DNA of 64,000 nt from Seleniivibrio sp. (GTDB taxonomy: Bacteria; Chrysiogenota; Deferribacteres; Deferribacterales; Geovibrionaceae), in assembly GCF_021209385.1 (NCBI RefSeq), contig NZ_JAJOIL010000009.1, positions 1 to 64,000 on the forward strand. Reading direction: 5' to 3'. The position numbers were made by a program, and so were the translations under genes. How positions within the stretch are numbered: position 1 is the first letter of the stretch; each line of letters opens with the position of its first letter. This document shows, piece after piece, positions 1 to 64,000 of this stretch. The notes below the pieces were generated by a model. It saw only the letters and a program-made list of their open reading frames with translations, was not told the DNA's origin and did not search any database.

Positions 1-69
1 CCGTGATAAATGATGAAAATCAGCTTTCGGCTGCGATATAAACCGGAAAAAGAAATAACAAGATACAAA

Positions 70-107
70 AACAAAAAACGCCGCACTTCTCACGAAATAC
101 GGCGTTT
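70..107 (-). terminator. Rho-independent terminator after the DUF4405 gene
   Basis: Stem AACGCCG (77-83) pairs with CGGCGTT (100-106). Read on the minus strand the hairpin is followed by a T-rich tract (complement of 61-76). It lies downstream of the minus-strand gene ending at 143. Confidence 0.7.
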
Positions 108-118
108 GTCATCAGTCT

Positions 119-145
119 GAGGCGACCTTACGGTCGCCTTTTTTA
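119..145 (+). terminator. Hairpin with T-run, oriented for plus-strand transcription
   Basis: Stem GGCGACC (121-127) pairs with GGTCGCC (132-138) around a 4-base loop and is followed by TTTTTT. It would stop plus-strand transcripts entering from the left edge. No gene can be recognised in bases 1-60. Confidence 0.6.
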
Positions 146-403
146 TTTCTTTGAAAACATATAGCTTTTAAGCGCCCCCCAGTTCAGATAAATATGAAAC
201 AGTGTGATCAATGCCATCAGTATTGAGCCGTATTCATGCGTTCTTTTCAGAACAAGTCCGAAACTGATGGTTCTGACTGCCGCTTCCACTTCGCGGGGTT
301 TTGGACCGCCGTGGGGCATTAAAAAGATAACCAACCCTGTCACGGCAGATAAGGCGAACAGGGCAAAAGTAATAATGGAAATAGTGTTTCTGTATTTTCG
401 CAT
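143..403 (-). CDS. DUF4405-type small integral membrane protein
   Basis: An 86-residue protein with two predicted membrane segments. Histidines sit at the ends of the helices (RTHEYGS and LFHIYLNW), as in DUF4405 proteins, which resemble small cytochrome b-like membrane proteins. The function is not established; haem binding is only a possibility. The start at 403 is chosen because GGAGG lies 5-10 bases upstream (complement of 406-414), while upstream in-frame codons lack such a site. It is separated from proC by about 120 bases and ends at a strong terminator, so it may be its own transcription unit. Confidence 0.65.
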   Translation of the reverse strand: MRKYRNTISIITFALFALSAVTGLVIFLMPHGGPKPREVEAAVRTISFGLVLKRTHEYGSILMALITLFHIYLNWGALKSYMFSKK

Positions 404-493
404 ATTTCCCCTCCACGGGATAATATGCAAACAGGGTGCCATCTTATTTATGCTTATTTAACAGCTATTTAAATTATGGTATATATGCTTATA

Positions 494-511
494 TTTCACA
501 CATGAGTGAAA
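494..511. promoter_or_regulatory. Inverted repeat upstream of the DUF4405 gene
   Basis: TTTCAC (494-499) and GTGAAA (506-511) form a symmetrical site in the 122-base gap between proC and the DUF4405 gene. It could be an operator or the remnant of a proC terminator. It has no T-run on the minus strand, so a protein-binding site is slightly favoured. Confidence 0.25.
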
Positions 512-525
512 TTTTTGCACACTTT

Positions 526-1338
526 TTATTTACGTTTGCCAAGCTCTCTGGATTTTTCAGCGGCGGCTTCCACAGCGTTCATAACTGTTGCCCTCATAGC
601 GCCTTTTTCAAGTTCGTGCAGACCGCAGATAGTTGTTCCGCCGGGTGAAGTAACACCGTCTTTAAGCTCTCCGGGGTGCTTTTTGGTTTCAATGACCATC
701 TTAGCTGCACCCATTACGGTCTGTGCGGCAAGAAGAGTTGCATCGGCACGCATAAGTCCCATTTTTACACCGGCATCGCTGAGTGCCTCAATGAACTGAT
801 AAACATATGCGGGGCCGCTGCCTGAAAGTCCTGTAACGGCATCTATTTTTGATTCTTCAACTATTATGCAGCTTCCTACCGCATCCAGCATGGACTTAAC
901 AGTGGCAAGATCGTTATCGGTTGCCGCTTTACCGCCGCATATAGCCGCCGCACCGCTGAGAACCAGAGCCGGAGTGTTAGGCATAACGCGCACGATACGG
1001 GTATCCTCGCCAAGAAAACTTTCTATATACTCGGTGGTTATCCCCGCTGCGATGGAAACGATGAGCTTATCGCGCACCCTGCCCTTAAGCTGACGAAGGA
1101 CAACGGATATTATCTGCGGTTTAACAGCGAGAACTATTATATCTGCAAAATCGGCAACTTTTTTGTTGTCTTTGGCTACGCCGTCAATTCCGTATACAGT
1201 GCGGATGACCTCCAGTCTGTCAACGCTGGAATCACTGACTGCAAATTCCGTTTTAAGATCTGATGCAAGAAGCCCTTTTATCATAGCCTCCGCCATGTTT
1301 CCGGCTCCGATAAAACCTATTTTCAGAGTTTCAGTCAT
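526..1338 (-). CDS. proC: Pyrroline-5-carboxylate reductase
   Basis: Catalyses the NAD(P)H-dependent last step of proline synthesis (pyrroline-5-carboxylate to proline) in the cytoplasm. The 270-residue protein has the N-terminal dinucleotide-binding motif GFIGAGNMA (residues 8-16), the MPNTPALV segment, and the C-terminal P5CR signature around TGLSGSGPAYVYQF. Length is normal for the family. The ATG at 1338 is preferred over an upstream TTG because AGGAG precedes it. It overlaps the preceding hydrolase gene by ATGA, indicating translational coupling and an operon that includes the genes back to about 6.5 kb. Confidence 0.95.
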   Translation of the reverse strand: MTETLKIGFIGAGNMAEAMIKGLLASDLKTEFAVSDSSVDRLEVIRTVYGIDGVAKDNKKVADFADIIVLAVKPQIISVVLRQLKGRVRDKLIVSIAAGITTEYIESFLGEDTRIVRVMPNTPALVLSGAAAICGGKAATDNDLATVKSMLDAVGSCIIVEESKIDAVTGLSGSGPAYVYQFIEALSDAGVKMGLMRADATLLAAQTVMGAAKMVIETKKHPGELKDGVTSPGGTTICGLHELEKGAMRATVMNAVEAAAEKSRELGKRK

Positions 1339-2171
1339 TTTTCGCTCCTGTCTTTCAGCCAAACGGCAATATTTGCAAACATCTCATCTCTATGCTGATT
1401 CAGGTGGGATGTCAATATATGAGTTTGCCCGTCTTTATTTGGAAATTCAACATACAATTTATCTTTTGATCCGGCACGCAAGAAAAAGTTCTTCGTCGCT
1501 CTTGCACTGACTATCATGTCTCCTGGAAACTGAAAACCAAGAAGAGGTATTCTGAAATCAGCTGTTAACTCGGCAACATATCCTGTGAAACGGTAAAGTT
1601 CTGCAACGCCTTTCATCGGCCAGTTGTGGTAAAATATATCCGAATACTGCATGTCAAAACCTATCTTCGGCATAACAGGTATAAATTTACTGATTACTGG
1701 CGTCAGAAAAGTCATCGGAGACTTTATTTTTATGCACGGAGCAAGCAGTATGGCTCCGTCAAGCCTGTTCAGATGTGCCGTCATAAGGGATACAAGCCCG
1801 CCCATGGATGAGCCGGCGATAAATACCTTTCTGCAGTTTTTCCTGAGTATGAACAATCCGTATTTAACCGAATCGTACCAGTCTTCGTATGTGGTCATAT
1901 TGAGGTAGTGATAATCCGATGCGTGTCCGGCGAGACGCACGTTATATGTGCTGAATCCCTGACCGGTCAGATATTCTTCCAGCGGCTGCATCTCCAGCGG
2001 GCTTGAAGTAAACCCGTGAACAAGAAGAACTCCGATATCCCCTCTCTTCTCAAAACTGGGATAATTGGCTTTCAGGGCAACGTTTTCTGATTCTGCGCGT
2101 TTAAAATCCAGATCGTGCAGTTCAATATCTTCGACCTCCGAAAGGTCTTTAAAAGGTTTCAGTTCAATCAT
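1335..2171 (-). CDS. Alpha/beta hydrolase, carboxylesterase-like
   Basis: A 278-residue serine hydrolase. The oxyanion motif HGFTSSP (52-58), the nucleophile elbow GSSMGG with Ser122, an acid candidate Asp218 (PGDMI) and a histidine near 251 give the expected triad. The pattern resembles carboxylesterase/monoacylglycerol lipase-type enzymes; the substrate is unknown. No signal peptide, so probably cytoplasmic. It abuts the MBL-fold gene upstream (stop and start share base 2171) and overlaps proC, so it is translated from a polycistronic message. Confidence 0.8.
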   Translation of the reverse strand: MIELKPFKDLSEVEDIELHDLDFKRAESENVALKANYPSFEKRGDIGVLLVHGFTSSPLEMQPLEEYLTGQGFSTYNVRLAGHASDYHYLNMTTYEDWYDSVKYGLFILRKNCRKVFIAGSSMGGLVSLMTAHLNRLDGAILLAPCIKIKSPMTFLTPVISKFIPVMPKIGFDMQYSDIFYHNWPMKGVAELYRFTGYVAELTADFRIPLLGFQFPGDMIVSARATKNFFLRAGSKDKLYVEFPNKDGQTHILTSHLNQHRDEMFANIAVWLKDRSEK

Positions 2172-3157
2172 CAGTATATACTGCCATCCATATCGCTGTA
2201 GAGTCTGTCAAAGAATTCTTTTCTGTTCTGATCATATCTGGGCGCAAAATGGAAAAACCGTACTTTTTCCGCGCCGCTCTCTCTGAAAATCTTCTTTGAA
2301 AGGGTCATGGTGAGGTGTTTTTTAATATCTGCGTGTTCGGCATCCTCTTCCAGAAAAACACACTCTATAAGCAGAACGGATGTGTCTTTCGCAAGAGCGA
2401 CAGCTTTTTCGTAATTCTCTTCGCTGGGTGCAATATCAGTTATAAAAGTGACGGATTTCGGCTTAACATGTTCAATGAACCTGTCTTTAGCCTCTCTTAT
2501 GGTCATTCTGACCGTACCATCCTTGCTTTCCGCCTCAATTTCACCTTCCAGCTGATCGGCAAGCACCCTTCTTTTCAGTTCTCCTATCCATCTGCCGGAT
2601 AAAAAACCGTCATCCAGAGCATCTTTTTTGACTGCGACCATCTCCCTTTCCGTAACCCTGTAGCCGACGGACGGCACCCGATGGTCGAAAATATCAAAAT
2701 CCAGCCGGAAACCGTCACCAAGAATAATATCATCATGCTTAACTGAGCCTTTGACCATTTCAAAGCCGTCAGCGGCAGAGAAAACAGCGGTTTCGTACTC
2801 TTTCTTCTCAGAATTAAGCTCTACGACCTCATAGCTGACCGGATAGCTCTTTATCAGGTTCCATGTGTATGCGTCTATCTTTCCGCGAACGTTCTTTATT
2901 ATGCCCTGCGGACCGAAAACGCGAAAACGTTTGCCGGAAAGAAGTGTTCCGCGGAGGATTCTGTCGAACCCGTAGAAATGGTCTATATGTGTGTGGCTTA
3001 TGAATATTTCAGATATTGCAAGAACTTCGGAATTTGTCAGTCCGCCGAGCTTACCGCAATCAAAAAGAAAACCTTCCGTCTTGTATACGTTGCGAACAAA
3101 AAATGACGTATCCTCGAAAGGCGAATTAACCTGTTTTATATCAAAATTATGCTTCAT
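2171..3157 (-). CDS. MBL-fold metallohydrolase, RNase Z-like
   Basis: A 328-residue metallo-beta-lactamase-fold protein with the metal-binding motif HTHIDH (55-60) and N-terminal strands resembling ribonuclease Z/ElaC. It is longer than bacterial RNase Z and diverges after the first half, so tRNA 3' processing is possible but not shown. The start is ambiguous: a TTG at 3172 is also in frame, but neither has a strong ribosome site; the ATG at 3157 is used. It overlaps the upstream gene by 11 bases. Confidence 0.7.
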   Translation of the reverse strand: MKHNFDIKQVNSPFEDTSFFVRNVYKTEGFLFDCGKLGGLTNSEVLAISEIFISHTHIDHFYGFDRILRGTLLSGKRFRVFGPQGIIKNVRGKIDAYTWNLIKSYPVSYEVVELNSEKKEYETAVFSAADGFEMVKGSVKHDDIILGDGFRLDFDIFDHRVPSVGYRVTEREMVAVKKDALDDGFLSGRWIGELKRRVLADQLEGEIEAESKDGTVRMTIREAKDRFIEHVKPKSVTFITDIAPSEENYEKAVALAKDTSVLLIECVFLEEDAEHADIKKHLTMTLSKKIFRESGAEKVRFFHFAPRYDQNRKEFFDRLYSDMDGSIY

Positions 3158-4691
3158 TAATGATGAATCCAAGTATTTTTACAGCATTATCTTCAGCTCT
3201 GCCAGTGGTCTCTATCTCAAAATCTGCGCCAATGTCCTGCGCAGTCTTTTTCTGGCTCTCATATATCTCAATACGCCCGTCGGTGACGCATATTCTGTTC
3301 TTGCGTTTTTCCAGTCGGGACATTATCTCATCTTCCGATGCGAAAAACCGTATTTTCAGAAAATCTCCATTATATGAGAGTTTTATTCTGTCCAGATATT
3401 CCGTTTTGCTGAAACTGCCGTCGATAACACTCATGCGTCCGAGTTTTCTGCTGGATTCAGCCATCATGCCAAGTTCTTCATAGAGTTTCAGGGAGTTCTC
3501 TTTGGAATAGATATCAACACCGAAATCAACGTGAACCTTGCTTTCCGGGTCAATACCGTGCATAACTTTGCGCACTACGTCTGTGTTTATATGCCTGACA
3601 GGGAAAATCTCACTGAAAACTTTTGCATTCCTCGTTTTACCGGACGCCATAAGCCCATAAAATATAAAGCTTTTTGTCTCGAACATATTTGCCGCGTAAA
3701 GAGCCGCCATGTTCATAAGCTTGGTAACGTCGTCTTTACTCTTTTTATAATGTTCCCAGTTTTCGTCCTTTGAACTGAGCAGGAAACATGTCACTTTTGC
3801 GCGGACATATGCTCTGTAGCAGCGATAAAAATTCAGCAGTTTTCTTGAGTCTTCATCATTGTAAACTTTGAAAAAACCTTCAAGAAGTCCGTCTGAAAAT
3901 TCAGTTTTTCCCATTTGGTCAACTTCCATGCTGAGGAACCCTATTTCCGACATAACGTCATTGAATCTGAATCGCTGGTTGAATTCGATGCAGTCGATAA
4001 GACCAAAGTCATCTCCGTCCATATAGATATGCTCAAGGCGCAAATCACCATGTCCGTCAACAACATAACCGTCTTTGAGTCTGCGGTCGAAAAGTTCCTT
4101 GTTCTCGTCCAGAAATTTCATGGTCTGCTTTTTTATGAAATCAAACTGGGAGCCGTTTATAAGATTACCTTTGTAACCTTCTGTCTGTGCAAAGTTTTCT
4201 TCACAGTTGAAGCGAACAATGTCATAACTGCCGTTAGCTTCCGCCGCATACGGGTCTGTTTTTATATTTTTAAAAAGTTTTGCGATATTCTCGCCTATTT
4301 TAACCGCATCTTCGGTACCAACCTCGCCGTTTGCGACTTTTGCGGAAAGAAACGCGTTGTCATTGATACGTTTCATCTTAACACAGTAGTCTATGGTGAG
4401 AAGCGAGCTATCATATTTAACAAGGTCGAATGATTTCTCTTTGCGGACTATTTTCAGAACATCCAGATAGATATCTTTACAAAAGCGTTCGTTCAGCTCT
4501 TTTTCCAATATACACATGGCTTTGCGCTTCTTTTTAGAGCTGAAATCAAGGAAGCCGAAATCCACCGACTTTTTAACTTTATAAACGTAATCGTCTTTCA
4601 GAAACACATAGGAAATGTGAGTTTCCACAATCCTGTCCGGTTTGATAAGCTCTTTCATAACAGTTACTACCGGAGTTTCGGTGATTTCCAT
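3147..4691 (-). CDS. Bifunctional phosphotransferase-like/ATP-binding protein
   Basis: A 514-residue two-domain protein. The N-terminal two thirds has an aminoglycoside-phosphotransferase/kinase fold with the catalytic-loop motif HGDLRLEH (214-221) and a DCIEFN metal-binding segment near 233. The C-terminal third is a P-loop domain with Walker A GLMASGKT (346-353), like small-molecule kinases. This fusion is a known but uncharacterised family; the name does not imply antibiotic resistance. The ATG directly follows the stop of the nfo gene, and GGGGGAAATAG upstream is the ribosome site. Confidence 0.75.
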   Translation of the reverse strand: MEITETPVVTVMKELIKPDRIVETHISYVFLKDDYVYKVKKSVDFGFLDFSSKKKRKAMCILEKELNERFCKDIYLDVLKIVRKEKSFDLVKYDSSLLTIDYCVKMKRINDNAFLSAKVANGEVGTEDAVKIGENIAKLFKNIKTDPYAAEANGSYDIVRFNCEENFAQTEGYKGNLINGSQFDFIKKQTMKFLDENKELFDRRLKDGYVVDGHGDLRLEHIYMDGDDFGLIDCIEFNQRFRFNDVMSEIGFLSMEVDQMGKTEFSDGLLEGFFKVYNDEDSRKLLNFYRCYRAYVRAKVTCFLLSSKDENWEHYKKSKDDVTKLMNMAALYAANMFETKSFIFYGLMASGKTRNAKVFSEIFPVRHINTDVVRKVMHGIDPESKVHVDFGVDIYSKENSLKLYEELGMMAESSRKLGRMSVIDGSFSKTEYLDRIKLSYNGDFLKIRFFASEDEIMSRLEKRKNRICVTDGRIEIYESQKKTAQDIGADFEIETTGRAEDNAVKILGFIINEA

Positions 4692-5516
4692 CTATTTCCC
4701 CCTGTATGATTTCAGTTTTTTTATTTCATCTTTATAATCTTCTTCAACTGGTGTTTCCAGTATGCCCAGAACATCGTTAAATCTATTGTCATTAACAACT
4801 TTTTTGAAAAATTCTTCACCGATTTCGCCGTCGGCGATAAGCTCGTGTCTATCCAGTCTGGAACCGAGCGGTTTTTTGCTGTCGTTAAGGTGAAACACCT
4901 TTATCTTATCCCCGAAAACACGGAAAAATTCATCAAAAACTTCGTCGTATGCACCGACTATATCATAACCGGCGGCAAAAATGTGGCAAGAATCGAGACA
5001 AACGCCTATTTTATCGCCGTGTCTGCATTTTTCTATTATACGCGCGATTTCATCAATTCTGTGACCGAGGCAGGTACCCATTCCGGAAGTGGTCTCAAGC
5101 AGTGTCATAACGGAAAATCCGCCCTCATCGTAGGCTCTGTCCAGAAACTCTGCCACGCTTTCGATACCTGCGTCCACGCCTGCATTCATATGTGCCCCCG
5201 GGTGTATAACATGAAAAGGCACGGTGAGTCTGTCGCATCTTGAAAGCTCATCTTTAAAAGATATCAGAGATTTGGATGCGGTTTCCGGATTAATGGCGGC
5301 AGGGTTTATAAGATATGAGGCATGTGAGCAGACCTTCAGTCCGCTTTCAGCAAGCGCAGCAGAAAAAGCAAGAGCATCGTCATCCGCAAGCGGTTTGCCC
5401 TCCCACCTGTTCTTGTTCTTTACAAAAATCTGAAGGCACTCACAGCCGTCTGCAAGTGCCCTTTCAATACTTTTATCTATTGAACCTGTTATTGATTTAT
5501 GTGCGCCAATAAGCAT
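4692..5516 (-). CDS. nfo: Deoxyribonuclease IV (apurinic/apyrimidinic endonuclease)
   Basis: Endonuclease IV cuts DNA 5' of abasic sites in base-excision repair using three zinc ions. The 274-residue TIM-barrel protein begins LIGAHKSITGSI and carries the family metal-ligand segments CSHASYLIN, FHVIHPGAH, LLETTSG, CLDSCHIFAAGYD, FHLNDSK and DRHELIADGEIG. Length is normal. It lies 3 bases downstream of fbp and immediately upstream of the phosphotransferase-like gene in one operon. Confidence 0.93.
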   Translation of the reverse strand: MLIGAHKSITGSIDKSIERALADGCECLQIFVKNKNRWEGKPLADDDALAFSAALAESGLKVCSHASYLINPAAINPETASKSLISFKDELSRCDRLTVPFHVIHPGAHMNAGVDAGIESVAEFLDRAYDEGGFSVMTLLETTSGMGTCLGHRIDEIARIIEKCRHGDKIGVCLDSCHIFAAGYDIVGAYDEVFDEFFRVFGDKIKVFHLNDSKKPLGSRLDRHELIADGEIGEEFFKKVVNDNRFNDVLGILETPVEEDYKDEIKKLKSYRGK

Positions 5517-5519
5517 GTT

Positions 5520-6521
5520 CTATTTGAGTTCGCCCCTCTGATATTTCAGATAGGTCTCAACTTCATACTTGGAACCGATAACAAGCGGCTCTTTCTGGTG
5601 AAGGGCGTCAGGAACAATATCCAGAATATCCTGAACACCGTTTGTTGCTCTTCCTCCAGCATTTTCAATGATATACGCCAGCGGAGCGCACTCGTATAGC
5701 AAACGCAGTTTACCGCGTTTATTCTTCTCGTCAGCAGGATAAAGGAAAACTCCGCCTTTAAGCAGGTTTCTGTGGAAATCCGCAACAAGAGAGCCTATGT
5801 ATCTTGCCGTATATGTTCTTTCGTGGTGATTTTTGATATGTTCGATATAGTTTCTGGTGGGTTCATCCCATTGGTGATAATTAGCTTCGTTAATGCTGTA
5901 TATCTTTCCACATTCAGGGATTTTCATATTGGGGTGGCTGAGTATATATTCGCCTATGCTGGGATCAAGTGTAAAGCCGTGTACTCCGTTCCCTGCGGAA
6001 TACACCATCATCGTGGAAGAGCCGTATATCACATATCCTGCGGCGACCATCTTGCGTCCCGGCTGCATAAAGCTTTTACAGCATGGAGTATCTGTTTCGC
6101 CGTCCTGTCTTTTATAGATGCCGAATATTGTTCCGATGCTGATGTTGACGTCGATGTTGCTGGAGCCGTCCAGCGGGTCGAATACCGCGAGATATTTACC
6201 TTTAGGATATTCTTTCGGAACCTGAATGACCTCATCGTTCTCTTCGGAAGCCATAGCACAAAGTTTCCCGAGGTGATCCATCGCCTCTATCATCTTTCTG
6301 TCAGCATAAACATCAAGTTTCTGCTGTTCTTCACCGTGAACGTTGATAGACTGTGCTTTCCCGATGATATTTACTATACCCGCCTTGTTCACCTCGCGAC
6401 CAATTATCTTAGAGGCAAAAGCGATTGATTCAATAAGCATGGTAAAGTCGCCGGTAGCTTCGGGAAACGCCCTCTGCTCCTCGATAAGGAATCTGTTAAG
6501 ATTCGTAACACCCTTTTCCAT
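5520..6521 (-). CDS. fbp: Fructose-1,6-bisphosphatase, class I
   Basis: Hydrolyses fructose-1,6-bisphosphate to fructose-6-phosphate in gluconeogenesis. The 333-residue protein has the metal/phosphate motif FDPLDGSSNIDVNISIGTIF, the segment ASEENDEV, and the C-terminal GGRATNG loop of class I enzymes. Full length. It is the first gene of a minus-strand operon (fbp-nfo-kinase/ATPase-MBL-hydrolase-proC) with very short or overlapping junctions. GAGGGTATT precedes the ATG. Confidence 0.95.
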   Translation of the reverse strand: MEKGVTNLNRFLIEEQRAFPEATGDFTMLIESIAFASKIIGREVNKAGIVNIIGKAQSINVHGEEQQKLDVYADRKMIEAMDHLGKLCAMASEENDEVIQVPKEYPKGKYLAVFDPLDGSSNIDVNISIGTIFGIYKRQDGETDTPCCKSFMQPGRKMVAAGYVIYGSSTMMVYSAGNGVHGFTLDPSIGEYILSHPNMKIPECGKIYSINEANYHQWDEPTRNYIEHIKNHHERTYTARYIGSLVADFHRNLLKGGVFLYPADEKNKRGKLRLLYECAPLAYIIENAGGRATNGVQDILDIVPDALHQKEPLVIGSKYEVETYLKYQRGELK

Positions 6522-6632
6522 AATACCCTCTTATATTTGCATACCTGTTATTTGTGTTATATGTGAAGCACTTATTAAGTGTAACCATTCGTTCTGAAAA
6601 TGTAAAGAAAATAACAAGTATTAATTTTTTCT

Positions 6633-6651
6633 ATAGGCAAAACATGCCTAT
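6633..6651 (-). other. Hairpin just after recO
   Basis: ATAGGCA (6633-6639) pairs with TGCCTAT (6645-6651) in the 130-base gap between recO and fbp. No T-run follows on the minus strand, so it may protect the 3' end or be a weak terminator. The rest of the gap is AT-rich and should contain the fbp promoter. Confidence 0.35.
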
Positions 6652-7353
6652 TTATATAATATCCATAATGGTTTTAAGGCTTTTCAGAGGTCTTTCAAAC
6701 ACATGTCCGGCATAAGCACCAAGAGCCGCAAGCACCTGTATCTCCTGTTTCCTGTTGATTGTTAATGCTTTATATAGAGGAGCGTTGCCGAAACATCGGA
6801 TTATGTATGCCGATTCCCTGTCGCAGAAACTGTCAAGATCGAGCTCTTTGGCACATGTCGGGCAGTACATTCCGTTTGATGCAACAGTAAAAATATCCTC
6901 TTCCGAAGAGCAGTTTGCACAGTTTTCTGTATCATACATAAGCCCTGCGCGCCGGAACATAAAATATATTATATAAGGCGTTATCTTTCTGTAGTTTACG
7001 TCGTCAATTTTAAGCATCAGATCAAACAAAAGGTCGTCAGGCATATCCACCTGATAAAGCCCGTCCAGTATCTCGAAAACTAGATGCAGTCTAAGGATTA
7101 TTTCGTGATTATTCAGATACTTATAGAATTCCGTATCCGGCTCGAACGAATAGAATCTGCTGAGGTCACTGTCTTTTCTGCCGATGTCGAGCAGTCCGGG
7201 GATAAATGTCATTACCCCGCCCTTTTTCGTATAGGCTTTCGGTACAAAAAGCTTCACTTTGCCGAAATCCCTTGAGAACGCCATGGCTATGGCGGAACTG
7301 TCGGAATATTTTACAAGACGGTATATGATGGCGCCGGTTTTCTCTCTGCTCAT
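6652..7353 (-). CDS. recO: DNA repair protein RecO
   Basis: RecO loads RecA onto SSB-coated single-stranded DNA with RecR in the RecFOR pathway. The 233-residue protein has the N-terminal OB-fold start (GAIIYRLVKYSDSSAIAMAFS) and a zinc-binding set of cysteines (CANC near residue 140 and CPTC near 160), followed by the helical C-terminal domain. Length is typical. It lies downstream of corA on the same strand with a 48-base gap. Confidence 0.9.
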   Translation of the reverse strand: MSREKTGAIIYRLVKYSDSSAIAMAFSRDFGKVKLFVPKAYTKKGGVMTFIPGLLDIGRKDSDLSRFYSFEPDTEFYKYLNNHEIILRLHLVFEILDGLYQVDMPDDLLFDLMLKIDDVNYRKITPYIIYFMFRRAGLMYDTENCANCSSEEDIFTVASNGMYCPTCAKELDLDSFCDRESAYIIRCFGNAPLYKALTINRKQEIQVLAALGAYAGHVFERPLKSLKTIMDII

Positions 7354-7401
7354 GCAGATACATTACTCCAAAACGACAGAAAGCAAAGAGCTAATTTACG
7401 G

Positions 7402-8364
7402 TTACAGCCATCTTTTCTTACGAAAAATAAGCACAGGCAGAATAGCTGAAACTATCATGAATACCCAGGAAAGCCCGTAACCGTATCTCAGTCCGAGTTC
7501 GGGAAAATGCTTGAAGTTCATGCCGTAAATGCTCGCGACCAGCGTGGGCGGCAGGAAGATAACGTTCACCACTGTAAATATCTTAATAACCTTGTTCTGC
7601 TCAATGTTTACGAAACCGAGAACTATGTTCTGGATGTAATCCATACGGTCGAAATTGTACTTAGCGTAATCTATAAGGGAGTTAACGTCTTTGATCATGA
7701 TGCGGAAATTGTTCTTTATTATTTCCGCCAGTTTATGTGATTTCAGAAGTGCAGAAATTATGCGCTGTTTATCAATGAGGCTGTCTCTGATGTTGGTATT
7801 AAGGTTTTCGTAGTGGTAGATATAGTCCAGTATGTCTTCGTTGTCGATATCATTTGCCGACAGTTTCTTACGCAGACCGGATATGTTGCGGGAAAGACCT
7901 TCGATGATATCCGCATCAAGGTCAATTCTGGTTTCAAAGATATAGCTTAAGATGTATGAGCCGTCGCGGAAAATGCTGGGGCTTGAAACAAGTTTTTTAA
8001 CGCACTCGTTAAAGACTTTTAGCTCTCTGTATCTCATTGTTACAAGAAGATTATTCTGCAAGATAAATGTTACAGTCTCGTTATAGACCGCTTCGCCGTC
8101 AACTATCAGGAAATAACTGTTGATGGTGATATCCTTATCGGATTCCCAGAAACGGGAGCTTATCTCAATCTCTTCAGTTTCCTGCTTAGAGGGAAATTCT
8201 ATCTCAAATGACTTCGCTATAGTGTTTATGTCGTCGATGGAAGGGCTTATCATATCAATCCAGAGGACATCGACATCGCTTTCAAGCTCTTCCATATTCT
8301 CAAGATATTCGGAAAGTTCAAAAATTTTCAGACGGGAGTTGATGTTAGTATAAATCTTAACCAT
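7402..8364 (-). CDS. corA: CorA-family magnesium/cobalt transporter
   Basis: A 320-residue inner-membrane divalent cation channel. It has a long cytoplasmic N-terminal domain and two C-terminal membrane helices (about 262-280 and 298-314). The signature YGMNF (GMN at 281-283) sits at the end of the first helix, and the C-terminus is basic (RKKRWL), as in CorA. The ATG at 8364 is preceded by AAAGGAG at good spacing. A 188-base leader separates it from era. Confidence 0.92.
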   Translation of the reverse strand: MVKIYTNINSRLKIFELSEYLENMEELESDVDVLWIDMISPSIDDINTIAKSFEIEFPSKQETEEIEISSRFWESDKDITINSYFLIVDGEAVYNETVTFILQNNLLVTMRYRELKVFNECVKKLVSSPSIFRDGSYILSYIFETRIDLDADIIEGLSRNISGLRKKLSANDIDNEDILDYIYHYENLNTNIRDSLIDKQRIISALLKSHKLAEIIKNNFRIMIKDVNSLIDYAKYNFDRMDYIQNIVLGFVNIEQNKVIKIFTVVNVIFLPPTLVASIYGMNFKHFPELGLRYGYGLSWVFMIVSAILPVLIFRKKRWL

Positions 8365-8552
8365 GGCATTTCTCCTTTCATAGCGCTGATAAACAAAGTT
8401 TTTCTGAAACGGTTCAATCCGTTCAGCGCGATCGGGAGTCGGAGGGTTGATCCATCTCTGTGAAATACTGTCTCTGCACGCGCATCTGCGGATGCTTCAC
8501 AGCGCTTATCCCAATATGTCTGTTCTTGGTTTTCGCAGAGATTCCTGTCATA
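8365..8552 (-). other. Structured 188-base gap/leader between era and corA
   Basis: On the minus strand the segment contains small hairpins (GCATC-CGCA-GATGC and AACGG-ATTGAA-CCGTT) before the corA ribosome site. A magnesium-responsive leader would be attractive upstream of corA, but I do not recognise the M-box consensus here. It may simply hold the corA promoter. Confidence 0.3.
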
Positions 8553-9443
8553 TCAATAAAGCCCCTGTAGTCTCAGATACTCGTCTTTAGTCTGCCATCC
8601 TTCAATAACTTTAACATATAATTCCAGATAAATCTTTACACCGAAGAAATTTGACAAAGAAATTCGTGCCGCTGTGCTTATCTCTTTAAGTTCACGACCG
8701 CCTTTGCCTATAACTATCCCCTTCTGGGATTCACGGTTAACGATTATTGAAGCTGCAATGTACATCAAATCATCGTTTCTGTCTTCAATTTTTTCTGTCT
8801 CAACAATTATTTGATATGGGATCTCATCTTTCAGTCTGCGGAAAACCTGTTCTCTGATAAATTCAGAAACAAGAAGCTTTTCCGGCTGTGTGGTGATTTC
8901 GTCGTCGATGAAGAGCGGGTCGCCTTCGGGAAGTTCCTCAATAGTAAGCTCTATGAGCTTGTCCACGTTTGTGCCTTTCAGCGCTGAAACGGGAAGTACA
9001 TGTTTAAACTCGAGCTTCGGAAAAAATTTATTAGCGATGTCATAGACCTGTTCGCGTTTAAAATTGTCAACCTTGTTGACCACCAGAAACTTGACCGCAT
9101 CCGTCTTTTCCAGAACTTTGATAAGACTCTCAAGCTCCGGCCCCATAAATTCGTCAGGCTGAATAAGCATATAGATAACCTGTGCGTTATCAAGGCTGTC
9201 CTTTGCCTGCTGAACCATCATCTTGTTTATGGAATCTTTCGCGTTGTGGTATCCCGGTGTGTCTATGTAGATGATTTGGGAATCCTCTTTTGTGAGGATT
9301 CCCTGTATGTTTGTTCTTGTCGTCTGCGGTTTCGCCGACGTAATGGCTATCTTTTCGCCAAGGATGGCGTTAAGCAGTGTTGATTTGCCCACGTTGGGGC
9401 GTCCTACTATTGCTACGAAACCTGTTTTATGCTGTTTGTTCAT
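8553..9443 (-). CDS. era: GTPase Era
   Basis: Essential GTPase that binds 16S rRNA during 30S subunit maturation. The 296-residue protein has G1 GRPNVGKS (14-21), the switch segment PQTTRTNIQG, G3 DTPGYH, G4 NKVD, and a C-terminal KH domain with IVIGKGGRELKEI. Full length. Its start overlaps the end of the CorC/HlyC gene by 17 bases, indicating coupling. Confidence 0.95.
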   Translation of the reverse strand: MNKQHKTGFVAIVGRPNVGKSTLLNAILGEKIAITSAKPQTTRTNIQGILTKEDSQIIYIDTPGYHNAKDSINKMMVQQAKDSLDNAQVIYMLIQPDEFMGPELESLIKVLEKTDAVKFLVVNKVDNFKREQVYDIANKFFPKLEFKHVLPVSALKGTNVDKLIELTIEELPEGDPLFIDDEITTQPEKLLVSEFIREQVFRRLKDEIPYQIIVETEKIEDRNDDLMYIAASIIVNRESQKGIVIGKGGRELKEISTAARISLSNFFGVKIYLELYVKVIEGWQTKDEYLRLQGLY

Positions 9444-10734
9444 ATTCGGCGGAGTTCTCCTCGTTATCTTCAGGCTCTCTGTGTAGCCTTGTTAACTCCA
9501 CCTTGTCAAGTCTTCTTTCGTTTTTGTTTAATATTTTAAACGAATAACCGTCGAATTCGTATACTTCGCCGACCTCCGGAATTTTTCCGGCAATGTCGAA
9601 AACAAGTCCGCCCAGTGTCTCGTATTCTTCCATATCGTGGGTTTTCTCAAGCTCGAATTTTTCACAGAAGTCGTCGATATCCATACGCACATCAACGATA
9701 TAGGTGTCATCAGATGTTTGCACAACCTCGTGCTCTTCCGTGTCATATTCGTCCCATATCTCGCCGACAATCTCTTCCAGAATGTCTTCAAGTGTGACAA
9801 TTCCCGCGACACCGCCGTATTCGTCAATGACCACCGCCATATGATTGCGGCTTTTCTGGAATTCGCCCATCATGGAATCTATCTTTTTGGTCTCCGGCAC
9901 AAAGAAAGGTTTTCTGATTACCTTTTTCAGGTCAAAGTTAACCCCATCTTCCTTAACGAATTTCAGAAGGTCTTTGACATAAAGGATACCGACAATCCTG
10001 TCAATGCTGTCTTCATATACCGGAATCCTCGAAAATTCGGATGCAAGTATCCTGTCCAGATACTCTTCCGCCGGAGCGTTTACGTCAACAGCGACCATAT
10101 CCGTTCTGGGCACCATGACTTCTTTTACATATATTTCGCTGATATCGAAGATGTTTTGAAGCATTTTTGTTTTGTTGTCTTCAAGCATCCCCTCTTTCCC
10201 GCTTTCGGTAATATAAAATTCAAGCTCATCCTCGGTTATCTTGTGCCTGGATTTCTCAACATTTCCGCCGGAGAGTATGATTATCCATCTCACCAGCTTG
10301 TTAAGCGCATAAGAAAGAGGATAGAACACAACAAACGGCACTTTCAGCGTTTTGATAATGAAAACGGCATGTTTTTCAGCATTATGTTTGGCGTAGGTTT
10401 TGGGTGTTATCTCACCGAAAATGAGAACCAGAAGGGTCATTATGCCGGTTACGAGGGCGATGTTTGAATTACCCGCAACTTTGGCGGTGAAATCAGTCGC
10501 CAGAACCGATGCCAGAATGTTGACAATGTTGTTTCCGATAAGGATGGTGTTAAGAACCTTGTTCGGGTGGTCAAGCCACAGTGTAAGCGGCTTATTTTTG
10601 GGGTTTTCGTCCATCATTCGGCGCACCCTCATCTCGCTGAGAGACGTCAGGGTAGTTTCGCTTCCTGAAAAGAATGAAGAAAGGACGATACAAAGCACAA
10701 TAGCAAGCAACTCAAATATTAACGAATCACTCAC
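9427..10734 (-). CDS. CNNM/HlyC/CorC family membrane protein with CBS pair
   Basis: A 435-residue protein with an N-terminal DUF21 membrane domain (SSFFSGSETTLTSLS near 20-34, then further helices to about 150), two CBS domains (about 200-330, including VMVPRTDM and AVVIDEYGGVAGIVTLEDILEEI-type sequence) and a C-terminal CorC_HlyC domain. The family is linked to magnesium/cobalt efflux; haemolysin naming is historical. The start is GTG with AAGGAG six bases upstream. It sits between ybeY and era, as in many genomes. Confidence 0.85.
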   Translation of the reverse strand: MSDSLIFELLAIVLCIVLSSFFSGSETTLTSLSEMRVRRMMDENPKNKPLTLWLDHPNKVLNTILIGNNIVNILASVLATDFTAKVAGNSNIALVTGIMTLLVLIFGEITPKTYAKHNAEKHAVFIIKTLKVPFVVFYPLSYALNKLVRWIIILSGGNVEKSRHKITEDELEFYITESGKEGMLEDNKTKMLQNIFDISEIYVKEVMVPRTDMVAVDVNAPAEEYLDRILASEFSRIPVYEDSIDRIVGILYVKDLLKFVKEDGVNFDLKKVIRKPFFVPETKKIDSMMGEFQKSRNHMAVVIDEYGGVAGIVTLEDILEEIVGEIWDEYDTEEHEVVQTSDDTYIVDVRMDIDDFCEKFELEKTHDMEEYETLGGLVFDIAGKIPEVGEVYEFDGYSFKILNKNERRLDKVELTRLHREPEDNEENSAEYEQTA

Positions 10735-10868
10735 TTATGGCTCCTTTGAAGCTATAACACGAACTGTCCGAGTCCATTGAAAGGTCTTTTACCTCATTAC
10801 TGATTAAAATTTCGACCGGAAAAAATCCTATGCCGATTAGCTCTAAATAACATAACGTCGAAACTTTA

Positions 10869-11324
10869 TCAAGCCACTTTCCCTGATTTGACAAGTTTCA
10901 GTAATATTTCCTCCTGAAGCGTGAACATCTCCTCCTCTTCATCCTGACCGAGTTCGTGGTCAAAACCCATGAGATGCAGAAGCCCGTGGATGAAAAGAAA
11001 GCTGATCTCGCGCTCAAGTGCGATGTCCGCCTCCTGCGCCTGTTTCTTCGCCGTTTCAAGCGAAATGACTATGTCGCCGAGCATACCGCCTTCGCCGTAG
11101 GGGTCGTCCGACATGGGGAACGACAGAACGTCTGTGGCATAGTCTTTTTCGCGGTATTCTTTGTTAAGCTCCTGAATCTGGGCGTCACTGCATATCAGAA
11201 GTGATATCTCGCACTCTTCAAACTCAACGTCAAGTTCTCCAAAAACGGCTTCTGCCGCCTGATTGAAAAGATCTTCCGCAAGCCCGCTCTCAACTTCGTC
11301 GGTTATAAGTATTTCAGCTTTCAA
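10869..11324 (-). CDS. ybeY: Endoribonuclease YbeY (rRNA maturation)
   Basis: Single-strand endoribonuclease needed for 16S 3'-end maturation and ribosome quality control. The 151-residue protein carries the zinc motif HGLLHLMGFDH with ligands His113, His117 and His123. The start is TTG: TTGA overlaps the phoH stop codon and GGAG lies seven bases upstream. The next downstream gene begins after 134 bases in which I see no further gene. Confidence 0.93.
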   Translation of the reverse strand: MKAEILITDEVESGLAEDLFNQAAEAVFGELDVEFEECEISLLICSDAQIQELNKEYREKDYATDVLSFPMSDDPYGEGGMLGDIVISLETAKKQAQEADIALEREISFLFIHGLLHLMGFDHELGQDEEEEMFTLQEEILLKLVKSGKVA

Positions 11325-12271
11325 TGTACGTCTCCGTGAAATTTATCGTATGCCTGAACTATCTTCTGTACAAGGGTATTGCGCACAACGTCCTTCTCTG
11401 TGAACTGTATAAATTTTATTCCGTTGATATCTTTCAATATCTTTCGTGCCTGTATCAGACCGCTGTTTCTGGACGTTGGCAGATCTATCTGGGTGATGTC
11501 CCCTGTGACAACCACTTTCGACTGAAAGCCCATCCGCGTCAGAAACATCTTCATCTGCTCTTCCGTAGTGTTCTGCGCCTCGTCAAGTATGATAAAAGCA
11601 TCGTTAAGCGTCCGCCCGCGCATAAATGCCAGCGGAGCCACCTCAATTATGCCGTCCTCTATGAGCGCGTTCACTCTGCCGTAGTCCATCATGCTGTACA
11701 TAGCGTCATAAAGCGGGCGCAGATAAGGGTTTATCTTGTCGTTTATGTCGCCTGGAAGGAATCCGAGGTTTTCGCCTGCCTCCACTGCGGGACGCGTCAG
11801 TATTATCTTACCGCATTTTTTACGCAGAAAATAATGAACACCCATTGCCATTGCAAGGTATGTCTTGCCGGTTCCTGCGGGACCTATGCCGAATACCATA
11901 TCGTTGTTGCGGATGGCATTGACATAATCTCTTTGTATTGCGGACTTAAGCGTAACTTTCTTAACACGTCCGGCAACTGGTATGCCGTCCTTCATGATGT
12001 CGTAGGCATCCTCTGTATTGTCGGCTATCATACGGATGATATCCGCTGCCTTGGATGTGTCCAGATCGTCTTCTGTGGCTATTTTTATCATCTCTTCCAG
12101 CACCTTGACAGCCATACGGACATCCTCCGCCTTGCCCTCGACAGTAAACTGACCGCCGAGAACACTTGTATTAACGGAAAATTCGGAATTTATCATCCTC
12201 AGGTGCGTATCCTTATGCCCGAGGATGGAAGGAACGAGAATCTTTGCAACTTCAACGGTCTTTTTTATCAT
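11321..12271 (-). CDS. phoH: PhoH family ATPase
   Basis: A 316-residue cytoplasmic P-loop ATPase with an N-terminal KH-like region (NSEFSVNTSVLGGQFTVEG) and Walker A GPAGTGKT (130-137), followed by FIILDEAQNTT (Walker B) and VVTGDITQIDLP. PhoH is thought to act in RNA metabolism and is commonly next to ybeY, as here. It starts inside the end of the tRNA nucleotidyltransferase gene (20-base overlap) and overlaps ybeY by 4 bases. Confidence 0.93.
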   Translation of the reverse strand: MIKKTVEVAKILVPSILGHKDTHLRMINSEFSVNTSVLGGQFTVEGKAEDVRMAVKVLEEMIKIATEDDLDTSKAADIIRMIADNTEDAYDIMKDGIPVAGRVKKVTLKSAIQRDYVNAIRNNDMVFGIGPAGTGKTYLAMAMGVHYFLRKKCGKIILTRPAVEAGENLGFLPGDINDKINPYLRPLYDAMYSMMDYGRVNALIEDGIIEVAPLAFMRGRTLNDAFIILDEAQNTTEEQMKMFLTRMGFQSKVVVTGDITQIDLPTSRNSGLIQARKILKDINGIKFIQFTEKDVVRNTLVQKIVQAYDKFHGDVH

Positions 12272-14894
12272 TTTTCACCATTTCCTGCACAAATCTGAGC
12301 TGGCTTTCCCTGTCGGTGCATTTTTTATCAATTTTCGCATCTCTGACAGCGGAAAGCAGGTGCGAATATTCGGTTTTCGGTTCAATCTTCATCTCAAGCA
12401 GGTCGTTTCCTGTTATGTCCGGCTTCGTATACCTGAAAACAGTGAAAAAATCTTTAACCTGCCGTTCGTAGTCTTCGCCCGCAAGCGCAGCAACCGCTAT
12501 GGCGCAGGGTGTTTCCAGCTTATCCATACACCGAGCAAACACAGAATCGGGCATCTTTTTGGAGCGCTTGAGCCACGCCACCGTGTCTTTCACCTGTTTG
12601 AAACACTCTCCGTGCTGCTGAGTTTTATGCTCGTCCAGACTGAAACGCTTCAACACCTCTTTAACCGCCTGTTTCTCCATATCGCTGAAAAGCACAGCCA
12701 TTCTGGACATATAGGCTTCCGGCTCCTCGTCGAACTGAAACCCGTACCAGTCAAGGATAGTATCAAGGTCATCGAACATCGCCTCTTTCCGTTCATCCAG
12801 CCGCAGAGTGCTGTGGAAAAACTTCAGCAGGTCATATTTGCGCATCATCCGAAGTGCCTTGCGGTAGCTCTTTTCGCTTAAAATATATTTCAGTTCAAGG
12901 AACATGCGCTGTCCCTGAACACGCTCGAACAGATCAAGGTTGACTGCATGGCGGAAAAGCCTGTCTGTGTGAGGACCTATCATGAAATCGAATCGTACAG
13001 CAAACCGCACGGCACGCAGAGCGCGCGACGGGTCGTCAACAAAGCTCAGCGAATGCAGAACGCGTATCTTTTTATCCTGTAAATCCCTCTGACCGCCGAA
13101 AAAGTCCAGCAAAACGCCGAATTCTTTTTTATTGAGTTTAACCGCCATGGCATTTATTGAAAAATCCCTGCGGAAAAGGTCGTTTTTGATGGAAGCATCC
13201 TCAACAGTGGGAGCCGACGCGGGAAATGTATAAAATTCCGTGCGGCTGGTGGCAAAATCCACCCGAAAACCGTCGGGAAAGATAACCACAGCCGTCTTGA
13301 ACTTCGCATGTACGGCAACTCTTGCACCCATTCTGTTCGCAAACTCTTTTGCGAAGTCAGGCGCACTCCCCTCCACAACTATATCTATGTCTTCATTGGT
13401 CTTTTTAAGCAGTATATCGCGGACGACACCGCCTACCAGATAGCATTTGAATCCAAGCTCATCAGCCATAGCGCCTATGTCTTTCAGGGTTGCAATTACT
13501 CTCTCCGGCAGAACGTTTTCCATCTGCCCCGCAACGCTTTTGCTTCTGCCGTTTTCCCCTTTCATCAGCCTTCCGTCGCTGAATCTGGGCATTTTAGCTA
13601 TCTCGTCATGGATAAGGCGCAGAAGATCGGTGCGGGTGATAACGCCGAGCAGTTTTCCTTCTTCTTCGACAATGACCATCTTGTTATTGCCGGCAAGCAT
13701 GGTCTCTTCAACCGTGTAATAAGGCATATTCTGAGGGATTTTCGTAAATTCCACCTGCATGATGGAGCTGACAGGCTCTTTGTTAAGCCCGTGTTTAAGC
13801 CCCTGCAAAATATCCCGTCTGGAAACTATGCCCACAGGCACGTTCCCCTGCACAACAGGCATATTGTTCAGGTTGTGCTTCATAAAGATATCTATCGCCG
13901 CATCGAAAGTCACATTCGCGGCAAGGGTCTTGACGGGTGAGGTCATTATGTCCCGTGCTTTTTTGACTGGCCTGACAGCCTCTCCAAGCATCATATCCAG
14001 CTTTGCAACACACTCGTGGAGCATCTGATCTTTAATAACAGCGCTGGCGGCAGTGTAATGCCCGCCGCCTCCGAACGAAGCGGCTATCTCCGATGCATCA
14101 ACGTCGTCTGTGCGGCTTCTGCCCACAAGAACTATCCTGTCTCCAGTGCGCACAAGAATGAAAAGAGCATCCAGCGACTCTATATCCATTATCTTATGTG
14201 CCAAATGAGAAACATCTTCTATATATTTGTCATTACTTGCATTTGAAATACCAACACGCACTGAGCCAATAGCTCTTATATGCATATTTGTCAGAAGCTC
14301 GTTCAGTATAAAAACATGGTCGCGGCTGAGTTCCCGCTTAACATATTCCCCCACCTCGTGCAGGTTCGCACCGAATGACAGGAGCCATGCCGCCGCTTCC
14401 ATATCCTTCACGGTAGTACTTGTGAAGGTCAGCATCCCAGTATCCTCATAGATACCCGTCATGATGAGCGTCGCCTCTTCCGGTGTAAGAGTTATTCCCT
14501 GCGCTCTCATCTTTTCAACTATGACGGCGGAGCAGGAACCTGTTTCCTCAACATACATCTCATCCCCCTCTATGTCCTGCCCGTGGGCGGGGTGATGGTC
14601 GTAAACGATAACCTTTTTGGCTTTAGCGATCAGCCCGTCCAGGGGTTCAAGCCTGTTCGCCAGCTTACAGTCGGTTATGACCAGCAGGTCAATGGATTCG
14701 ATGTTTTCTATGTCTTTCTCCCGCATATGAAATATGGGAAGCGGGGTTTCAAGGGTAGAAACGTATTCGTTCACGGCGGATTCGTATGAAGTTGCCGTAA
14801 CCACAGCATCAAGCCCGTAAAGCCTGTATGCAGCGTAAGCGCTGGCGATGGCGTCAAAATCCGGATTTTTATGTGTTATGGCTATTTTTTTCAT
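12252..14894 (-). CDS. DHH-CBS-tRNA nucleotidyltransferase fusion
   Basis: An 880-residue three-part protein. Residues 1-300 form a DHH/DHHA1 phosphoesterase with DFDA (12-15), YDHHP (98-102) and the GGGGHYTAA substrate loop. Residues about 315-430 are a CBS pair. From about 470 it is a class II nucleotidyltransferase of the CCA/poly(A) polymerase family (YLVGGVVRD, DIDIVVEG, RRDFSINAMA). This architecture occurs in several phyla where C- and A-adding activities are split. Whether it adds CCA or only A cannot be told from sequence alone. It overlaps xerD by 4 bases and phoH by 20. Confidence 0.88.
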   Translation of the reverse strand: MKKIAITHKNPDFDAIASAYAAYRLYGLDAVVTATSYESAVNEYVSTLETPLPIFHMREKDIENIESIDLLVITDCKLANRLEPLDGLIAKAKKVIVYDHHPAHGQDIEGDEMYVEETGSCSAVIVEKMRAQGITLTPEEATLIMTGIYEDTGMLTFTSTTVKDMEAAAWLLSFGANLHEVGEYVKRELSRDHVFILNELLTNMHIRAIGSVRVGISNASNDKYIEDVSHLAHKIMDIESLDALFILVRTGDRIVLVGRSRTDDVDASEIAASFGGGGHYTAASAVIKDQMLHECVAKLDMMLGEAVRPVKKARDIMTSPVKTLAANVTFDAAIDIFMKHNLNNMPVVQGNVPVGIVSRRDILQGLKHGLNKEPVSSIMQVEFTKIPQNMPYYTVEETMLAGNNKMVIVEEEGKLLGVITRTDLLRLIHDEIAKMPRFSDGRLMKGENGRSKSVAGQMENVLPERVIATLKDIGAMADELGFKCYLVGGVVRDILLKKTNEDIDIVVEGSAPDFAKEFANRMGARVAVHAKFKTAVVIFPDGFRVDFATSRTEFYTFPASAPTVEDASIKNDLFRRDFSINAMAVKLNKKEFGVLLDFFGGQRDLQDKKIRVLHSLSFVDDPSRALRAVRFAVRFDFMIGPHTDRLFRHAVNLDLFERVQGQRMFLELKYILSEKSYRKALRMMRKYDLLKFFHSTLRLDERKEAMFDDLDTILDWYGFQFDEEPEAYMSRMAVLFSDMEKQAVKEVLKRFSLDEHKTQQHGECFKQVKDTVAWLKRSKKMPDSVFARCMDKLETPCAIAVAALAGEDYERQVKDFFTVFRYTKPDITGNDLLEMKIEPKTEYSHLLSAVRDAKIDKKCTDRESQLRFVQEMVKNDKKDR

Positions 14895-15778
14895 TTTTTG
14901 AATCTCGGGTGGCAGTTGAGCAGTACGTTTCTGGACGCATCGTCCGTTACATGGGTGTAACGCTGCGTGGTGGAAAGGTCTGAGTGACCAAGAAAAATCT
15001 GTATCGTGCGCAGATCCGCACCGTTCGTCAGCAGATGTGTCGCGAACGAATGGCGCAGTGTGTGCGGTGATATGTTTTTATTTATTCCGGCTTTCCCGGC
15101 ATATTTCTTAACAAGCATAAATACAAGCTCCCTATCAAGCTGTTTACCGTTTTTGCTGAGAAAAAGCCAGCCCTCATCCCTGTCTTTCACAAAATAATCT
15201 TTACGGAAACCGAGATATGCCCGCATTTTCTCCGCAAGAGAGCTGTACATCGGAACGAAACGCTGTTTACCGCCCTTCCCTGTTACACGCATTATCTCGC
15301 GGTTCATGTCGAGTTCCGCAACCTTGAGTCCTGTCAGCTCGCTTATACGCATCCCTGTAGAATAAAGCATTTCAAAGATCATTCTGTCGCGGAAACCGAA
15401 TTTTGAAGAAACGTCAGGCGCTTCTATGAGACTTTCAACTTCGTCAAAATTCAAGAACACAGGCAGTTTTTCCCATTTGGATGGTTTTGAGATAAACCCG
15501 CACGGGTTTGTTTTTATTATCCGTTCCTGAATAAGAAAGTCATAGAACGCAGAAATGCCGGATATTCTGCGCAGAACTGTTTCAATGCTGTAACCGCCTT
15601 TACGCATCCCTGTCATAAAGGCGACTATCTCCTGAGCGGAACATTCAGCCAGATTTTTCTGAACGGACGAAGCATATATGGAGATGTCTGATTCATATGC
15701 GGCAACAGTGTTGTCGGAAAGTCCCTGTTCGTGCTTCATCCATGCTTTGAAATTAAAGATAAGTTTTCCGTTGTCCAA
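14891..15778 (-). CDS. xerD: Site-specific tyrosine recombinase XerC/XerD-type
   Basis: A 295-residue recombinase of the type that resolves chromosome dimers at dif. It has the N-terminal SAM-like DNA-binding domain (to about 95) and the catalytic set Arg144 (TGMRISEL), His239/Arg242 (HTLRHSFATHLL), His265 and the nucleophile Tyr274. A TTG start at 15778 with AGGGAT upstream is needed to give the normal N-terminus; the next ATG would remove conserved residues. XerC versus XerD cannot be decided firmly. It heads the xerD-cca-phoH-ybeY cluster. Confidence 0.88.
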   Translation of the reverse strand: MDNGKLIFNFKAWMKHEQGLSDNTVAAYESDISIYASSVQKNLAECSAQEIVAFMTGMRKGGYSIETVLRRISGISAFYDFLIQERIIKTNPCGFISKPSKWEKLPVFLNFDEVESLIEAPDVSSKFGFRDRMIFEMLYSTGMRISELTGLKVAELDMNREIMRVTGKGGKQRFVPMYSSLAEKMRAYLGFRKDYFVKDRDEGWLFLSKNGKQLDRELVFMLVKKYAGKAGINKNISPHTLRHSFATHLLTNGADLRTIQIFLGHSDLSTTQRYTHVTDDASRNVLLNCHPRFKK

Positions 15779-15813
15779 AATATCCCTTTTTGTGCTAACA
15801 TTAAGCTTACATA

Positions 15814-15842
15814 TATATACACCTTAGTAGTGTGGATTTCAA
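15814..15842 (-). promoter_or_regulatory. Predicted sigma-70 promoter for xerD
   Basis: On the minus strand TTGAAA (-35, 15837-15842), a 17-base spacer and TATATA (-10, 15814-15819) lie about 36 bases upstream of the TTG start of xerD. Confidence 0.5.
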
Positions 15843-16223
15843 TTTTTTAAGACCGCGCATATAAATTTTCAAAAACGCTTGTTAAATTTTGATTACATTT
15901 CAAAACAAACTTCAATACAGACATCATAAAAACTTATAGCATGTATTTGCATTATGATTATAGTATTGAAAACATATTAAATTTTCATCCTATAAATTAA
16001 ATCAAATATCAGGATAACTGCCAATAAAGGCTTTGTTTAAAGCTTTAAAGTAATCAATAAATTCTATAACAAACACATATTTTATTTTCATACTATTTTC
16101 TATTTCAATAACAGAGGGCTGATATAGGAAATATTAATTGATTTTTTCAATTTAAATATAACTGATTTTTGGTTAAATATCATTTAACTTTTTCATGAAA
16201 AAAGTTGACCGCCCTATTTTGAG

Positions 16224-16252
16224 TTGACTTATAGTTTAACATGCCGTATTCT
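16224..16252 (+). promoter_or_regulatory. Predicted sigma-70 promoter for maeB
   Basis: TTGACT (16224-16229), a 17-base spacer and TATTCT (16247-16252) lie 30 bases upstream of the maeB start. A second TTGACC at 16205-16210 overlaps it and could feed an alternative promoter. GGAGG lies at 16272-16276 before the ATG. Confidence 0.55.
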
Positions 16253-16282
16253 CAAAAAGAATAATAGTATGGAGGACTGTAT

Positions 16283-18567
16283 ATGAAGAACAGAAAAGCT
16301 ATTACAAAAGAAGAAGTCCTTGATTATCATAAGTTTCCTAGATGCGGAAAAATTGAGGTAGTGCCCACTAAGCCTTGTTATACTCAAAGAGACCTTTCAC
16401 TGGCGTATACTCCCGGGGTTGCTCAGCCCTGTCTTGAAATAGAAGCAAATCCTGAACTGGTCTATGATTACACATCAAAAGGTAACCTTGTGGCAGTTGT
16501 TTCAAACGGTACTGCAGTTCTGGGGCTCGGCGACATAGGCGCGGCTGCCGGAAAACCTGTTATGGAGGGAAAAGGCGTTCTCTTCAAAAGGTTTGCAGAC
16601 GTTGACGTTTTCGACATAGAACTTAATACAAAAAACCCCGACGACGTTATCAAGGCTTGTGAACTGATGGAGCCGACATTCGGCGGGATCAACCTTGAGG
16701 ACATCAAGGCTCCCGACTGTTTTATATTGAGGAGACGCTGAAAGAGCGCCTCAATATCCCTGTTTTCCATGACGACCAGCACGGAACGGCGATCATCGCA
16801 GTTGCCGCACTCATAAACGCACTTGATCTCGTCGGCAAAAAGATTGAAACAGTAAAAATAGTCGTCAACGGCGCAGGTGCTGCCGGCATAGCCATCGGCA
16901 AACTGATGGTACTTGTCGGTGCAACACGCGAAAACATAACCATGTGCGACACCAAAGGCATTATATATAATGGACGTACCGAAGGTATGAACAAATATAA
17001 AGAGGAGTTCGCTGTCAACACTGACAAAAGAACCCTCGAAGACGCCATGAACGGTGCTGACGTTTTCCTCGGTCTTTCACAGAAAGGCGCAGTTTCACCC
17101 AACATGGTGAAAAATATGGCTCGCAACCCCATCATCATGGCTATGGCAAACCCCGATCCCGAGATAACCCCTGAGGAAGTTGCAGAGATACGCGGAGACG
17201 CTATAATGGCGACAGGGCGTTCAGATTACCCTAATCAGGTTAACAACGTTCTCGGATTCCCCTTCATATTCAGAGGCGCACTCGACGTCAGAGCCAAAGC
17301 TATCAATGAAGAAATGAAAATGGCTGCCGTAAATGCCCTCGCCCAGCTTGCAAGACAGGAAGTACCTGAATCCGTATGCAAGGCTTACGGTGTGGACAGA
17401 ATTGAATTCGGTCCCGAATACATAATACCGAAACCATTTGACCCCAGAGTTCTGACATGGGTTGCCCCTGCCGTTGCAAAAGCCGCAATCGACTCCGGCG
17501 TAGCACAGAAAGAGATCCCGAACTTTGAAAAATATAAAGACTATCTGGAATCAAGACTCTCATTCGCAAAAGAGTTTACCAGACAGATTATAAGCGTCGC
17601 CAGACAGAAGCCAAAAAGACTCGTTCTGCCCGAAGGCGAACACGAAAAAGTTCTCCGCGCCGCACAGAAGATGGTGGAGGAAGGCATCGCGAAACCTATC
17701 CTTCTCGGCGAAGAGGCGCACATACTCGAACTTGCAGAGAGACACAATATTGACCTTACAGACTGTGAGATCATAAATCCGTCTCTTGCACCCAATCTGG
17801 ACAAGTATACAAAGCTTCTGCATAACATGCGCCAGAGAAAAGGACTTACTCTCGACGAAGCACACAGACTTCTGGTGCGTATAAGCGATTACTACGCTGC
17901 GATGATGGTATATTGCGGCGATGCGGACTGTCTGCTGAACGGATATTCACGCAACTACCCCGACGCCATCAAGCCTCTGCTTGAGATAATGCCCATGCAG
18001 GAAGGCTATACAAGCCCGTCAGGTGCATATTTCATGGTGTTCAGAGACCGTGTCGTTCTTTGTGCCGACACAACAGTGAACATAGACCCAGATGCAGACG
18101 TTCTTGCACAGATAGCCATGCAGTCTGCCGACACATGTGCCAAATTTGAGATTGAACCCAAAGTTGCAATGATATCATTCACAAACTTCGGTTCTGTGAA
18201 GATGCCCAGAACAACAAAAATTGTCGAAGCAATCAAAAAGGTTAAAGACAAATACCCCAAACTCATCATAGATGGCGACATGCAGGCAGACACTGCACTT
18301 TACAGACCTATCGCGGAAGAGGCGTTCCCCTTCTCCGATATCAAAGGCGATGCATCAGTGCTTGTTTTCCCCAACCTTGAGGCAGGCAACAGCGCATACA
18401 AACTCCTCTGGAGACTTGGCGGGGGTATCGCCATCGGACCGATACTGCAAGGTTTCCAAAGTTCCGTACATGTCCTGCAAAGGGGCAGCGGAGTGAACGA
18501 AATCGTCAACCTCGGCGCTATCGCAGTTGTTGACGCCATCGAAAAAGGAAAACAAAAGCATAAATAA
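16283..18567 (+). pseudogene. maeB: NADP-type malic enzyme with PTA-like domain, frameshifted
   Basis: Oxidative decarboxylation of malate to pyruvate. The first frame (16283-16741) encodes the malic N-terminal domain ([32 protein letters not shown]) and then runs into a stop. The sequence continues in the +1 frame with the expected residues ([21 protein letters not shown]-type), through the NAD(P) loop GAGAAGIA, to a C-terminal phosphotransacetylase-like domain. Restoring one base at the T run 16720-16723 gives about 761 residues, the usual MaeB length. The break is therefore one missing base, either a real mutation or a sequence error. It is monocistronic and ends before a strong terminator. 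Confidence 0.88.
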
Positions 18568-18640
18568 TATCCTCTTATTAAAGAGGAACCAGCGTTTGCA
18601 ACACCATTATCCGGCTTAATGCCGTACCTCTCTTATCGTA

Positions 18641-18669
18641 TGGGGCGGATTTTTCCGCCCCGTTTTTTT
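18641..18669 (+). terminator. Rho-independent terminator of maeB
   Basis: Stem GGGGCGGA (18642-18649) pairs with TCCGCCCC (18654-18661), followed by G and seven T. Confidence 0.85.
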
Positions 18670-18732
18670 CCCTTGCCGTCTTCTGCCGAACTCTATATTC
18701 TGATTTTTAAATTATCGAATTCAGGGAAACAG

Positions 18733-20412
18733 ATGCAGAACGAACTTTCCAAAGAAAAAAGCCTTTATCTGAAACAGCATGAAAACAACCCTGTCGTTTG
18801 GCAGGCATATTCTGAAGAGGTTTTTGAAAAAGCAAAACAGCTCAACATGCCGATATTTTTCAGCATAGGCTATTCCTCCTGCCACTGGTGCCATGTTATG
18901 GCGCATGAGTCTTTTGAAAATCAGGTGGCAGCAGAGATACTTAATAAATATTTCATTCCCGTAAAGATAGACCGTGAGGAATTTCCGGGCGTGGACAAAC
19001 GATATCAGTTTTATCTTCATGCAACAGGAAAACGCGGCGGATGGCCGCTTTCAGTCTTTACACTGCCGGACGGCAGACCCTTTTTCGGAGGAACCTATTT
19101 TCCGCCGAAACCCACCCACGGGTTGCCGGCTTTCACAGAGATAGTCGTACAGCTTGGCAAGCTGTACCGCGAAAACCAGAATGAAGCGGAGAAATATGCA
19201 AATAACTTTGACGCTTTCATGCAGAAATTCACTTCGTTCGACGGGAAAATGGCTGATCTTGAGGATTTCGATTTCCATACAGCGTCAGAAGATTTTTCAA
19301 AGATGTTCGATGCGGAATTCGGCGGATTGGGAAACGATGCAAAATTCCCCAACACGCCTGTGCTTAACGCTATGCTCTACTATTACGATACCGACCTTTA
19401 TGTTCGCGACTTCATGAACCTCACGGCAGATATGCTCTGCACATCGGGAATATACGACCACGTTAACGGCGGTTTTTACAGATATGCCGTGGACAGGCAC
19501 TGGACTGTGCCTCACTTTGAAAAAATGCTTTACGACAATGCCCAGAACTCTGTCTTTCTGCTTGAAATGTTTGAGCGCACAGACAATATGCTCTATTTCC
19601 GTGTAGCGGAAAAGACAATAGATTTCATTCTCCACGAGTTTAACACGGACTTCGGTCTGATAGCCGCAATGGACGCAGACAGCCTTTCCGATGACGGGAA
19701 ACTTATAGAGGGTTATTACTACCTCTATTCTGAAAACGCTTTGGAACCTGTCAAAGATATGATTACACTTCACGAAGGCGTTATCAATATCAACGACGCA
19801 AACTATGAAAACTATATCAGACTTGAAAAGCATTTCGACCTGCTGAAAGACACCAACACCCGCGAAAAACCGCTTAAAGATACGAAGATAATTCTTTCAC
19901 AGAACATGCTTTTCTGTAAAGCACTCATAAAAATGTTCGAGGTGTCGGGTAAAGATTTCTACCTTGAGCAGGCAACGGCGCTTATGAACAAGATGCGTCA
20001 TTTTCATATGGAGGGCGGCAGGCTATTCCGCATCAACTACGCAGGCGAAGTGATGCATCATGTCACCCTTGAGGACTACGCATATACGATAGACGCTCTC
20101 CTTGAGTTTCTGCATGTGACAAAAGAGCGCAGCTTTATGGCGGAAGCATCAAAACTGACCCGAACCGCGCTGGAACTGTTCACCAGAGACGGTCTTCTTT
20201 ATCTTGATACGGATAGAACGGTTGCGGATACTTTTGACGATTCGATGCCAAACCCAATAGGTGTCTTTACTGGGATACTGCTGAATTACGGTGATGCGCT
20301 TGGCGCGGAAGACACCGATAAGATACTTGATTACACCGCTGACAGACTTATGAAATACGCAAGCGGTCACCCCACTCTGTTCTCTCAATTCATGAGGTAT
20401 ATAAGCAAATGA
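18733..20412 (+). CDS. Thioredoxin-domain DUF255 protein (SPATA20/YyaL family)
   Basis: A 559-residue protein with an N-terminal thioredoxin-like DUF255 domain containing CHWC (50-53) in SSCHWCHVMAHESF, followed by an (alpha/alpha)6-barrel region with NGGFYRYAVDRHWTVPHFEKMLYDNA. The family is widespread, but its biochemical role is not established. It is somewhat shorter than the usual 600-700 residues. The start at 18733 has AGGGA just upstream and lies after the maeB terminator. It overlaps the next gene by ATGA. Confidence 0.82.
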   Translation: MQNELSKEKSLYLKQHENNPVVWQAYSEEVFEKAKQLNMPIFFSIGYSSCHWCHVMAHESFENQVAAEILNKYFIPVKIDREEFPGVDKRYQFYLHATGKRGGWPLSVFTLPDGRPFFGGTYFPPKPTHGLPAFTEIVVQLGKLYRENQNEAEKYANNFDAFMQKFTSFDGKMADLEDFDFHTASEDFSKMFDAEFGGLGNDAKFPNTPVLNAMLYYYDTDLYVRDFMNLTADMLCTSGIYDHVNGGFYRYAVDRHWTVPHFEKMLYDNAQNSVFLLEMFERTDNMLYFRVAEKTIDFILHEFNTDFGLIAAMDADSLSDDGKLIEGYYYLYSENALEPVKDMITLHEGVININDANYENYIRLEKHFDLLKDTNTREKPLKDTKIILSQNMLFCKALIKMFEVSGKDFYLEQATALMNKMRHFHMEGGRLFRINYAGEVMHHVTLEDYAYTIDALLEFLHVTKERSFMAEASKLTRTALELFTRDGLLYLDTDRTVADTFDDSMPNPIGVFTGILLNYGDALGAEDTDKILDYTADRLMKYASGHPTLFSQFMRYISK

Positions 20413-21092
20413 CAAAAGAAGAAGTTTTAACCATCCTTAAAGAAAAAAGCTCGGAAGAGAACAAGGAGGGTATGGCAAAATTCGGCATAAACACAGCCAA
20501 CGCATACGGCGTCACTGTTGCCGATCTGCGTGAAATATCTAAAAAGCTGAGAAAAGACCACGACCTTGCTCTGGAACTCTGGGATACGGGCATCCACGAG
20601 GCGCGTATTCTTGCGACCATCTTTGCAGATAAAAACAGAATGGACAGCGACCTTCTTGAAAAGTGGGTCATGGACATAAATTCATGGGATCTCTGCGACC
20701 AGTTCTGCACAAACCTCGCGTATAAAACCGAAAGCGGAAAGCTGAAAGTTTACGAATGGGCAGTTCAGAACGAAACGTTCGTAAAACGCGCGGGATTTGT
20801 ACTAATCGCAAACTTTGCATCTAAAGACGAAACACTCACTCAGGCAGAAATAGACAGCTATTGTACGCTCATACTGAACGAGTGCGACGACAGCCGCAAC
20901 TATGTACGCAAAGCGGTAAGCTGGGCGCTGCGCAATATAGGAAAACGCAATGAGGATTATCGCAAGCACGCGGTCAAGATAGCAAAGGTTATGCGCGACG
21001 GCGGATCAAAGACTGCAAAGACCACCGCAACGGAGGTTCTGAACGAACTGAACAGCAAGGAAGTAAAAACTAAATTCAGACCTAAAAAATAA
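20409..21092 (+). CDS. DNA alkylation repair protein, AlkD-like
   Basis: A 227-residue all-helical protein of HEAT-like repeats similar to AlkD DNA glycosylases. Recognisable segments are GINTANAYGVTVADLREI, SWDLCDQFCTNL and the C-terminal NYVRKAVSWALRNIGKRN. AlkD removes alkylated purines without base flipping; this family also has members of unknown activity. It is coupled to the upstream DUF255 gene by a 4-base overlap. Confidence 0.82.
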   Translation: MTKEEVLTILKEKSSEENKEGMAKFGINTANAYGVTVADLREISKKLRKDHDLALELWDTGIHEARILATIFADKNRMDSDLLEKWVMDINSWDLCDQFCTNLAYKTESGKLKVYEWAVQNETFVKRAGFVLIANFASKDETLTQAEIDSYCTLILNECDDSRNYVRKAVSWALRNIGKRNEDYRKHAVKIAKVMRDGGSKTAKTTATEVLNELNSKEVKTKFRPKK

Positions 21093-21147
21093 CATGCAAA
21101 TCTGATTTTGCGTGGTAAACTTAATATTGAAGTATACGGAGCATCTT

Positions 21148-21420
21148 TTGAGTTATAAACATTTTATAAATGATAAATGTGAATACTTCCCCTGCCACGG
21201 TTTCGCGGAGCAGAACTGCCTGTTCTGCTATTGTCCGCTCTATTTTTTCCGCGACTGCGGAGGCGATGCGAAATGGAAGGGAAACGTTAAAGACTGCTCC
21301 GAATGCACAAAAAATCACGATGAGAACAGTTATCAATTTATTATGGAACGTTTGGGCAAAGCCTTTGGCAATCTGAAAGAAAACGGTGAGATGCTTACAC
21401 TCGATAGAAAAAACAAATAA
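21148..21420 (+). CDS. Small Cys-rich domain protein (PF04071-like)
   Basis: A 90-residue protein with eight cysteines (11, 16, 24, 27, 29, 37, 50, 53) in the pattern CEYFPCH...NCLFCYCPLY...DCGG...KDCSEC. This matches the cysteine-rich small domain family, which often occurs near cobalamin genes; here no cobalamin gene is adjacent. Metal or cluster binding is likely, but the function is unknown. The TTG start at 21148 is chosen because CGGAG lies six bases upstream; a GTG at 21112 would add residues without a ribosome site. Confidence 0.7.
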   Translation: MSYKHFINDKCEYFPCHGFAEQNCLFCYCPLYFFRDCGGDAKWKGNVKDCSECTKNHDENSYQFIMERLGKAFGNLKENGEMLTLDRKNK

Positions 21421-21449
21421 GGCTATTTAGATATTTTTTGTATCTTTTG

Positions 21450-21479
21450 TTGACAAAGCTCTCACACAAGATGTATTGT
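21450..21479 (+). promoter_or_regulatory. Predicted promoter of the rrf2-cco operon
   Basis: TTGACA (21450-21455), an 18-base spacer and TATTGT (21474-21479) lie 19 bases before the Rrf2 start codon. GAGAGG (21486-21491) is the ribosome site. The short leader leaves room for autorepression by the Rrf2 protein at the promoter. Confidence 0.55.
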
Positions 21480-21498
21480 TTACCTGAGAGGTATACAA

Positions 21499-21942
21499 TT
21501 GGATTCATTCATACTGCGTGAAGAAGACTACGCCATCAGGATTATTGTGTTTCTGGCAACCGTCGGCAAACAGGTCAAAACCGACGACATCTGCCGTACT
21601 CTCTATCTTTCCCGTCCGATAGTTGTCAAAATAATAAACAAACTCAAAAACTGCGGTTTTATCATAACAAAAACAGGAAAAGACGGCGGTCTGACCATCA
21701 GCGACCATACACTGGAAGCCAGCATGTATGACATTCTCGCCTGCATGGGCTTCACCGGAAGGGTGAACTCCTGCAAAACAGACAACGCCACCTGCCAGCT
21801 ATTCCCCATCTGCAAGATCAACAGACTTTTCAGCAATATCCAGAAAGATATCGAGGATAGGCTGAAACAGGCAAAGATAAAAGAGTTTCTTTTTAACGGT
21901 AACGAACTGTTTTCAAAATCCAAATCAATGCAGGAGGTCTGA
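21499..21942 (+). CDS. Rrf2-family transcriptional regulator, probable Fe-S sensor
   Basis: A 147-residue winged-helix regulator (HTH around residues 25-55, LSRPIVVKIINKLKNCGFI). It carries Cys92-X6-Cys99-X5-Cys105, close to the C-X5-C-X5-C of IscR and NsrR that holds an iron-sulphur cluster; one spacing differs by a residue. Sensing of oxygen, NO or Fe-S status is inferred. The start is TTG, supported by GAGAGG seven bases upstream. It is directly followed by ccoN and probably controls the operon. Confidence 0.85.
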   Translation: MDSFILREEDYAIRIIVFLATVGKQVKTDDICRTLYLSRPIVVKIINKLKNCGFIITKTGKDGGLTISDHTLEASMYDILACMGFTGRVNSCKTDNATCQLFPICKINRLFSNIQKDIEDRLKQAKIKEFLFNGNELFSKSKSMQEV

Positions 21943-23343
21943 ATGAACAACGAGTTTCATTACGACTACAAGACGGTGCAGGGCTTTGTTCTCTCCGCCA
22001 TCTTCTGGGGTGTTATTGGTCTTGTGATCGGTCTTCTTATCTCTGCTCAGCTCTGGGATGCTAACCTTAATTTTGGTGAGTATTTCTCATACGGCAGACT
22101 TAGAACCCTTCACACCAATGTTCTGGCATACGGGCTCGGAATCGGAGCCGAATTCGGTATATTCTATTATATCGTTATGAGGCTGACAAAGAGACCGCTC
22201 GTTCTTCCGAAACTGGCGCGCTTTCACCTTTGGCTTTTCAACGTAGGCATGGTGCTTGCAACGCTTTCACTTTTCATCGGTATGAACCAGTCTCTTGAAT
22301 ATGCCGAGTTTGAATGGCCCATCGACGTTGCGATAGTTATCCTTTGGGTTATTTTCGCAATCAACGTTCTTGGCAACGTATTCACAAGAAAAGAGAAAAA
22401 CATGTACGTTTCTCTCTGGTATGTAATAGCGACAATCATAACAGTGGCTATTCTGTACATCGTGAACAACCTTGCGATCCCCGCATCGCTGACAAAATCC
22501 TATCACATCTTCGCAGGTGTAAACAGTGCGAACGTGGAATGGTGGTACGGACACAACGCAGTGGGTTTCCTTTTCACAACCCCTATACTGGCAATGTTCT
22601 ACTATTTCCTTCCCAAATCGACAGGGCTGCCTATATACAGCCACAGACTTTCCATCATCTCTTTCTGGTCGCTGATATTCGCATATCTCTGGACAGGAGC
22701 GCACCACCTTGTGTACACTCCCCTGCCCGACTGGATTCAGACACTGGGTATCGCCTTCACTCTGTTCCTCATCGCTCCGTCATGGGGTTCTGTTGTGAAC
22801 GGTTATTTCACAGTGGACAAAGACTGGTCTAAGATGAGAAATAACTACCTGACAAAATTCTTCATTGTCGGTATCACATTCTATGGTCTTCAGACAATTC
22901 AGGGTCCCTCTCAGGGTATCAGGGTCATCAGCTCCCTTATCCACTACACAGACTGGGTTCCCGGACACGTTCACATGGGTACAATGGGCTGGGTTACAAT
23001 GGTAATCTGCGCATCAGTTTACTATATGCTCCCCGCTATGTACAAAACTGAAATATACAGCGAAAAACTTGCAAACATCCACTTCTGGATAGTTCTTGTG
23101 GGACAGCTTATGTTCTCCATCACTATGTGGATCACAGGTATCCAGCAAGGCGCTATGTGGAAGATGACAAACTCCGACGGCTCGCTCCAGTACACCTTTA
23201 TGGAGACGCTGGTGCGCAACTATCCTTACTGGCAGATGAGAACCGTTGCCGGTGTGATATTTGTTGTCGGTATGCTGTTCTTCGTATATAACGTGCTTAT
23301 GACAATCAAAAAAGGCAACGACCTTGCCAAACAGGCAGCGTAA
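21943..23343 (+). CDS. ccoN: cbb3-type cytochrome c oxidase subunit I
   Basis: Catalytic subunit that reduces oxygen with high affinity at a haem b3-CuB centre and pumps protons. The 466-residue protein has about 12 membrane helices and the haem/copper histidine motifs LHTNVLAYG (low-spin haem), WWYGHNAVGF, WTGAHHLVYT and VPGHVHMGTMGW. AGGAGG precedes the ATG, which abuts the Rrf2 stop codon. First structural gene of the oxidase operon. Confidence 0.96.
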   Translation: MNNEFHYDYKTVQGFVLSAIFWGVIGLVIGLLISAQLWDANLNFGEYFSYGRLRTLHTNVLAYGLGIGAEFGIFYYIVMRLTKRPLVLPKLARFHLWLFNVGMVLATLSLFIGMNQSLEYAEFEWPIDVAIVILWVIFAINVLGNVFTRKEKNMYVSLWYVIATIITVAILYIVNNLAIPASLTKSYHIFAGVNSANVEWWYGHNAVGFLFTTPILAMFYYFLPKSTGLPIYSHRLSIISFWSLIFAYLWTGAHHLVYTPLPDWIQTLGIAFTLFLIAPSWGSVVNGYFTVDKDWSKMRNNYLTKFFIVGITFYGLQTIQGPSQGIRVISSLIHYTDWVPGHVHMGTMGWVTMVICASVYYMLPAMYKTEIYSEKLANIHFWIVLVGQLMFSITMWITGIQQGAMWKMTNSDGSLQYTFMETLVRNYPYWQMRTVAGVIFVVGMLFFVYNVLMTIKKGNDLAKQAA

Positions 23344-23354
23344 GGAGGCACACG

Positions 23355-24239
23355 ATGAGCAATCACGAAAACTCACTTTACAGCAAAGCCGTCCTGTTCG
23401 CAGTTGTTGCTGCGGTAACAGTACTAATCGGTACAATAGTGACAGTGTTCGTTCCCATGTTCACAGCGGGAATGCACCCAAAAAACGATAACCTTCAGCC
23501 TTTCACCGCTCTGCAGCTTGCAGGACGCGATGTTTATCAGGCAGAGGGCTGCGTTAACTGCCACACTCAGACAGTTCGTCCTCTTAAAGCCGACGTTCTG
23601 AGATACGGTGAATACTCTAAAGCAGGCGAATTTGCTTATGACAGACCCTTCCTTTGGGGTTCAAAACGTACAGGTCCCGACCTTGCGAGAATCGGCGGCA
23701 AATATCCTGACGAGTGGCATATTCAGCACTTTGAGAACCCTCAGGCGTTCTTTCCGATGTCTAACATGCCCAAATATACATGGCTGAAAAACAAGCCTCT
23801 TAATGCTTCCGAAACTCTGGCACACATGAAAGCGCTTGGCTTCCCCTACACAGATGAGGATGCCAAAGCTCTTGAATCTTCAACACAGCTTGACGCTCTG
23901 GTAGCCTATATGCAGGTTATCGGTACATCAGTTGCAAGAAAAGAAGCTATTGTTGTTGATCCTTCCATGATAGAATCTGCAAATCCCTTTGCAGGCAAAC
24001 CCGAATCCATAGCAGCAGGTCAGGCTATTTACAAAGCTGAATGTGCCGGCTGCCACGGACAGAACGCAGAAGGCAACATCGGCGCATCCATATCTGACTA
24101 CGCACAGGGCGAACCCGCTGACACAGACACCTACATAACCGTTGCAAACGGTCTTGAAGGCGCTATGCCCGCTTTTGCAGGACAGCTCAGCAAAGAAAAG
24201 ATATGGTCTGTTGTTTCTTACATCAACAGCCTTAAATAA
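23355..24239 (+). CDS. ccoO: cbb3 oxidase subunit II fused to a CcoP-type cytochrome c domain
   Basis: A 294-residue dihaem protein. Residues 1-190 are CcoO: an N-terminal membrane anchor (about 12-37), haem motif CVNCH (66-70) and axial Met138 (SNMP). Residues about 213-294 form a second cytochrome c domain with CAGCH (230-234) and Met271 (AMPAF), similar to a CcoP haem domain. The haem domains face the periplasm and feed electrons to CcoN. CcoO is normally about 200 residues with one haem, so this is a fusion. The next gene supplies the missing CcoP anchor. Confidence 0.92.
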   Translation: MSNHENSLYSKAVLFAVVAAVTVLIGTIVTVFVPMFTAGMHPKNDNLQPFTALQLAGRDVYQAEGCVNCHTQTVRPLKADVLRYGEYSKAGEFAYDRPFLWGSKRTGPDLARIGGKYPDEWHIQHFENPQAFFPMSNMPKYTWLKNKPLNASETLAHMKALGFPYTDEDAKALESSTQLDALVAYMQVIGTSVARKEAIVVDPSMIESANPFAGKPESIAAGQAIYKAECAGCHGQNAEGNIGASISDYAQGEPADTDTYITVANGLEGAMPAFAGQLSKEKIWSVVSYINSLK

Positions 24240-24257
24240 CAGGGAAGAGGTGCTAAT

Positions 24258-24452
24258 ATGAAAGAGGAATTCGATAACCTTGAAGAATTCACAAGGGAAG
24301 ACACCGAACATGCACTTCCCCTTGGTTGGCTGATACTTTTCATCGGGCTCATCGTTTTCGGCATATACTATGTGTACGCCTACACACCCGCCTTCACAGG
24401 CTGGTCGCAGGAAAAAGCGTTTGAAGAGTCCATGCAGGCACAGCCTAAGTAA
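24258..24452 (+). CDS. ccoP: Stand-alone CcoP N-terminal membrane anchor
   Basis: A 64-residue protein with one helix (about 22-42) in the FixP/CcoP N-terminal pattern PLGWLILFIGLIVFGIYYVY followed by TPAFTGWSQ. It has no haem-binding motif, unlike ordinary CcoP with two c-type haem domains. It is probably a structural subunit contacting CcoN. GAGG upstream of the ATG is the ribosome site. It is followed by a strong hairpin terminator. Confidence 0.82.
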   Translation: MKEEFDNLEEFTREDTEHALPLGWLILFIGLIVFGIYYVYAYTPAFTGWSQEKAFEESMQAQPK

Positions 24453-24466
24453 CCTATCAATAACGA

Positions 24467-24495
24467 GAAAGGGAGCTTAGGCTCCCTTTCCTTTT
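24467..24495 (+). terminator. Intra-operon terminator/attenuator in cco
   Basis: A perfect 10-bp stem GAAAGGGAGC (24467-24476) and GCTCCCTTTC (24481-24490) with a TTAG loop is followed by CTTTT. It should reduce transcription of the accessory genes relative to ccoNO and the CcoP anchor. Confidence 0.75.
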
Positions 24496-24503
24496 AAAAA
24501 AAT

Positions 24504-24584
24504 GAGATCGCCCGTCGCTTCCGCTCCTCGCGAAGACAGGTTTCGTCTCTGCGGAAAAGTGCAAAAGACTGACGAAGCAATCTC
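24504..24584. repeat. Palindromic interspersed element between ccoP and ccoQ
   Basis: An 81-base block with imperfect terminal inverted repeats: GAGATCGC..CGTC at 24504-24516 matches the complement of GACGAAGCAATCTC at 24571-24584. It includes CGCTTCCGCTCCTCGCGAAGAC, cut here into two motifs CGCTTCCGCTCC and TCGCGAAGAC. Such GAGATTGCTTCGTC-ended elements recur between genes in several phyla; copy number in this genome cannot be seen. No second copy was found in the window. Confidence 0.5.
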
Positions 24585-24603
24585 AAAAAACAAGGAGGCT
24601 ACT

Positions 24604-24750
24604 ATGATTGGGAGCGTTTACTCCTTTCTTTTCTACGGACTGTCGCTGACGGTCATCTTTGCCGTGATAATCTTCTACTACTACTCAAAAAAAAGAAAAG
24701 ACGCGGTTGAGGAAGCAAAATACAAAATGTTGGAAGATGACGATGATTAA
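24604..24750 (+). CDS. ccoQ: CcoQ/FixQ-like small cbb3 oxidase subunit
   Basis: A 48-residue protein with a single helix (about 6-26), then a basic stretch (YYYSKKRKD) and an acidic tail (LEDDDD), the layout of CcoQ. CcoQ stabilises the oxidase complex. AAGGAGG eight bases upstream supports this start rather than an in-frame ATG at 24502 inside the palindromic element. It overlaps ccoG by 8 bases. Confidence 0.8.
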   Translation: MIGSVYSFLFYGLSLTVIFAVIIFYYYSKKRKDAVEEAKYKMLEDDDD

Positions 24751-25984
24751 TCTGCAAAAATACCGTTGGGCGGTGAGGCTATTCAACACCGCCTTATTCC
24801 TTCTTATCCCGTGGCTCGTTGTGGGCGGTCACAGCGCTGTGCGCTTTGACATCCCTTCCATGCGCCTTTTTTTCTTCGGCGCATCCGTTTGGATAGAAAA
24901 CTTCTTTATTCTGCTTATATTTACTTTTTTTATTACTTTCCTCGGAATACTTATAACCCAGCTTTACGGACGTATCTGGTGCGGGTGGTTCTGCCCACAC
25001 ACGGTGATGATAAATCTCACATGGTTCTTTGACAGGAAAAAACTGAATTTTATCAATAAGGTTCTTAATCATATACTGGTGTTTCTGGTTAGTATCATCG
25101 CGAGCGTAACTATCGTATTCTATTTCGTTTCGCCATATGATTTCTTCCGCGATCTGGCGGTCGGAAATCTGAGCAGTGTTACGGCATGGTTCTGCATAGT
25201 TCTTACTGTGCTGACATATTTCAGCTTCACGCTGATACGCTATAAGTTCTGTACAACTGTATGCCCCTACTCCAAACTGCAATCCATCATGTTTGACAAG
25301 AACACGCTGATAGTGGCATTCGACCCCGCCACAGCCGACAGATGCATCAAATGCAACGCCTGCGTTAAAACCTGCCCCGTGGGACTTGATATCCGCAAAG
25401 GTCTGGTTTCCGCCTGCATAAACTGCGGACAATGCATCACCGCCTGCGCTAAGGTTATGAAGAAGAAACAATACCCCAGTCTCGTGCATTACATCTTCGG
25501 TTTTGATAAGCAGAAGAACCCGTTCCGCGTGAACGTGCTGATAACAGGTGTTGTAACGCTGATATTCGGCGTTGCCTTCTTATGGATGGCGGCGACAACT
25601 AAACCTTTTGAGTTTCAGGTTCTTCCCAACCAGATGTTTATGCCCAGAGAAAAGGACGAGCGTATAATAAACTCATATGAACTCGTGCTTAAGAATATCT
25701 CCGACAAAGACATTTCTTTCAGTTTAGACGTGGTCGGCACAGACGGTTATGAACTCCAATATGAAAAACCACTCACCGTCAAACCCACGGAAAGTGTTAA
25801 GAGAACTGTATTCCTGTTCATACCTGCTGAAAAACTGGAGAAATTTCCTATATTGTCTCTTAATATGAGGGCAATACCGGATAACGGTGAAATGAAACCC
25901 CAAGAGAGCGAATTCAGCTTCCGAAGACCGATAAAGGCTAAGAGACATAAAGATAAAGAAAAAGACCGTGAGGAAAAAGAATGA
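24743..25984 (+). CDS. ccoG: cbb3 oxidase accessory protein CcoG (FixG), polyferredoxin
   Basis: A 413-residue membrane iron-sulphur protein required for cbb3 oxidase maturation, proposed to act in copper reduction. It has several N-terminal helices, the motif GRIWCGWFCPHTV, two ferredoxin-type motifs CIKCNACVKTCPVG and CINCGQCITACAKV, and a C-terminal periplasmic Ig-like domain. The ATG at 24743 has GGAAG six bases upstream; an ATG six bases earlier is also possible. Confidence 0.92.
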   Translation: MINLQKYRWAVRLFNTALFLLIPWLVVGGHSAVRFDIPSMRLFFFGASVWIENFFILLIFTFFITFLGILITQLYGRIWCGWFCPHTVMINLTWFFDRKKLNFINKVLNHILVFLVSIIASVTIVFYFVSPYDFFRDLAVGNLSSVTAWFCIVLTVLTYFSFTLIRYKFCTTVCPYSKLQSIMFDKNTLIVAFDPATADRCIKCNACVKTCPVGLDIRKGLVSACINCGQCITACAKVMKKKQYPSLVHYIFGFDKQKNPFRVNVLITGVVTLIFGVAFLWMAATTKPFEFQVLPNQMFMPREKDERIINSYELVLKNISDKDISFSLDVVGTDGYELQYEKPLTVKPTESVKRTVFLFIPAEKLEKFPILSLNMRAIPDNGEMKPQESEFSFRRPIKAKRHKDKEKDREEKE

Positions 25985-26415
25985 AAATATCTCTTTTGAT
26001 TTTTCTTGTAGGCTTTCTGACCATCGCGCCGAGTATTTATATAGGTATTAAATACTTCGACGGCAAGGTTACGGAAAAACCCTATGAAACAGGGCTTGAG
26101 TATGACAAGTGCGAAAAGATCATAAAAGATAACGGTCTGGCGCTTGAAAATATTAAAACAGTCAAGAACGGCGACAAAGTTTTGATTGAATTTGCTCTGG
26201 CAAACTCATCAGGCGTGGCTGTTACTGACGAAAAATTCGTTGTGGAACGTCCCGCAACAAACGGCGACATGGTGTACATCACCCCTCAGACCGACGGAAA
26301 GCTCTATAAAGCGGAGTTTCCCGTTAACGGATACGGAAATTTTGTTCTTGAGGTTCGTGCGAAAGTAGCTGCGGACGAAATTGCCCTCAGGAAGAATTTT
26401 TATATCAATCAATAA
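25981..26415 (+). CDS. ccoH: FixH/CcoH-family protein
   Basis: A 144-residue protein with one N-terminal helix (about 4-24) and a periplasmic domain ending in LEVRAKVAADEIALRKNFYINQ-type sequence, consistent with FixH. CcoH is needed for assembly or stability of cbb3 oxidase. It overlaps ccoG by ATGA and keeps the canonical gene order G-H-S-I apart from one inserted mini-gene. Confidence 0.82.
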   Translation: MKISLLIFLVGFLTIAPSIYIGIKYFDGKVTEKPYETGLEYDKCEKIIKDNGLALENIKTVKNGDKVLIEFALANSSGVAVTDEKFVVERPATNGDMVYITPQTDGKLYKAEFPVNGYGNFVLEVRAKVAADEIALRKNFYINQ

Positions 26416-26430
26416 GCAGGAGGTTTTATT

Positions 26431-26517
26431 ATGAAACTCGGAACAGTAGTAATGATAGTTTCGCTTATCGCAATGATAGGCATCCCCCTCTTTTTCGCGA
26501 TGAAATTCGCTAACTGA
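26431..26517 (+). CDS. 28-residue membrane peptide in the cco operon
   Basis: The reading frame MKLGTVVMIVSL...FFAMKFAN is almost entirely one hydrophobic helix. It has an excellent ribosome site (GCAGGAGG at 26417-26424), and its TGA shares a base with the ccoS ATG (TGATG), so translation is probably real. It could be an oxidase subunit comparable to the tiny CcoM of Pseudomonas; no sequence similarity is claimed. Confidence 0.65.
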   Translation: MKLGTVVMIVSLIAMIGIPLFFAMKFAN

Positions 26518-26666
26518 TGGGCGCACTTTATATCATGATCCCCATCTCCCTCATTTTGGGAGTGGTTGTCCTTGCCGTTTTTCTTTGGGCGGGCAAAAGC
26601 GGGGAGTTTGAAGACATGGAAGGACCGAAATACCGTATGATGGATGATGATGACGACGACAAGTGA
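26517..26666 (+). CDS. ccoS: cbb3 oxidase assembly protein CcoS
   Basis: A 49-residue protein with one helix (about 5-26), the motif FLWAGKSGEFEDMEGPKYRM and an acidic tail of aspartates, typical of CcoS. CcoS is required for cofactor insertion into cbb3 oxidase. It overlaps both the 28-residue peptide gene and ccoI. Confidence 0.85.
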   Translation: MGALYIMIPISLILGVVVLAVFLWAGKSGEFEDMEGPKYRMMDDDDDDK

Positions 26667-29059
26667 GAAGGTTGTTCAATGTTCCCACTGTATGCAGGAC
26701 GTCAACAGAAACCAGTCAATACAGGAGTGTATCGACGGTCAGGATGTCTTTTTTTGCTGCCACGGCTGTGCGGGTGCCTATAAGATACTCAAAACAGAAG
26801 GGCTTGGCAAATTTTACACGAAAAGAGAGGGCGAATGGGAATCAGGAGCCGTGTCGAATGTCAAGGTGTCCGAAGACCTGTTCTTCGACAGCATCAAGGA
26901 GACAGACACAGGCTATGAAGTTGACATCGCTCTCAGCGGCATACGCTGTGCCGCATGTATCTGGCTGATAGAGACCTACATATCAAAGGCTGAAGGGGTG
27001 GAGTCAGTTCGAGTGAACTACGCCACCCACAAAGCCCGCATAAGATGGACGAAAGGCAGTATAACTCTTGCCGAGATAATCGACAGAATAACTTCAATAG
27101 GCTACTGCCCTCTTCCCATAAGCAAATCATCCGTTGAAACCATCTACGAAAACGAAAAGAAAGATTATTTTTACCGATTTTCCATAGCCGCATTCTTCAC
27201 AATGCAGCTCATGATTTACACCGTTGCCCTGTACGCCGGATATTTTCAGGGCATCAACGCGGGTTTGAAGGACTTTTTTGAATATATTGCGTGGTTCCTC
27301 TGCACACCTGTAATGTTCTATTCGGGATTCCCGTTCATCAAAAGCTCTTTACAGGCAATACGCAAAGGTCACACCACCATGGACACCCTCATCTTTCTGG
27401 GGTCGTTCACAGCATACGTTTACAGCATTTTTGCACTGTTTCTGGGTAAAGAGATATATTTTGACACCACGGCAAACATCATAACCCTCATTCTGCTTGG
27501 GCGCTACATTGAGGCAGGAGCAAAGGTAAGAACCTCAAACGCAGTATCGAAGCTTCTGACATATCAGCCATCACAGGTGCGCCTGATAGAGGATTTCGCT
27601 CCGGAAAAGCCGTATGAATCGGTAATGGTGCATGTCAAGCAGGTGCGCGCAGGACAATATCTCGAAGTTTTACCCGGAGATTCAGTACCTGCCGACGGAT
27701 ACATTGTTAAAGGCAGTACGGAGATAAACGAATCAATGCTCACAGGCGAAGCCACCCCTAAGTATAAATCAGAGGGTGAGAAGGTTTTTGCCGGAACTAT
27801 AAACATCAACGGAAGTATAGTAGTCCGGATTGAGCAGGTGGGTGCAACAACAACCCTTTCAAAGATAGTTCAGGCTGTGGAGGATGCGCAATCATCCAAA
27901 GCCCCCATACAGAACGTTGCCGACAAGGTTGTGGCATGGTTTGTCCCGGTGATACTCGCCATCTCAGCTTTAACTTTTTTGTTTTGGTATCTGCACAGCG
28001 GCGAAATACTCACTTCTGTCATGACGGCGGTTTCAGTGCTTGTAATAGCCTGTCCATGCGCTCTGGGACTTGCAACGCCACTTGCCATACTTATCGCAAC
28101 CTCAAAGATAACCAAGCTGGGTGCGGTGGCAAAATCCGGTGATATCATAGAAAGATACAGCAAGGCAAACGTATTCCTGTTCGACAAGACAGGAACAATC
28201 ACAAAAGGCGAGCTGAAAGTTGAAGAGGTTATAGCCGACGACAAAAAAAACGACTCTGGCTCTGGCGGCATCGCTGGAGAAGAACTCCTCCCACCTTATA
28301 GCAAAAGCTATAACGGCTGCATATGAAGACGATTTCCTCCCTGTATCCGATTTCACTGAGGTACCGGGCAAAGGAGTTGTCGGGTTAGTATACGGTCAAA
28401 AAGTATCGGTGGGAACGAAAGCTTTCATGGCTGAAAACGGCATCTTTGTACCGGAAACTTCTGACGCAGGACATACAATCGCCTGTGTGGGCATAAACGG
28501 CACTTTTTCAGGAATGATAACCCTTTCAGACAGCATCCGTGAAAATGCGTCTGACGTACTTAGCTATATAAACAAAAAAGGAATGAAATCCGTCATTATA
28601 ACCGGAGACAACAAAGCCGCGGCAGAAAAGCTGATCGGTAAACTCGGTATCAACGGGCTGGAATATGTTTCAGACGTAACTCCTTTTCAGAAAGCGGACA
28701 TAGTCAGACAATACCAATCAGATAAAAACATATGCGTTATGATTGGGGACGGGATAAATGATGCTCCCGCGCTTACAACTGCCGACGTTGGCGTAGCCAT
28801 CGGCAACGGAACGGATATCGCTATAGAAAGTTCAGACATTGTGCTTATGCGTGACGAACTGCCCATGCTTACAACTCTGCATGAGACATCGGTCAAGACC
28901 CTGAGGATAATCAAAGAAAATCTGTTCTGGGCTTTTTCTTACAATATTGTGATGGTGCCTCTGGCAGTGACAGGAAAGGTGCATCCGGTTTTCAGCGCCG
29001 CGCTGATGAGCATCAGCAGTCTGCTGGTGGTCTTCAATTCACTGAGAATCAACAGATAG
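26644..29059 (+). pseudogene. ccoI: CcoI/FixI copper-transporting P1B ATPase, frameshifted
   Basis: Copper-exporting ATPase that supplies copper for cbb3 oxidase. The first frame (to 28326) has an N-terminal metal-binding region (CSHC, FCCHGC), an HMA motif GIRCAACIW, membrane helices with CPC (VIACPCALG), the TGE loop (LTGEATPK) and the phosphorylation motif DKTGT. It then shifts. The other frame continues directly with ALAASLEKNSSHLIAKAIT-like sequence, then GDGINDAPALTTADVGVAI to 29059. Reading seven instead of eight A at 28243-28250 joins them into about 804 residues. The start could also be the ATG at 26647 or 26650. No essential motif is missing if the base is an error. Confidence 0.88.
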
Positions 29060-29719
29060 TCACATCCTGATTCCCGACCATATGAAAAAAGCTCCCATAA
29101 CAACCATTATCACCAGTGAAAGAGCGTTGAAGAAACCTCTGCGTGCCATTAGAAAATTGCCAAAGACGGAAGCCGCAAGGAGCGCAGCCATTGTGCCTGT
29201 GCCGAAAAAAAGCATGGAAAGAAGCCCACGCAAGGCATCCGCAGAGGACGCGGATGCTATGATTACCCCGTAGAGGGGTCCGCAGGGAAGAAAACCCAAT
29301 ATAAGACCTGTCAGATAAGGGGTTTTCGGTTGGAATCTCTTTATCTTGTCCGCAACGTCGACACGACCTATTTTACTCTCAAGTTTATTCATAAAATTAT
29401 AGCCTGAAAAAGCAAAAACACCGTACAACACCAGAAAGATACCCGCAAATATAGCCGCCGCTTTCTGAATACCCGCCAGATTGCCGACAACCTGTACCAT
29501 ACTGCCAACCAGACCTGCTATCAGTCCCAGAAAACAATAGGTTGTTATCCTGCCGAGGTTATATTTGATGTGCGGAAGAAAAAGTGCTCGGTAGCCTTTT
29601 CTCTCTCCGACAAAACGACCTGAAATATATAGAACGAACGGATGACACATCCCCAGACAATGACCGAAACCGACTGAAAAACCGAGGGTAAGGAAACCCA
29701 GATAAGAGAGTTCTTCCAC
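29060..29719 (-). CDS. Sulfite exporter TauE/SafE-family membrane protein
   Basis: A 219-residue protein with six or so membrane helices. The N-terminal motif GHCLGMCHPFVL and the later GFLPCGPLYG are typical of the COG2836 family often found beside ccoI, where a role in copper handling or cytochrome assembly is suspected. The start is GTG with AAGGAT upstream. It is convergent with ccoI, ending one base beyond it, and is transcribed with the secreted-protein gene upstream. Confidence 0.8.
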   Translation of the reverse strand: MEELSYLGFLTLGFSVGFGHCLGMCHPFVLYISGRFVGERKGYRALFLPHIKYNLGRITTYCFLGLIAGLVGSMVQVVGNLAGIQKAAAIFAGIFLVLYGVFAFSGYNFMNKLESKIGRVDVADKIKRFQPKTPYLTGLILGFLPCGPLYGVIIASASSADALRGLLSMLFFGTGTMAALLAASVFGNFLMARRGFFNALSLVIMVVMGAFFIWSGIRM

Positions 29720-29720
29720 A

Positions 29721-30170
29721 TTAATCCTTTATATTGAACAGGAAGACCTTTTCAATCTGTCCGCCTTCATGTCCGAACGCAAGCTTGCCATACCACTCTT
29801 TCCCGCCGAAAATACATTTAGGAAGCGTAACTTTGGCGGTGTATCCTGTACTTGCTTTTTGCAGATTAGCTTTATAAAGTCCCATATCCATGGACATATT
29901 GAACAGGATATGCCCCTGAGAGATATTTACGGGTTTGCCGTCCTTTTCTATGAAAACTCGGAACACAATCTCCGAAAACGGTCTTGCCGGGCGGGTCATG
30001 TCTATTTTGATTTTATATCCGCCCTGCTCTATCGTTACAGGATTGTCAGTGACATCCCTTTTTTTATCGTAGTTAATGACAAATCTTTCCGCCGCAAAGC
30101 TGGGAGCTGTAAAGCAGAACACTGCCAGTATGAATGATATTGCTCCTACAGCTATCTTCAAACGATTCAT
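29721..30170 (-). CDS. Secreted protein, FixH/YtkA-like beta domain
   Basis: A 149-residue protein with a signal peptide (about 1-26, ending PSFAA). The mature part is beta-rich, with a methionine-containing segment HILFNMSMDMGLYKA that resembles the copper-binding pattern of YtkA/FixH-like domains. A periplasmic copper role would fit its place between ccoI and TauE/SafE-like genes, but this is inference. One base separates it from the TauE-like gene. Confidence 0.6.
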   Translation of the reverse strand: MNRLKIAVGAISFILAVFCFTAPSFAAERFVINYDKKRDVTDNPVTIEQGGYKIKIDMTRPARPFSEIVFRVFIEKDGKPVNISQGHILFNMSMDMGLYKANLQKASTGYTAKVTLPKCIFGGKEWYGKLAFGHEGGQIEKVFLFNIKD

Positions 30171-30252
30171 CGGAACACCTCAATTAATAATAACACATCG
30201 GTATTAATAATCAAAACCCGATGTTTTTCAATAGTATAATTTGTTCGGAGCG

Positions 30253-30279
30253 AAAAAAAGGCTCCGAAAGGAGCCTTTG
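30253..30279 (-). terminator. Terminator of the efflux operon
   Basis: AAAGGCTCC (30257-30265) pairs with GGAGCCTTT (30270-30278) around GAAA. On the minus strand the stem is followed by seven T, just after the tolC-type gene. Confidence 0.85.
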
Positions 30280-30281
30280 AT

Positions 30282-31565
30282 TTATAAACTGTCTCTCTCG
30301 CCTATTATTCCGGCAGACCAGAGCAGATTCGCATATTGCACCCGATAGTCTCGCCATGCCTGTGCAAGCCTGACCTGTGCATTTCTGAGGTTATACTCCG
30401 CATCATCAACTTCCAGTTTAGTTTTAACACCGTAAGAATATCCTTTCTCCGCCATGTCCAGAAGCTTCGCCGCCTCGTCAACAGTGCCGCCGGCAGCGTC
30501 TATAACTTCCACCGCCTCTTTAACACGGCTTACAGCCTGACGCACATCAAGCGAAACGGAATCCTCCGTCTGCAACTGCTGTATCTTTATCTTCCGCAGG
30601 TCGCTCTGAGCCTGAATCACCTTTCCTCTGGTCTCAAGACCGTCGAAAAATGGAAACGACATCTTTATACCTGCGTTCCATGTGGTCAGATTCTTTTCAT
30701 CATCCCCTTCAAGCCTTATACGGTCGTAGGAACCTTCAAGATCAAGCCTCGGTTTATCACCGGCGCGGCTCACCTGCACCAGTTCCTTGTTGAAATCCAC
30801 CATCAGCTTTTTGTCCAGTATTTCAGGACGGTTTGCCATTGCAGATTTCAGCACGACCGCATAATCTGCCGTCTCGACACTCTCCGGTTTAAGTTCCCCA
30901 TCTGCGTCGATATCGTAGTTTATGCCGAGTATATATTTAAGATTATCCTTGGCAATACTAAGGTTGTTGTTATAGGTTATCACGTCAGGCTGTGCGTTTT
31001 TCAATGCTACACGGGCAGACAGAACATCGTAATCCGTTGCAGTACCGAGCTTATATTTCTTTTCGGCTTCTGCAAGGTGCCTTTCGCGCTGTTTCACGTT
31101 CTCCTGAGCGATATAAAGAAGTCTTCTGGTGAGCAGAATATCTGTAAAAGCCACCGTAACGTCCCTGACAGCCGCCTGTCTGTACATTCTGAGCTGTTCG
31201 TCACCTGTGCGGAGTCCGATCTTTGCCGCGCGTATAGCCGCACCGACCTGCCCCCATGTGAAAAGAGCCTGTTTAACAGATACTCCCGCATTATACTGGT
31301 TAAACACATCAGAATTGACCGCGGAACCTGTCGAAGCATCTTTTGCCCTGGCAACGCCTCCGTAAAGTGTTGCTGTCGGCAGAGCCGCCGAACGCTCTTC
31401 AACATACACACCCTCAAGGTATGTCATGTATTCCTTTGCCTGCTCGACACTCTTGTTCTTTTCCATAGCTATATTAATCGCATCTTTCAGCGTCAGCATT
31501 TTCACATCCTGCGCAAACGCCGCCAGAGGCAGCATTATCATTAAAGATAAAAGTATTTTTTTCAT
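30282..31565 (-). CDS. TolC-family outer membrane efflux protein
   Basis: A 427-residue outer membrane channel with a signal peptide (about 1-18, LAAFA) and two internally similar helical OEP repeats (segments EQAKEYMTYLEG... and ARVALKNAQPDV...). It completes a tripartite exporter with the RND pump and adaptor encoded just upstream; the start overlaps the pump gene by ATGA. Confidence 0.9.
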   Translation of the reverse strand: MKKILLSLMIMLPLAAFAQDVKMLTLKDAINIAMEKNKSVEQAKEYMTYLEGVYVEERSAALPTATLYGGVARAKDASTGSAVNSDVFNQYNAGVSVKQALFTWGQVGAAIRAAKIGLRTGDEQLRMYRQAAVRDVTVAFTDILLTRRLLYIAQENVKQRERHLAEAEKKYKLGTATDYDVLSARVALKNAQPDVITYNNNLSIAKDNLKYILGINYDIDADGELKPESVETADYAVVLKSAMANRPEILDKKLMVDFNKELVQVSRAGDKPRLDLEGSYDRIRLEGDDEKNLTTWNAGIKMSFPFFDGLETRGKVIQAQSDLRKIKIQQLQTEDSVSLDVRQAVSRVKEAVEVIDAAGGTVDEAAKLLDMAEKGYSYGVKTKLEVDDAEYNLRNAQVRLAQAWRDYRVQYANLLWSAGIIGERDSL

Positions 31566-34500
31566 GCGTGTCCTCCAAACCCGAAGAACTTTTTAAGCCT
31601 GACTGCGAAATCATCCAGCAGTGTGTAGACCACAGGCACGACAACCAGCGTCAGTATAGTAGAGGTTATCAGACCGCCGATAACCGCTCTCGCCATAGGT
31701 GCGCGCATTTCGGCACCTGCGCCGATAGCAAGCGCCAGCGGAAGCATACCGAATATCATCGCAAGGGTTGTCATCATAATAGGTCGGAATCTTGTTCGCC
31801 CCGCCTGAATGAGTGCCTCCGTACGTTCCATGCCTGCTGCGCGCAGATGTTTGGCATAATCTATAAGCAGGATGGCGTTCTTCGTAACCAGACCCATCAG
31901 CATGATAAGACCTATCAGCGACATGATGTTTATGGTGTCGCCTGTGAGGTGCAGCATACCCGCCATACCAAGTATGGAGAGCGGCAGAGAGAACATGATG
32001 GCGAAAGGTTCTATGAACGACTCAAACTGCGCGGCAAGAACCAGATAGACCATCAGAACCGCCAGAATGAGGGCTTCCGCCATATACCCGAACGATTCAG
32101 CCATATCCTCGCCCTCTCCTGCGAAAGAAAACTCATATCCGGGGTCGGTCTTTATAGTCGGGATAACATCTGCCTTCACAAGGTTAACCGCAGTACCGAT
32201 GGGCAGATCGTCAAGGTTCGCCATAACGTCCACCTTCCTCTCAAGATCCTGCCTGTTAATTTGAGAAGGTGTTGTATCTACTTCATATGATGCTATGTTT
32301 CGCAGTGTCACAAGCGTATTAACGCCATCCTTGCTCTGCACGGCAAGCTTCAGGTTCATGAGCTGTTCAGGATTCTGCCTGTATTTTTCGCCTAATCTCA
32401 CCCTTATATCCACAGCGTCACCGTCGGATTCCTCGTATGTCGAAGCCACAGTACCTCCAAAAAGAGCACTTACGGTGTTAACGACATCCTGCGAATTAAG
32501 TCCGACTGCCGCGGCTTTATCTCTGTCCACTTTGATCCTGTATTCCGGCGTGTCATCTTCAAGAGAGGTGTCGATGTCAACTATCCCTTTTATCTGAGAC
32601 ATCTTATCTTTCATCTCCGCGGAGTATTTTTTCAGCAGGTCAATATCACTGCCCTGAATTGTCACCACCAGAGGTTTATTTGAACTGCCGAGACCGCCAG
32701 CCTCTTCTATTGATGTACGAACTCCAGCAACGCCTGTGAAGCGTTTTCTGAAGTCCTGTTCAATCTCTTTCTGACTTCTGTCTCTGTTATCTTTAGACTT
32801 AAGTTTCACATACAAAACGCCTTTACGCACAACACCGTTATCGCCGGCGCCTATGGTGCCGTATGTATGATCAACCTCCGGCACATCTTTAACAGCGGCA
32901 AGCATGGCATTCAGCCTGTTCTCACTTTCGTATATTGAAGCATCCGGCGCAGTGGTGAAACTGATCTGAAACTCACCTTTGTCCTCTTCGGTCATAAATG
33001 CACCTTCCAGCGTGCCGAAAAGGAACAGACCAAGAAAAAATGCCAGTGAAGTAACAACTGAAATTGTAATCCGGTGGTTCAAAGCCCATCTCACGGCACC
33101 TTTATAGCTGTCAGCAATCCTGTCAAAGAACAAATTGAATTTATGAACCTGTCTGCCCAGCCATGTACCCTGCGGATTTCCTATGGCAGGGTCATGCCAG
33201 CGGGAAGAGAGCATCGGGTCAAGTGTAAACGATACCAGCAGAGAAACGGCAACAGCAAACGCAACTGTCATTCCGAACGAAAAGAAGAATTTACCGACTA
33301 TGCCCTTCATGAACGCCACCGGAATGAAAACCGCCATGACCGACAGTGTTGTCGCCATAACTGCAAGCCCGATCTCCGCCGTACCTTCCTTCGCCGCCGT
33401 CATGTGGTCTTTTCCCATTTCAACGTGCCGCACGATGTTCTCCCGAACAACGATGGCATCGTCGATAAGCATACCGATTGCAAGTGACAGCGCCATCAAA
33501 GTCATAACGTTGAGGCTCATCCCCAGTGCGTAGATGGCTATGAATGATGAAATAACCGAAATAGGCAGAGTCAGACCAGTAATAACAGTTGATCGCCATG
33601 AGTTTATGAAAAGGAAAACTATCAGCACAGTCAGTATACCGCCGATGATTATCGTATGCTGAACGTCCTCAAGCGAATCGCGAATCTGCTGTGACGCATC
33701 GCGCACGATTGTGAGCTTTACGTCTGCCGGCATATCCTTCTCTATTTTCTGAACGCGGTCGAGAACGTCATCCACAACCTGCACCACGTTAGCGCCCGAC
33801 TGCTTAATTACGTCAAGAGACACGGCAGGATTACCGTTATAAAGGGATGTAGTACGTTTTTCCTCAATACCGTCAACTATATCAGCAACTTCTGAAAGTC
33901 TTACTGCTCTCCCGTCTAAAGATGTGACGGTGAGATTGTTCAGCTCGTCAACGTATTCGCTTTTTCCGGATACCCGCACTGAATATTCGCCGCTCTTTTT
34001 TGTCATACGCCCAAGAGGAGTGTTCACGTTCTCCTGTTTTATACCGTCCATAACTGATTTTATGGATACGCCCAGGCTTTCGAGTTTAAGCGGGTCAATT
34101 ACAACATTTACCTCTTTTTCAGAGGAACCGATAAGGTTAACCTTTCCAACGCCCTGAATGGATTCCAGACGTTTTTTGACAACTTTATCAACAACATCCG
34201 TAAGCTCTCTGGGAGAAAGAACTTTTGACTCCGCAGCCACGGAAACAATGGGCATATCGTTGAAATCTATCTTCTGAATGACAGGTTCTTCTATGTCATC
34301 AGGGAGATCGCTTCTGATAGCGCTTATCTTGGCGCGAACCTCAGGGTTCACCGCGTCTATATCCACCTCAAGCTCAAATTCCACAACCACGGTGGAAACG
34401 CCTTCAGATGAATATGAATATATTTTTTTAACGCCAGCAACAGGGTTTACAGCCTCTTCTATCTTTTTGCTGACCTCTGTTTCAACTGTCTGCGCTGATG

Positions 34501-34660
34501 CACCTTCATATTTCGTAACAACTGATATTACAGGAATATCAACGTTAGGGAACTCCTCAACAGATAGTCTGTTGTATGAAAAAACACCCAGCACCACCAA
34601 TGTCAGCATTATGACAGTGGCGAATACGGGACGCTTTATTGAAAGATCGGAAAGAAACAT
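31562..34660 (-). CDS. RND efflux pump, HAE-1 (AcrB/MexB-like)
   Basis: A 1032-residue proton-driven inner-membrane pump with 12 helices and two large periplasmic loops. It begins [18 protein letters not shown] and has the relay pair DD in [15 protein letters not shown] in the fourth helix, plus [18 protein letters not shown] in the second half. The paired aspartates indicate a drug/hydrophobe (HAE-1) rather than heavy-metal pump. The substrate is unknown. It sits between adaptor and TolC genes. Confidence 0.93.
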
Positions 34661-34668
34661 CCTCTCAC

Positions 34669-35811
34669 CTATTTCCCTGCGGAGACCTTGTCTCCGTCTT
34701 TAACAGTAAAGCCGCCTCTGACGACAACATTATCGCCGTCGTTAAGTCCTGAGGTCACTTCAACCATTCCGTTATGCACATGCCCGATCGAAACATCCTT
34801 AAGCACTGCGATACCGTCCTTCACAATGTATACCTTTGCTTTGCGCGCGGCGTTGTCATTGCCGAGAAGAACGGACTGGGGCAGGAGAAACACCATGCTT
34901 CTATTTCCGGTAAATATCTTAGCTTTCGCAAAAAAACCGGATTTAAGAAGATTTTCATTGTTTTTAACTTCGATGTTCACCTTTACTGATCTGTCTGCAG
35001 TGTCCACCTGCGGATTCACATAAGCCACTTTTCCTTCAAAAACCTTGTCTGGAAAAGCATCCACAGTAAATTCAACGCGGCTTCCAACACCCACACCGGC
35101 TATATCCACAGTAGGGATACTCACATTCAGATCATAAATGCTTTCGTCAATTATGCTGAACAGTGTTCCGCTGTTATCACCGCCAGCCATATCGCCGACA
35201 TTCGCATTGCGTGCAGCAATTGTTCCTGAAATCGGAGCCACTATATCAGACTTGCCAAGACGTATCGCCGCCTGTCTGTAATCTTCCTGAGCCGCAGCTA
35301 CCTGCGCATGCGCGGATGACACGCGAGCCTTTGCCGCTGCCATCTCCGTGTTCGCGTCATCAAGCTGCTGCTGTGTCGCAAGACCGGACTGTTTTAGGTT
35401 CTGCATCCTCACAAGTTCTCTGTCAGCTTTGATGAGATAAGTTTGAGATTCAAGGTACGCAGCTTTTGCATTTTCCGCCGAGGCTTTCGCTCTGGCGGCT
35501 GTTGCGGCAAGCTCATCAGAATCTATTCTTGCAAGAAGTTCGCCTTTTTTGACCTTAACCCAATCATTTACATAGACCTCGCGAATCTTTCCCGAAATCT
35601 CGGAACGCACGTCCGCACTGTATTTTGCGGTCAGGTTTCCTGTGGATTCAACATAGCTCTCCACTTCCTGAGCGTTAACTACAGATGTTTCGACAGCAAT
35701 ACCGCTGTCACTCTTAACTTCTTCCTGTTTATCCTTCTTCCTTCCTGACAGAGCCACTATCACAATAACGGCAAGCACCGCAATGGCAATATAGATAATC
35801 TTCTTTTTCAT
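34669..35811 (-). CDS. RND efflux periplasmic adaptor (MFP)
   Basis: A 380-residue HlyD/AcrA-type adaptor. An N-terminal membrane anchor (about 4-22) is followed by a lipoyl-like half motif (VRSEISGKIREVYV), a coiled-coil hairpin (about 95-175, alanine-rich) and beta-barrel domains. It bridges the RND pump and TolC. Eight bases separate it from the pump gene. Confidence 0.92.
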   Translation of the reverse strand: MKKKIIYIAIAVLAVIVIVALSGRKKDKQEEVKSDSGIAVETSVVNAQEVESYVESTGNLTAKYSADVRSEISGKIREVYVNDWVKVKKGELLARIDSDELAATAARAKASAENAKAAYLESQTYLIKADRELVRMQNLKQSGLATQQQLDDANTEMAAAKARVSSAHAQVAAAQEDYRQAAIRLGKSDIVAPISGTIAARNANVGDMAGGDNSGTLFSIIDESIYDLNVSIPTVDIAGVGVGSRVEFTVDAFPDKVFEGKVAYVNPQVDTADRSVKVNIEVKNNENLLKSGFFAKAKIFTGNRSMVFLLPQSVLLGNDNAARKAKVYIVKDGIAVLKDVSIGHVHNGMVEVTSGLNDGDNVVVRGGFTVKDGDKVSAGK

Positions 35812-35822
35812 CCAAAAAACCT

Positions 35823-36413
35823 CTATTTATTTATTAATACTTTATCAAAAAGTTTATTGATCAGACGACGCAGATCGTCATTGGTCATTTTTACTGAACA
35901 CTCTATCATCCTGGTATCAAAACAGAAAAACAGAACTGAAAGAAGGATGGTGCAAAAATCGGTAACATCGATTAATTCAAGTTCACCATTTTCAATACCT
36001 TTCTGCAGGATGTAAGACAGTTTATCCGCCATACGAATGTGAAATTCCTTAAAATCTACCTGCGGTGCACCCTGAGGAGGTCCGTAAATCATGGCGTGTA
36101 TCAGCCTTACATACTCCATACGTTTTTCCTGAACATCCATAAGGTCGATGAACATGCTTAATATCATCTCATGTGCAGACACACCGCTCAGAGGATATTT
36201 TTCCATGATCGCTTCAAATTCAACAAAAGCATAGTTCATTATTTCAGTGTAAATTCCTGCCTTGTTTTTAAAATAGTAGTAGAGCATCGGCTTTGTGACC
36301 TTAGCCTCCTGCACTATCATACTTACGGAAGTTGCAGAATAACCTTTTGATACAAACAACTTCACTGCTGCTTCCAGCAATCTGTGCCTTGCATCGTCTT
36401 TTAAATTGTCCAT
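35823..36413 (-). CDS. TetR-family repressor of the efflux operon
   Basis: A 196-residue regulator with an N-terminal TetR HTH (AVKLFVSKGYSATSVSMIVQEAKVTK-like, residues about 16-45) and a variable ligand-binding C-terminus. It is the first gene of the tetR-MFP-RND-tolC operon. AGGTGAG precedes the start, and a perfect 22-bp palindrome lies directly upstream, so autorepression is very likely. Confidence 0.9.
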   Translation of the reverse strand: MDNLKDDARHRLLEAAVKLFVSKGYSATSVSMIVQEAKVTKPMLYYYFKNKAGIYTEIMNYAFVEFEAIMEKYPLSGVSAHEMILSMFIDLMDVQEKRMEYVRLIHAMIYGPPQGAPQVDFKEFHIRMADKLSYILQKGIENGELELIDVTDFCTILLSVLFFCFDTRMIECSVKMTNDDLRRLINKLFDKVLINK

Positions 36414-36423
36414 TTTCTCACCT

Positions 36424-36445
36424 GTTTACCTATCGGTAGGTAAAC
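36424..36445. promoter_or_regulatory. Perfect palindromic operator for the TetR repressor
   Basis: GTTTACCTA-TCGG-TAGGTAAAC is a perfect inverted repeat, with the four central bases forming the only unpaired part. It overlaps the predicted -10 element and ends directly before the ribosome site of the tetR gene. Confidence 0.8.
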
Positions 36446-36467
36446 ACCAAATAAGCAGAAAAGTCAA
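36439..36467 (-). promoter_or_regulatory. Predicted promoter of the tetR-efflux operon
   Basis: On the minus strand TTGACT (36462-36467), a 17-base spacer and TTTACC (36439-36444). The -10 lies inside the palindromic operator, so bound repressor would block polymerase. Confidence 0.6.
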
Positions 36468-36500
36468 GATTTGCTTGTTGCAGAAAGTATGGAAAAAATG

Positions 36501-37946
36501 TCAGGCTGTTCGGATGGTGTTGTGACCGCAGCTCTTAGCTTCGGCAAGAGCGGTTTCCGCACGGAATGTCATGCTTGCTTCTGTTTCATAGTTTGCGTGT
36601 GGTGAGATACCTGCACAGAGCTTGACGATCTCATTCTCTGTGAGCCTAAGTATCTTTGCGTCTGTATTGACAGCTTCAAGCACCTTCATTGCGATGTGAT
36701 TTGCCCCTTCGGAAGCGGCACCGATTATAACCATAAATTTGTCGCCGTTCCATCTTGCTACTGTGCTGTCAGTTCCGACAGTCTCTTTGATTATGGATGC
36801 AATACGCTCAAGTATCATATCGCCGCAGATGTGACCATATCGGTCATTAATTCCTCTAAAATCATCAATATCGAACAATATAAGTGAAAAGTCTTTAGAG
36901 GCTGCAATCTGCATATTAAAAAGACGTATGAACTCCTGCCTGTTGAAACAACCGATGAGCGCATCGCTTCCCGGTTCGGTCTCCAGCTTGCTGTGGTAAT
37001 AGTTTATAACGGCTATGATAACGCCGAGTATCAGCAGGGTGAGTATAAAACCTATCATCGTGTTCTTTATGAAATTCTGCCATATTGTTTTAAGAGCGGA
37101 ATTCTGATTCTGAACAACAAGCAGGAACCAGTTAAATTCAGGAATATATCTCGATGTCAGAAGCATATGACCGTTTTCACCGTCATATTCGAAATTGCCG
37201 GAAATATATGACACCTGCAATATCTGCGAGGCTATCTCACCTATTCCCGGAGCTTTTTTTATGTTTGACTCGCTGATGACAGTGTTTCTGGCGCTCACCT
37301 GAATATTTCCGTCCATATCGACAAGAAAGATGTCTCTGTCGTATCTGACCTGATATTCGGAAAGCAGGTTCTTAATACGTTCCAGCTCAAGCCCGACACC
37401 AGTGACACCCAGCAGTTTATGGTCGTAATCGTGTACGCGGTGGTTAATGAATATAGTCATGGTGTTGCGTTCCGCCTGATTGGTATCAACGGTCAGCTCA
37501 TAGGGTTCGTGTTTCGCGGTAAAATCGTAATACCATTTGTCGCGGGGAACGTCTTTTGATATCTTTTTCAGGATACCGTCGTAATAGTAATAGTTTCCGG
37601 TTTGAGCGGAAACAAAGAACGACGCGAAAAAGTCATATTTGTGCTTAATGTGTGTGAGATATTTTTTTATCTGCGCAACGTTCTTTTCGCCGCCTATTGC
37701 CCAGTCCTTAACAAAAGTATCGTTTGCCATCAGAGACGAAATGAATACCGGGCGCATGAGGTCGCGCTGTATCTCGGAATAGATGTTGTCACGGGTAAGC
37801 GGAAGAGAAGTGTTGATTATGCTGCTGCGCAGTGAATCCTTTGCGGCCTGATAGCTCACAATGTTGGTTATAAAATAACCTGAAAACACTAGTACACTGA
37901 TGAATATGAACAGGTAAACCCTGCTCACAAGCTTCTTTCCAGCCAT
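36501..37946 (-). CDS. Membrane sensor with degenerate GGDEF domain
   Basis: A 481-residue protein with an N-terminal helix (about 10-30), a periplasmic dCache-type sensor domain (about 40-285), a second helix (about 297-316) and a C-terminal GGDEF-type domain. The active-site motif is NGDKF (400-404) instead of GGDEF, preceded by ALIGCFNRQEF and FDIDDFRGINDRYGH. The Glu-to-Lys change makes cyclic-di-GMP synthesis doubtful; it may be a receptor or an inactive partner. Monocistronic. Confidence 0.85.
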   Translation of the reverse strand: MAGKKLVSRVYLFIFISVLVFSGYFITNIVSYQAAKDSLRSSIINTSLPLTRDNIYSEIQRDLMRPVFISSLMANDTFVKDWAIGGEKNVAQIKKYLTHIKHKYDFFASFFVSAQTGNYYYYDGILKKISKDVPRDKWYYDFTAKHEPYELTVDTNQAERNTMTIFINHRVHDYDHKLLGVTGVGLELERIKNLLSEYQVRYDRDIFLVDMDGNIQVSARNTVISESNIKKAPGIGEIASQILQVSYISGNFEYDGENGHMLLTSRYIPEFNWFLLVVQNQNSALKTIWQNFIKNTMIGFILTLLILGVIIAVINYYHSKLETEPGSDALIGCFNRQEFIRLFNMQIAASKDFSLILFDIDDFRGINDRYGHICGDMILERIASIIKETVGTDSTVARWNGDKFMVIIGAASEGANHIAMKVLEAVNTDAKILRLTENEIVKLCAGISPHANYETEASMTFRAETALAEAKSCGHNTIRTA

Positions 37947-38055
37947 TAACTTCTCCGGGGCTTTTTGTAATAATAATTCAAATATGCATGATTAATTATT
38001 GTACATTAAAAATATAAAAACAACAGTTAAAGATATAAACAAACTGAAAATAACC

Positions 38056-38343
38056 TTATACACCTTCAAACATGATCACTCTGTAATCGGCACCGAGGAA
38101 TCTGTGCGCTCTGGCTTTTTTATATTCTTCGCTGTCATACCACGCCAGAGCATCCTGTCTTGTGGGAAATTCCAGCAGAACGGTTCCGAGGGCTTCAGGA
38201 CCTTCCAGAGTTTCTATTTCGCCGTACGCCGCGAGCCTCTTCATGTTTCTTCCTGCCGCAGCAGCCGGCACGAGCTTTCCGTATTCCTTTATCTCGTTCT
38301 GGTCTTTAACTCTTTCCTTAATAAATATGACGTAATACGGCAT
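38056..38343 (-). CDS. DUF1330 domain protein
   Basis: A 95-residue dimeric alpha-beta-barrel-type protein. The family pattern is visible in YYVIFIKERVKD, the LEGPEALGTVLLEFPT segment and WYDSEEYKKARAHR. Its function is unknown. It lies 11 bases after the fic gene and may be cotranscribed with it. Confidence 0.85.
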   Translation of the reverse strand: MPYYVIFIKERVKDQNEIKEYGKLVPAAAAGRNMKRLAAYGEIETLEGPEALGTVLLEFPTRQDALAWYDSEEYKKARAHRFLGADYRVIMFEGV

Positions 38344-38354
38344 AAAAATGTCTC

Positions 38355-39347
38355 CTATATTTTAAGTTTATCATTTCTAAGGTCAAAATCCTCGTGGGTA
38401 TACCATTCCCTGCCCTGCTTAACGGCAATGAAGTTGCGCCTCTCAGTCAGTTTTTTGAGATTAAGTATGGAAAGCCCTGTTTTGATGCTGCCCAAAGGTT
38501 TCAGAACATAGCCTTTCTCTTTCACAAGCAGACTGCATATGTACATGTCCAGACTGTCGGAAAGCAGTTCCTCAATCATATCGGTCATCTTTTCAGCCGT
38601 AATCTCATACAATTTATCAGGGATATTGTGATACGACTGGGGTAATGTCAGAGTGAACCCCATCTGCTCTTTAAATTCTTTTATGGCAGCAAAATACGCG
38701 TTAATGTCTTCATCCTCGCCGCGTATGGATATCAGAGGAAGACCGCACGCAATCAGTATATAGTTCGTAAGGATGCGCCCTACACGTCCGTTTCCGTCTT
38801 CAAAGGGATGGATAGCTTCAAAATAGCAGTGCTGTTTTGCGACAAAACCGATGAGTTCCTTTATATTTATTCTTTTCGTGCGGTATGCATCCACACGGGA
38901 ATTGATGTAGTCCAGATACATATCCAGAAGAAGCGGAACATCCACATAATCAGGATATTTCCCGCCGTCGGGAGCGGACATCTCGTCGCGGCGCAGACCT
39001 GCGTACTGGTTTTCATCCAGCATCAGTATACCGTTCAGCTTTCTGAAATCTTCAAAAACCAGACTGAAAGTTCCCTTTACCTTATCCGCAAACGCCTGAT
39101 CATAGTAAACTGTTGCCGCCTTATGATATCTCAGGGCTTTCGCCGCATTGGCGGAATGAGGTGGTTCTTTTTCGGCAAGGACAGCTTCTGCCTCTTTCAA
39201 AGACACATAAAAGCCTTCTATCATAACCGAATTGCGCGCTTCTTCTGTAAGTATGCCGCACCATTCAGGCTTATAAACGGCGGGTTTGCTGATTCCGCCC
39301 AGATTTTTCAGTATATTTATACGCTTTCCGAGAAGCTCGTATAACAT
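38355..39347 (-). CDS. Fic-family protein, class II (AMPylator)
   Basis: A 330-residue protein with an N-terminal Fic_N-type helical region, the catalytic motif HPFEDGNGRVGR (His180 onward) and a C-terminal winged-helix region (about 260-330). The motif SVMIEG at 40-45 fits the inhibitory [S/T]xxxE[G/N] signature, placed N-terminally as in class II enzymes. It therefore probably transfers AMP to a protein target and is self-inhibited. There is no antitoxin gene beside it, as expected for class II. The ATG at 39347 follows GGTGGGG. Confidence 0.88.
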   Translation of the reverse strand: MLYELLGKRINILKNLGGISKPAVYKPEWCGILTEEARNSVMIEGFYVSLKEAEAVLAEKEPPHSANAAKALRYHKAATVYYDQAFADKVKGTFSLVFEDFRKLNGILMLDENQYAGLRRDEMSAPDGGKYPDYVDVPLLLDMYLDYINSRVDAYRTKRINIKELIGFVAKQHCYFEAIHPFEDGNGRVGRILTNYILIACGLPLISIRGEDEDINAYFAAIKEFKEQMGFTLTLPQSYHNIPDKLYEITAEKMTDMIEELLSDSLDMYICSLLVKEKGYVLKPLGSIKTGLSILNLKKLTERRNFIAVKQGREWYTHEDFDLRNDKLKI

Positions 39348-39519
39348 GCCCCACCGCAATATTTTAATGATAAAATAATATACCGTTTATAATTATCTAC
39401 AATACCAAATTGGCAGCACGCAATCACACACAATTCAAACGCATCTTTAACACAACAATTCCAACACACTCCACAGTGTTTATAAAGTATCATTCTGCAT
39501 CAAGCGGAGGGTTGCGGTT

Positions 39520-40737
39520 ATGAGACTTCTTTTAATATTATCACTATTTATAGCTTTACTGTCAGCAGGGTGCGGCGGCGGTTCGAGTTCCAAAAGCGGC
39601 GACAAGGATTCGAACAACGCGCCGGAGATTTCAGGCACTCCTGTCACGTTTCTTAAAAGCGGAAACGCCTACACATTCACCCCGTCCGCATACGATGCCG
39701 ACAATGATGAACTCGTTTTCAGCATCTCAAACAAGCCCGATTGGGCAACTTTTGACACTGCAACAGGTACTTTGTCCGGTACACCCACCAAAGGGTTTTA
39801 CAGAAATATAATCATATCCGTTTCCGACGGTATTGATACAACATCCCTGCAGGCATTTCAGATAGCAGCTCCCGAACTCCTGCTTTTAAAAACCGGACAG
39901 ACAGGATGCTGGAACGCTTACGGAACATCTGTTTCATGCTCAGGTACAAATCAGGACGGCGATACCCTTTCAGGCGCTGATCCGGACTTCACTGCCAATC
40001 TTACTTCAAATACTGTCACCGATAACGTCAACGGTATACTCTGGGCAAACGAAGCATCACCCATAGCACAAAACTATTCAACGGCAAGCTACCTGTGCGA
40101 AAACTCCACGTTGGGTTCAAGCCTGTGGAAACTGCCCGACATAACAGAGCTGGAGATGATAGTAAACTACGGAACCGTTTCCGCACCCTACCTTTTCAGC
40201 ACATTCAACAACTACGCTTCCGACAACTACTGGACATCAAAAACAGAATACGGCAACGTGAGCTACCTTTGGATGATAAGCTTTGCATCCGGACTCCAGA
40301 CAGTTGATGTCAGCAACGCAAGCCACTATTACAGATGCGTTGACCGCACATCAAGATCGACACAGGGTATTTTCTCCAGAGATTCTTCGAACGGTATAGT
40401 ATACGATGCCAGAACAGGACTTGAATGGGCTGACAGACCGCTTTCGTCCATGACATGGACAGCGGCTCTGGATTATTGCGGAAGCATGACCTACGGCGGG
40501 TACAGCGACTGGAGAACACCGAACATCAGAGAACTTAACTCAATTTCACACAAAGCGGCGGCATCACCTGCTTTCAGCACTGCATTCTCATATCCGGCAT
40601 CAGCTTATTTCTGGTCTTCAACAACATACGAAGGGGATTACGCGACATCGTGGACGGTCGATTTCAGCACCGGAGCGGCTAAAACGATATCAAAGACTGG
40701 AAGCAATTACGTTAAATGTGTAAGGGGCGGAGAATAG
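39520..40737 (+). CDS. Lipoprotein with Ig-like and two DUF1566 domains
   Basis: A 405-residue exported lipoprotein: lipobox LLSAGC with Cys18, a glycine/serine linker, a putative Ig/cadherin-like domain (about 34-115, NAPEISGTP, DADNDELVFSI, WATFDTATGTLSGTP) and two tandem DUF1566/Lcl-type domains (about 160-270 and 285-405, each with W..P/RTPNI.EL and YYWTS/FWSS motifs). Surface or periplasmic binding is likely; no enzyme activity is evident. Single gene flanked by a terminator hairpin. Confidence 0.82.
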   Translation: MRLLLILSLFIALLSAGCGGGSSSKSGDKDSNNAPEISGTPVTFLKSGNAYTFTPSAYDADNDELVFSISNKPDWATFDTATGTLSGTPTKGFYRNIIISVSDGIDTTSLQAFQIAAPELLLLKTGQTGCWNAYGTSVSCSGTNQDGDTLSGADPDFTANLTSNTVTDNVNGILWANEASPIAQNYSTASYLCENSTLGSSLWKLPDITELEMIVNYGTVSAPYLFSTFNNYASDNYWTSKTEYGNVSYLWMISFASGLQTVDVSNASHYYRCVDRTSRSTQGIFSRDSSNGIVYDARTGLEWADRPLSSMTWTAALDYCGSMTYGGYSDWRTPNIRELNSISHKAAASPAFSTAFSYPASAYFWSSTTYEGDYATSWTVDFSTGAAKTISKTGSNYVKCVRGGE

Positions 40738-40777
40738 AAACGACACCTCCCACCATCAGTTAATAGACCTGTAGGAG

Positions 40778-40812
40778 AAACAGCCGCAGTAATTATTCTG
40801 CGGCTGTTTCGT
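40778..40812. terminator. Hairpin between lipoprotein and fabF genes
   Basis: A 12-bp stem AAACAGCCGCAG (40778-40789) with CTGCGGCTGTTT (40798-40809) separates convergent genes. The T-tracts are short on both sides, so termination is probable but not textbook. Confidence 0.6.
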
Positions 40813-40816
40813 CAGT

Positions 40817-42088
40817 TTAACCTTTATACTTTTCAAATGCAGCAATTGCGCAGTGCCCTCCGAAACCGAAAGTGTTACTCATTGCCACGTTCACAGTCTT
40901 CTTTCTCGCTTTGCCGAGAGTAAGGTCTATACCTTTATGGATCTCGTCACCTACGTTCTCAGTGTTTATGGTGGGCGGGATTATATCTTCTTTAACAGCC
41001 ATTACGCATATAAGCGATTCAATGGCGCCTGCGGCACCCAGAAGGTGTCCTGTCATTGATTTTGTGGCACTTACGGAAAGGTGTTTGGGGTCTTCGCCGA
41101 AAAGTCTCACAATGGATTTTATCTCACTGTCGTCGCCAACAGGGGTTGATGTTGCGTGCATGTTGATATAGTCAACCTGCTCCGCAGTTATACCTGCGTC
41201 CTCAAGTGCGTTCTTCATGGCAAGATATGCTCCGAGACCTTCAGGGTGTGTCGCTGTAAGGTGGTATGCATCAGCGCCGAAACCAGCACCTATCATCTCC
41301 GCGTATATCTTGGCACCCCTTGCTTTGGCGTGTTCGTACTCTTCAAGGATAAGTCCTGCGGCGCCCTCGCCCATTACGAATCCGTCTCTGTCTTTGTCAA
41401 ACGGGCGTGATGCTTTCTGAGGATCGTCGTTTCTTTCTGAAAGAGCTTTCATCGCACTGAACCCGCCAACGGAGGATTCACAGATTGCACCCTCAGCACC
41501 GCCGGCAACAATTATATCTGCCATGCCGAGCCTGATGTAGTTGAATGCATCTGCAACTGCGTTAGTGGATGATGCACATGCAGACACAGGACAGAAATTT
41601 ATACCGTGAAGTCCGAAGCGTATGGATATGTGTCCTGCCGCTATATCGGTGATTATCTTGGGGACAAGGAAAGGTGAAAAGCGCGGTTTGCCTCTGTGTT
41701 CGGCATAATCTATCATCTGTTCGTCCATAGTGGGCATGCCTCCAACGCTCGAAGCCCATATGACACCTGCGCGGTTCTTGTCGAACTCTGCCGTATCAAG
41801 ACCTGCGTCTCTGTATGCCTCGTCTGCGGCGGCTATGCTGTACTGAGCGAACAGATCAAGCCTGCGGGCTTCTTTTGCATCAAAATATTTCAACGGGTCA
41901 AAACCTTTGACCTCACACGCAAAGCGTGTTTTGAATCCGGATGCGTCGAACTTTGTTATGGGTCCGGCTCCGCTTACTCCGTTCAAAAGATTTTTCCATG
42001 TATCGGCAACGGTATTGCCAAGCGGAGTGAGAGCGCCAAGACCTGTAACAACAACTCTTTTCAGTGTAATGGTTTTCTGTTTCGCCAT
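40817..42088 (-). CDS. fabF: 3-oxoacyl-ACP synthase II (FabF/KAS II family)
   Basis: A 423-residue condensing enzyme that elongates fatty acyl chains on ACP. The Cys-His-His triad is present: Cys171 in PVSACASSTN, His311 in NMHATSTPVGD and His348 in TGHLLGAAG. Glycine-rich FGFGGH occurs near the C-terminus. It is not accompanied by acpP or other fab genes; instead it is one base downstream of a marR gene, suggesting a regulated, possibly accessory condensing enzyme rather than the main housekeeping copy. Confidence 0.9.
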   Translation of the reverse strand: MAKQKTITLKRVVVTGLGALTPLGNTVADTWKNLLNGVSGAGPITKFDASGFKTRFACEVKGFDPLKYFDAKEARRLDLFAQYSIAAADEAYRDAGLDTAEFDKNRAGVIWASSVGGMPTMDEQMIDYAEHRGKPRFSPFLVPKIITDIAAGHISIRFGLHGINFCPVSACASSTNAVADAFNYIRLGMADIIVAGGAEGAICESSVGGFSAMKALSERNDDPQKASRPFDKDRDGFVMGEGAAGLILEEYEHAKARGAKIYAEMIGAGFGADAYHLTATHPEGLGAYLAMKNALEDAGITAEQVDYINMHATSTPVGDDSEIKSIVRLFGEDPKHLSVSATKSMTGHLLGAAGAIESLICVMAVKEDIIPPTINTENVGDEIHKGIDLTLGKARKKTVNVAMSNTFGFGGHCAIAAFEKYKG

Positions 42089-42089
42089 G

Positions 42090-42515
42090 TCATTTCCTCT
42101 TATTTCTGTTTTTTACTTTATCTGTAAGCAGCTTCACAGCATCCACGCCGTCGCTGCCGAACATATTGCATACGATTTTCTGAGCCTTTTCCCATTGAGG
42201 GCGGGCGCTCAGTATAAGTTCTCTTCCGGCTTCGGTTATTTCAACATTTTCTTCATCTGTCTTATTTACCCAGCCGTGTCTCTCCATACGGTCTATATTT
42301 CTGCTGACAGTGGATTTATCCATCTGCAAAGACCTCCCCAGTGCGCCTCCGCTGCGGCTTCCGTATGCAAGAAGATGCACCAGAATTGATGCCTGAGTAA
42401 TTTTCAAACCACTGCTTCTAAGCTCACGGTCATATATTCCAATGACCACTCTGCTTACTATTTTTATCTGTCCTGCAAGACATTGGTTCGCAATGTCCAA
42501 TGCTATTTTATCCAT
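42090..42515 (-). CDS. MarR-family transcriptional regulator
   Basis: A 141-residue winged-helix regulator (recognition region GALGRSLQMDKSTVSRNIDRME, wing around DEENVEITEAGREL). The ATG at 42515 follows ACGGAGA; in-frame codons further upstream lie inside the operator. It heads a two-gene operon with fabF and probably represses both in response to a fatty-acid-like or aromatic ligand (inference). Confidence 0.87.
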   Translation of the reverse strand: MDKIALDIANQCLAGQIKIVSRVVIGIYDRELRSSGLKITQASILVHLLAYGSRSGGALGRSLQMDKSTVSRNIDRMERHGWVNKTDEENVEITEAGRELILSARPQWEKAQKIVCNMFGSDGVDAVKLLTDKVKNRNKRK

Positions 42516-42526
42516 TCTGTCTCCGT

Positions 42527-42540
42527 GTTGTATATGCAAC
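42527..42540. promoter_or_regulatory. Palindromic operator of the marR-fabF operon
   Basis: GTTGTATATGCAAC is a 14-base near-perfect inverted repeat next to the marR ribosome site and overlapping the predicted -10. It resembles MarR-type TTGCATATGCAA operators. Confidence 0.6.
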
Positions 42541-42566
42541 ATATAAGCCGCTAAACTAAAAGTCAA
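42538..42566 (-). promoter_or_regulatory. Predicted promoter of the marR-fabF operon
   Basis: On the minus strand TTGACT (42561-42566), a 17-base spacer and TATGTT (42538-42543), overlapping the MarR operator. Confidence 0.55.
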
Positions 42567-42606
42567 TATTGAAAAGAAAAACCACTTACTATAGGGATGT
42601 TATAAG

Positions 42607-42641
42607 AAAAAAAAGACCGCCGGAAAAATCTGCGGTCTTTT
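42607..42641 (-). terminator. Terminator of the Crp/Fnr-type regulator gene
   Basis: AAAGACCGC (42612-42620) pairs with GCGGTCTTT (42632-42640). The minus strand continues with a run of eight T. Confidence 0.8.
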
Positions 42642-42656
42642 ATATTAAGAATTTTG

Positions 42657-43406
42657 CTAAACGCACTTGAGAACAGGCTTTCCAATAATTTTTTCGTCAT
42701 TCCTGTCAGTATCTTTCCAGTCGTAAAGCCTGTCCAGCAAGTCTTTGCTGATGTATCGGCACCTGTTCTCGTTTTTGTAATAACCTTCATTTTTCAGATC
42801 AAGAAGTATTCTGTTTATAGTAAGCGGTGTTGTATAAACTATCTGCGCTATCTCATAATGAGTTAGTTTGACAGGAAGCTTATACCATCCATCAATGTTA
42901 TCAACCTCGCACCTGACAACAAGCCCTTTGAATAGACACAAAAGTCTGTCTCTCGGCGTGCGGGCAACAATATTGGCAAATCCTTCAAGATCTGATTCCA
43001 TATCATACATAAGGTTATGTATCATAGTCTTGTTGAATGAATTGTTTGAAAACATATAATCCCAGACAACATCATGGGGAACTTCAAGAAGAACACTGTC
43101 GCGCATCACAGTTGTTGAAACAAAACAATCCCTGTTAGATAAAAAAAACGTGTCACCTATCATGGAATAAGGAAGTATGATGCTGATAGCCTTGTCTTTT
43201 GATGTGTTCTGAAGCTGGAAATGCGCGCAGTATTTCTGTACCATTCCGTTTATAAGTAAGCTTAAATAAGGATAAAATTCTTTTCCTACGAATATATTCT
43301 CCCCTTTTTTGTAATTCTTCAATTTCCCGAATTTCATGAAGAATTTTTTTACGGGTTCATCGACCTTTGGTCTTATCCAAGGTATCCCGTAGTATCGAAG
43401 CCTCAT
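42657..43406 (-). CDS. Crp/Fnr-family transcriptional regulator
   Basis: A 249-residue regulator with an N-terminal cyclic-nucleotide-binding-like domain (about 30-150) and a C-terminal HTH_Crp region (LTHYEIAQIVYTTPLTINRILLDLKNEG-like, about 190-220). No clustered N-terminal cysteines for an Fe-S centre are visible, so it is not a canonical Fnr. Start at 43406 has GGAGG seven bases upstream. It is divergent from the flavoprotein-cytochrome operon and is the obvious candidate to control it. Confidence 0.82.
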   Translation of the reverse strand: MRLRYYGIPWIRPKVDEPVKKFFMKFGKLKNYKKGENIFVGKEFYPYLSLLINGMVQKYCAHFQLQNTSKDKAISIILPYSMIGDTFFLSNRDCFVSTTVMRDSVLLEVPHDVVWDYMFSNNSFNKTMIHNLMYDMESDLEGFANIVARTPRDRLLCLFKGLVVRCEVDNIDGWYKLPVKLTHYEIAQIVYTTPLTINRILLDLKNEGYYKNENRCRYISKDLLDRLYDWKDTDRNDEKIIGKPVLKCV

Positions 43407-43504
43407 AATATAACCTCCAAAATGCTCTGCCTGAAAACAAATCGTAACTATATATAGCATAATTCAAAATTCATTTTCAGTTTTAGACTGTGTTTGTATA
43501 TCAC

Positions 43505-43520
43505 CGGATATATATATCCG
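43505..43520. promoter_or_regulatory. 16-bp perfect palindrome in the divergent promoter region
   Basis: CGGATATATATATCCG lies midway between the Crp/Fnr-type regulator and the flavoprotein gene. A dimeric regulator could bind here; it does not match the classical Fnr box. Confidence 0.4.
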
Positions 43521-43619
43521 CCGCGGAAGATGCTCTTATTAATTCATTCTTATATCACATGATACACCAAATCACCGTATCTGATTGTTCGTATACCCAA
43601 AAAAGTTAGACTTGTTTAT

Positions 43620-43639
43620 CAGGCAATGGCAAATGCCTG
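43620..43639 (+). other. Leader hairpin upstream of the flavoprotein gene
   Basis: CAGGCA (43620-43625) pairs with TGCCTG (43634-43639), followed by AAAGCTATTTTTTT. It lies 40 bases before the start codon and may attenuate or stabilise the message. Confidence 0.4.
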
Positions 43640-43679
43640 AAAGCTATTTTTTTGAGGAATTATTCCTAAAGGAGTTGTT

Positions 43680-45188
43680 ATGAAAAAATTTTTTTCAGTT
43701 CTCGCAGTCCTCATTATTTCCGTATGTAACGTTTTTGCCGCGGAAAAAATCTATAATGTGGATGTATGCGTAGTCGGAGCAGGAGCAGGCGGCACGACAG
43801 CGGCTGTTTCCGCACAGGAAGCAGGGCTTAAAACCATCCTGCTTGAAAAAATGCCTTTCACAGGCGGAGCGGGTAATTTCATGGAGGGTTCTTTCGCAGC
43901 GGAAAGCTTTATGCAGAAACAGGCAAAGATACCGCTGACAAAAGAACAGGCATTCAACAATATCATGAAATATCACCACTGGAAAAGCAATGCAGAACTT
44001 ACAAAAGCTTTTGTTGACGAATCATCCAAGACCATACAATGGGTATGGGATCACGGCGTTCACTACAAAGAAGTGAAAAGTGCATTTAAAGACAACCCTC
44101 TTAAAACATGGCACATCTATCCCACAGCAGGCGCTTACTTCATCAGACACATGGTGAACACTTTCCTTGACGAAGGAGGCACCCTTCTCCTTGAAACCCC
44201 CGGTAAACAGCTTCTTTTTGACAAAAACGGCAAAATATCCGGTGTTCTTGCAGAAAACTACAAAGGAGAAACCATTCAGATCAACGCCAAATACGTCGTA
44301 CTGGCAACAGGCGGTTATGCTAACAACATTCCTATGATAGTTCAATACGGCGGACCTGAATCTGTACCTACAGGACCTGACGGACGTATGGGTGACGGTA
44401 TCAAAATGGCTATGAGTGCAGGTGCAGAGCTTGATAACATGGGTCCGCTTGAAGTTAACGGCGCAATGCTCATCTCCCCCGGAGAAGCAATATGCAACGG
44501 CAACAATGCTGAACTTCGTGCAATGTTCCGTCAGTCGCTTCTTTACGTTAACTCCAAAGGTGAACGTTTCTTTAATGAACAGGAAACAATTGACTGGCCT
44601 ATGGCAAGTAACGCTATCGGTCGTCAGGGCAAATACTCATATGTAGTCTTTGATGCAGACACCCTTAAGGAGTTTCAGACAACAGGATATCTTAACCCTT
44701 GCGGTAACTGGATCAAACGCGGACAGGCAATGAAACGTTTTGACGAACTCTTCCCTCAAAACGTTGAAAAAGGTTACGCATTTCAGGGAGCAACACTTGA
44801 AGAAGTGGCAAAAAAAGCAGGAATGGATCCGGAAACCCTGAAAAAAACTGCCGAAGCAATTACTAAAGATGCCGAAACAGGTTATGACGCTCAATTCGGT
44901 AAAGACAAACGCTTTATCCGCGCAGTTGCAAAAGGTCCCTTCTATGTTCTGAAAGGTCAGATACACCACCTTACGACACTTGGCGGTGCAAAAGTCAACG
45001 GTCACCTTCAGGTCATCAACAAAGAAGGTAACATTATTCCTGGGCTTTACGCAATCGGACACGATGCCGGTGGTCTCTACGGCGACTCTTATGACCTTAC
45101 GATCGGTGAAGGTACATCAAGTGCATTTGCCATCAACGGCGGAAGAATGGCAGTTAAAGACATTATCCAAAAATCAAGCAGCAAATAG
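43680..45188 (+). CDS. Periplasmic FAD-dependent reductase, fumarate-reductase-like
   Basis: A 502-residue secreted flavoprotein (signal peptide about 1-20, NVFA/AEK) of the fumarate reductase/flavocytochrome c superfamily. The FAD motif VVGAGAGGTTAA is near residue 32, with LLEKMPFTGG and a C-terminal GLYAIGHDAGGLYG. It lacks its own haem domain; the next gene supplies a tetrahaem cytochrome. Two arginines expected in fumarate reductases are absent: the TRD motif is TID (in NEQETIDWPMA) and the ANRLGGN region is DSYDLTIGEG. The substrate is therefore probably not fumarate but another enoate or unknown acceptor. AAGGAG precedes the start. Confidence 0.85.
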   Translation: MKKFFSVLAVLIISVCNVFAAEKIYNVDVCVVGAGAGGTTAAVSAQEAGLKTILLEKMPFTGGAGNFMEGSFAAESFMQKQAKIPLTKEQAFNNIMKYHHWKSNAELTKAFVDESSKTIQWVWDHGVHYKEVKSAFKDNPLKTWHIYPTAGAYFIRHMVNTFLDEGGTLLLETPGKQLLFDKNGKISGVLAENYKGETIQINAKYVVLATGGYANNIPMIVQYGGPESVPTGPDGRMGDGIKMAMSAGAELDNMGPLEVNGAMLISPGEAICNGNNAELRAMFRQSLLYVNSKGERFFNEQETIDWPMASNAIGRQGKYSYVVFDADTLKEFQTTGYLNPCGNWIKRGQAMKRFDELFPQNVEKGYAFQGATLEEVAKKAGMDPETLKKTAEAITKDAETGYDAQFGKDKRFIRAVAKGPFYVLKGQIHHLTTLGGAKVNGHLQVINKEGNIIPGLYAIGHDAGGLYGDSYDLTIGEGTSSAFAINGGRMAVKDIIQKSSSK

Positions 45189-45205
45189 GCATATCTGGAG
45201 GAATC

Positions 45206-45589
45206 ATGAGAACCAATCTTATTGTGTTAACTATAGCAGCTCTGGCGGCATTATGCCTTAATGCTTTTGCGTCAGAAACATACACATATAACCTGAAAAA
45301 GCATCACGAAGGTGCCGGACTTTCCTGTGCGGATTGTCACAAGGCGGCACAGCCCACTGTTGCGGCAGAAGCCGAAACATGCACAACATGCCACGCAGAT
45401 ATGCGCAAAAGCGGAAAAACAGTTTCCCTGTTTGAAAAACGCACACAGAGAACAATTGAAATGAACCCACATGCAACTCACGCAGGTCCTATTCGCTGTA
45501 CACAGTGCCACAGCGAACATAAAGAATCTAAACTGCTCTGCAACACCGGATGTCACCAACACCACACATGGACAGTTCTGGTTCCTTAA
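45206..45589 (+). CDS. Small periplasmic tetrahaem cytochrome c
   Basis: A 127-residue protein with a signal peptide (about 1-23) and four haem c sites: CADCH (41-45), CTTCH (59-63), CTQCH (98-102) and CNTGCH (112-117), the last with an unusual three-residue spacing. Further histidines provide axial ligands. It resembles the cytochrome domain of flavocytochrome c3 and should deliver electrons to the flavoprotein encoded 17 bases upstream. Confidence 0.88.
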   Translation: MRTNLIVLTIAALAALCLNAFASETYTYNLKKHHEGAGLSCADCHKAAQPTVAAEAETCTTCHADMRKSGKTVSLFEKRTQRTIEMNPHATHAGPIRCTQCHSEHKESKLLCNTGCHQHHTWTVLVP

Positions 45590-45599
45590 TCACCTCATT

Positions 45600-45628
45600 A
45601 TGACCGGAGATTAAAAACCTCCGGTCAT
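45600..45628 (+). other. Intercistronic hairpin before the porin gene
   Basis: A 10-bp stem ATGACCGGAG (45600-45609) with CTCCGGTCAT (45619-45628). No T-run follows, so it probably affects mRNA processing or stability rather than termination. Confidence 0.55.
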
Positions 45629-45653
45629 GTTTAAAAACAAAAAGGACGACAAA

Positions 45654-46886
45654 ATGAAAATATCTTCAGTTTTCACAATATTGCTGTCGCTGTTAATGTG
45701 TTCAACCACATTTGCCGCTGACAGCATACAGGAAGCTTTTGCTCAGGGATCATTAAAAGCGGAGTTACGAACTTTTTATTTTACACGCGACTTTGACGAA
45801 TCCGACACCAGAGAGGATTTCGCAACAGGTACTCTTTTCTATTATAAAACCGCTCCGTTACATGGTCTCAGCGCAGGATTGAGCTTCGCGACATCAAATA
45901 AAGTAACAGACAACGACGACAATGACGTCTACGGGCTATTGGCAAAAAGCGACAGCGGACAACATAAGAACTATTCCAAATTTCAGGAATACTATCTTCA
46001 GGGCGACTGGTTTGATACCAAAATAAAATACGGCGCACAGGAGCTTTACACCCCTTTCGCAAATATACATGACATACGCATGACCCCGAAAACATTCAGA
46101 GGTCTGTCCGTAGTCAATAACAGCATCAAAGGTCTCACTCTGTCAGGTTATTATCTGAACGGATACCGAGGCTGGGCAGATGAAGAATTTACTGACATGA
46201 CAAGCTCGGCAGGCGCAGCAGAAGGAGACGACAGCGGACTTTTCATAGGCGGTATAGGATATGACCTCCCGCTTGAGTACGCAAAGACCAACGCACAGAT
46301 ATGGCAATATCATCTGGACGACGTTGTGAACATGACCTATGCAAAAATGAGCATCTCCAAAAAAATAGGAGACTTTCAATTAAGCTTTAACCCCATGTAT
46401 CTCCGCCAGAACTCCTCTGGCAGCGAATATGCAGGAGATATTGATTCCGTTCAATACGGCTTTAATACCGGTGTTGCTGCCTATGGCGTAAATCTCACCC
46501 TTTATCATGCAAGAACCCGCGACGGAAACGTTTTTGCTCCGTGGGGAGACGAAAAGGTCATCGTTCAGCAGATACTCGCATCTGACAGAAAAGATGAAGA
46601 CGCGTATGCATATAAGCTGGGTTATAACTTCAAAGCTCTCGGCGTCGAAGGTCTTGACGCTTATATCTTCCAGAGCTTCTATGACACACCGGATTCCGGT
46701 TCAAGCGCTTCGTCGGACATTACAGAAACTGACTTCAGTGTTCAATACTCTTTCTCTGAAAAATCATCACTGAAAGGTCTGAGCCTAAGAGCGAGATACG
46801 CAATTGTTGACGAAGACACTGCTGAGGATTTTAACGATTTCAGATTCTATTTGAGATATCAGTTTGCATTTGGCGGTAAACAGTAA
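45654..46886 (+). CDS. Outer membrane porin, OprD-like
   Basis: A 410-residue beta-barrel protein with a signal peptide (about 1-21, STTFA/ADS), alternating amphipathic strands and a C-terminal aromatic-rich strand (FRFYLRYQFAFGG). The N-terminal AFAQGSLKAELRTFYFTRDF is typical of OprD-family porins. It is probably an uptake channel for the substrate of the neighbouring reductase. The ATG at 45654 follows AAGGA. Confidence 0.8.
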   Translation: MKISSVFTILLSLLMCSTTFAADSIQEAFAQGSLKAELRTFYFTRDFDESDTREDFATGTLFYYKTAPLHGLSAGLSFATSNKVTDNDDNDVYGLLAKSDSGQHKNYSKFQEYYLQGDWFDTKIKYGAQELYTPFANIHDIRMTPKTFRGLSVVNNSIKGLTLSGYYLNGYRGWADEEFTDMTSSAGAAEGDDSGLFIGGIGYDLPLEYAKTNAQIWQYHLDDVVNMTYAKMSISKKIGDFQLSFNPMYLRQNSSGSEYAGDIDSVQYGFNTGVAAYGVNLTLYHARTRDGNVFAPWGDEKVIVQQILASDRKDEDAYAYKLGYNFKALGVEGLDAYIFQSFYDTPDSGSSASSDITETDFSVQYSFSEKSSLKGLSLRARYAIVDEDTAEDFNDFRFYLRYQFAFGGKQ

Positions 46887-46912
46887 AACCTCCTTTTACT
46901 TTTCTAACCAGA

Positions 46913-46945
46913 AAGACCGGATACTTTTTAACAGTGTCCGGTCTT
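46913..46945 (+). other. Intercistronic hairpin between porin and MFS genes
   Basis: A 13-bp stem from AAGACCGGATACT (46913-46925) with AGTGTCCGGTCTT (46933-46945), including one G-T pair. It shares the GACCGGA core with the hairpin before the porin gene. An A-run rather than T-run follows. Confidence 0.5.
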
Positions 46946-46967
46946 AAAAAACTGATCCGGAGCTAAT

Positions 46968-48158
46968 ATGAAAAACAGACAGTTATTTCAAAAACTTTTC
47001 ATTCTGAATTTCACACTTACTCTGGGTTTCGGCATGTTCGATCCTTTCTTTTCAGTATATATAGTCAGTCTCGGCATAAAAGCCTCACTGCTTGGTATCC
47101 CTGCTGGCATATATGCACTTTCAAAATTTTTTTTGAGTGTCCCGATGGGGAGACTTTCCGACAGATTTCAACTTAAATATATAGCTGTTTCCGCAGTGGG
47201 GCTGTACTGCATTACGGCATTTGGTTATATGAACACGGGAAATATAGCAACTATATGCCTACTAAAACTTGTTCAGGGAGCAGCAGCTTCTATTCTGCGT
47301 CCAGTTATACTCGTATACCTTAATGAATTATCTGACAAAGACAGAATAGCATCAGTTAACGGAACATTTGATATATCATTCTATGGAGCCTTAGGTATAG
47401 GTCCTTTCATCGGAGGGCTGATAAGAGAGTATGCTGGTTTTCATGGTCTGATATCTACCATGTTGGTACTATACATAACATCTTTTATATTTGTCATAAA
47501 ACTGCCTGAAAGGTACTGCAAAAAATTAAAAGATGCAGAAAAGAAGAGATCTGCAACCATCACTCCGACTATAGCTGCATTAATGATATTTATCTTCGGC
47601 AGAGCCTGTAATATATCAGCTGCATGCATATTCATACCTTTATTCGCAGAAAAGAAATTACAGCTTGGAAGTTTACAGTCTGGCTTGATCATGGGGGCAT
47701 CAACCATCTCCATGGTATTCTGCCTGAAGCTATTTGGCAGAATGGGTGACAGATCGTCAAGAATATCGCTTATAACTGCCGGCGGAGTGGTCTCCTCTGT
47801 TTTTCTTGCTATGATACCTCTCTGTGGCGACTTCATGCAGATTTTTAATCTTTATGCCGCTATAGGTGTTTTCAGCGCAATGTCTCAGCCATCAAGCGTA
47901 GCCTTGCTGCTAAACCAAAGCAAAAAATGCGGCATAGGGAATTCCGCAGGTTATTTCAACCTTTCCCTTAATTCGGGTATGACCGCAGGACCAGTCATAG
48001 GTGCATTTATTCTGTCTGGTACAGATATCAATACTGTCTTTATTGCGGTTGGCGCGATAGGAATGATAACCTCTGTGGTTTTTATGGTTCTGTCATCTAT
48101 ACAATCTTCAAACTTTGTGGTCTATTTTAAAAAACTCGTCAAATACACTTCGGATTGA
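46968..48158 (+). CDS. MFS transporter
   Basis: A 396-residue protein with about 12 membrane helices and the MFS loop motif GRLSDRFQLKYI after the second helix, repeated as GRMGDRSSRISL in the second half. It probably moves the substrate or product of the reductase module across the inner membrane. Its stop codon lies at the beginning of a 76-bp direct repeat, and its codon use looks more AT-rich than that of neighbours, hinting at separate origin. Confidence 0.82.
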   Translation: MKNRQLFQKLFILNFTLTLGFGMFDPFFSVYIVSLGIKASLLGIPAGIYALSKFFLSVPMGRLSDRFQLKYIAVSAVGLYCITAFGYMNTGNIATICLLKLVQGAAASILRPVILVYLNELSDKDRIASVNGTFDISFYGALGIGPFIGGLIREYAGFHGLISTMLVLYITSFIFVIKLPERYCKKLKDAEKKRSATITPTIAALMIFIFGRACNISAACIFIPLFAEKKLQLGSLQSGLIMGASTISMVFCLKLFGRMGDRSSRISLITAGGVVSSVFLAMIPLCGDFMQIFNLYAAIGVFSAMSQPSSVALLLNQSKKCGIGNSAGYFNLSLNSGMTAGPVIGAFILSGTDINTVFIAVGAIGMITSVVFMVLSSIQSSNFVVYFKKLVKYTSD

Positions 48159-48227
48159 AGCCGAAACAAGTTCGCCTAATCCTGCATACTGCAAATTAAA
48201 AAAGGGACACAAGCCAAAAGGCTTATG
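48152..48227 (+). repeat. Direct repeat copy 1 (76 bp)
   Basis: Begins GGATTGAAGCCGAAACAAG and ends AAGCCAAAAGGCTTATG; nearly identical to 48308-48383 (two mismatches seen). It includes the last codons of the MFS gene and a broken version of the terminator hairpin found intact in copy 2. Confidence 0.85.
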
Positions 48228-48307
48228 ACACTCAGTAGAGACATACGTCACCGTTAACTGTGGCTGCTCCTGAAAAACTTGGCAAACAATTCAACCTGAT
48301 GATGACA

Positions 48308-48383
48308 GGATTGAAGCCGAAACAAGTTCGCCTAATCCTGTATCCTGCAAATTAAAAAAGGGACACAAGCCAAAAGGCTTATG
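48308..48383 (+). repeat. Direct repeat copy 2 (76 bp)
   Basis: Second copy, 156 bases to the right of the first. It lies just past the 3' end of the minus-strand tRNA-Pro and runs into an intact terminator. It is preceded by GATGACAGGATT (48301-48312), the same twelve bases as the 3' end of the tRNA gene (48402-48413). Confidence 0.85.
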
Positions 48384-48393
48384 TCCCTTTTTT
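48353..48393. terminator. Bidirectional terminator between MFS and tRNA-Pro
   Basis: GGGACACAAGCC and GGCTTATGTCCC form a long stem with an AAAA loop, flanked by an A-run on the left and a T-run on the right. It can end both the plus-strand operon and the minus-strand tRNA. Confidence 0.85.
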
Positions 48394-48397
48394 CAAA

Positions 48398-48471
48398 TCG
48401 GGATGACAGGATTTGAACCTGCGACCACACCCACCCCAAGGGTGTACGCTACCAGTCTGCGCTACATCCCG
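48398..48471 (-). tRNA. tRNA-Pro (anticodon GGG)
   Basis: On the minus strand the acceptor stem is CGGGATG/CATCCCG with discriminator A. The D-arm contains AGCGCAGACTGGTAGCG, the anticodon loop is TTGGGGT (anticodon GGG), and the T-arm contains GGTTCAAATCC. The 3' CCA is not encoded, so it depends on a CCA-adding enzyme such as the one at 12-15 kb. Confidence 0.95.
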
Positions 48472-48843
48472 TTAGTACCCCGTTTTATCGGGAGTTCAGT
48501 TTATACCAAACGCCAATGGGTAAGTCAACAATTTTCTTACATAGATTAAAAAGAAAAAAATCAATCATCTAAGAGTGTTTTGCAGTTCAGACCATGTCGA
48601 TGTGTTTGATATAAAAACACACAAAATTTCTGAAAGACATATTTGTAAAAACGAAAAAAAACTATAAAAATGATATCTGGACGTTTTTTCACAAAGCACT
48701 GTTTATCAAGCCTTTCACGGACATAAAAAAGCACAGATCACACTTTTGATTATACTCTGACATTCACTTAACAAATATTTTACAAGTTCATAGTAAATCT
48801 AACCCCAGCAGAATGTGATTATCCAAAATGACAGGAGGATAAA
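48472..48843. other. 372-base AT-rich region with the pst regulatory site
   Basis: No coding potential is seen. It contains the promoters for the minus-strand tRNA-Pro and the plus-strand pst operon, and a candidate Pho box listed separately. Confidence 0.55.
48768..48784 (+). promoter_or_regulatory. Candidate PhoP/PhoB box upstream of pstS
   Basis: TTAACA (48768-48773), five bases and TTTACA (48779-48784) form a tandem repeat like PhoP direct repeats with TT(A/T/C)ACA half-sites, about 60 bases upstream of pstS. Phosphate control of pst is well known; this site is inferred. Confidence 0.45.
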
Positions 48844-49857
48844 ATGAAAAAACTGTTCACGCTTGTGCTCTCTATAATGGCACTCGCAGGTCTCACCGTT
48901 ACTGCTCACGCAAGAGAGCAAATCAGAATCGTTGGCTCAAGTACAGTGTACCCCTTCTCTTCTTATGTTGCTGAAGAGTTCGGTGCAACCAGCAAATTCC
49001 AGACTCCCATCATCGAGTCTACAGGTTCAGGCGGCGGTCATAAACTGTTCGCAGCAGGTTCAGACCTCAACACTCCGGACATCACTAACTCTTCAAGAAG
49101 AATGAAAGACAGTGAGTTCAACAAAAACATGGAAGTCGGTAACAAAGAAATCTCTGAAATTGTAATAGGTTTCGACGGTATCGCAATAGCTTTCAACAAA
49201 AAGAACCCTCCCATGTCTGTTTCTAAAAAGGATCTTTTCCTTGCAGTAGCAGCTGAAGTTCCCGTTGACGGCAAACTCGTTGCAAACCCCTACAAAACTT
49301 GGAGAGACGTTAACGCTTCTCTGCCCAATAAAAAAATAGTTATCTACGGTCCCCCCACCTCTTCAGGTACAAGAGACGCATTTGAAGAAATGGTAATGGG
49401 TCACGTTTCCGAAAAGATGGATGAGTACGGCAAAAAAGCTTACACTAAAATCCGTCAGGACGGAGGCTATATCCCCGCCGGTGAAAACGACAACCTTATC
49501 GTTCAGAAACTTGCAAAAGATCCCGAAGCTATGGGTATCTTCGGTTACTCTTTCCTTGAAGAGAACACCGACAAACTGCAAGGCGCAACTGTTGACGGTT
49601 TCGCTCCCACACCTGCAAACATATCTTCAGGTAAATACCCGATATCCCGCTCACTTTACTTCTATGTAAAACAAAGCCACATCGGCAAAGTACCCGGAAT
49701 CACTGAATATGTTAACCTTTTCCTCAGCGAAAAAATGATCGGCGACAAAGGCCTTCTGAAAAGAATCGGTCTTATCCCGCTCCCCAAAGCTGAAAGAGAT
49801 GCTCAAAGAGCTAAATGGGCTAAGAAAACAGCTCTCACTCTTAACGACCTTAAGTAA
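48844..49857 (+). CDS. pstS: Phosphate ABC transporter substrate-binding protein
   Basis: A 337-residue periplasmic phosphate-binding protein. The signal peptide (about 1-23, VTAHA/RE) has no lipobox. Phosphate-binding segments are GSSTVYPFS near the N-terminus, TGSGGGHKLF, and PPTSSGTRDAFEE. AGGAGG is six bases before the start. A strong hairpin follows the gene, allowing pstS to be expressed above pstCAB. Confidence 0.95.
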   Translation: MKKLFTLVLSIMALAGLTVTAHAREQIRIVGSSTVYPFSSYVAEEFGATSKFQTPIIESTGSGGGHKLFAAGSDLNTPDITNSSRRMKDSEFNKNMEVGNKEISEIVIGFDGIAIAFNKKNPPMSVSKKDLFLAVAAEVPVDGKLVANPYKTWRDVNASLPNKKIVIYGPPTSSGTRDAFEEMVMGHVSEKMDEYGKKAYTKIRQDGGYIPAGENDNLIVQKLAKDPEAMGIFGYSFLEENTDKLQGATVDGFAPTPANISSGKYPISRSLYFYVKQSHIGKVPGITEYVNLFLSEKMIGDKGLLKRIGLIPLPKAERDAQRAKWAKKTALTLNDLK

Positions 49858-49881
49858 TCACACGGTTCTTTGACAATATAC

Positions 49882-49907
49882 GGTCTGCCGCCGATGGGCG
49901 GCAGACC
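49882..49907 (+). terminator. Attenuator hairpin between pstS and pstC
   Basis: A perfect 11-bp stem GGTCTGCCGCC/GGCGGCAGACC with a GATG loop, followed by CCTTTAAA. The poor T-run suggests partial termination or 3'-end protection of the pstS message. Confidence 0.7.
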
Positions 49908-49933
49908 CCTTTAAATACTGTTTGGAGTTTCAG

Positions 49934-51175
49934 ATGCTCAAAGTTCTTTTATACTTTCTCATCGGTGTTCTTCCCCTCTGCTATGCCGCATTCTACATAG
50001 GACGTAAAAAAGCCAGAACGGGCGAACTCGAATCAGGAGAAAGATTTCACTCCAGACCCGCACACTACGGCTGGTACAGCGTCATATGGATGGCTGTTCC
50101 ATCGCTCGCAGTTTCATTCATCTTCACAATACTGGGTTCGTCCAAGATATTTAAAGTCCCTTTTACAATGCACATAACAACAATCCTTCTTGTTGCGGCG
50201 CTGGGTCTCTGGTATGCCCAGAAAAAAATCACCCACAACCTAAGAGCAAGGAATTTTATCGAGAAGACAATCAAGGTGATGCTGATAACTGCTTCCCTTG
50301 TTTCAATATTAACAACAATAGGCATAGTGTTCTCCATTCTGTTTGAATCAATGAAGTTCTTTTCACAGGTCAACTTCTTCAGTTTTATAACAGGTACGGA
50401 ATGGGATCCCGACACAGCCTTCCTTGAAGGTGCCGGACGCGACGCATCAAACGCCGCACAGGCACAGTTCGGTTCCGTACCGATATTCGCCGGCACGTTC
50501 ATGATAACAACGATAGCCCTTCTTGTGGCTGTTCCGGTAGGTCTTTTCTCAGCAATATTCATGAGCGAATATGCTTCCAACAGAATACGCGGATGGGTAA
50601 AACCTATTCTTGAAATACTTGCGGGTATACCCACTGTCGTATACGGCTTCTTCGCCGCAATAACAGTAAGCCCGCTTGTTGTAAAACTGGCGGAAAGCGT
50701 AGGTTTACAGGCAGACTACACAAACGCACTCAGCCCCGGAATCGTTATGGGTATCATGATAATTCCGTTTGTGTCCTCTCTTTCCGACGACGTCATAAAC
50801 GCAATTCCGCAAAACATGCGCGAAGGCTCTCTGGCTCTCGGCATGACACGTTCGGAAACCATGAAACACGTTCTTCTTCCGGCGGCAATGCCGGGTATAG
50901 TTTCAGCTGTTCTGCTCGCCCTCTCCCGCGCAATAGGCGAAACAATGATTGTTGTCATGGCGGCAGGTCTCCAGCCCAGACTTTCATGGAACCCGCTGGA
51001 CGGCATGACGACAGTTACGGTGCGTATCGTCGATGCGCTTACAGGCGACCAGTCTTTTGACAGCCTTGAAACCCTTTCGGCATTCGGTCTGGGTTTTGTA
51101 CTGCTGGTGATCACGCTGATGCTTAACATAGTTTCCAGCATAGTTATCAGAAAGTTCCGCAAACAATACGTATAA
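49934..51175 (+). CDS. pstC: Phosphate ABC transporter permease PstC
   Basis: A 413-residue inner-membrane permease with an extended N-terminal hydrophobic region before the core. The permease signature is visible in EGSLALGMTRSETMKHVLLPAAMPGI (EAA loop) near residue 300. The ATG at 49934 has GGAG six bases upstream. The long form is typical of some phyla outside the Enterobacteria. Confidence 0.92.
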   Translation: MLKVLLYFLIGVLPLCYAAFYIGRKKARTGELESGERFHSRPAHYGWYSVIWMAVPSLAVSFIFTILGSSKIFKVPFTMHITTILLVAALGLWYAQKKITHNLRARNFIEKTIKVMLITASLVSILTTIGIVFSILFESMKFFSQVNFFSFITGTEWDPDTAFLEGAGRDASNAAQAQFGSVPIFAGTFMITTIALLVAVPVGLFSAIFMSEYASNRIRGWVKPILEILAGIPTVVYGFFAAITVSPLVVKLAESVGLQADYTNALSPGIVMGIMIIPFVSSLSDDVINAIPQNMREGSLALGMTRSETMKHVLLPAAMPGIVSAVLLALSRAIGETMIVVMAAGLQPRLSWNPLDGMTTVTVRIVDALTGDQSFDSLETLSAFGLGFVLLVITLMLNIVSSIVIRKFRKQYV

Positions 51176-51187
51176 TCGGGAAATAAG

Positions 51188-52351
51188 ATGGACAAAGAAA
51201 CAAGACGACTTAAAAGAATAAAGAGAAGATACAGAGGCGAGATCTCGTTCCGTCTGCTGTCGATATCGGCAATAGTTCTGGCGGCATCGTTTCTGGTATT
51301 CTTCCTTTCGGATATGGTTCGCACAGGGTACACAGCCTTTGAACAGACAGTTGTTCAGACTGAAATAACATACGATGCAGACACTGTGGAGATACCACAG
51401 CTTTCAGTATCTGAAGAGATGAGTGATCTTGTCAGCCGAGGTTTCCTCCGTCTTATCCCTCAGATGGTCGAGGAAAACCCCAAGCTGATGAACACCACTC
51501 AGACACAGTGGGTTCTTGCGGAAGCAGAAGTTGATCAATATATAAAGGGCAAGCCTAACAAACTTTCCGAAGAAGAGATTGCACACATTGACAGTCTCAA
51601 AAAAGAAGGAAAGGTTAAGCTGGTATTCAACAAATGGTTTTTCACCAACGGCGACTCAAAACTGCCGGAGATGGCGGGTCTTCTGTCAGCCGTAATCGGC
51701 ACGATATACGTTCTTATTCTCACGATGATGTTCTCTGTACCTATTGGCGTGATGACCGCAATCTATCTTGAGGAATTTGCACCCGACAACTGGTTCACGC
51801 GCATCATCGAGGTAAATATCAACAACCTCGCCGCCATTCCTTCGATCATCTTCGGTCTTCTTGGTCTGGCGATATTCATAAACCTGTTCGGAGTACCCCG
51901 TTCTTCCGCTCTGGCAGGTGGTCTCACCCTTTCGCTCATGTCTCTTCCTGTTATCATAATAAGTACAAGAGCGGCTCTGTCCTCCGTTCCCGACACCATA
52001 CGTCAGGCGGCTCAGGGCGTGGGTGCTTCCCCATGGCAGGTGGTATGGCACCACATACTGCCTTTGAGCTTGCCCGGAATCATGACCGGTACTATTATCA
52101 GTATGGCGCATGCCATCGGTGAAACGGCTCCCCTGCTGATCGTCGGTATGCTTGCGTATATACCCACAGCCCCAACAGGTGTCACACAGGCAGCAACAGT
52201 TCTTCCGGCGCAGATATACACATGGTCCGGCGACTCCCTGCGCGCATATACGGAAAGAACGGCTCTGGGCATCATAGTGCTCCTCTCTGTTCTGCTGCTG
52301 CTCAACGCGGTGGCTGTTGTTTTAAGAAATAAATACGAAAGAAAATGGTAA
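51188..52351 (+). CDS. pstA: Phosphate ABC transporter permease PstA
   Basis: A 387-residue permease with an N-terminal helix (about 20-40), a periplasmic loop and a C-terminal core with the EAA-type loop ([20 protein letters not shown]). It pairs with PstC to form the channel. The N-terminal extra domain matches long PstA proteins. It lies 12 bases after pstC. Confidence 0.93.
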
Positions 52352-52385
52352 TATACACCCACACAGCATCAGGAGTTTAAAGATA

Positions 52386-53150
52386 ATGGAAAACAACATT
52401 AAAATGAAGTCTGACAACCTGAACTTCTACTACGGAAATTTCAAAGCATTAAAGGATATAAACCTCACCTTTCCGGAAAGAAAGGTAACTGCTCTGATAG
52501 GACCCTCCGGCTGCGGTAAGTCAACATACCTCAGATGCTTTAACAGAATGAACGACCTCATAAAAGGCATAAAAGTCGAAGGCGGAATTTATCTCGACGA
52601 GCAGGAGATACACGATACAAAGCTTGATGTTGTGGAACTGCGCAGACGTGTGGGTATGGTCTTCCAGAAGCCGAACCCCTTCCCTAAGACAATTTATGAG
52701 AACATCGCATATGCGCCCAGAATACACGGTCTCGTTTCCAAAGGGAGCGAGATGGACGACCTTGTGGAAGATTCGCTTAAAAAAGCGGGACTCTGGGAAG
52801 AGGTAAAAGACAGGCTGAAATCTCAGGCAACAGCACTTTCAGGCGGTCAGCAGCAGCGTCTCTGCATAGCCCGCGCACTTGCTATGGAACCGGAAGTTCT
52901 TCTCATGGACGAACCCGCATCAGCTCTCGACCCTATCGCCACACAGAAGATAGAAGAACTGATATACGAGCTTAAAGAAAGACTCACAGTCATAATCGTT
53001 ACCCACAACATGCAGCAGGCGGCAAGGGTTTCCGATTACACAGCGTTCTTCTACATGGGAGAGCTTATTGAAGTGGGCGACACCAGCACCATATTCACCA
53101 ACCCCACCGTCAAAAAAACAGAGGACTATATAACCGGAAGATTCGGTTGA
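52386..53150 (+). CDS. pstB: Phosphate ABC transporter ATP-binding protein
   Basis: A 254-residue ATPase that powers phosphate uptake. Walker [10 protein letters not shown], the Q-loop region [17 protein letters not shown], signature [16 protein letters not shown], Walker [14 protein letters not shown] and the H-loop VTHN are all present. It ends the pstSCAB operon; phoU and phoR/phoB are not in the window. Confidence 0.97.
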
Positions 53151-53178
53151 TACCTTTATCTCATATACTACCCTTTCG

Positions 53179-53205
53179 GGCGGTCTGAAACGACCGCCTT
53201 TTTTT
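53179..53205 (+). terminator. Terminator of the pst operon
   Basis: GGCGGTC (53179-53185) pairs with GACCGCC (53192-53198), followed by seven T. Confidence 0.88.
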
Positions 53206-53353
53206 GTCATGAATTCGTTAAAATTTTGCAAAGTATTATTAATATTACATAAATTCACAATCTATTGATTGACTGATCATCCCCGGCATCATAAAATTCG
53301 GTAAAAACAAAATATTAAATTATTATTGATCAAAAATTTACGGCGGTGAAAAT

Positions 53354-55342
53354 ATGACTTTCAATGTCAAAAACATGAGAATAAAGACCAAAACACTGAT
53401 CTTGTTCTCCATATGTATCCTTTTCAGTATCGTGATAACTGGATATTCTGTCATAAGCACAATTGAAAATCACCTTTTCAAGCAGATAGAAGTTCTTCTG
53501 TCTTTTCAGGCAAACTCCATTAAAGAGCGTCTGAAAGGTTTTGACGAGCTTTCGGCAAAACTGGCGGAGTCCAATAAGGGCGACGTGAACATGATACTGG
53601 AAAACGAGCTGACATCCATAAACGACACCGCAGAAAGGATATCCAGCGCATACACCATCGCAGGTGAAGATTTTGAGGCTGTTAAATTCCGCATAATGGA
53701 CATAATTGACAAGAAACGTATCGGTAAATCCGGCTTTGCGTTCGCCATAGACACTGACGGTTTTATGACCGTCATGCCAAACATGAAGATAGAGAATGAA
53801 GACACCCTCTTAGGACTTCTGAAAGATAAAAAAGACATAACCGTCCTTAATACAAAAATGGGTGAAAAAATATACACCAGATGCAGTTTCAGCGATAAAT
53901 ATCAATGGCTTCTCTGCGCCTCACTGCCGGAGAAAGAGGCATCATCAGGTTCTATATACATAGACAACTACGCAAAAAAGTCTTTTGAAAACATGGTACT
54001 TACTCAAAAGATAGGTAAAACAGGCTACTATTTCGTTGTGGACATGAAGGGCAAAGTTCTCATGCACCCAGACGGAAAAATGAATGGAAAAGACCTCTCA
54101 AAAGAGAGCTATATCAAAGAGATGCTGAAAAATAAGCAGGGATCCCTCACATACACGAAGAACGGGCAAAGACAGCTCGTCAGCTATGCATACATCGACC
54201 CGCTGAACTGCGTACTGGCAGGCGGCGCACCGGCATCCGAACTTGTGGGCGGAGTAATTGGCGGCATAGTCTTCCGGTTCACCGTTATAGCGATAATCGT
54301 CATAATAGCCGCATCAATATTCATGAACATCCTTTTCAAAAGCAATATCGTTAATCCTATCAACAGACTCGGAAGCTTCCTTGAAAAACTTTCATCCGGT
54401 GACCTGACATCCAGATATGACATAAACCGCAAGGATGAGGTCGGAGAAATGGGTGAACACGTCAACCACATGGCAGAAAATTTCAGTACCACCCTCAAAG
54501 AAGTCAGTCTTGCCGCAGGGGACGTAAGCAGACATTCAAACGACCTTCTGCAATCCAGCAGTCAATTGAGCGACGCCATAAAATCACAATCCGACCGCAC
54601 GGCAAAGGTTGAACGCGCAGTGCGGGAGATACTTATTTCTTTTGAGAATATATCACAGAACATAGAAAGGGTAAGCTCCGAGGTAATGCAGATAAGGAAC
54701 AGTGCGGCAGAGGGACAAACGACCCTTGAAGAAACAGTTGAGGGCATCAGCTCCCTTACGGAAACGGTTGTAACCACATCCGAAAACATGAACAGTCTTG
54801 GCAACTCATCCATCCATATCACTGAGATATTACAGGTCATCACAGATATCGCCGACCAGACGAATCTTCTGGCACTTAACGCTGCCATAGAGGCAGCGAG
54901 AGCCGGTGAACACGGCAGAGGATTCGCAGTTGTTGCCGATGAAGTGCGTAAGCTTGCCGAACGCACCAGAAGCGCCACAGAGGAAATTTCAGGCATGACG
55001 GAGAACATCCGCAGGCAGGTTGAAACGTCAGTAAAAGATTTTGAAAAAGGGGCAAAACTGGCACAGAAGGGGGAAGAACTCATCTCAGGTCTGAAACAGG
55101 CGCTTGAGGAGATAATCAAAGGTGTTATCAGCGTTTCCGACAGCATACAGTCAATATCCGCCGCAATGGATCAGCAGAACAGATCCAGCCGTGAGATATC
55201 GGAAAACTCCGCCACCATAGCATCTTTTTCCAAAACGAACGCGGATATCGCCCAATTAAACTCATCTCAGGCAGATATTCTGAACGGACTTGCCGACAGT
55301 CTGGGACAGGCTGTGAAAAAATTCAGGTTGAATAATAACTGA
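53354..55342 (+). CDS. Methyl-accepting chemotaxis protein
   Basis: A 662-residue chemoreceptor: helix about 14-34, periplasmic Cache-type ligand domain (about 40-300), second helix (about 300-325), HAMP domain (about 330-385) and the cytoplasmic signalling domain with the hairpin-tip sequence [28 protein letters not shown], cut here as a recognisable conserved region near 515. No C-terminal CheR-tethering pentapeptide. The ligand is unknown; a position next to pst does not prove phosphate sensing. Confidence 0.93.
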
Positions 55343-55393
55343 CAGGGGTGTAAAGTCCAGTCCTTATGATTACCTTTTTGTAAGGATTTGAGA

Positions 55394-56281
55394 ATGCAGA
55401 ACAAGTTTAGAGAATATTTTGCTGACGGATCGCTGCTGTTCATATCTCTGATATGGGGCAGCACGTTCATCATAATAAAGCAGAGTGTGGAGCTTTTCGA
55501 GCCTATCACTTTCGTAGGCATACGTTTTTCCATTGCTCTTGCAATCATGCTTATCTTCTGCTGGTTCCGCCGCGAACTCTTCTCGTTTGCCCTGCTTAAA
55601 GACGGTCTTAAAATAGGCTTCACCCTGTTTCTGGTATTCACATTTCAAACCCTTGCGCTGAAATATGCAAAAGCTACCGAAGTTGGTTTTCTGACAGGTA
55701 CTTATGTATTATTTGTCCCCATTCTTTCGGCAATATTTCTAAAAAAGCATCCGCATATATTCTCTTGGGTGGGCGTAGTTCTTTCCACAGCAGGTATGCT
55801 GATGATAACTCTGACAGACAGCATAAGCCTCTCCACAGGTCAGCTTTTTGCGCTTATAAACGCCTTCTTCATAGGCGTTCAGATAATAATGACGGATAAA
55901 TATTCCAGAAAGCACGACGCGATGCTCCTTACAACTGTTGAGGTCGGCGTTGTCGCCATCATGTCGCTTCTTTACGCCGCAGCGTTTGAAAATCCCGATA
56001 TGGGTGGACTGAAACACCCCTTCGTAATGTATTCACTGCTCTTTAACGCCACCATAGCAACGGTCTTCTGCTTTTTCGTACAAATGGCAATGCAGAAGCA
56101 CACCACCCCCACAAAGGCTGCAATTATGTTTACGATGGAACCTATATCATCGGCTTTTTTCAGCTTTTTCATAGGCGGCGAAGTGCTTATGGCGAAACAG
56201 TATATGGGGGCAGCACTCATCGTTCTGGCAATAGTTGCGGCGGAAACCGGCACCCTTCTCCGACTCAAAAAAAAACCTTGA
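55394..56281 (+). CDS. EamA/DMT-family transporter
   Basis: A 295-residue protein with ten predicted helices in two EamA repeats (SLIWGSTFIIIKQSVE near the N-terminus; TTPTKAAIMFTMEPISSAFF in the second half). Such proteins export or import metabolites; the substrate is unknown. The ATG at 55394 has AAGGA seven bases upstream. Confidence 0.87.
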   Translation: MQNKFREYFADGSLLFISLIWGSTFIIIKQSVELFEPITFVGIRFSIALAIMLIFCWFRRELFSFALLKDGLKIGFTLFLVFTFQTLALKYAKATEVGFLTGTYVLFVPILSAIFLKKHPHIFSWVGVVLSTAGMLMITLTDSISLSTGQLFALINAFFIGVQIIMTDKYSRKHDAMLLTTVEVGVVAIMSLLYAAAFENPDMGGLKHPFVMYSLLFNATIATVFCFFVQMAMQKHTTPTKAAIMFTMEPISSAFFSFFIGGEVLMAKQYMGAALIVLAIVAAETGTLLRLKKKP

Positions 56282-56314
56282 TATTTTCATAATCATATAC
56301 ATCTTTTCGGTAAG

Positions 56315-57881
56315 ATGTATGAACAATATGAAAAACTAATCAACAGCATAAATAGTCATATACTGAGAATTTCATTCCTCATATTTGCTTTGGTTACTGT
56401 TACGGTCACAATCGTTCTGACCGCGATATCCCTTGGAATTCAGTCATACACACTTGATAGTTTAAAAAAGAACGAGTTGACAGCAGTCAATTTCCAGACT
56501 GATACAATAAAACATGCAATAAAAGATGTCTCCGAGGACATTCTGCTGATTTCACAGAATGACGCTCTGAAAAGATATCTCGCCACAGGAAAAAAAGAAT
56601 ATGAGGATGAGTTCGCAGCCGACCTCGTAACCATTTCCAAAATAAGAACCAACTATGATCAGTTAAGATATATCGACGAAAACGGTATGGAGCGCATACG
56701 CGTAAACTACCAGTTCGGTGAACCTTACATTGTAGCGAAAAACAGCCTGCAAAATAAAGGAAGCAGATATTATTTCAAAAATACCATGAGCAAAACCGGA
56801 AATACCATATACATATCGCCACTCGATCTGAACATCGAGAACGGTATTCTTGAAATACCGATGAAGCCCATGATACGGTTCAGTGTAAAACTCTACTCTG
56901 ACAGAAAGGAAAAAGGCATATTAATTGCGAACTACAACGCCGGGGAGATTCTAAACAGATTAAAAAGAACCACCAATTACGTTACAGGAGAAATAAACCT
57001 GCTGAACAACAACGGCTATTGGCTTTTAAGCAATAATGAGCAGAATCAGTGGGGGTTTATGCTCGATGACAGAGCATCCAGAAAATTCCAGAACGATTTT
57101 CCTGAAGAATGGGATGCCATAACATATAAAAAAAACGGACAGATGCAGACAAAAAACGGCGTATTCACTTTTAATACCATATATCTTTTCAAAAACGGCG
57201 AGGCTTCAGAAAAAGTTTTGAATAATGAAAAAAAACGTTGAAATCTGGTATATTATACAACGCATACCGCCTGAAAAGATAACAAAATACCAGAATAAGC
57301 AAAATATGCTCTTAATATACATATTCGCAGCCACACTTCTGCTGTCATTCATACCTGCATGGGCTGCCGCAGAATACTTCGGAAGAAAAAAACTGAGCAG
57401 AATGGCGAAACATCTCCTCAAAAACTATGACCCGGTGACACGGATGCCCGGCAGGGTTCTCTTTTTCAAAGACCTTTCAGAAAAGGTTAATGTTGTTTCA
57501 AAAACACATAACACATTGGGGCTTCTGCTCTTTGAACTTACAAATCTGAACGAACTGCTGCAGAAATGCGGAACGGAAACAACCGAACGAGTTCTTATAA
57601 ACATTGCGGAAGTTCTGGACTACACAACTGATACGAACATATCTGCCTACTCCATAGGAAACGGAAGATTTGCACTGATAGCAGGAGAAATGTCGGGTAT
57701 GAAGGAACTTGAAAAACTCAAACAGTCGGTCTTCATGAAACTGCATGAAATAAAACCGGAAAATATTAATTCGTTCACGATTAAATTTGCAGTCGGTTCA
57801 TGTCTCTACCCCGAAGATGCGTATGAGCATTTTGCCATATACAGTTTTGCTGAAAAATCACTGCAAAAATCTGCAAAATAG
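56315..57881 (+). pseudogene. Membrane sensor with degenerate GGDEF domain, frameshifted
   Basis: The first frame (56315-57241) encodes a helix (about 18-40) and a dCache-type sensor domain, then stops. The second frame (from about 57225 to 57881) continues with WYIIQRIP-type end of the sensor, a helix and a GGDEF-like domain (NYDPVTRMPGRVLFF, motif GNGRF instead of GGDEF). Reading seven instead of eight A at 57228-57235 joins them into about 521 residues. The degenerate motif argues against cyclase activity even if the frame is intact. An ATG at 57225 could start the second part separately, but it lacks a ribosome site. Confidence 0.75.
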
Positions 57882-58224
57882 CCCATATTTTCTATTTTAT
57901 ATTTAGTATTACTATTTTTTAATCGCCGCAGAAACAAATATACATGTTTATTCTTTCAAAAAGAGCTCTGGAAACCTTAATAATCAACTCATATGTGTCT
58001 CTGTTTTTTCTCTATCGAACCAACTATTTAACCGTTATATTTTCATCATGCATAATGCATCTATATTATATTTTTATATGCAATAATAATTAATCTGAAC
58101 TTTTTTGGGTTTTCTCTGTTTTTTTTATTGACTAAAGGAAGTAATCAGAATAATAACAGTCAAAATTCATATGATACCGCAGACCAATGAGAAGCAGTCT
58201 GCATCGGGTCAGGGAGCCTTTTTC
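57882..58224. other. AT-rich 343-base gap with the SpeD-operon promoter
   Basis: No gene is seen; T- and A-rich tracts dominate. The promoter for the following operon lies at its right end. Confidence 0.55.
58128..58156 (+). promoter_or_regulatory. Predicted promoter of the SpeD-like operon
   Basis: TTGACT (58128-58133), a 17-base spacer and TAATAA (58151-58156). Transcription would begin near 58163, which leaves no room for a ribosome site before an ATG at 58171 and supports the start at 58225. Confidence 0.55.
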
Positions 58225-58647
58225 ATGGCAGAGCAAACTACTATTTCCGCGGAGCCTTCCCGATGGACAGCTTTAACGGAAAAAGCTAAGAAAGAAAGCG
58301 TTTGGGGCATTGCCTCCAGCTTTGATATTTACAACTGCAACCCGGACACAATAAGGGACGCGGAAGCCATCAAAACATTTGTAAAGGAGCTTTGCGACCT
58401 TATCGAAATGAAACGATTCGGTGAGACAGTTGTAGTCCATTTCGGCGAAGATGAAAAAGTCGCCGGATTTTCCATGACACAACTTATAGAAACATCTCTG
58501 ATATCAGCGCATTTTGCCAACCTGACAAACACAGTCTATCTGGATGTATTCAGCTGCAAACCTTATGATCCCGCTCTGGTTGAAAATTTCTCTATGAAAT
58601 TCTTCGGCGGAGAACGTTGTAACGTAAACGTCAATCTCAGGTATTAA
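58225..58647 (+). CDS. SpeD-like pyruvoyl decarboxylase homologue
   Basis: A 140-residue protein of the S-adenosylmethionine decarboxylase (SpeD) fold. The residues needed for self-processing and catalysis are spaced as in class 1b enzymes: Ser91 (pyruvoyl precursor), His96 (+5) and Cys111 (+20). The usual Glu-Ser-His at the cleavage site is Thr-Ser-Leu, and the TWPE segment is FANL, so the substrate may not be AdoMet. Decarboxylation of another amino acid derivative is possible. The start at 58225 follows AGGGAG. It is the first gene of the four-gene operon. Confidence 0.72.
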   Translation: MAEQTTISAEPSRWTALTEKAKKESVWGIASSFDIYNCNPDTIRDAEAIKTFVKELCDLIEMKRFGETVVVHFGEDEKVAGFSMTQLIETSLISAHFANLTNTVYLDVFSCKPYDPALVENFSMKFFGGERCNVNVNLRY

Positions 58648-58648
58648 A

Positions 58649-59590
58649 TTGTTAAACATCAGTATCCATACAGACCCTGCGGAGTGCCGCAGGCTGTGGG
58701 AAGCACACATTCCTCAGAAGGTTGTTTTCGATCTCTGGGATGTGAGAAATGCTTTCCACAGAACCTTTGCGCGTGAACTCTGCTTTGTTTCCGCAGAAAG
58801 AGACGGCGCATCCGTCGGATTTCTGCCGCTCTGTAAAATACCGGAAACAGGAACGCTGGGCTTCTTTCCCGGCGAAGCATGGCACGGAAAAACATGGCTT
58901 GAGCAGAACCGTCTTTTTGCAGACAGCAGAGCAACCCTTGACGCCATGATAGCCTTTGCAGCAGACTGCACAGGGCTGAAATATCATATCCGCTATCTTC
59001 TGCCGTCCTGTGAACTGCAAACGGAAATTGAGGACGAAACCGGATACCTGTTCACCCCGTCCCGCTACGGATACAGCATGGACGGATATTATGCTTCATT
59101 CACAGGAAGAACGGCTAAAAAGATGAAAAAAGAATCCTCTGTCTATGAAAAATTCATCACAGTGATGTATGACAGACAGGAGGATTTTGAATTGCTGATC
59201 AAAATGAACACCGACCGTTTCGGCAGTGACTCCTATTTTTCGGATAAAAAATTCGCAGACGGTTTCAGAAACCTGATATCGTATCTGAATGAAAATAAAA
59301 TGCTCCGCATCACCACGGTATTGGTGGACGGAGAATATGCTGCCATAGACGCAGGGAGCATCTTCAACAACGTATACACACTGCTTGCAGGCGGAACAAA
59401 TATAAAATTCCCCGGCATAGCCAAGTTTATAAACACACTGCATATGGGTTATTCATGCAGAATGGGCTTTGATCATGCGGATTTCCTCTGCGGAAATTTT
59501 TCATGGAAATCAATGTTCCACCTTGAGCCGCGTCCGCTTTACAAGATATCAAACACGGAAGAATCCGTGTTCGAGGTCTGTCATGCCTGA
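58649..59590 (+). CDS. GNAT/FemAB-like acyltransferase
   Basis: A 313-residue protein with a GNAT-fold C-terminal half (LRITTVLVDGEYAAIDAGSIFNNVYTLLAGG-type strand-turn region, about 225-270) and an N-terminal half like acetyltransferase_6/BioF2-like proteins. It probably acylates an amine using an acyl-CoA or aminoacyl donor. The start is TTG with AGGT six bases upstream. It follows the SpeD-like gene by one base and overlaps the ATP-grasp gene by 8 bases. Confidence 0.7.
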   Translation: MLNISIHTDPAECRRLWEAHIPQKVVFDLWDVRNAFHRTFARELCFVSAERDGASVGFLPLCKIPETGTLGFFPGEAWHGKTWLEQNRLFADSRATLDAMIAFAADCTGLKYHIRYLLPSCELQTEIEDETGYLFTPSRYGYSMDGYYASFTGRTAKKMKKESSVYEKFITVMYDRQEDFELLIKMNTDRFGSDSYFSDKKFADGFRNLISYLNENKMLRITTVLVDGEYAAIDAGSIFNNVYTLLAGGTNIKFPGIAKFINTLHMGYSCRMGFDHADFLCGNFSWKSMFHLEPRPLYKISNTEESVFEVCHA

Positions 59591-60809
59591 CAACCGCGTT
59601 CTGGTGGTGGGTTCAACACCCGATTACAACGAGATAATATATACCAGATACGGCAGTGAGGCACTTTTTCTGACAGACAAGGGACAAAGCGCGGAATGGA
59701 CAGGTTTCAAACCGCCGAAAAAGGACGAGTGCCTTTATGACCTTTCAGACCATGAAGGCGCTATAGAAACGATCCTGAACCATGCAAAAGAGTATGGCAT
59801 AGACATAAAGGGTATAACCTGCTTCGACTGCGAAGCCCTGCCCCTGGCTGCAAAGACAGCAGAAAGGCTTTCCCTGCCCTTCCCGCCACTGTCAGCTATA
59901 GAAAACGCACGTTCAAAGGCGGGTTCCCACATGCTCTGGCAGAAGAACAATGTACCCTGCCCGAAAACGATAAATCTGTTTTCGCCGAACGACCTTGAAA
60001 AAGCGGCGCACACAGCCGTCTTTCCATGCGTCATAAAACCTGCAACCGGAAGCGGAAGCGAACTTGTTTTCCGCGTGGATTCCATAGAGGACACCACCGA
60101 AAAATATCTTTATATAAATAACAGGCTGGCGGCTCACGAGAACCGCAGGATGTATCCTGTTTTGGGATGCACGCTCGAACAGTTCATTGAAGGCGACGAA
60201 TTCAGTTGCGACTGGGTTTTGACCAACGGAGAAGCAGAGATAATACGCATTGCAGAAAAGGTGCGCAGGGACGATCTGTCCTTCGGCACAGCATCGGCAT
60301 ACATTATCCCGCCGTCCAAACCTCTGGACACTGAAAAACTTAAAAAAATTCTGGTCAGCGGCGCCGAAACGCTTGGGTTCTCCGCTATGGTAGCCATGAC
60401 TGATTTCATAGTGATGAACGGTCAGATTTATCTGATAGAAATGACCCCGCGGTTCGGCGGCGACAGCCTGCCCGATACTGTAATGGCTTCAGCCGGATTC
60501 GACACTTTCCGCGCGGCTCTCGATTACGCCGTGACAGGCGAAGTCTGCATCCCTACCCTTTGGCTTCCCGCCGTGTCAGTTCGCATAATCGCGGAAAAGA
60601 ACGGCATCTTCCGCAAAGCCTCTGTGGCGAAGGACGACAGGATTATCTCCGTGCATATTGAAAGAGAAGCCGGACACAATATAATCCTTCCTCCTGAAAA
60701 CTATTTCTCGCGACTGATAGGTCACGTCGTCTTTCGTCCGTACGAAGGAACGGACATACACGAACAGATAGAAGATATCCGGTCAAAAATAACAGTGGAA
60801 TACGCCTGA
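59583..60809 (+). CDS. ATP-grasp ligase
   Basis: A 408-residue ATP-grasp enzyme that would join a carboxylate to an amine through an acyl-phosphate. The ATP-binding part includes FPCVIKPATGSGSELVF, FIEGDEFSCDWVL and the metal-binding LIEMTPRFGGD near residue 285-295. The N-terminal pre-ATP-grasp domain spans about 1-120. The start at 59583 lies within the end of the GNAT gene, and the stop overlaps the next ATG (TGATG). Confidence 0.82.
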   Translation: MPDNRVLVVGSTPDYNEIIYTRYGSEALFLTDKGQSAEWTGFKPPKKDECLYDLSDHEGAIETILNHAKEYGIDIKGITCFDCEALPLAAKTAERLSLPFPPLSAIENARSKAGSHMLWQKNNVPCPKTINLFSPNDLEKAAHTAVFPCVIKPATGSGSELVFRVDSIEDTTEKYLYINNRLAAHENRRMYPVLGCTLEQFIEGDEFSCDWVLTNGEAEIIRIAEKVRRDDLSFGTASAYIIPPSKPLDTEKLKKILVSGAETLGFSAMVAMTDFIVMNGQIYLIEMTPRFGGDSLPDTVMASAGFDTFRAALDYAVTGEVCIPTLWLPAVSVRIIAEKNGIFRKASVAKDDRIISVHIEREAGHNIILPPENYFSRLIGHVVFRPYEGTDIHEQIEDIRSKITVEYA

Positions 60810-62146
60810 TGTACACATACGAACACGACGAAGCGGTGCGGAAACTCCTGAACAAGCGCACTCCCGTTCTGCCCGACAAAATGATAAAAAAATGCGTCCG
60901 CAAAGTACATAAAATGTCGGATATTTTTCATGAAGCGCGGGAAAAATTCGGCTCACCTCTGTATTTTCTGGATATTCCGTCACTTAACGAACGCGCAGAA
61001 CGTTTTTTGAGCGTTTTTTCAGAAGCTTTCGGTGATTTTTCTCCATTTTTCGCAATGAAAAGCTGTAATCACCCATACATAATTCAAACACTTGCGGGCA
61101 TGGGCTTCGGCATTGACGTTTCAAGCGGGAGGGAGCTGGAAACAGCGATTTCCTGCGGAGCCGAAAAAATAGTTTTCAGCGGACCCGCAAAGACCATGAC
61201 AGAGCTTGAACTTGCTGTCAGGCACAGTGACAGAGTAACTATCCTCTGTGACAGCTTTACCGAACTGAATAAACTAACTGTCATAGGTAAACCTATAAGG
61301 GTCGGTGTCCGTCTGACCACAGAAAACAACCCTCTGTGGCGCAAATTCGGCATCCAACACGATGAACTTGAGCAGTTCATCAACATGGCTGAAAACAGCT
61401 GTGTGACTTTCTGCGGGATACAATTCCACTCCAGCTGGAACCTGAACCCCGACAACCACGTCGAGCTGATAAGAAACCTCGGCAAGACCATACAAAAACT
61501 TCCAAAGGATCATAAAAAACGGATTGAATTCATAGACATAGGCGGCGGTTACTGGCCGGAGGAAGGTGAGTGGATACTTGCCGACACGGCAGAGGAGATG
61601 AAGCTCAATAAACAGCTTCTGAACCAGCCTTGCGATCCGCTGGATCACAGATATCTTCCGGCAACTGACATAAGTACATACGCCGATGCACTTTCTGCGG
61701 CGTTCAACGAACACATCCTCCCATATGCCGGATGCAGAGTGTTTGCTGAACCCGGGCGCTTCGTGGCGCACGGAGCGATACACATGCTTCTCACAGTTGA
61801 AGACATCAAACAGCCGGACATAGCCATAACCGACGGCGCAACAAACATGCTGGGCTGGGAGCGCTATGAAATGGATTATTTTCCTGTGATAAATGTTTCG
61901 CAGATATCAGAGACAGAATACCCCATGATGGTTCTCGGCTCCCTCTGCACTCCCCACGACGTATGGGGTTACGCATACCACGGCGGCGGAATGTCCATAG
62001 GCGATCTGCTGATAATACCCGATCAGGGTGCATACACATACAGCCTGCGCCAGAATTTCATAAAAGAAATACCTGAGAGTGTGGTTTTCTCAGGGATAAA
62101 TCATGAATTGGTAAATTGCACTTTTCTGACACAATCACAGGATTAG
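60809..62146 (+). CDS. Fold-type III PLP-dependent decarboxylase
   Basis: A 445-residue enzyme of the diaminopimelate/carboxynorspermidine decarboxylase superfamily. The PLP lysine is Lys84 (FAMKSCNHP), followed by GIDVSSGREL, the phosphate loop DIGGGY (243-248), EPGR (314-317) and an active-site Cys380 in GSLCTPHD (canonically CES-D), then GAY (407-409). It probably decarboxylates an amino acid or an ATP-grasp product. Relatives include Y4yA-type and DAP decarboxylases; no lysA-type context is present. Last gene of the operon. Confidence 0.8.
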   Translation: MYTYEHDEAVRKLLNKRTPVLPDKMIKKCVRKVHKMSDIFHEAREKFGSPLYFLDIPSLNERAERFLSVFSEAFGDFSPFFAMKSCNHPYIIQTLAGMGFGIDVSSGRELETAISCGAEKIVFSGPAKTMTELELAVRHSDRVTILCDSFTELNKLTVIGKPIRVGVRLTTENNPLWRKFGIQHDELEQFINMAENSCVTFCGIQFHSSWNLNPDNHVELIRNLGKTIQKLPKDHKKRIEFIDIGGGYWPEEGEWILADTAEEMKLNKQLLNQPCDPLDHRYLPATDISTYADALSAAFNEHILPYAGCRVFAEPGRFVAHGAIHMLLTVEDIKQPDIAITDGATNMLGWERYEMDYFPVINVSQISETEYPMMVLGSLCTPHDVWGYAYHGGGMSIGDLLIIPDQGAYTYSLRQNFIKEIPESVVFSGINHELVNCTFLTQSQD

Positions 62147-62177
62147 AATCTCCTCAGAAGAAACAAGAGGAGTTCTT

Positions 62178-62540
62178 ATGAAAAAATTTATCTCGATTCT
62201 GACTTTAATATCATTTCTCAGCGTATTCACTGCATACGCCGACGTTAACCTTAACGTAAATGTCGATATCCCGCCGAAAAAAGAAACACCGAAAGAAAAA
62301 CCAGAAAAGGCACACGACATGAATATGAAAAAGGGTGACAGCAAACCCATGCCCCCACATAACAACGACAAAGATATGAAGAAAGACGCTAAAAAAGAAA
62401 AACCTGCACAGCCTCCGAAAGACAAAAACATGAAAAAGGACGCCCCCAAGGACAGACAGCCGATGGAAAAAGGTAAGGAACCTAAAAAGAACGATCACGG
62501 CGATAAACCCGCCGAACCGCCATTTGAACAAAACAAATAA
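62178..62540 (+). CDS. Secreted Lys/Pro/Asp-rich low-complexity protein
   Basis: A 120-residue protein with a signal peptide (about 1-21, TAYA/DV) and a short strand-like segment (VNLNVNVDI). The remainder is disordered and rich in K, P, D and M, with repeated units KDMKKDAKK and KNMKKDAPK. Function unknown; a periplasmic disordered or cation-rich scaffold is possible. GAGGAG precedes the start. Confidence 0.65.
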   Translation: MKKFISILTLISFLSVFTAYADVNLNVNVDIPPKKETPKEKPEKAHDMNMKKGDSKPMPPHNNDKDMKKDAKKEKPAQPPKDKNMKKDAPKDRQPMEKGKEPKKNDHGDKPAEPPFEQNK

Positions 62541-62547
62541 CAACAAT

Positions 62548-62578
62548 AAAAACGCCGCGCTTTATGTGCGGCGTTTTT
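62548..62578. terminator. Bidirectional terminator between convergent genes
   Basis: AAAAACGCCGC (62548-62558) pairs with GCGGCGTTTTT (62568-62578), giving a T-tract in both directions. Confidence 0.85.
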
Positions 62579-64000
62579 ATTTCAGCATCGCATCCAGAAT
62601 AGTCTTAGAACTTCCGACTACATATTCTGAACCGAACACGGAAAGATGGTCATCATCGGCATAAAGCGATTTTCCGCCTTCCGTCAGCCTGCACTCGCCA
62701 TTTCGGCAAAGAACATCCTGAACATTGACCACTTTGACATTAGTTTTCTGTTTCACCTTCTCAAGAACTTTAAATACATTTTCGTTTCGCTGTTGATAAT
62801 GACTGTAAGGCAGTCCTGAGTTGACAAATGACGTGAGCGCGGGAAAAACGCGTCTGAAATATTCTATCTTTCCCATCTCAGAAGGAACGTCGTAAGGCAC
62901 TTCCGGCACATCCATAACAAAATATACGTTCTTGCCAGCACGTTCCAGCGAACCGACAGTACGCACGAGGCCCTCTTCAAACACCTTAAGGTTGTTATTC
63001 TCTATAACATCTTTGGTTATCCCGTCGTCCAGCCTCATTTCAGAACCGGCATCGTTGCCAAGAGTGGGTTTACCCGAATAAACTTCCCATCTGCCAACAA
63101 GAAACACGTTTTTGATGTCATTATCGGCAGCAACTTCTTTATATATAATATCGTTAAACTGGCGGCAGTTGGTGGGAACGTCGTTTATAAGTATCCGCAC
63201 AAGACGAAGCGGCGGGCATGAAGATTTTCCGGCGAAAACACCTGTAGTGCCATTTTCAGCGGCGAATTTATTCATCCCGTCCGTAAGCGAGAGCGCATGG
63301 GAATCACCCCATACGATGAATGTCGGTTTACCTTTTTTGTCCCCCATGCGGCATAGGTTATCAATTTTCGCCTTCATAGGGTCTCTGTAATAGCAGTCAG
63401 TGTTTCTGTATGTGCTTCCAGGTGCATCCGTTACAACGCTGACAGATTCAGGCATCCTGAAAGGCATCCCGTCGGTTTTGTATATAACCGTTCCGATAGC
63501 GGTAAACAGAAGCATCACAGCGGCGGAAGCTTTAAACAGCTTTGAAGGAACAGGAAACTTTCTTCTGCGTATGGGATGCTCAACAAAATAGTACGAAAGG
63601 ACAGCAAAAAGAAAAGTCACGGCAATGATGAACCAGTTGCTCATAAAGAACGCATCACCGGTTATGTTGCTATAATAATTTCTGAACGCTATGAAAGTCC
63701 AGTGCCACAAATAGAGTGCGTATGAAAGCAGTCCGATAAACACCAGCGGTCTGAAAGACAGTATGCGCCCCATAATGCTTTTTTCACCTGCGTATATCAG
63801 AAGCGCCGCACCGGTACACGGCAAAAGTGCGCTGTATCCGGGAAAAGGTGTCGCCGCATTGAACAGTGCCACAGAAAAAGCTATCATGGCTATTCCCGCA
63901 ACTGAAAGTATGTCGTTAAGCGCCCTGCTCTCCGCGCGTCTGAACACACCGAGAGAAAGCATCGTGCCAAGCATCAGCTCCCATGCACGCGTAGGCAACA
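62577..64000 (-). CDS. OafA/YrhL-type acyltransferase with SGNH domain (5' end cut off)
   Basis: The window holds the last 473 or so residues of a longer protein. The left part of the visible sequence is an acyltransferase-3 membrane domain (RAWELMLGTMLSLG, GLLSYALYLWHWTFIAFRNY), and the C-terminal part a periplasmic SGNH hydrolase-like domain (FIVWGDSHALSLTDGM near residue 235; DDHLSVFGS near the end). Such proteins O-acetylate surface polysaccharides or other envelope glycans. The start codon lies beyond base 64000. Confidence 0.85.
   Translation of the reverse strand, partial: LPTRAWELMLGTMLSLGVFRRAESRALNDILSVAGIAMIAFSVALFNAATPFPGYSALLPCTGAALLIYAGEKSIMGRILSFRPLVFIGLLSYALYLWHWTFIAFRNYYSNITGDAFFMSNWFIIAVTFLFAVLSYYFVEHPIRRRKFPVPSKLFKASAAVMLLFTAIGTVIYKTDGMPFRMPESVSVVTDAPGSTYRNTDCYYRDPMKAKIDNLCRMGDKKGKPTFIVWGDSHALSLTDGMNKFAAENGTTGVFAGKSSCPPLRLVRILINDVPTNCRQFNDIIYKEVAADNDIKNVFLVGRWEVYSGKPTLGNDAGSEMRLDDGITKDVIENNNLKVFEEGLVRTVGSLERAGKNVYFVMDVPEVPYDVPSEMGKIEYFRRVFPALTSFVNSGLPYSHYQQRNENVFKVLEKVKQKTNVKVVNVQDVLCRNGECRLTEGGKSLYADDDHLSVFGSEYVVGSSKTILDAMLK

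Follow-up and report, generated by a model that had tools for sequence, protein, structure and literature searches.

A putative anaerobic-respiration cassette with a periplasmic flavoprotein of the VprA clade at a tRNA-Pro site in Seleniivibrio sp.

The window analysed here (64,000 nucleotides, positions 1 to 64,000 of contig NZ_JAJOIL010000009.1) belongs to the genome of a Deferribacterota bacterium, Seleniivibrio sp. (2.90 Mb in 42 contigs). According to the open reading frames and family profiles, genes for a regulator, a flavoprotein, a cytochrome, an OprD porin and an MFS transporter are present and intact at 43407-48158; 43407 is the first base of the regulator gene, which extends leftward from there. 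A preceding sequence-only reading had described a divergent Crp/Fnr-type regulator and these four further genes, and all five were recovered. The features of the locus are as follows.

42581-48308, no strand: inserted segment, absent from congener G002 (comparison of flanks)
42657-43407, minus strand: Crp/Fnr-family regulator (Pfam HTH_Crp_2; alignment of 15 regulators; orthologues in L083 and L084)
43497-43512, no strand: candidate operator 1, palindrome TATATCACCGGATATA (kept in L083; its arms differ by one base)
43551-43566, no strand: candidate operator 2, TATATCACATGATACA (54 bp from operator 1; spacing identical in L083)
43680-45188, plus strand: secreted FAD flavoprotein, by sequence a VprA-class ene-reductase (profiles, alignments, tree)
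45206-45589, plus strand: small periplasmic cytochrome c (Cytochrom_c3_2; three CXXCH and one CX3CH)
45627-46886, plus strand: OprD/Occ-family outer-membrane channel (family profile E 5e-37; solved relatives)
46968-48158, plus strand: MFS transporter (family profile E 4e-43; solved relatives)
48152-48232, no strand: 81-bp direct repeat (95%) of 48308-48388 in the tRNA-Pro flank, at the right end of the insert
48398-48471, minus strand: tRNA-Pro(GGG), an insertion landmark common to congeners (tRNA search and congener comparison)

Counts of sigma-70 promoters and terminators were no different from those in shuffled sequence, and a PADLOC match of 21 bits was dismissed as meaningless.

The flavoprotein belongs to the FAD_binding_2 family (E 4e-48) and possesses a Sec-type leader (MKKFFSVLAVLIISVCNVFA). 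Among proteins of known structure, UrdA and Fcc3 (FccA) of Shewanella match it best; it shares with them the fold, the FAD domain, the periplasmic location and, presumably, the supply of electrons from a cytochrome (Fcc3) or another carrier. In these enzymes the arginine of the TRD motif is the proton donor (Arg402 in Fcc3, Arg411 in UrdA), and a second arginine (Arg560 in UrdA) binds the carboxylate (PMC10882135). The window protein possesses neither: Ile303 is aligned to Fcc3 Arg402 (HMMER pairwise and multiple alignments) and Tyr471 to Fcc3 Arg544 of the ANRLGGN motif (HMMER pairwise alignments with UrdA and Fcc3, and multiple alignments). The absence of both arginines, which the sequence-only reading had claimed, is thus borne out; the alignment with fumarate and urocanate reductases that it had named as a check was carried out, and no shifted arginine near the TRD or ANR place was found in any alignment. 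Furthermore, His504 and the Glu378/Arg381 proton relay of Fcc3 are not conserved. Counting back from the GG pair puts a threonine at the His504 place, and the histidines 429-430, considered as the Fcc3 histidine pair, were discarded, since they lie two residues off register and the clade does not conserve them. The protein also differs from Fcc3/FccA and UrdA in its clade and in having its cytochrome as a separate protein. Both residues, Ile303 and Tyr471, recur unchanged in two orthologues of 83% and 67% identity. Comparison with a Denitrovibrio-like orthologue resulted in dN 0.11 and dS 1.42, i.e., purifying selection, so the gene has been maintained rather than decayed. The AlphaFold model is of moderate quality (pLDDT 75) and was used for the fold alone because the active-site loop 468-478 has a pLDDT below 50.

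The best named match of the flavoprotein is the VprA profile (NCBIfam NF053717; 337.8 bits, next 202). This value is far below the equivalog cut-off of 600 bits, so that VprA activity cannot be transferred to the flavoprotein; a plasmid-encoded protein of Lactiplantibacillus plantarum passes it with 783.8 bits. Like the window protein, the latter lacks both arginines, and it carries a GDTY motif. In a maximum-likelihood tree the flavoprotein and VprA fall into one clade of 32 rows (support 100/98), apart from FccA and UrdA. A tyrosine stands at the Tyr471 place in 29 of 29 aligned clade members and the TRD arginine in none, while E69, H100, W144, N311 and D462 vary little or not at all; fumarate and urocanate reductases differ from the clade at all these five positions and at Y471. 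Judging from these alignments, the loss of both arginines is a mark of a separate clade including VprA and not private to one protein. VprA and the window protein have in common the GD[ST]Y motif and E69, H100, N311 and Y471. However, VprA has no leader and is seemingly cytoplasmic (L098), and its gene stands alone next to a LysR gene. VprA reduces vinylphenols, i.e., compounds without a carboxylate, and its type of site accepts para-hydroxyphenyl alkenes (PMC10295242).

The cytochrome encoded downstream (Cytochrom_c3_2, E 4e-15) had been called tetrahaem; this holds if its CX3CH (CNTGCH) is counted as a fourth haem motif, whereas by the strict CXXCH definition there are three. CX3CH is common at the fourth place in homologous cytochromes, and the homologue in L045 has CXXCH there. 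Among the small cytochromes of the cassettes described below, the fourth motif is CX3CH in about two thirds, CXXCH in most others and CX4CH in L090. Two NapC/NirT-type matches are present in the host genome. In Edaphovirga cremea (a gammaproteobacterium; L001), the gene for a secreted VprA-class homologue (41-42% identity) adjoins a Crp-type gene, and NrfC/NrfD-type genes (multi-cluster ferredoxin and NrfD) take the place of the cytochrome. NrfD-type proteins exchange electrons with quinones; with such a partner, a quinol-fed reductase is therefore the natural reading.

The cassette is one of many in this genome. FAD_binding_2 matches at E <1e-30 number 22 in the host, 3 to 5 in four congeners and 0 to 12 in the other searched genomes. 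Thirteen host proteins are VprA-class members (1, 0, 0 and 2 in the four congeners; E <1e-60 with the window protein), and with the VprA profile they form a block at 287-386 bits, the next protein scoring 179. A small or seven-haem cytochrome is encoded close to 12 of the 13 genes, an MFS transporter near 11 and an OprD channel near 7, and a Phenol_MetA_deg outer-membrane protein occurs in 3 of the host cassettes (in one together with OprD) as well as in the cassette of one relative. The regulators vary: Crp-type in five host cassettes, elsewhere GntR, two-component systems and others (those other than GntR judged by sequence alone). The identical five-gene order was found in G007 (L083; flavoprotein 83% identity); in G006 (L084; 67% identity) no OprD gene lies between the cytochrome and MFS genes. 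The flavoprotein set at L039-L052 is unusually large for 2.9 Mb. Some gut bacteria reportedly possess large sets of respiratory-type flavoreductases as well, as Little and colleagues are said to have described in 2024, which limits the surprise of the host's set. The host also has haem-bearing flavocytochromes (L041:3704-5449, with intact TRD and ANR motifs, and L044:12105-13994) and Tat-type flavoproteins with cytochromes of their own (L042, L043, L051, L052); the one at L043:2133-4353 has intact arginines and is followed by a seven-haem cytochrome, i.e., the Mrd/Mcc layout. Note that the MFS gene of one host cassette (L051:11437-12634) is split into two overlapping frames, possibly by a frameshift or an assembly error, and that a relative of the flavoprotein gene (G007:C1:1644680-1646143) contains an in-frame TAG and may be a pseudogene. 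A caspase-domain (Peptidase_C14) protein with a leader-like N-terminus is encoded next to a VprA-class gene at L046:7523-8848.

In congener G002, the counterparts of window positions 42580 and 48309 sit 62 bp apart, adjoining tRNA-Pro(GGG); therefore, the entire cassette, from the regulator to the MFS gene, is extra relative to G002. The same interval holds unrelated islands in two other congeners: one of ~36 kb in G003 (L105, L106), with a phage-integrase fragment adjoining the tRNA, and one of ~13 kb in G004 (L107), with genes for a glycyl-radical enzyme, its activase and an ABC transporter. Horizontal gain of the cassette at the tRNA-Pro site appears to be the best reading. Alternatively, it could have been lost in the congeners rather than gained in the host, but unlike contents at one tRNA among congeners favour repeated gain. 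The two copies of the 81-bp direct repeat (48152-48388), 156 bp apart, lie between the end of the MFS gene and tRNA-Pro and are perhaps an insertion scar.

The regulator matches HTH_Crp_2 with 28.2 bits and the cNMP domain with 26.8, slightly under the cut-off; its ATG at 43407 matches the start of the orthologues. FNR-type oxygen sensing was ruled out, as the N-terminal cysteine cluster is absent and an alignment of 15 cassette regulators shows no cysteine kept in common. Between the regulator and flavoprotein genes lie two palindromes of the form TATATC-N4-GATATA (TATATCACCGGATATA and TATATCACATGATACA), 54 bp apart; by chance the window should contain none. YATATCACNNGATAYA occurs genome-wide only at these two places. 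The pair recurs with unchanged 54-bp spacing in L083, which belongs to another genus, and L084 contains one near-copy. L096, which has the Crp gene nearest to that of the window after those of the two orthologues, contains two perfect copies of the general form, 40 bp apart. With one mismatch allowed, the pattern is not rare (23 places genome-wide versus 14 for the reversed control), so that a genome-wide regulon was rejected and the case for operators rests on pairing, position and conservation. On these grounds, the paired palindromes are likely operators. CprK of Desulfitobacterium, a Crp-type protein able to sense an organic acceptor directly (PMC2610375), resembles the regulator in family and in belonging to a respiratory operon with an organic acceptor. 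However, close sequence relation was not found: CprK was not among the named PDB matches, the best of which was Lmo0740 (2e-6), and ligand binding by the window regulator is suggested by analogy only. The candidate operators, the insertion site and the recurrence of the cassette go beyond the sequence-only reading.

Clade membership, active-site residues, gene order, recurrence, and presence or absence at the tRNA site can be read directly from the compared genomes. The segment 42581-48308 was, in our view, probably acquired horizontally as a cassette for anaerobic respiration, in which a VprA-clade periplasmic ene-reductase is fed by the cytochrome. The alkene would enter through the OprD-type channel; electrons would pass from the menaquinol pool via a NapC/NirT-type dehydrogenase and the small cytochrome to FAD, and hydride from FAD to the beta carbon of the conjugated alkene, polarised by Tyr471 in place of the arginine clamp. 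By analogy to CprK and chlorophenols, the Crp-type regulator, sitting on the paired palindromes, might activate the operon upon binding the acceptor. The MFS protein would carry the acceptor or the product over the inner membrane, outward more likely. This agrees with the sequence-only reading in the respiratory role, the secreted flavoprotein, the cytochrome electrons, the outer-membrane channel and the view that something other than fumarate is the acceptor. As to the inner-membrane transport of the product that it proposed, the nearest solved relatives of the MFS protein are NorA-type efflux carriers (a weak match), so that export has no lesser claim than uptake of the product. Fumarate is an unlikely substrate. 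That the acceptor is an aromatic or enone-type alkene is a tentative assignment, a little on the doubtful side of evenly balanced; the preference of OprD/Occ channels for carboxylates fits plain vinylphenols poorly, and no phenolic-acid decarboxylase is encoded in the host genome, so that vinylphenol would need an external source.

An overlapping reading differs from ours in the carboxylate: a periplasmic reductase of the (hydroxy)cinnamate type with a tyrosine-based site, acting on an alkenoic acid (cinnamate, caffeate or another monocarboxylate) that enters through a carboxylate-type porin. Among the nearest solved relatives of the porin are the vanillate channel OpdK, OpdO and a BenF-like porin, which suggests small and in many cases aromatic anions as its cargo, and the VprA-type site, taking para-hydroxyphenyl alkenes, would be in keeping with such a substrate. 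However, the flavoprotein offers no arginine for the carboxylate, and the cassette of the 67% orthologue does without OprD at this place; we regard this reading as a serious one, though on balance unlikely. The efflux-like MFS protein, together with the cassette's own regulator, might instead suggest a detoxification unit, in which a reactive alkene or enone is reduced in the periplasm and the exporter clears what leaks inward. This seems improbable, since the cytochromes next to 12 of 13 paralogues and the NrfD-type quinol partners in Edaphovirga speak for an energy-linked electron flow.

An anaerobic-respiration cassette with a reductase is also preferred to the oxidative direction, with a periplasmic KSTD-like ketone dehydrogenase passing electrons to the cytochrome. 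Of the two catalytic tyrosines of the Rhodococcus 3-ketosteroid dehydrogenase KSTD1, Tyr487 and Tyr318, the former does align with Tyr471 (it is residue 507 in the 530-residue crystallised chain, which we take to be native Tyr487, subtracting a 20-residue tag), and the TM-scores of the model are slightly higher for KSTD folds (0.60-0.62) than for Fcc3 (0.55). Nevertheless, the most closely related characterised enzyme works as a reductase, no base is available at the Arg402 place with Ile303 there, and the genome is rich in cytochrome-fed fumarate-type paralogues, which renders this direction very improbable. Apart from the tyrosine at the Arg544 place, which KSTD1 and Cgr2 both have, the two differ from the window protein: KSTD1 (20-21% identity in the structural comparison) acts oxidatively in steroid catabolism, and Cgr2 is an Fe-S cardenolide reductase. 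As the corresponding tyrosine of Cgr2 is dispensable and the neighbouring glycine is not (PMC5953540), the catalytic role of Tyr471 is to be taken as putative.

A fumarate, methacrylate/acrylate or urocanate reductase of known kind with relocated arginines, for which the similar fold and FAD domain and the solved relatives UrdA and Fcc3 could be quoted, is hardly credible, because neither arginine nor His504 is found at or near its place, the flavoprotein lies outside the FccA/UrdA clade, and the host already has the L041 flavocytochrome and the Tat-type L043 protein with intact arginines. The methacrylate reductase Mrd/Mcc of Geobacter sulfurreducens AM-1 had come into question through its Deferribacteres homologues (PMC4427408) and is indeed similar in the pairing of genes for a periplasmic flavoprotein and a cytochrome and in horizontal spread; it was rejected on leader type and clade, Mrd being Tat-exported and the window protein Sec-type and of another clade. 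That Mrd keeps its arginines is judged from its likely homologue L043; in the tree, the window protein falls into a clade separate from the arginine-bearing proteins.

The respiratory cassette with a VprA-clade reductase would link an enzyme class of lactic acid bacteria to anaerobic respiration in the periplasm, where, to our knowledge, the VprA-type class has not been described. It also illustrates clearly how a tRNA site can bear a respiratory cassette in one species and lack it in a sister. Furthermore, the 13 natural variants with their regulators and candidate operators in one genome provide material for working out substrates. With some reserve, it can be suggested that Deferribacterota may possess an interchangeable platform for periplasmic respiration, in which arginine-free, tyrosine-based ene-reductases, a class named biochemically so far only from VprA, are swapped among cassettes with differing regulators and outer-membrane channels; each would be fitted to a different natural alkene, and the acceptor of the window cassette would be new to respiration.
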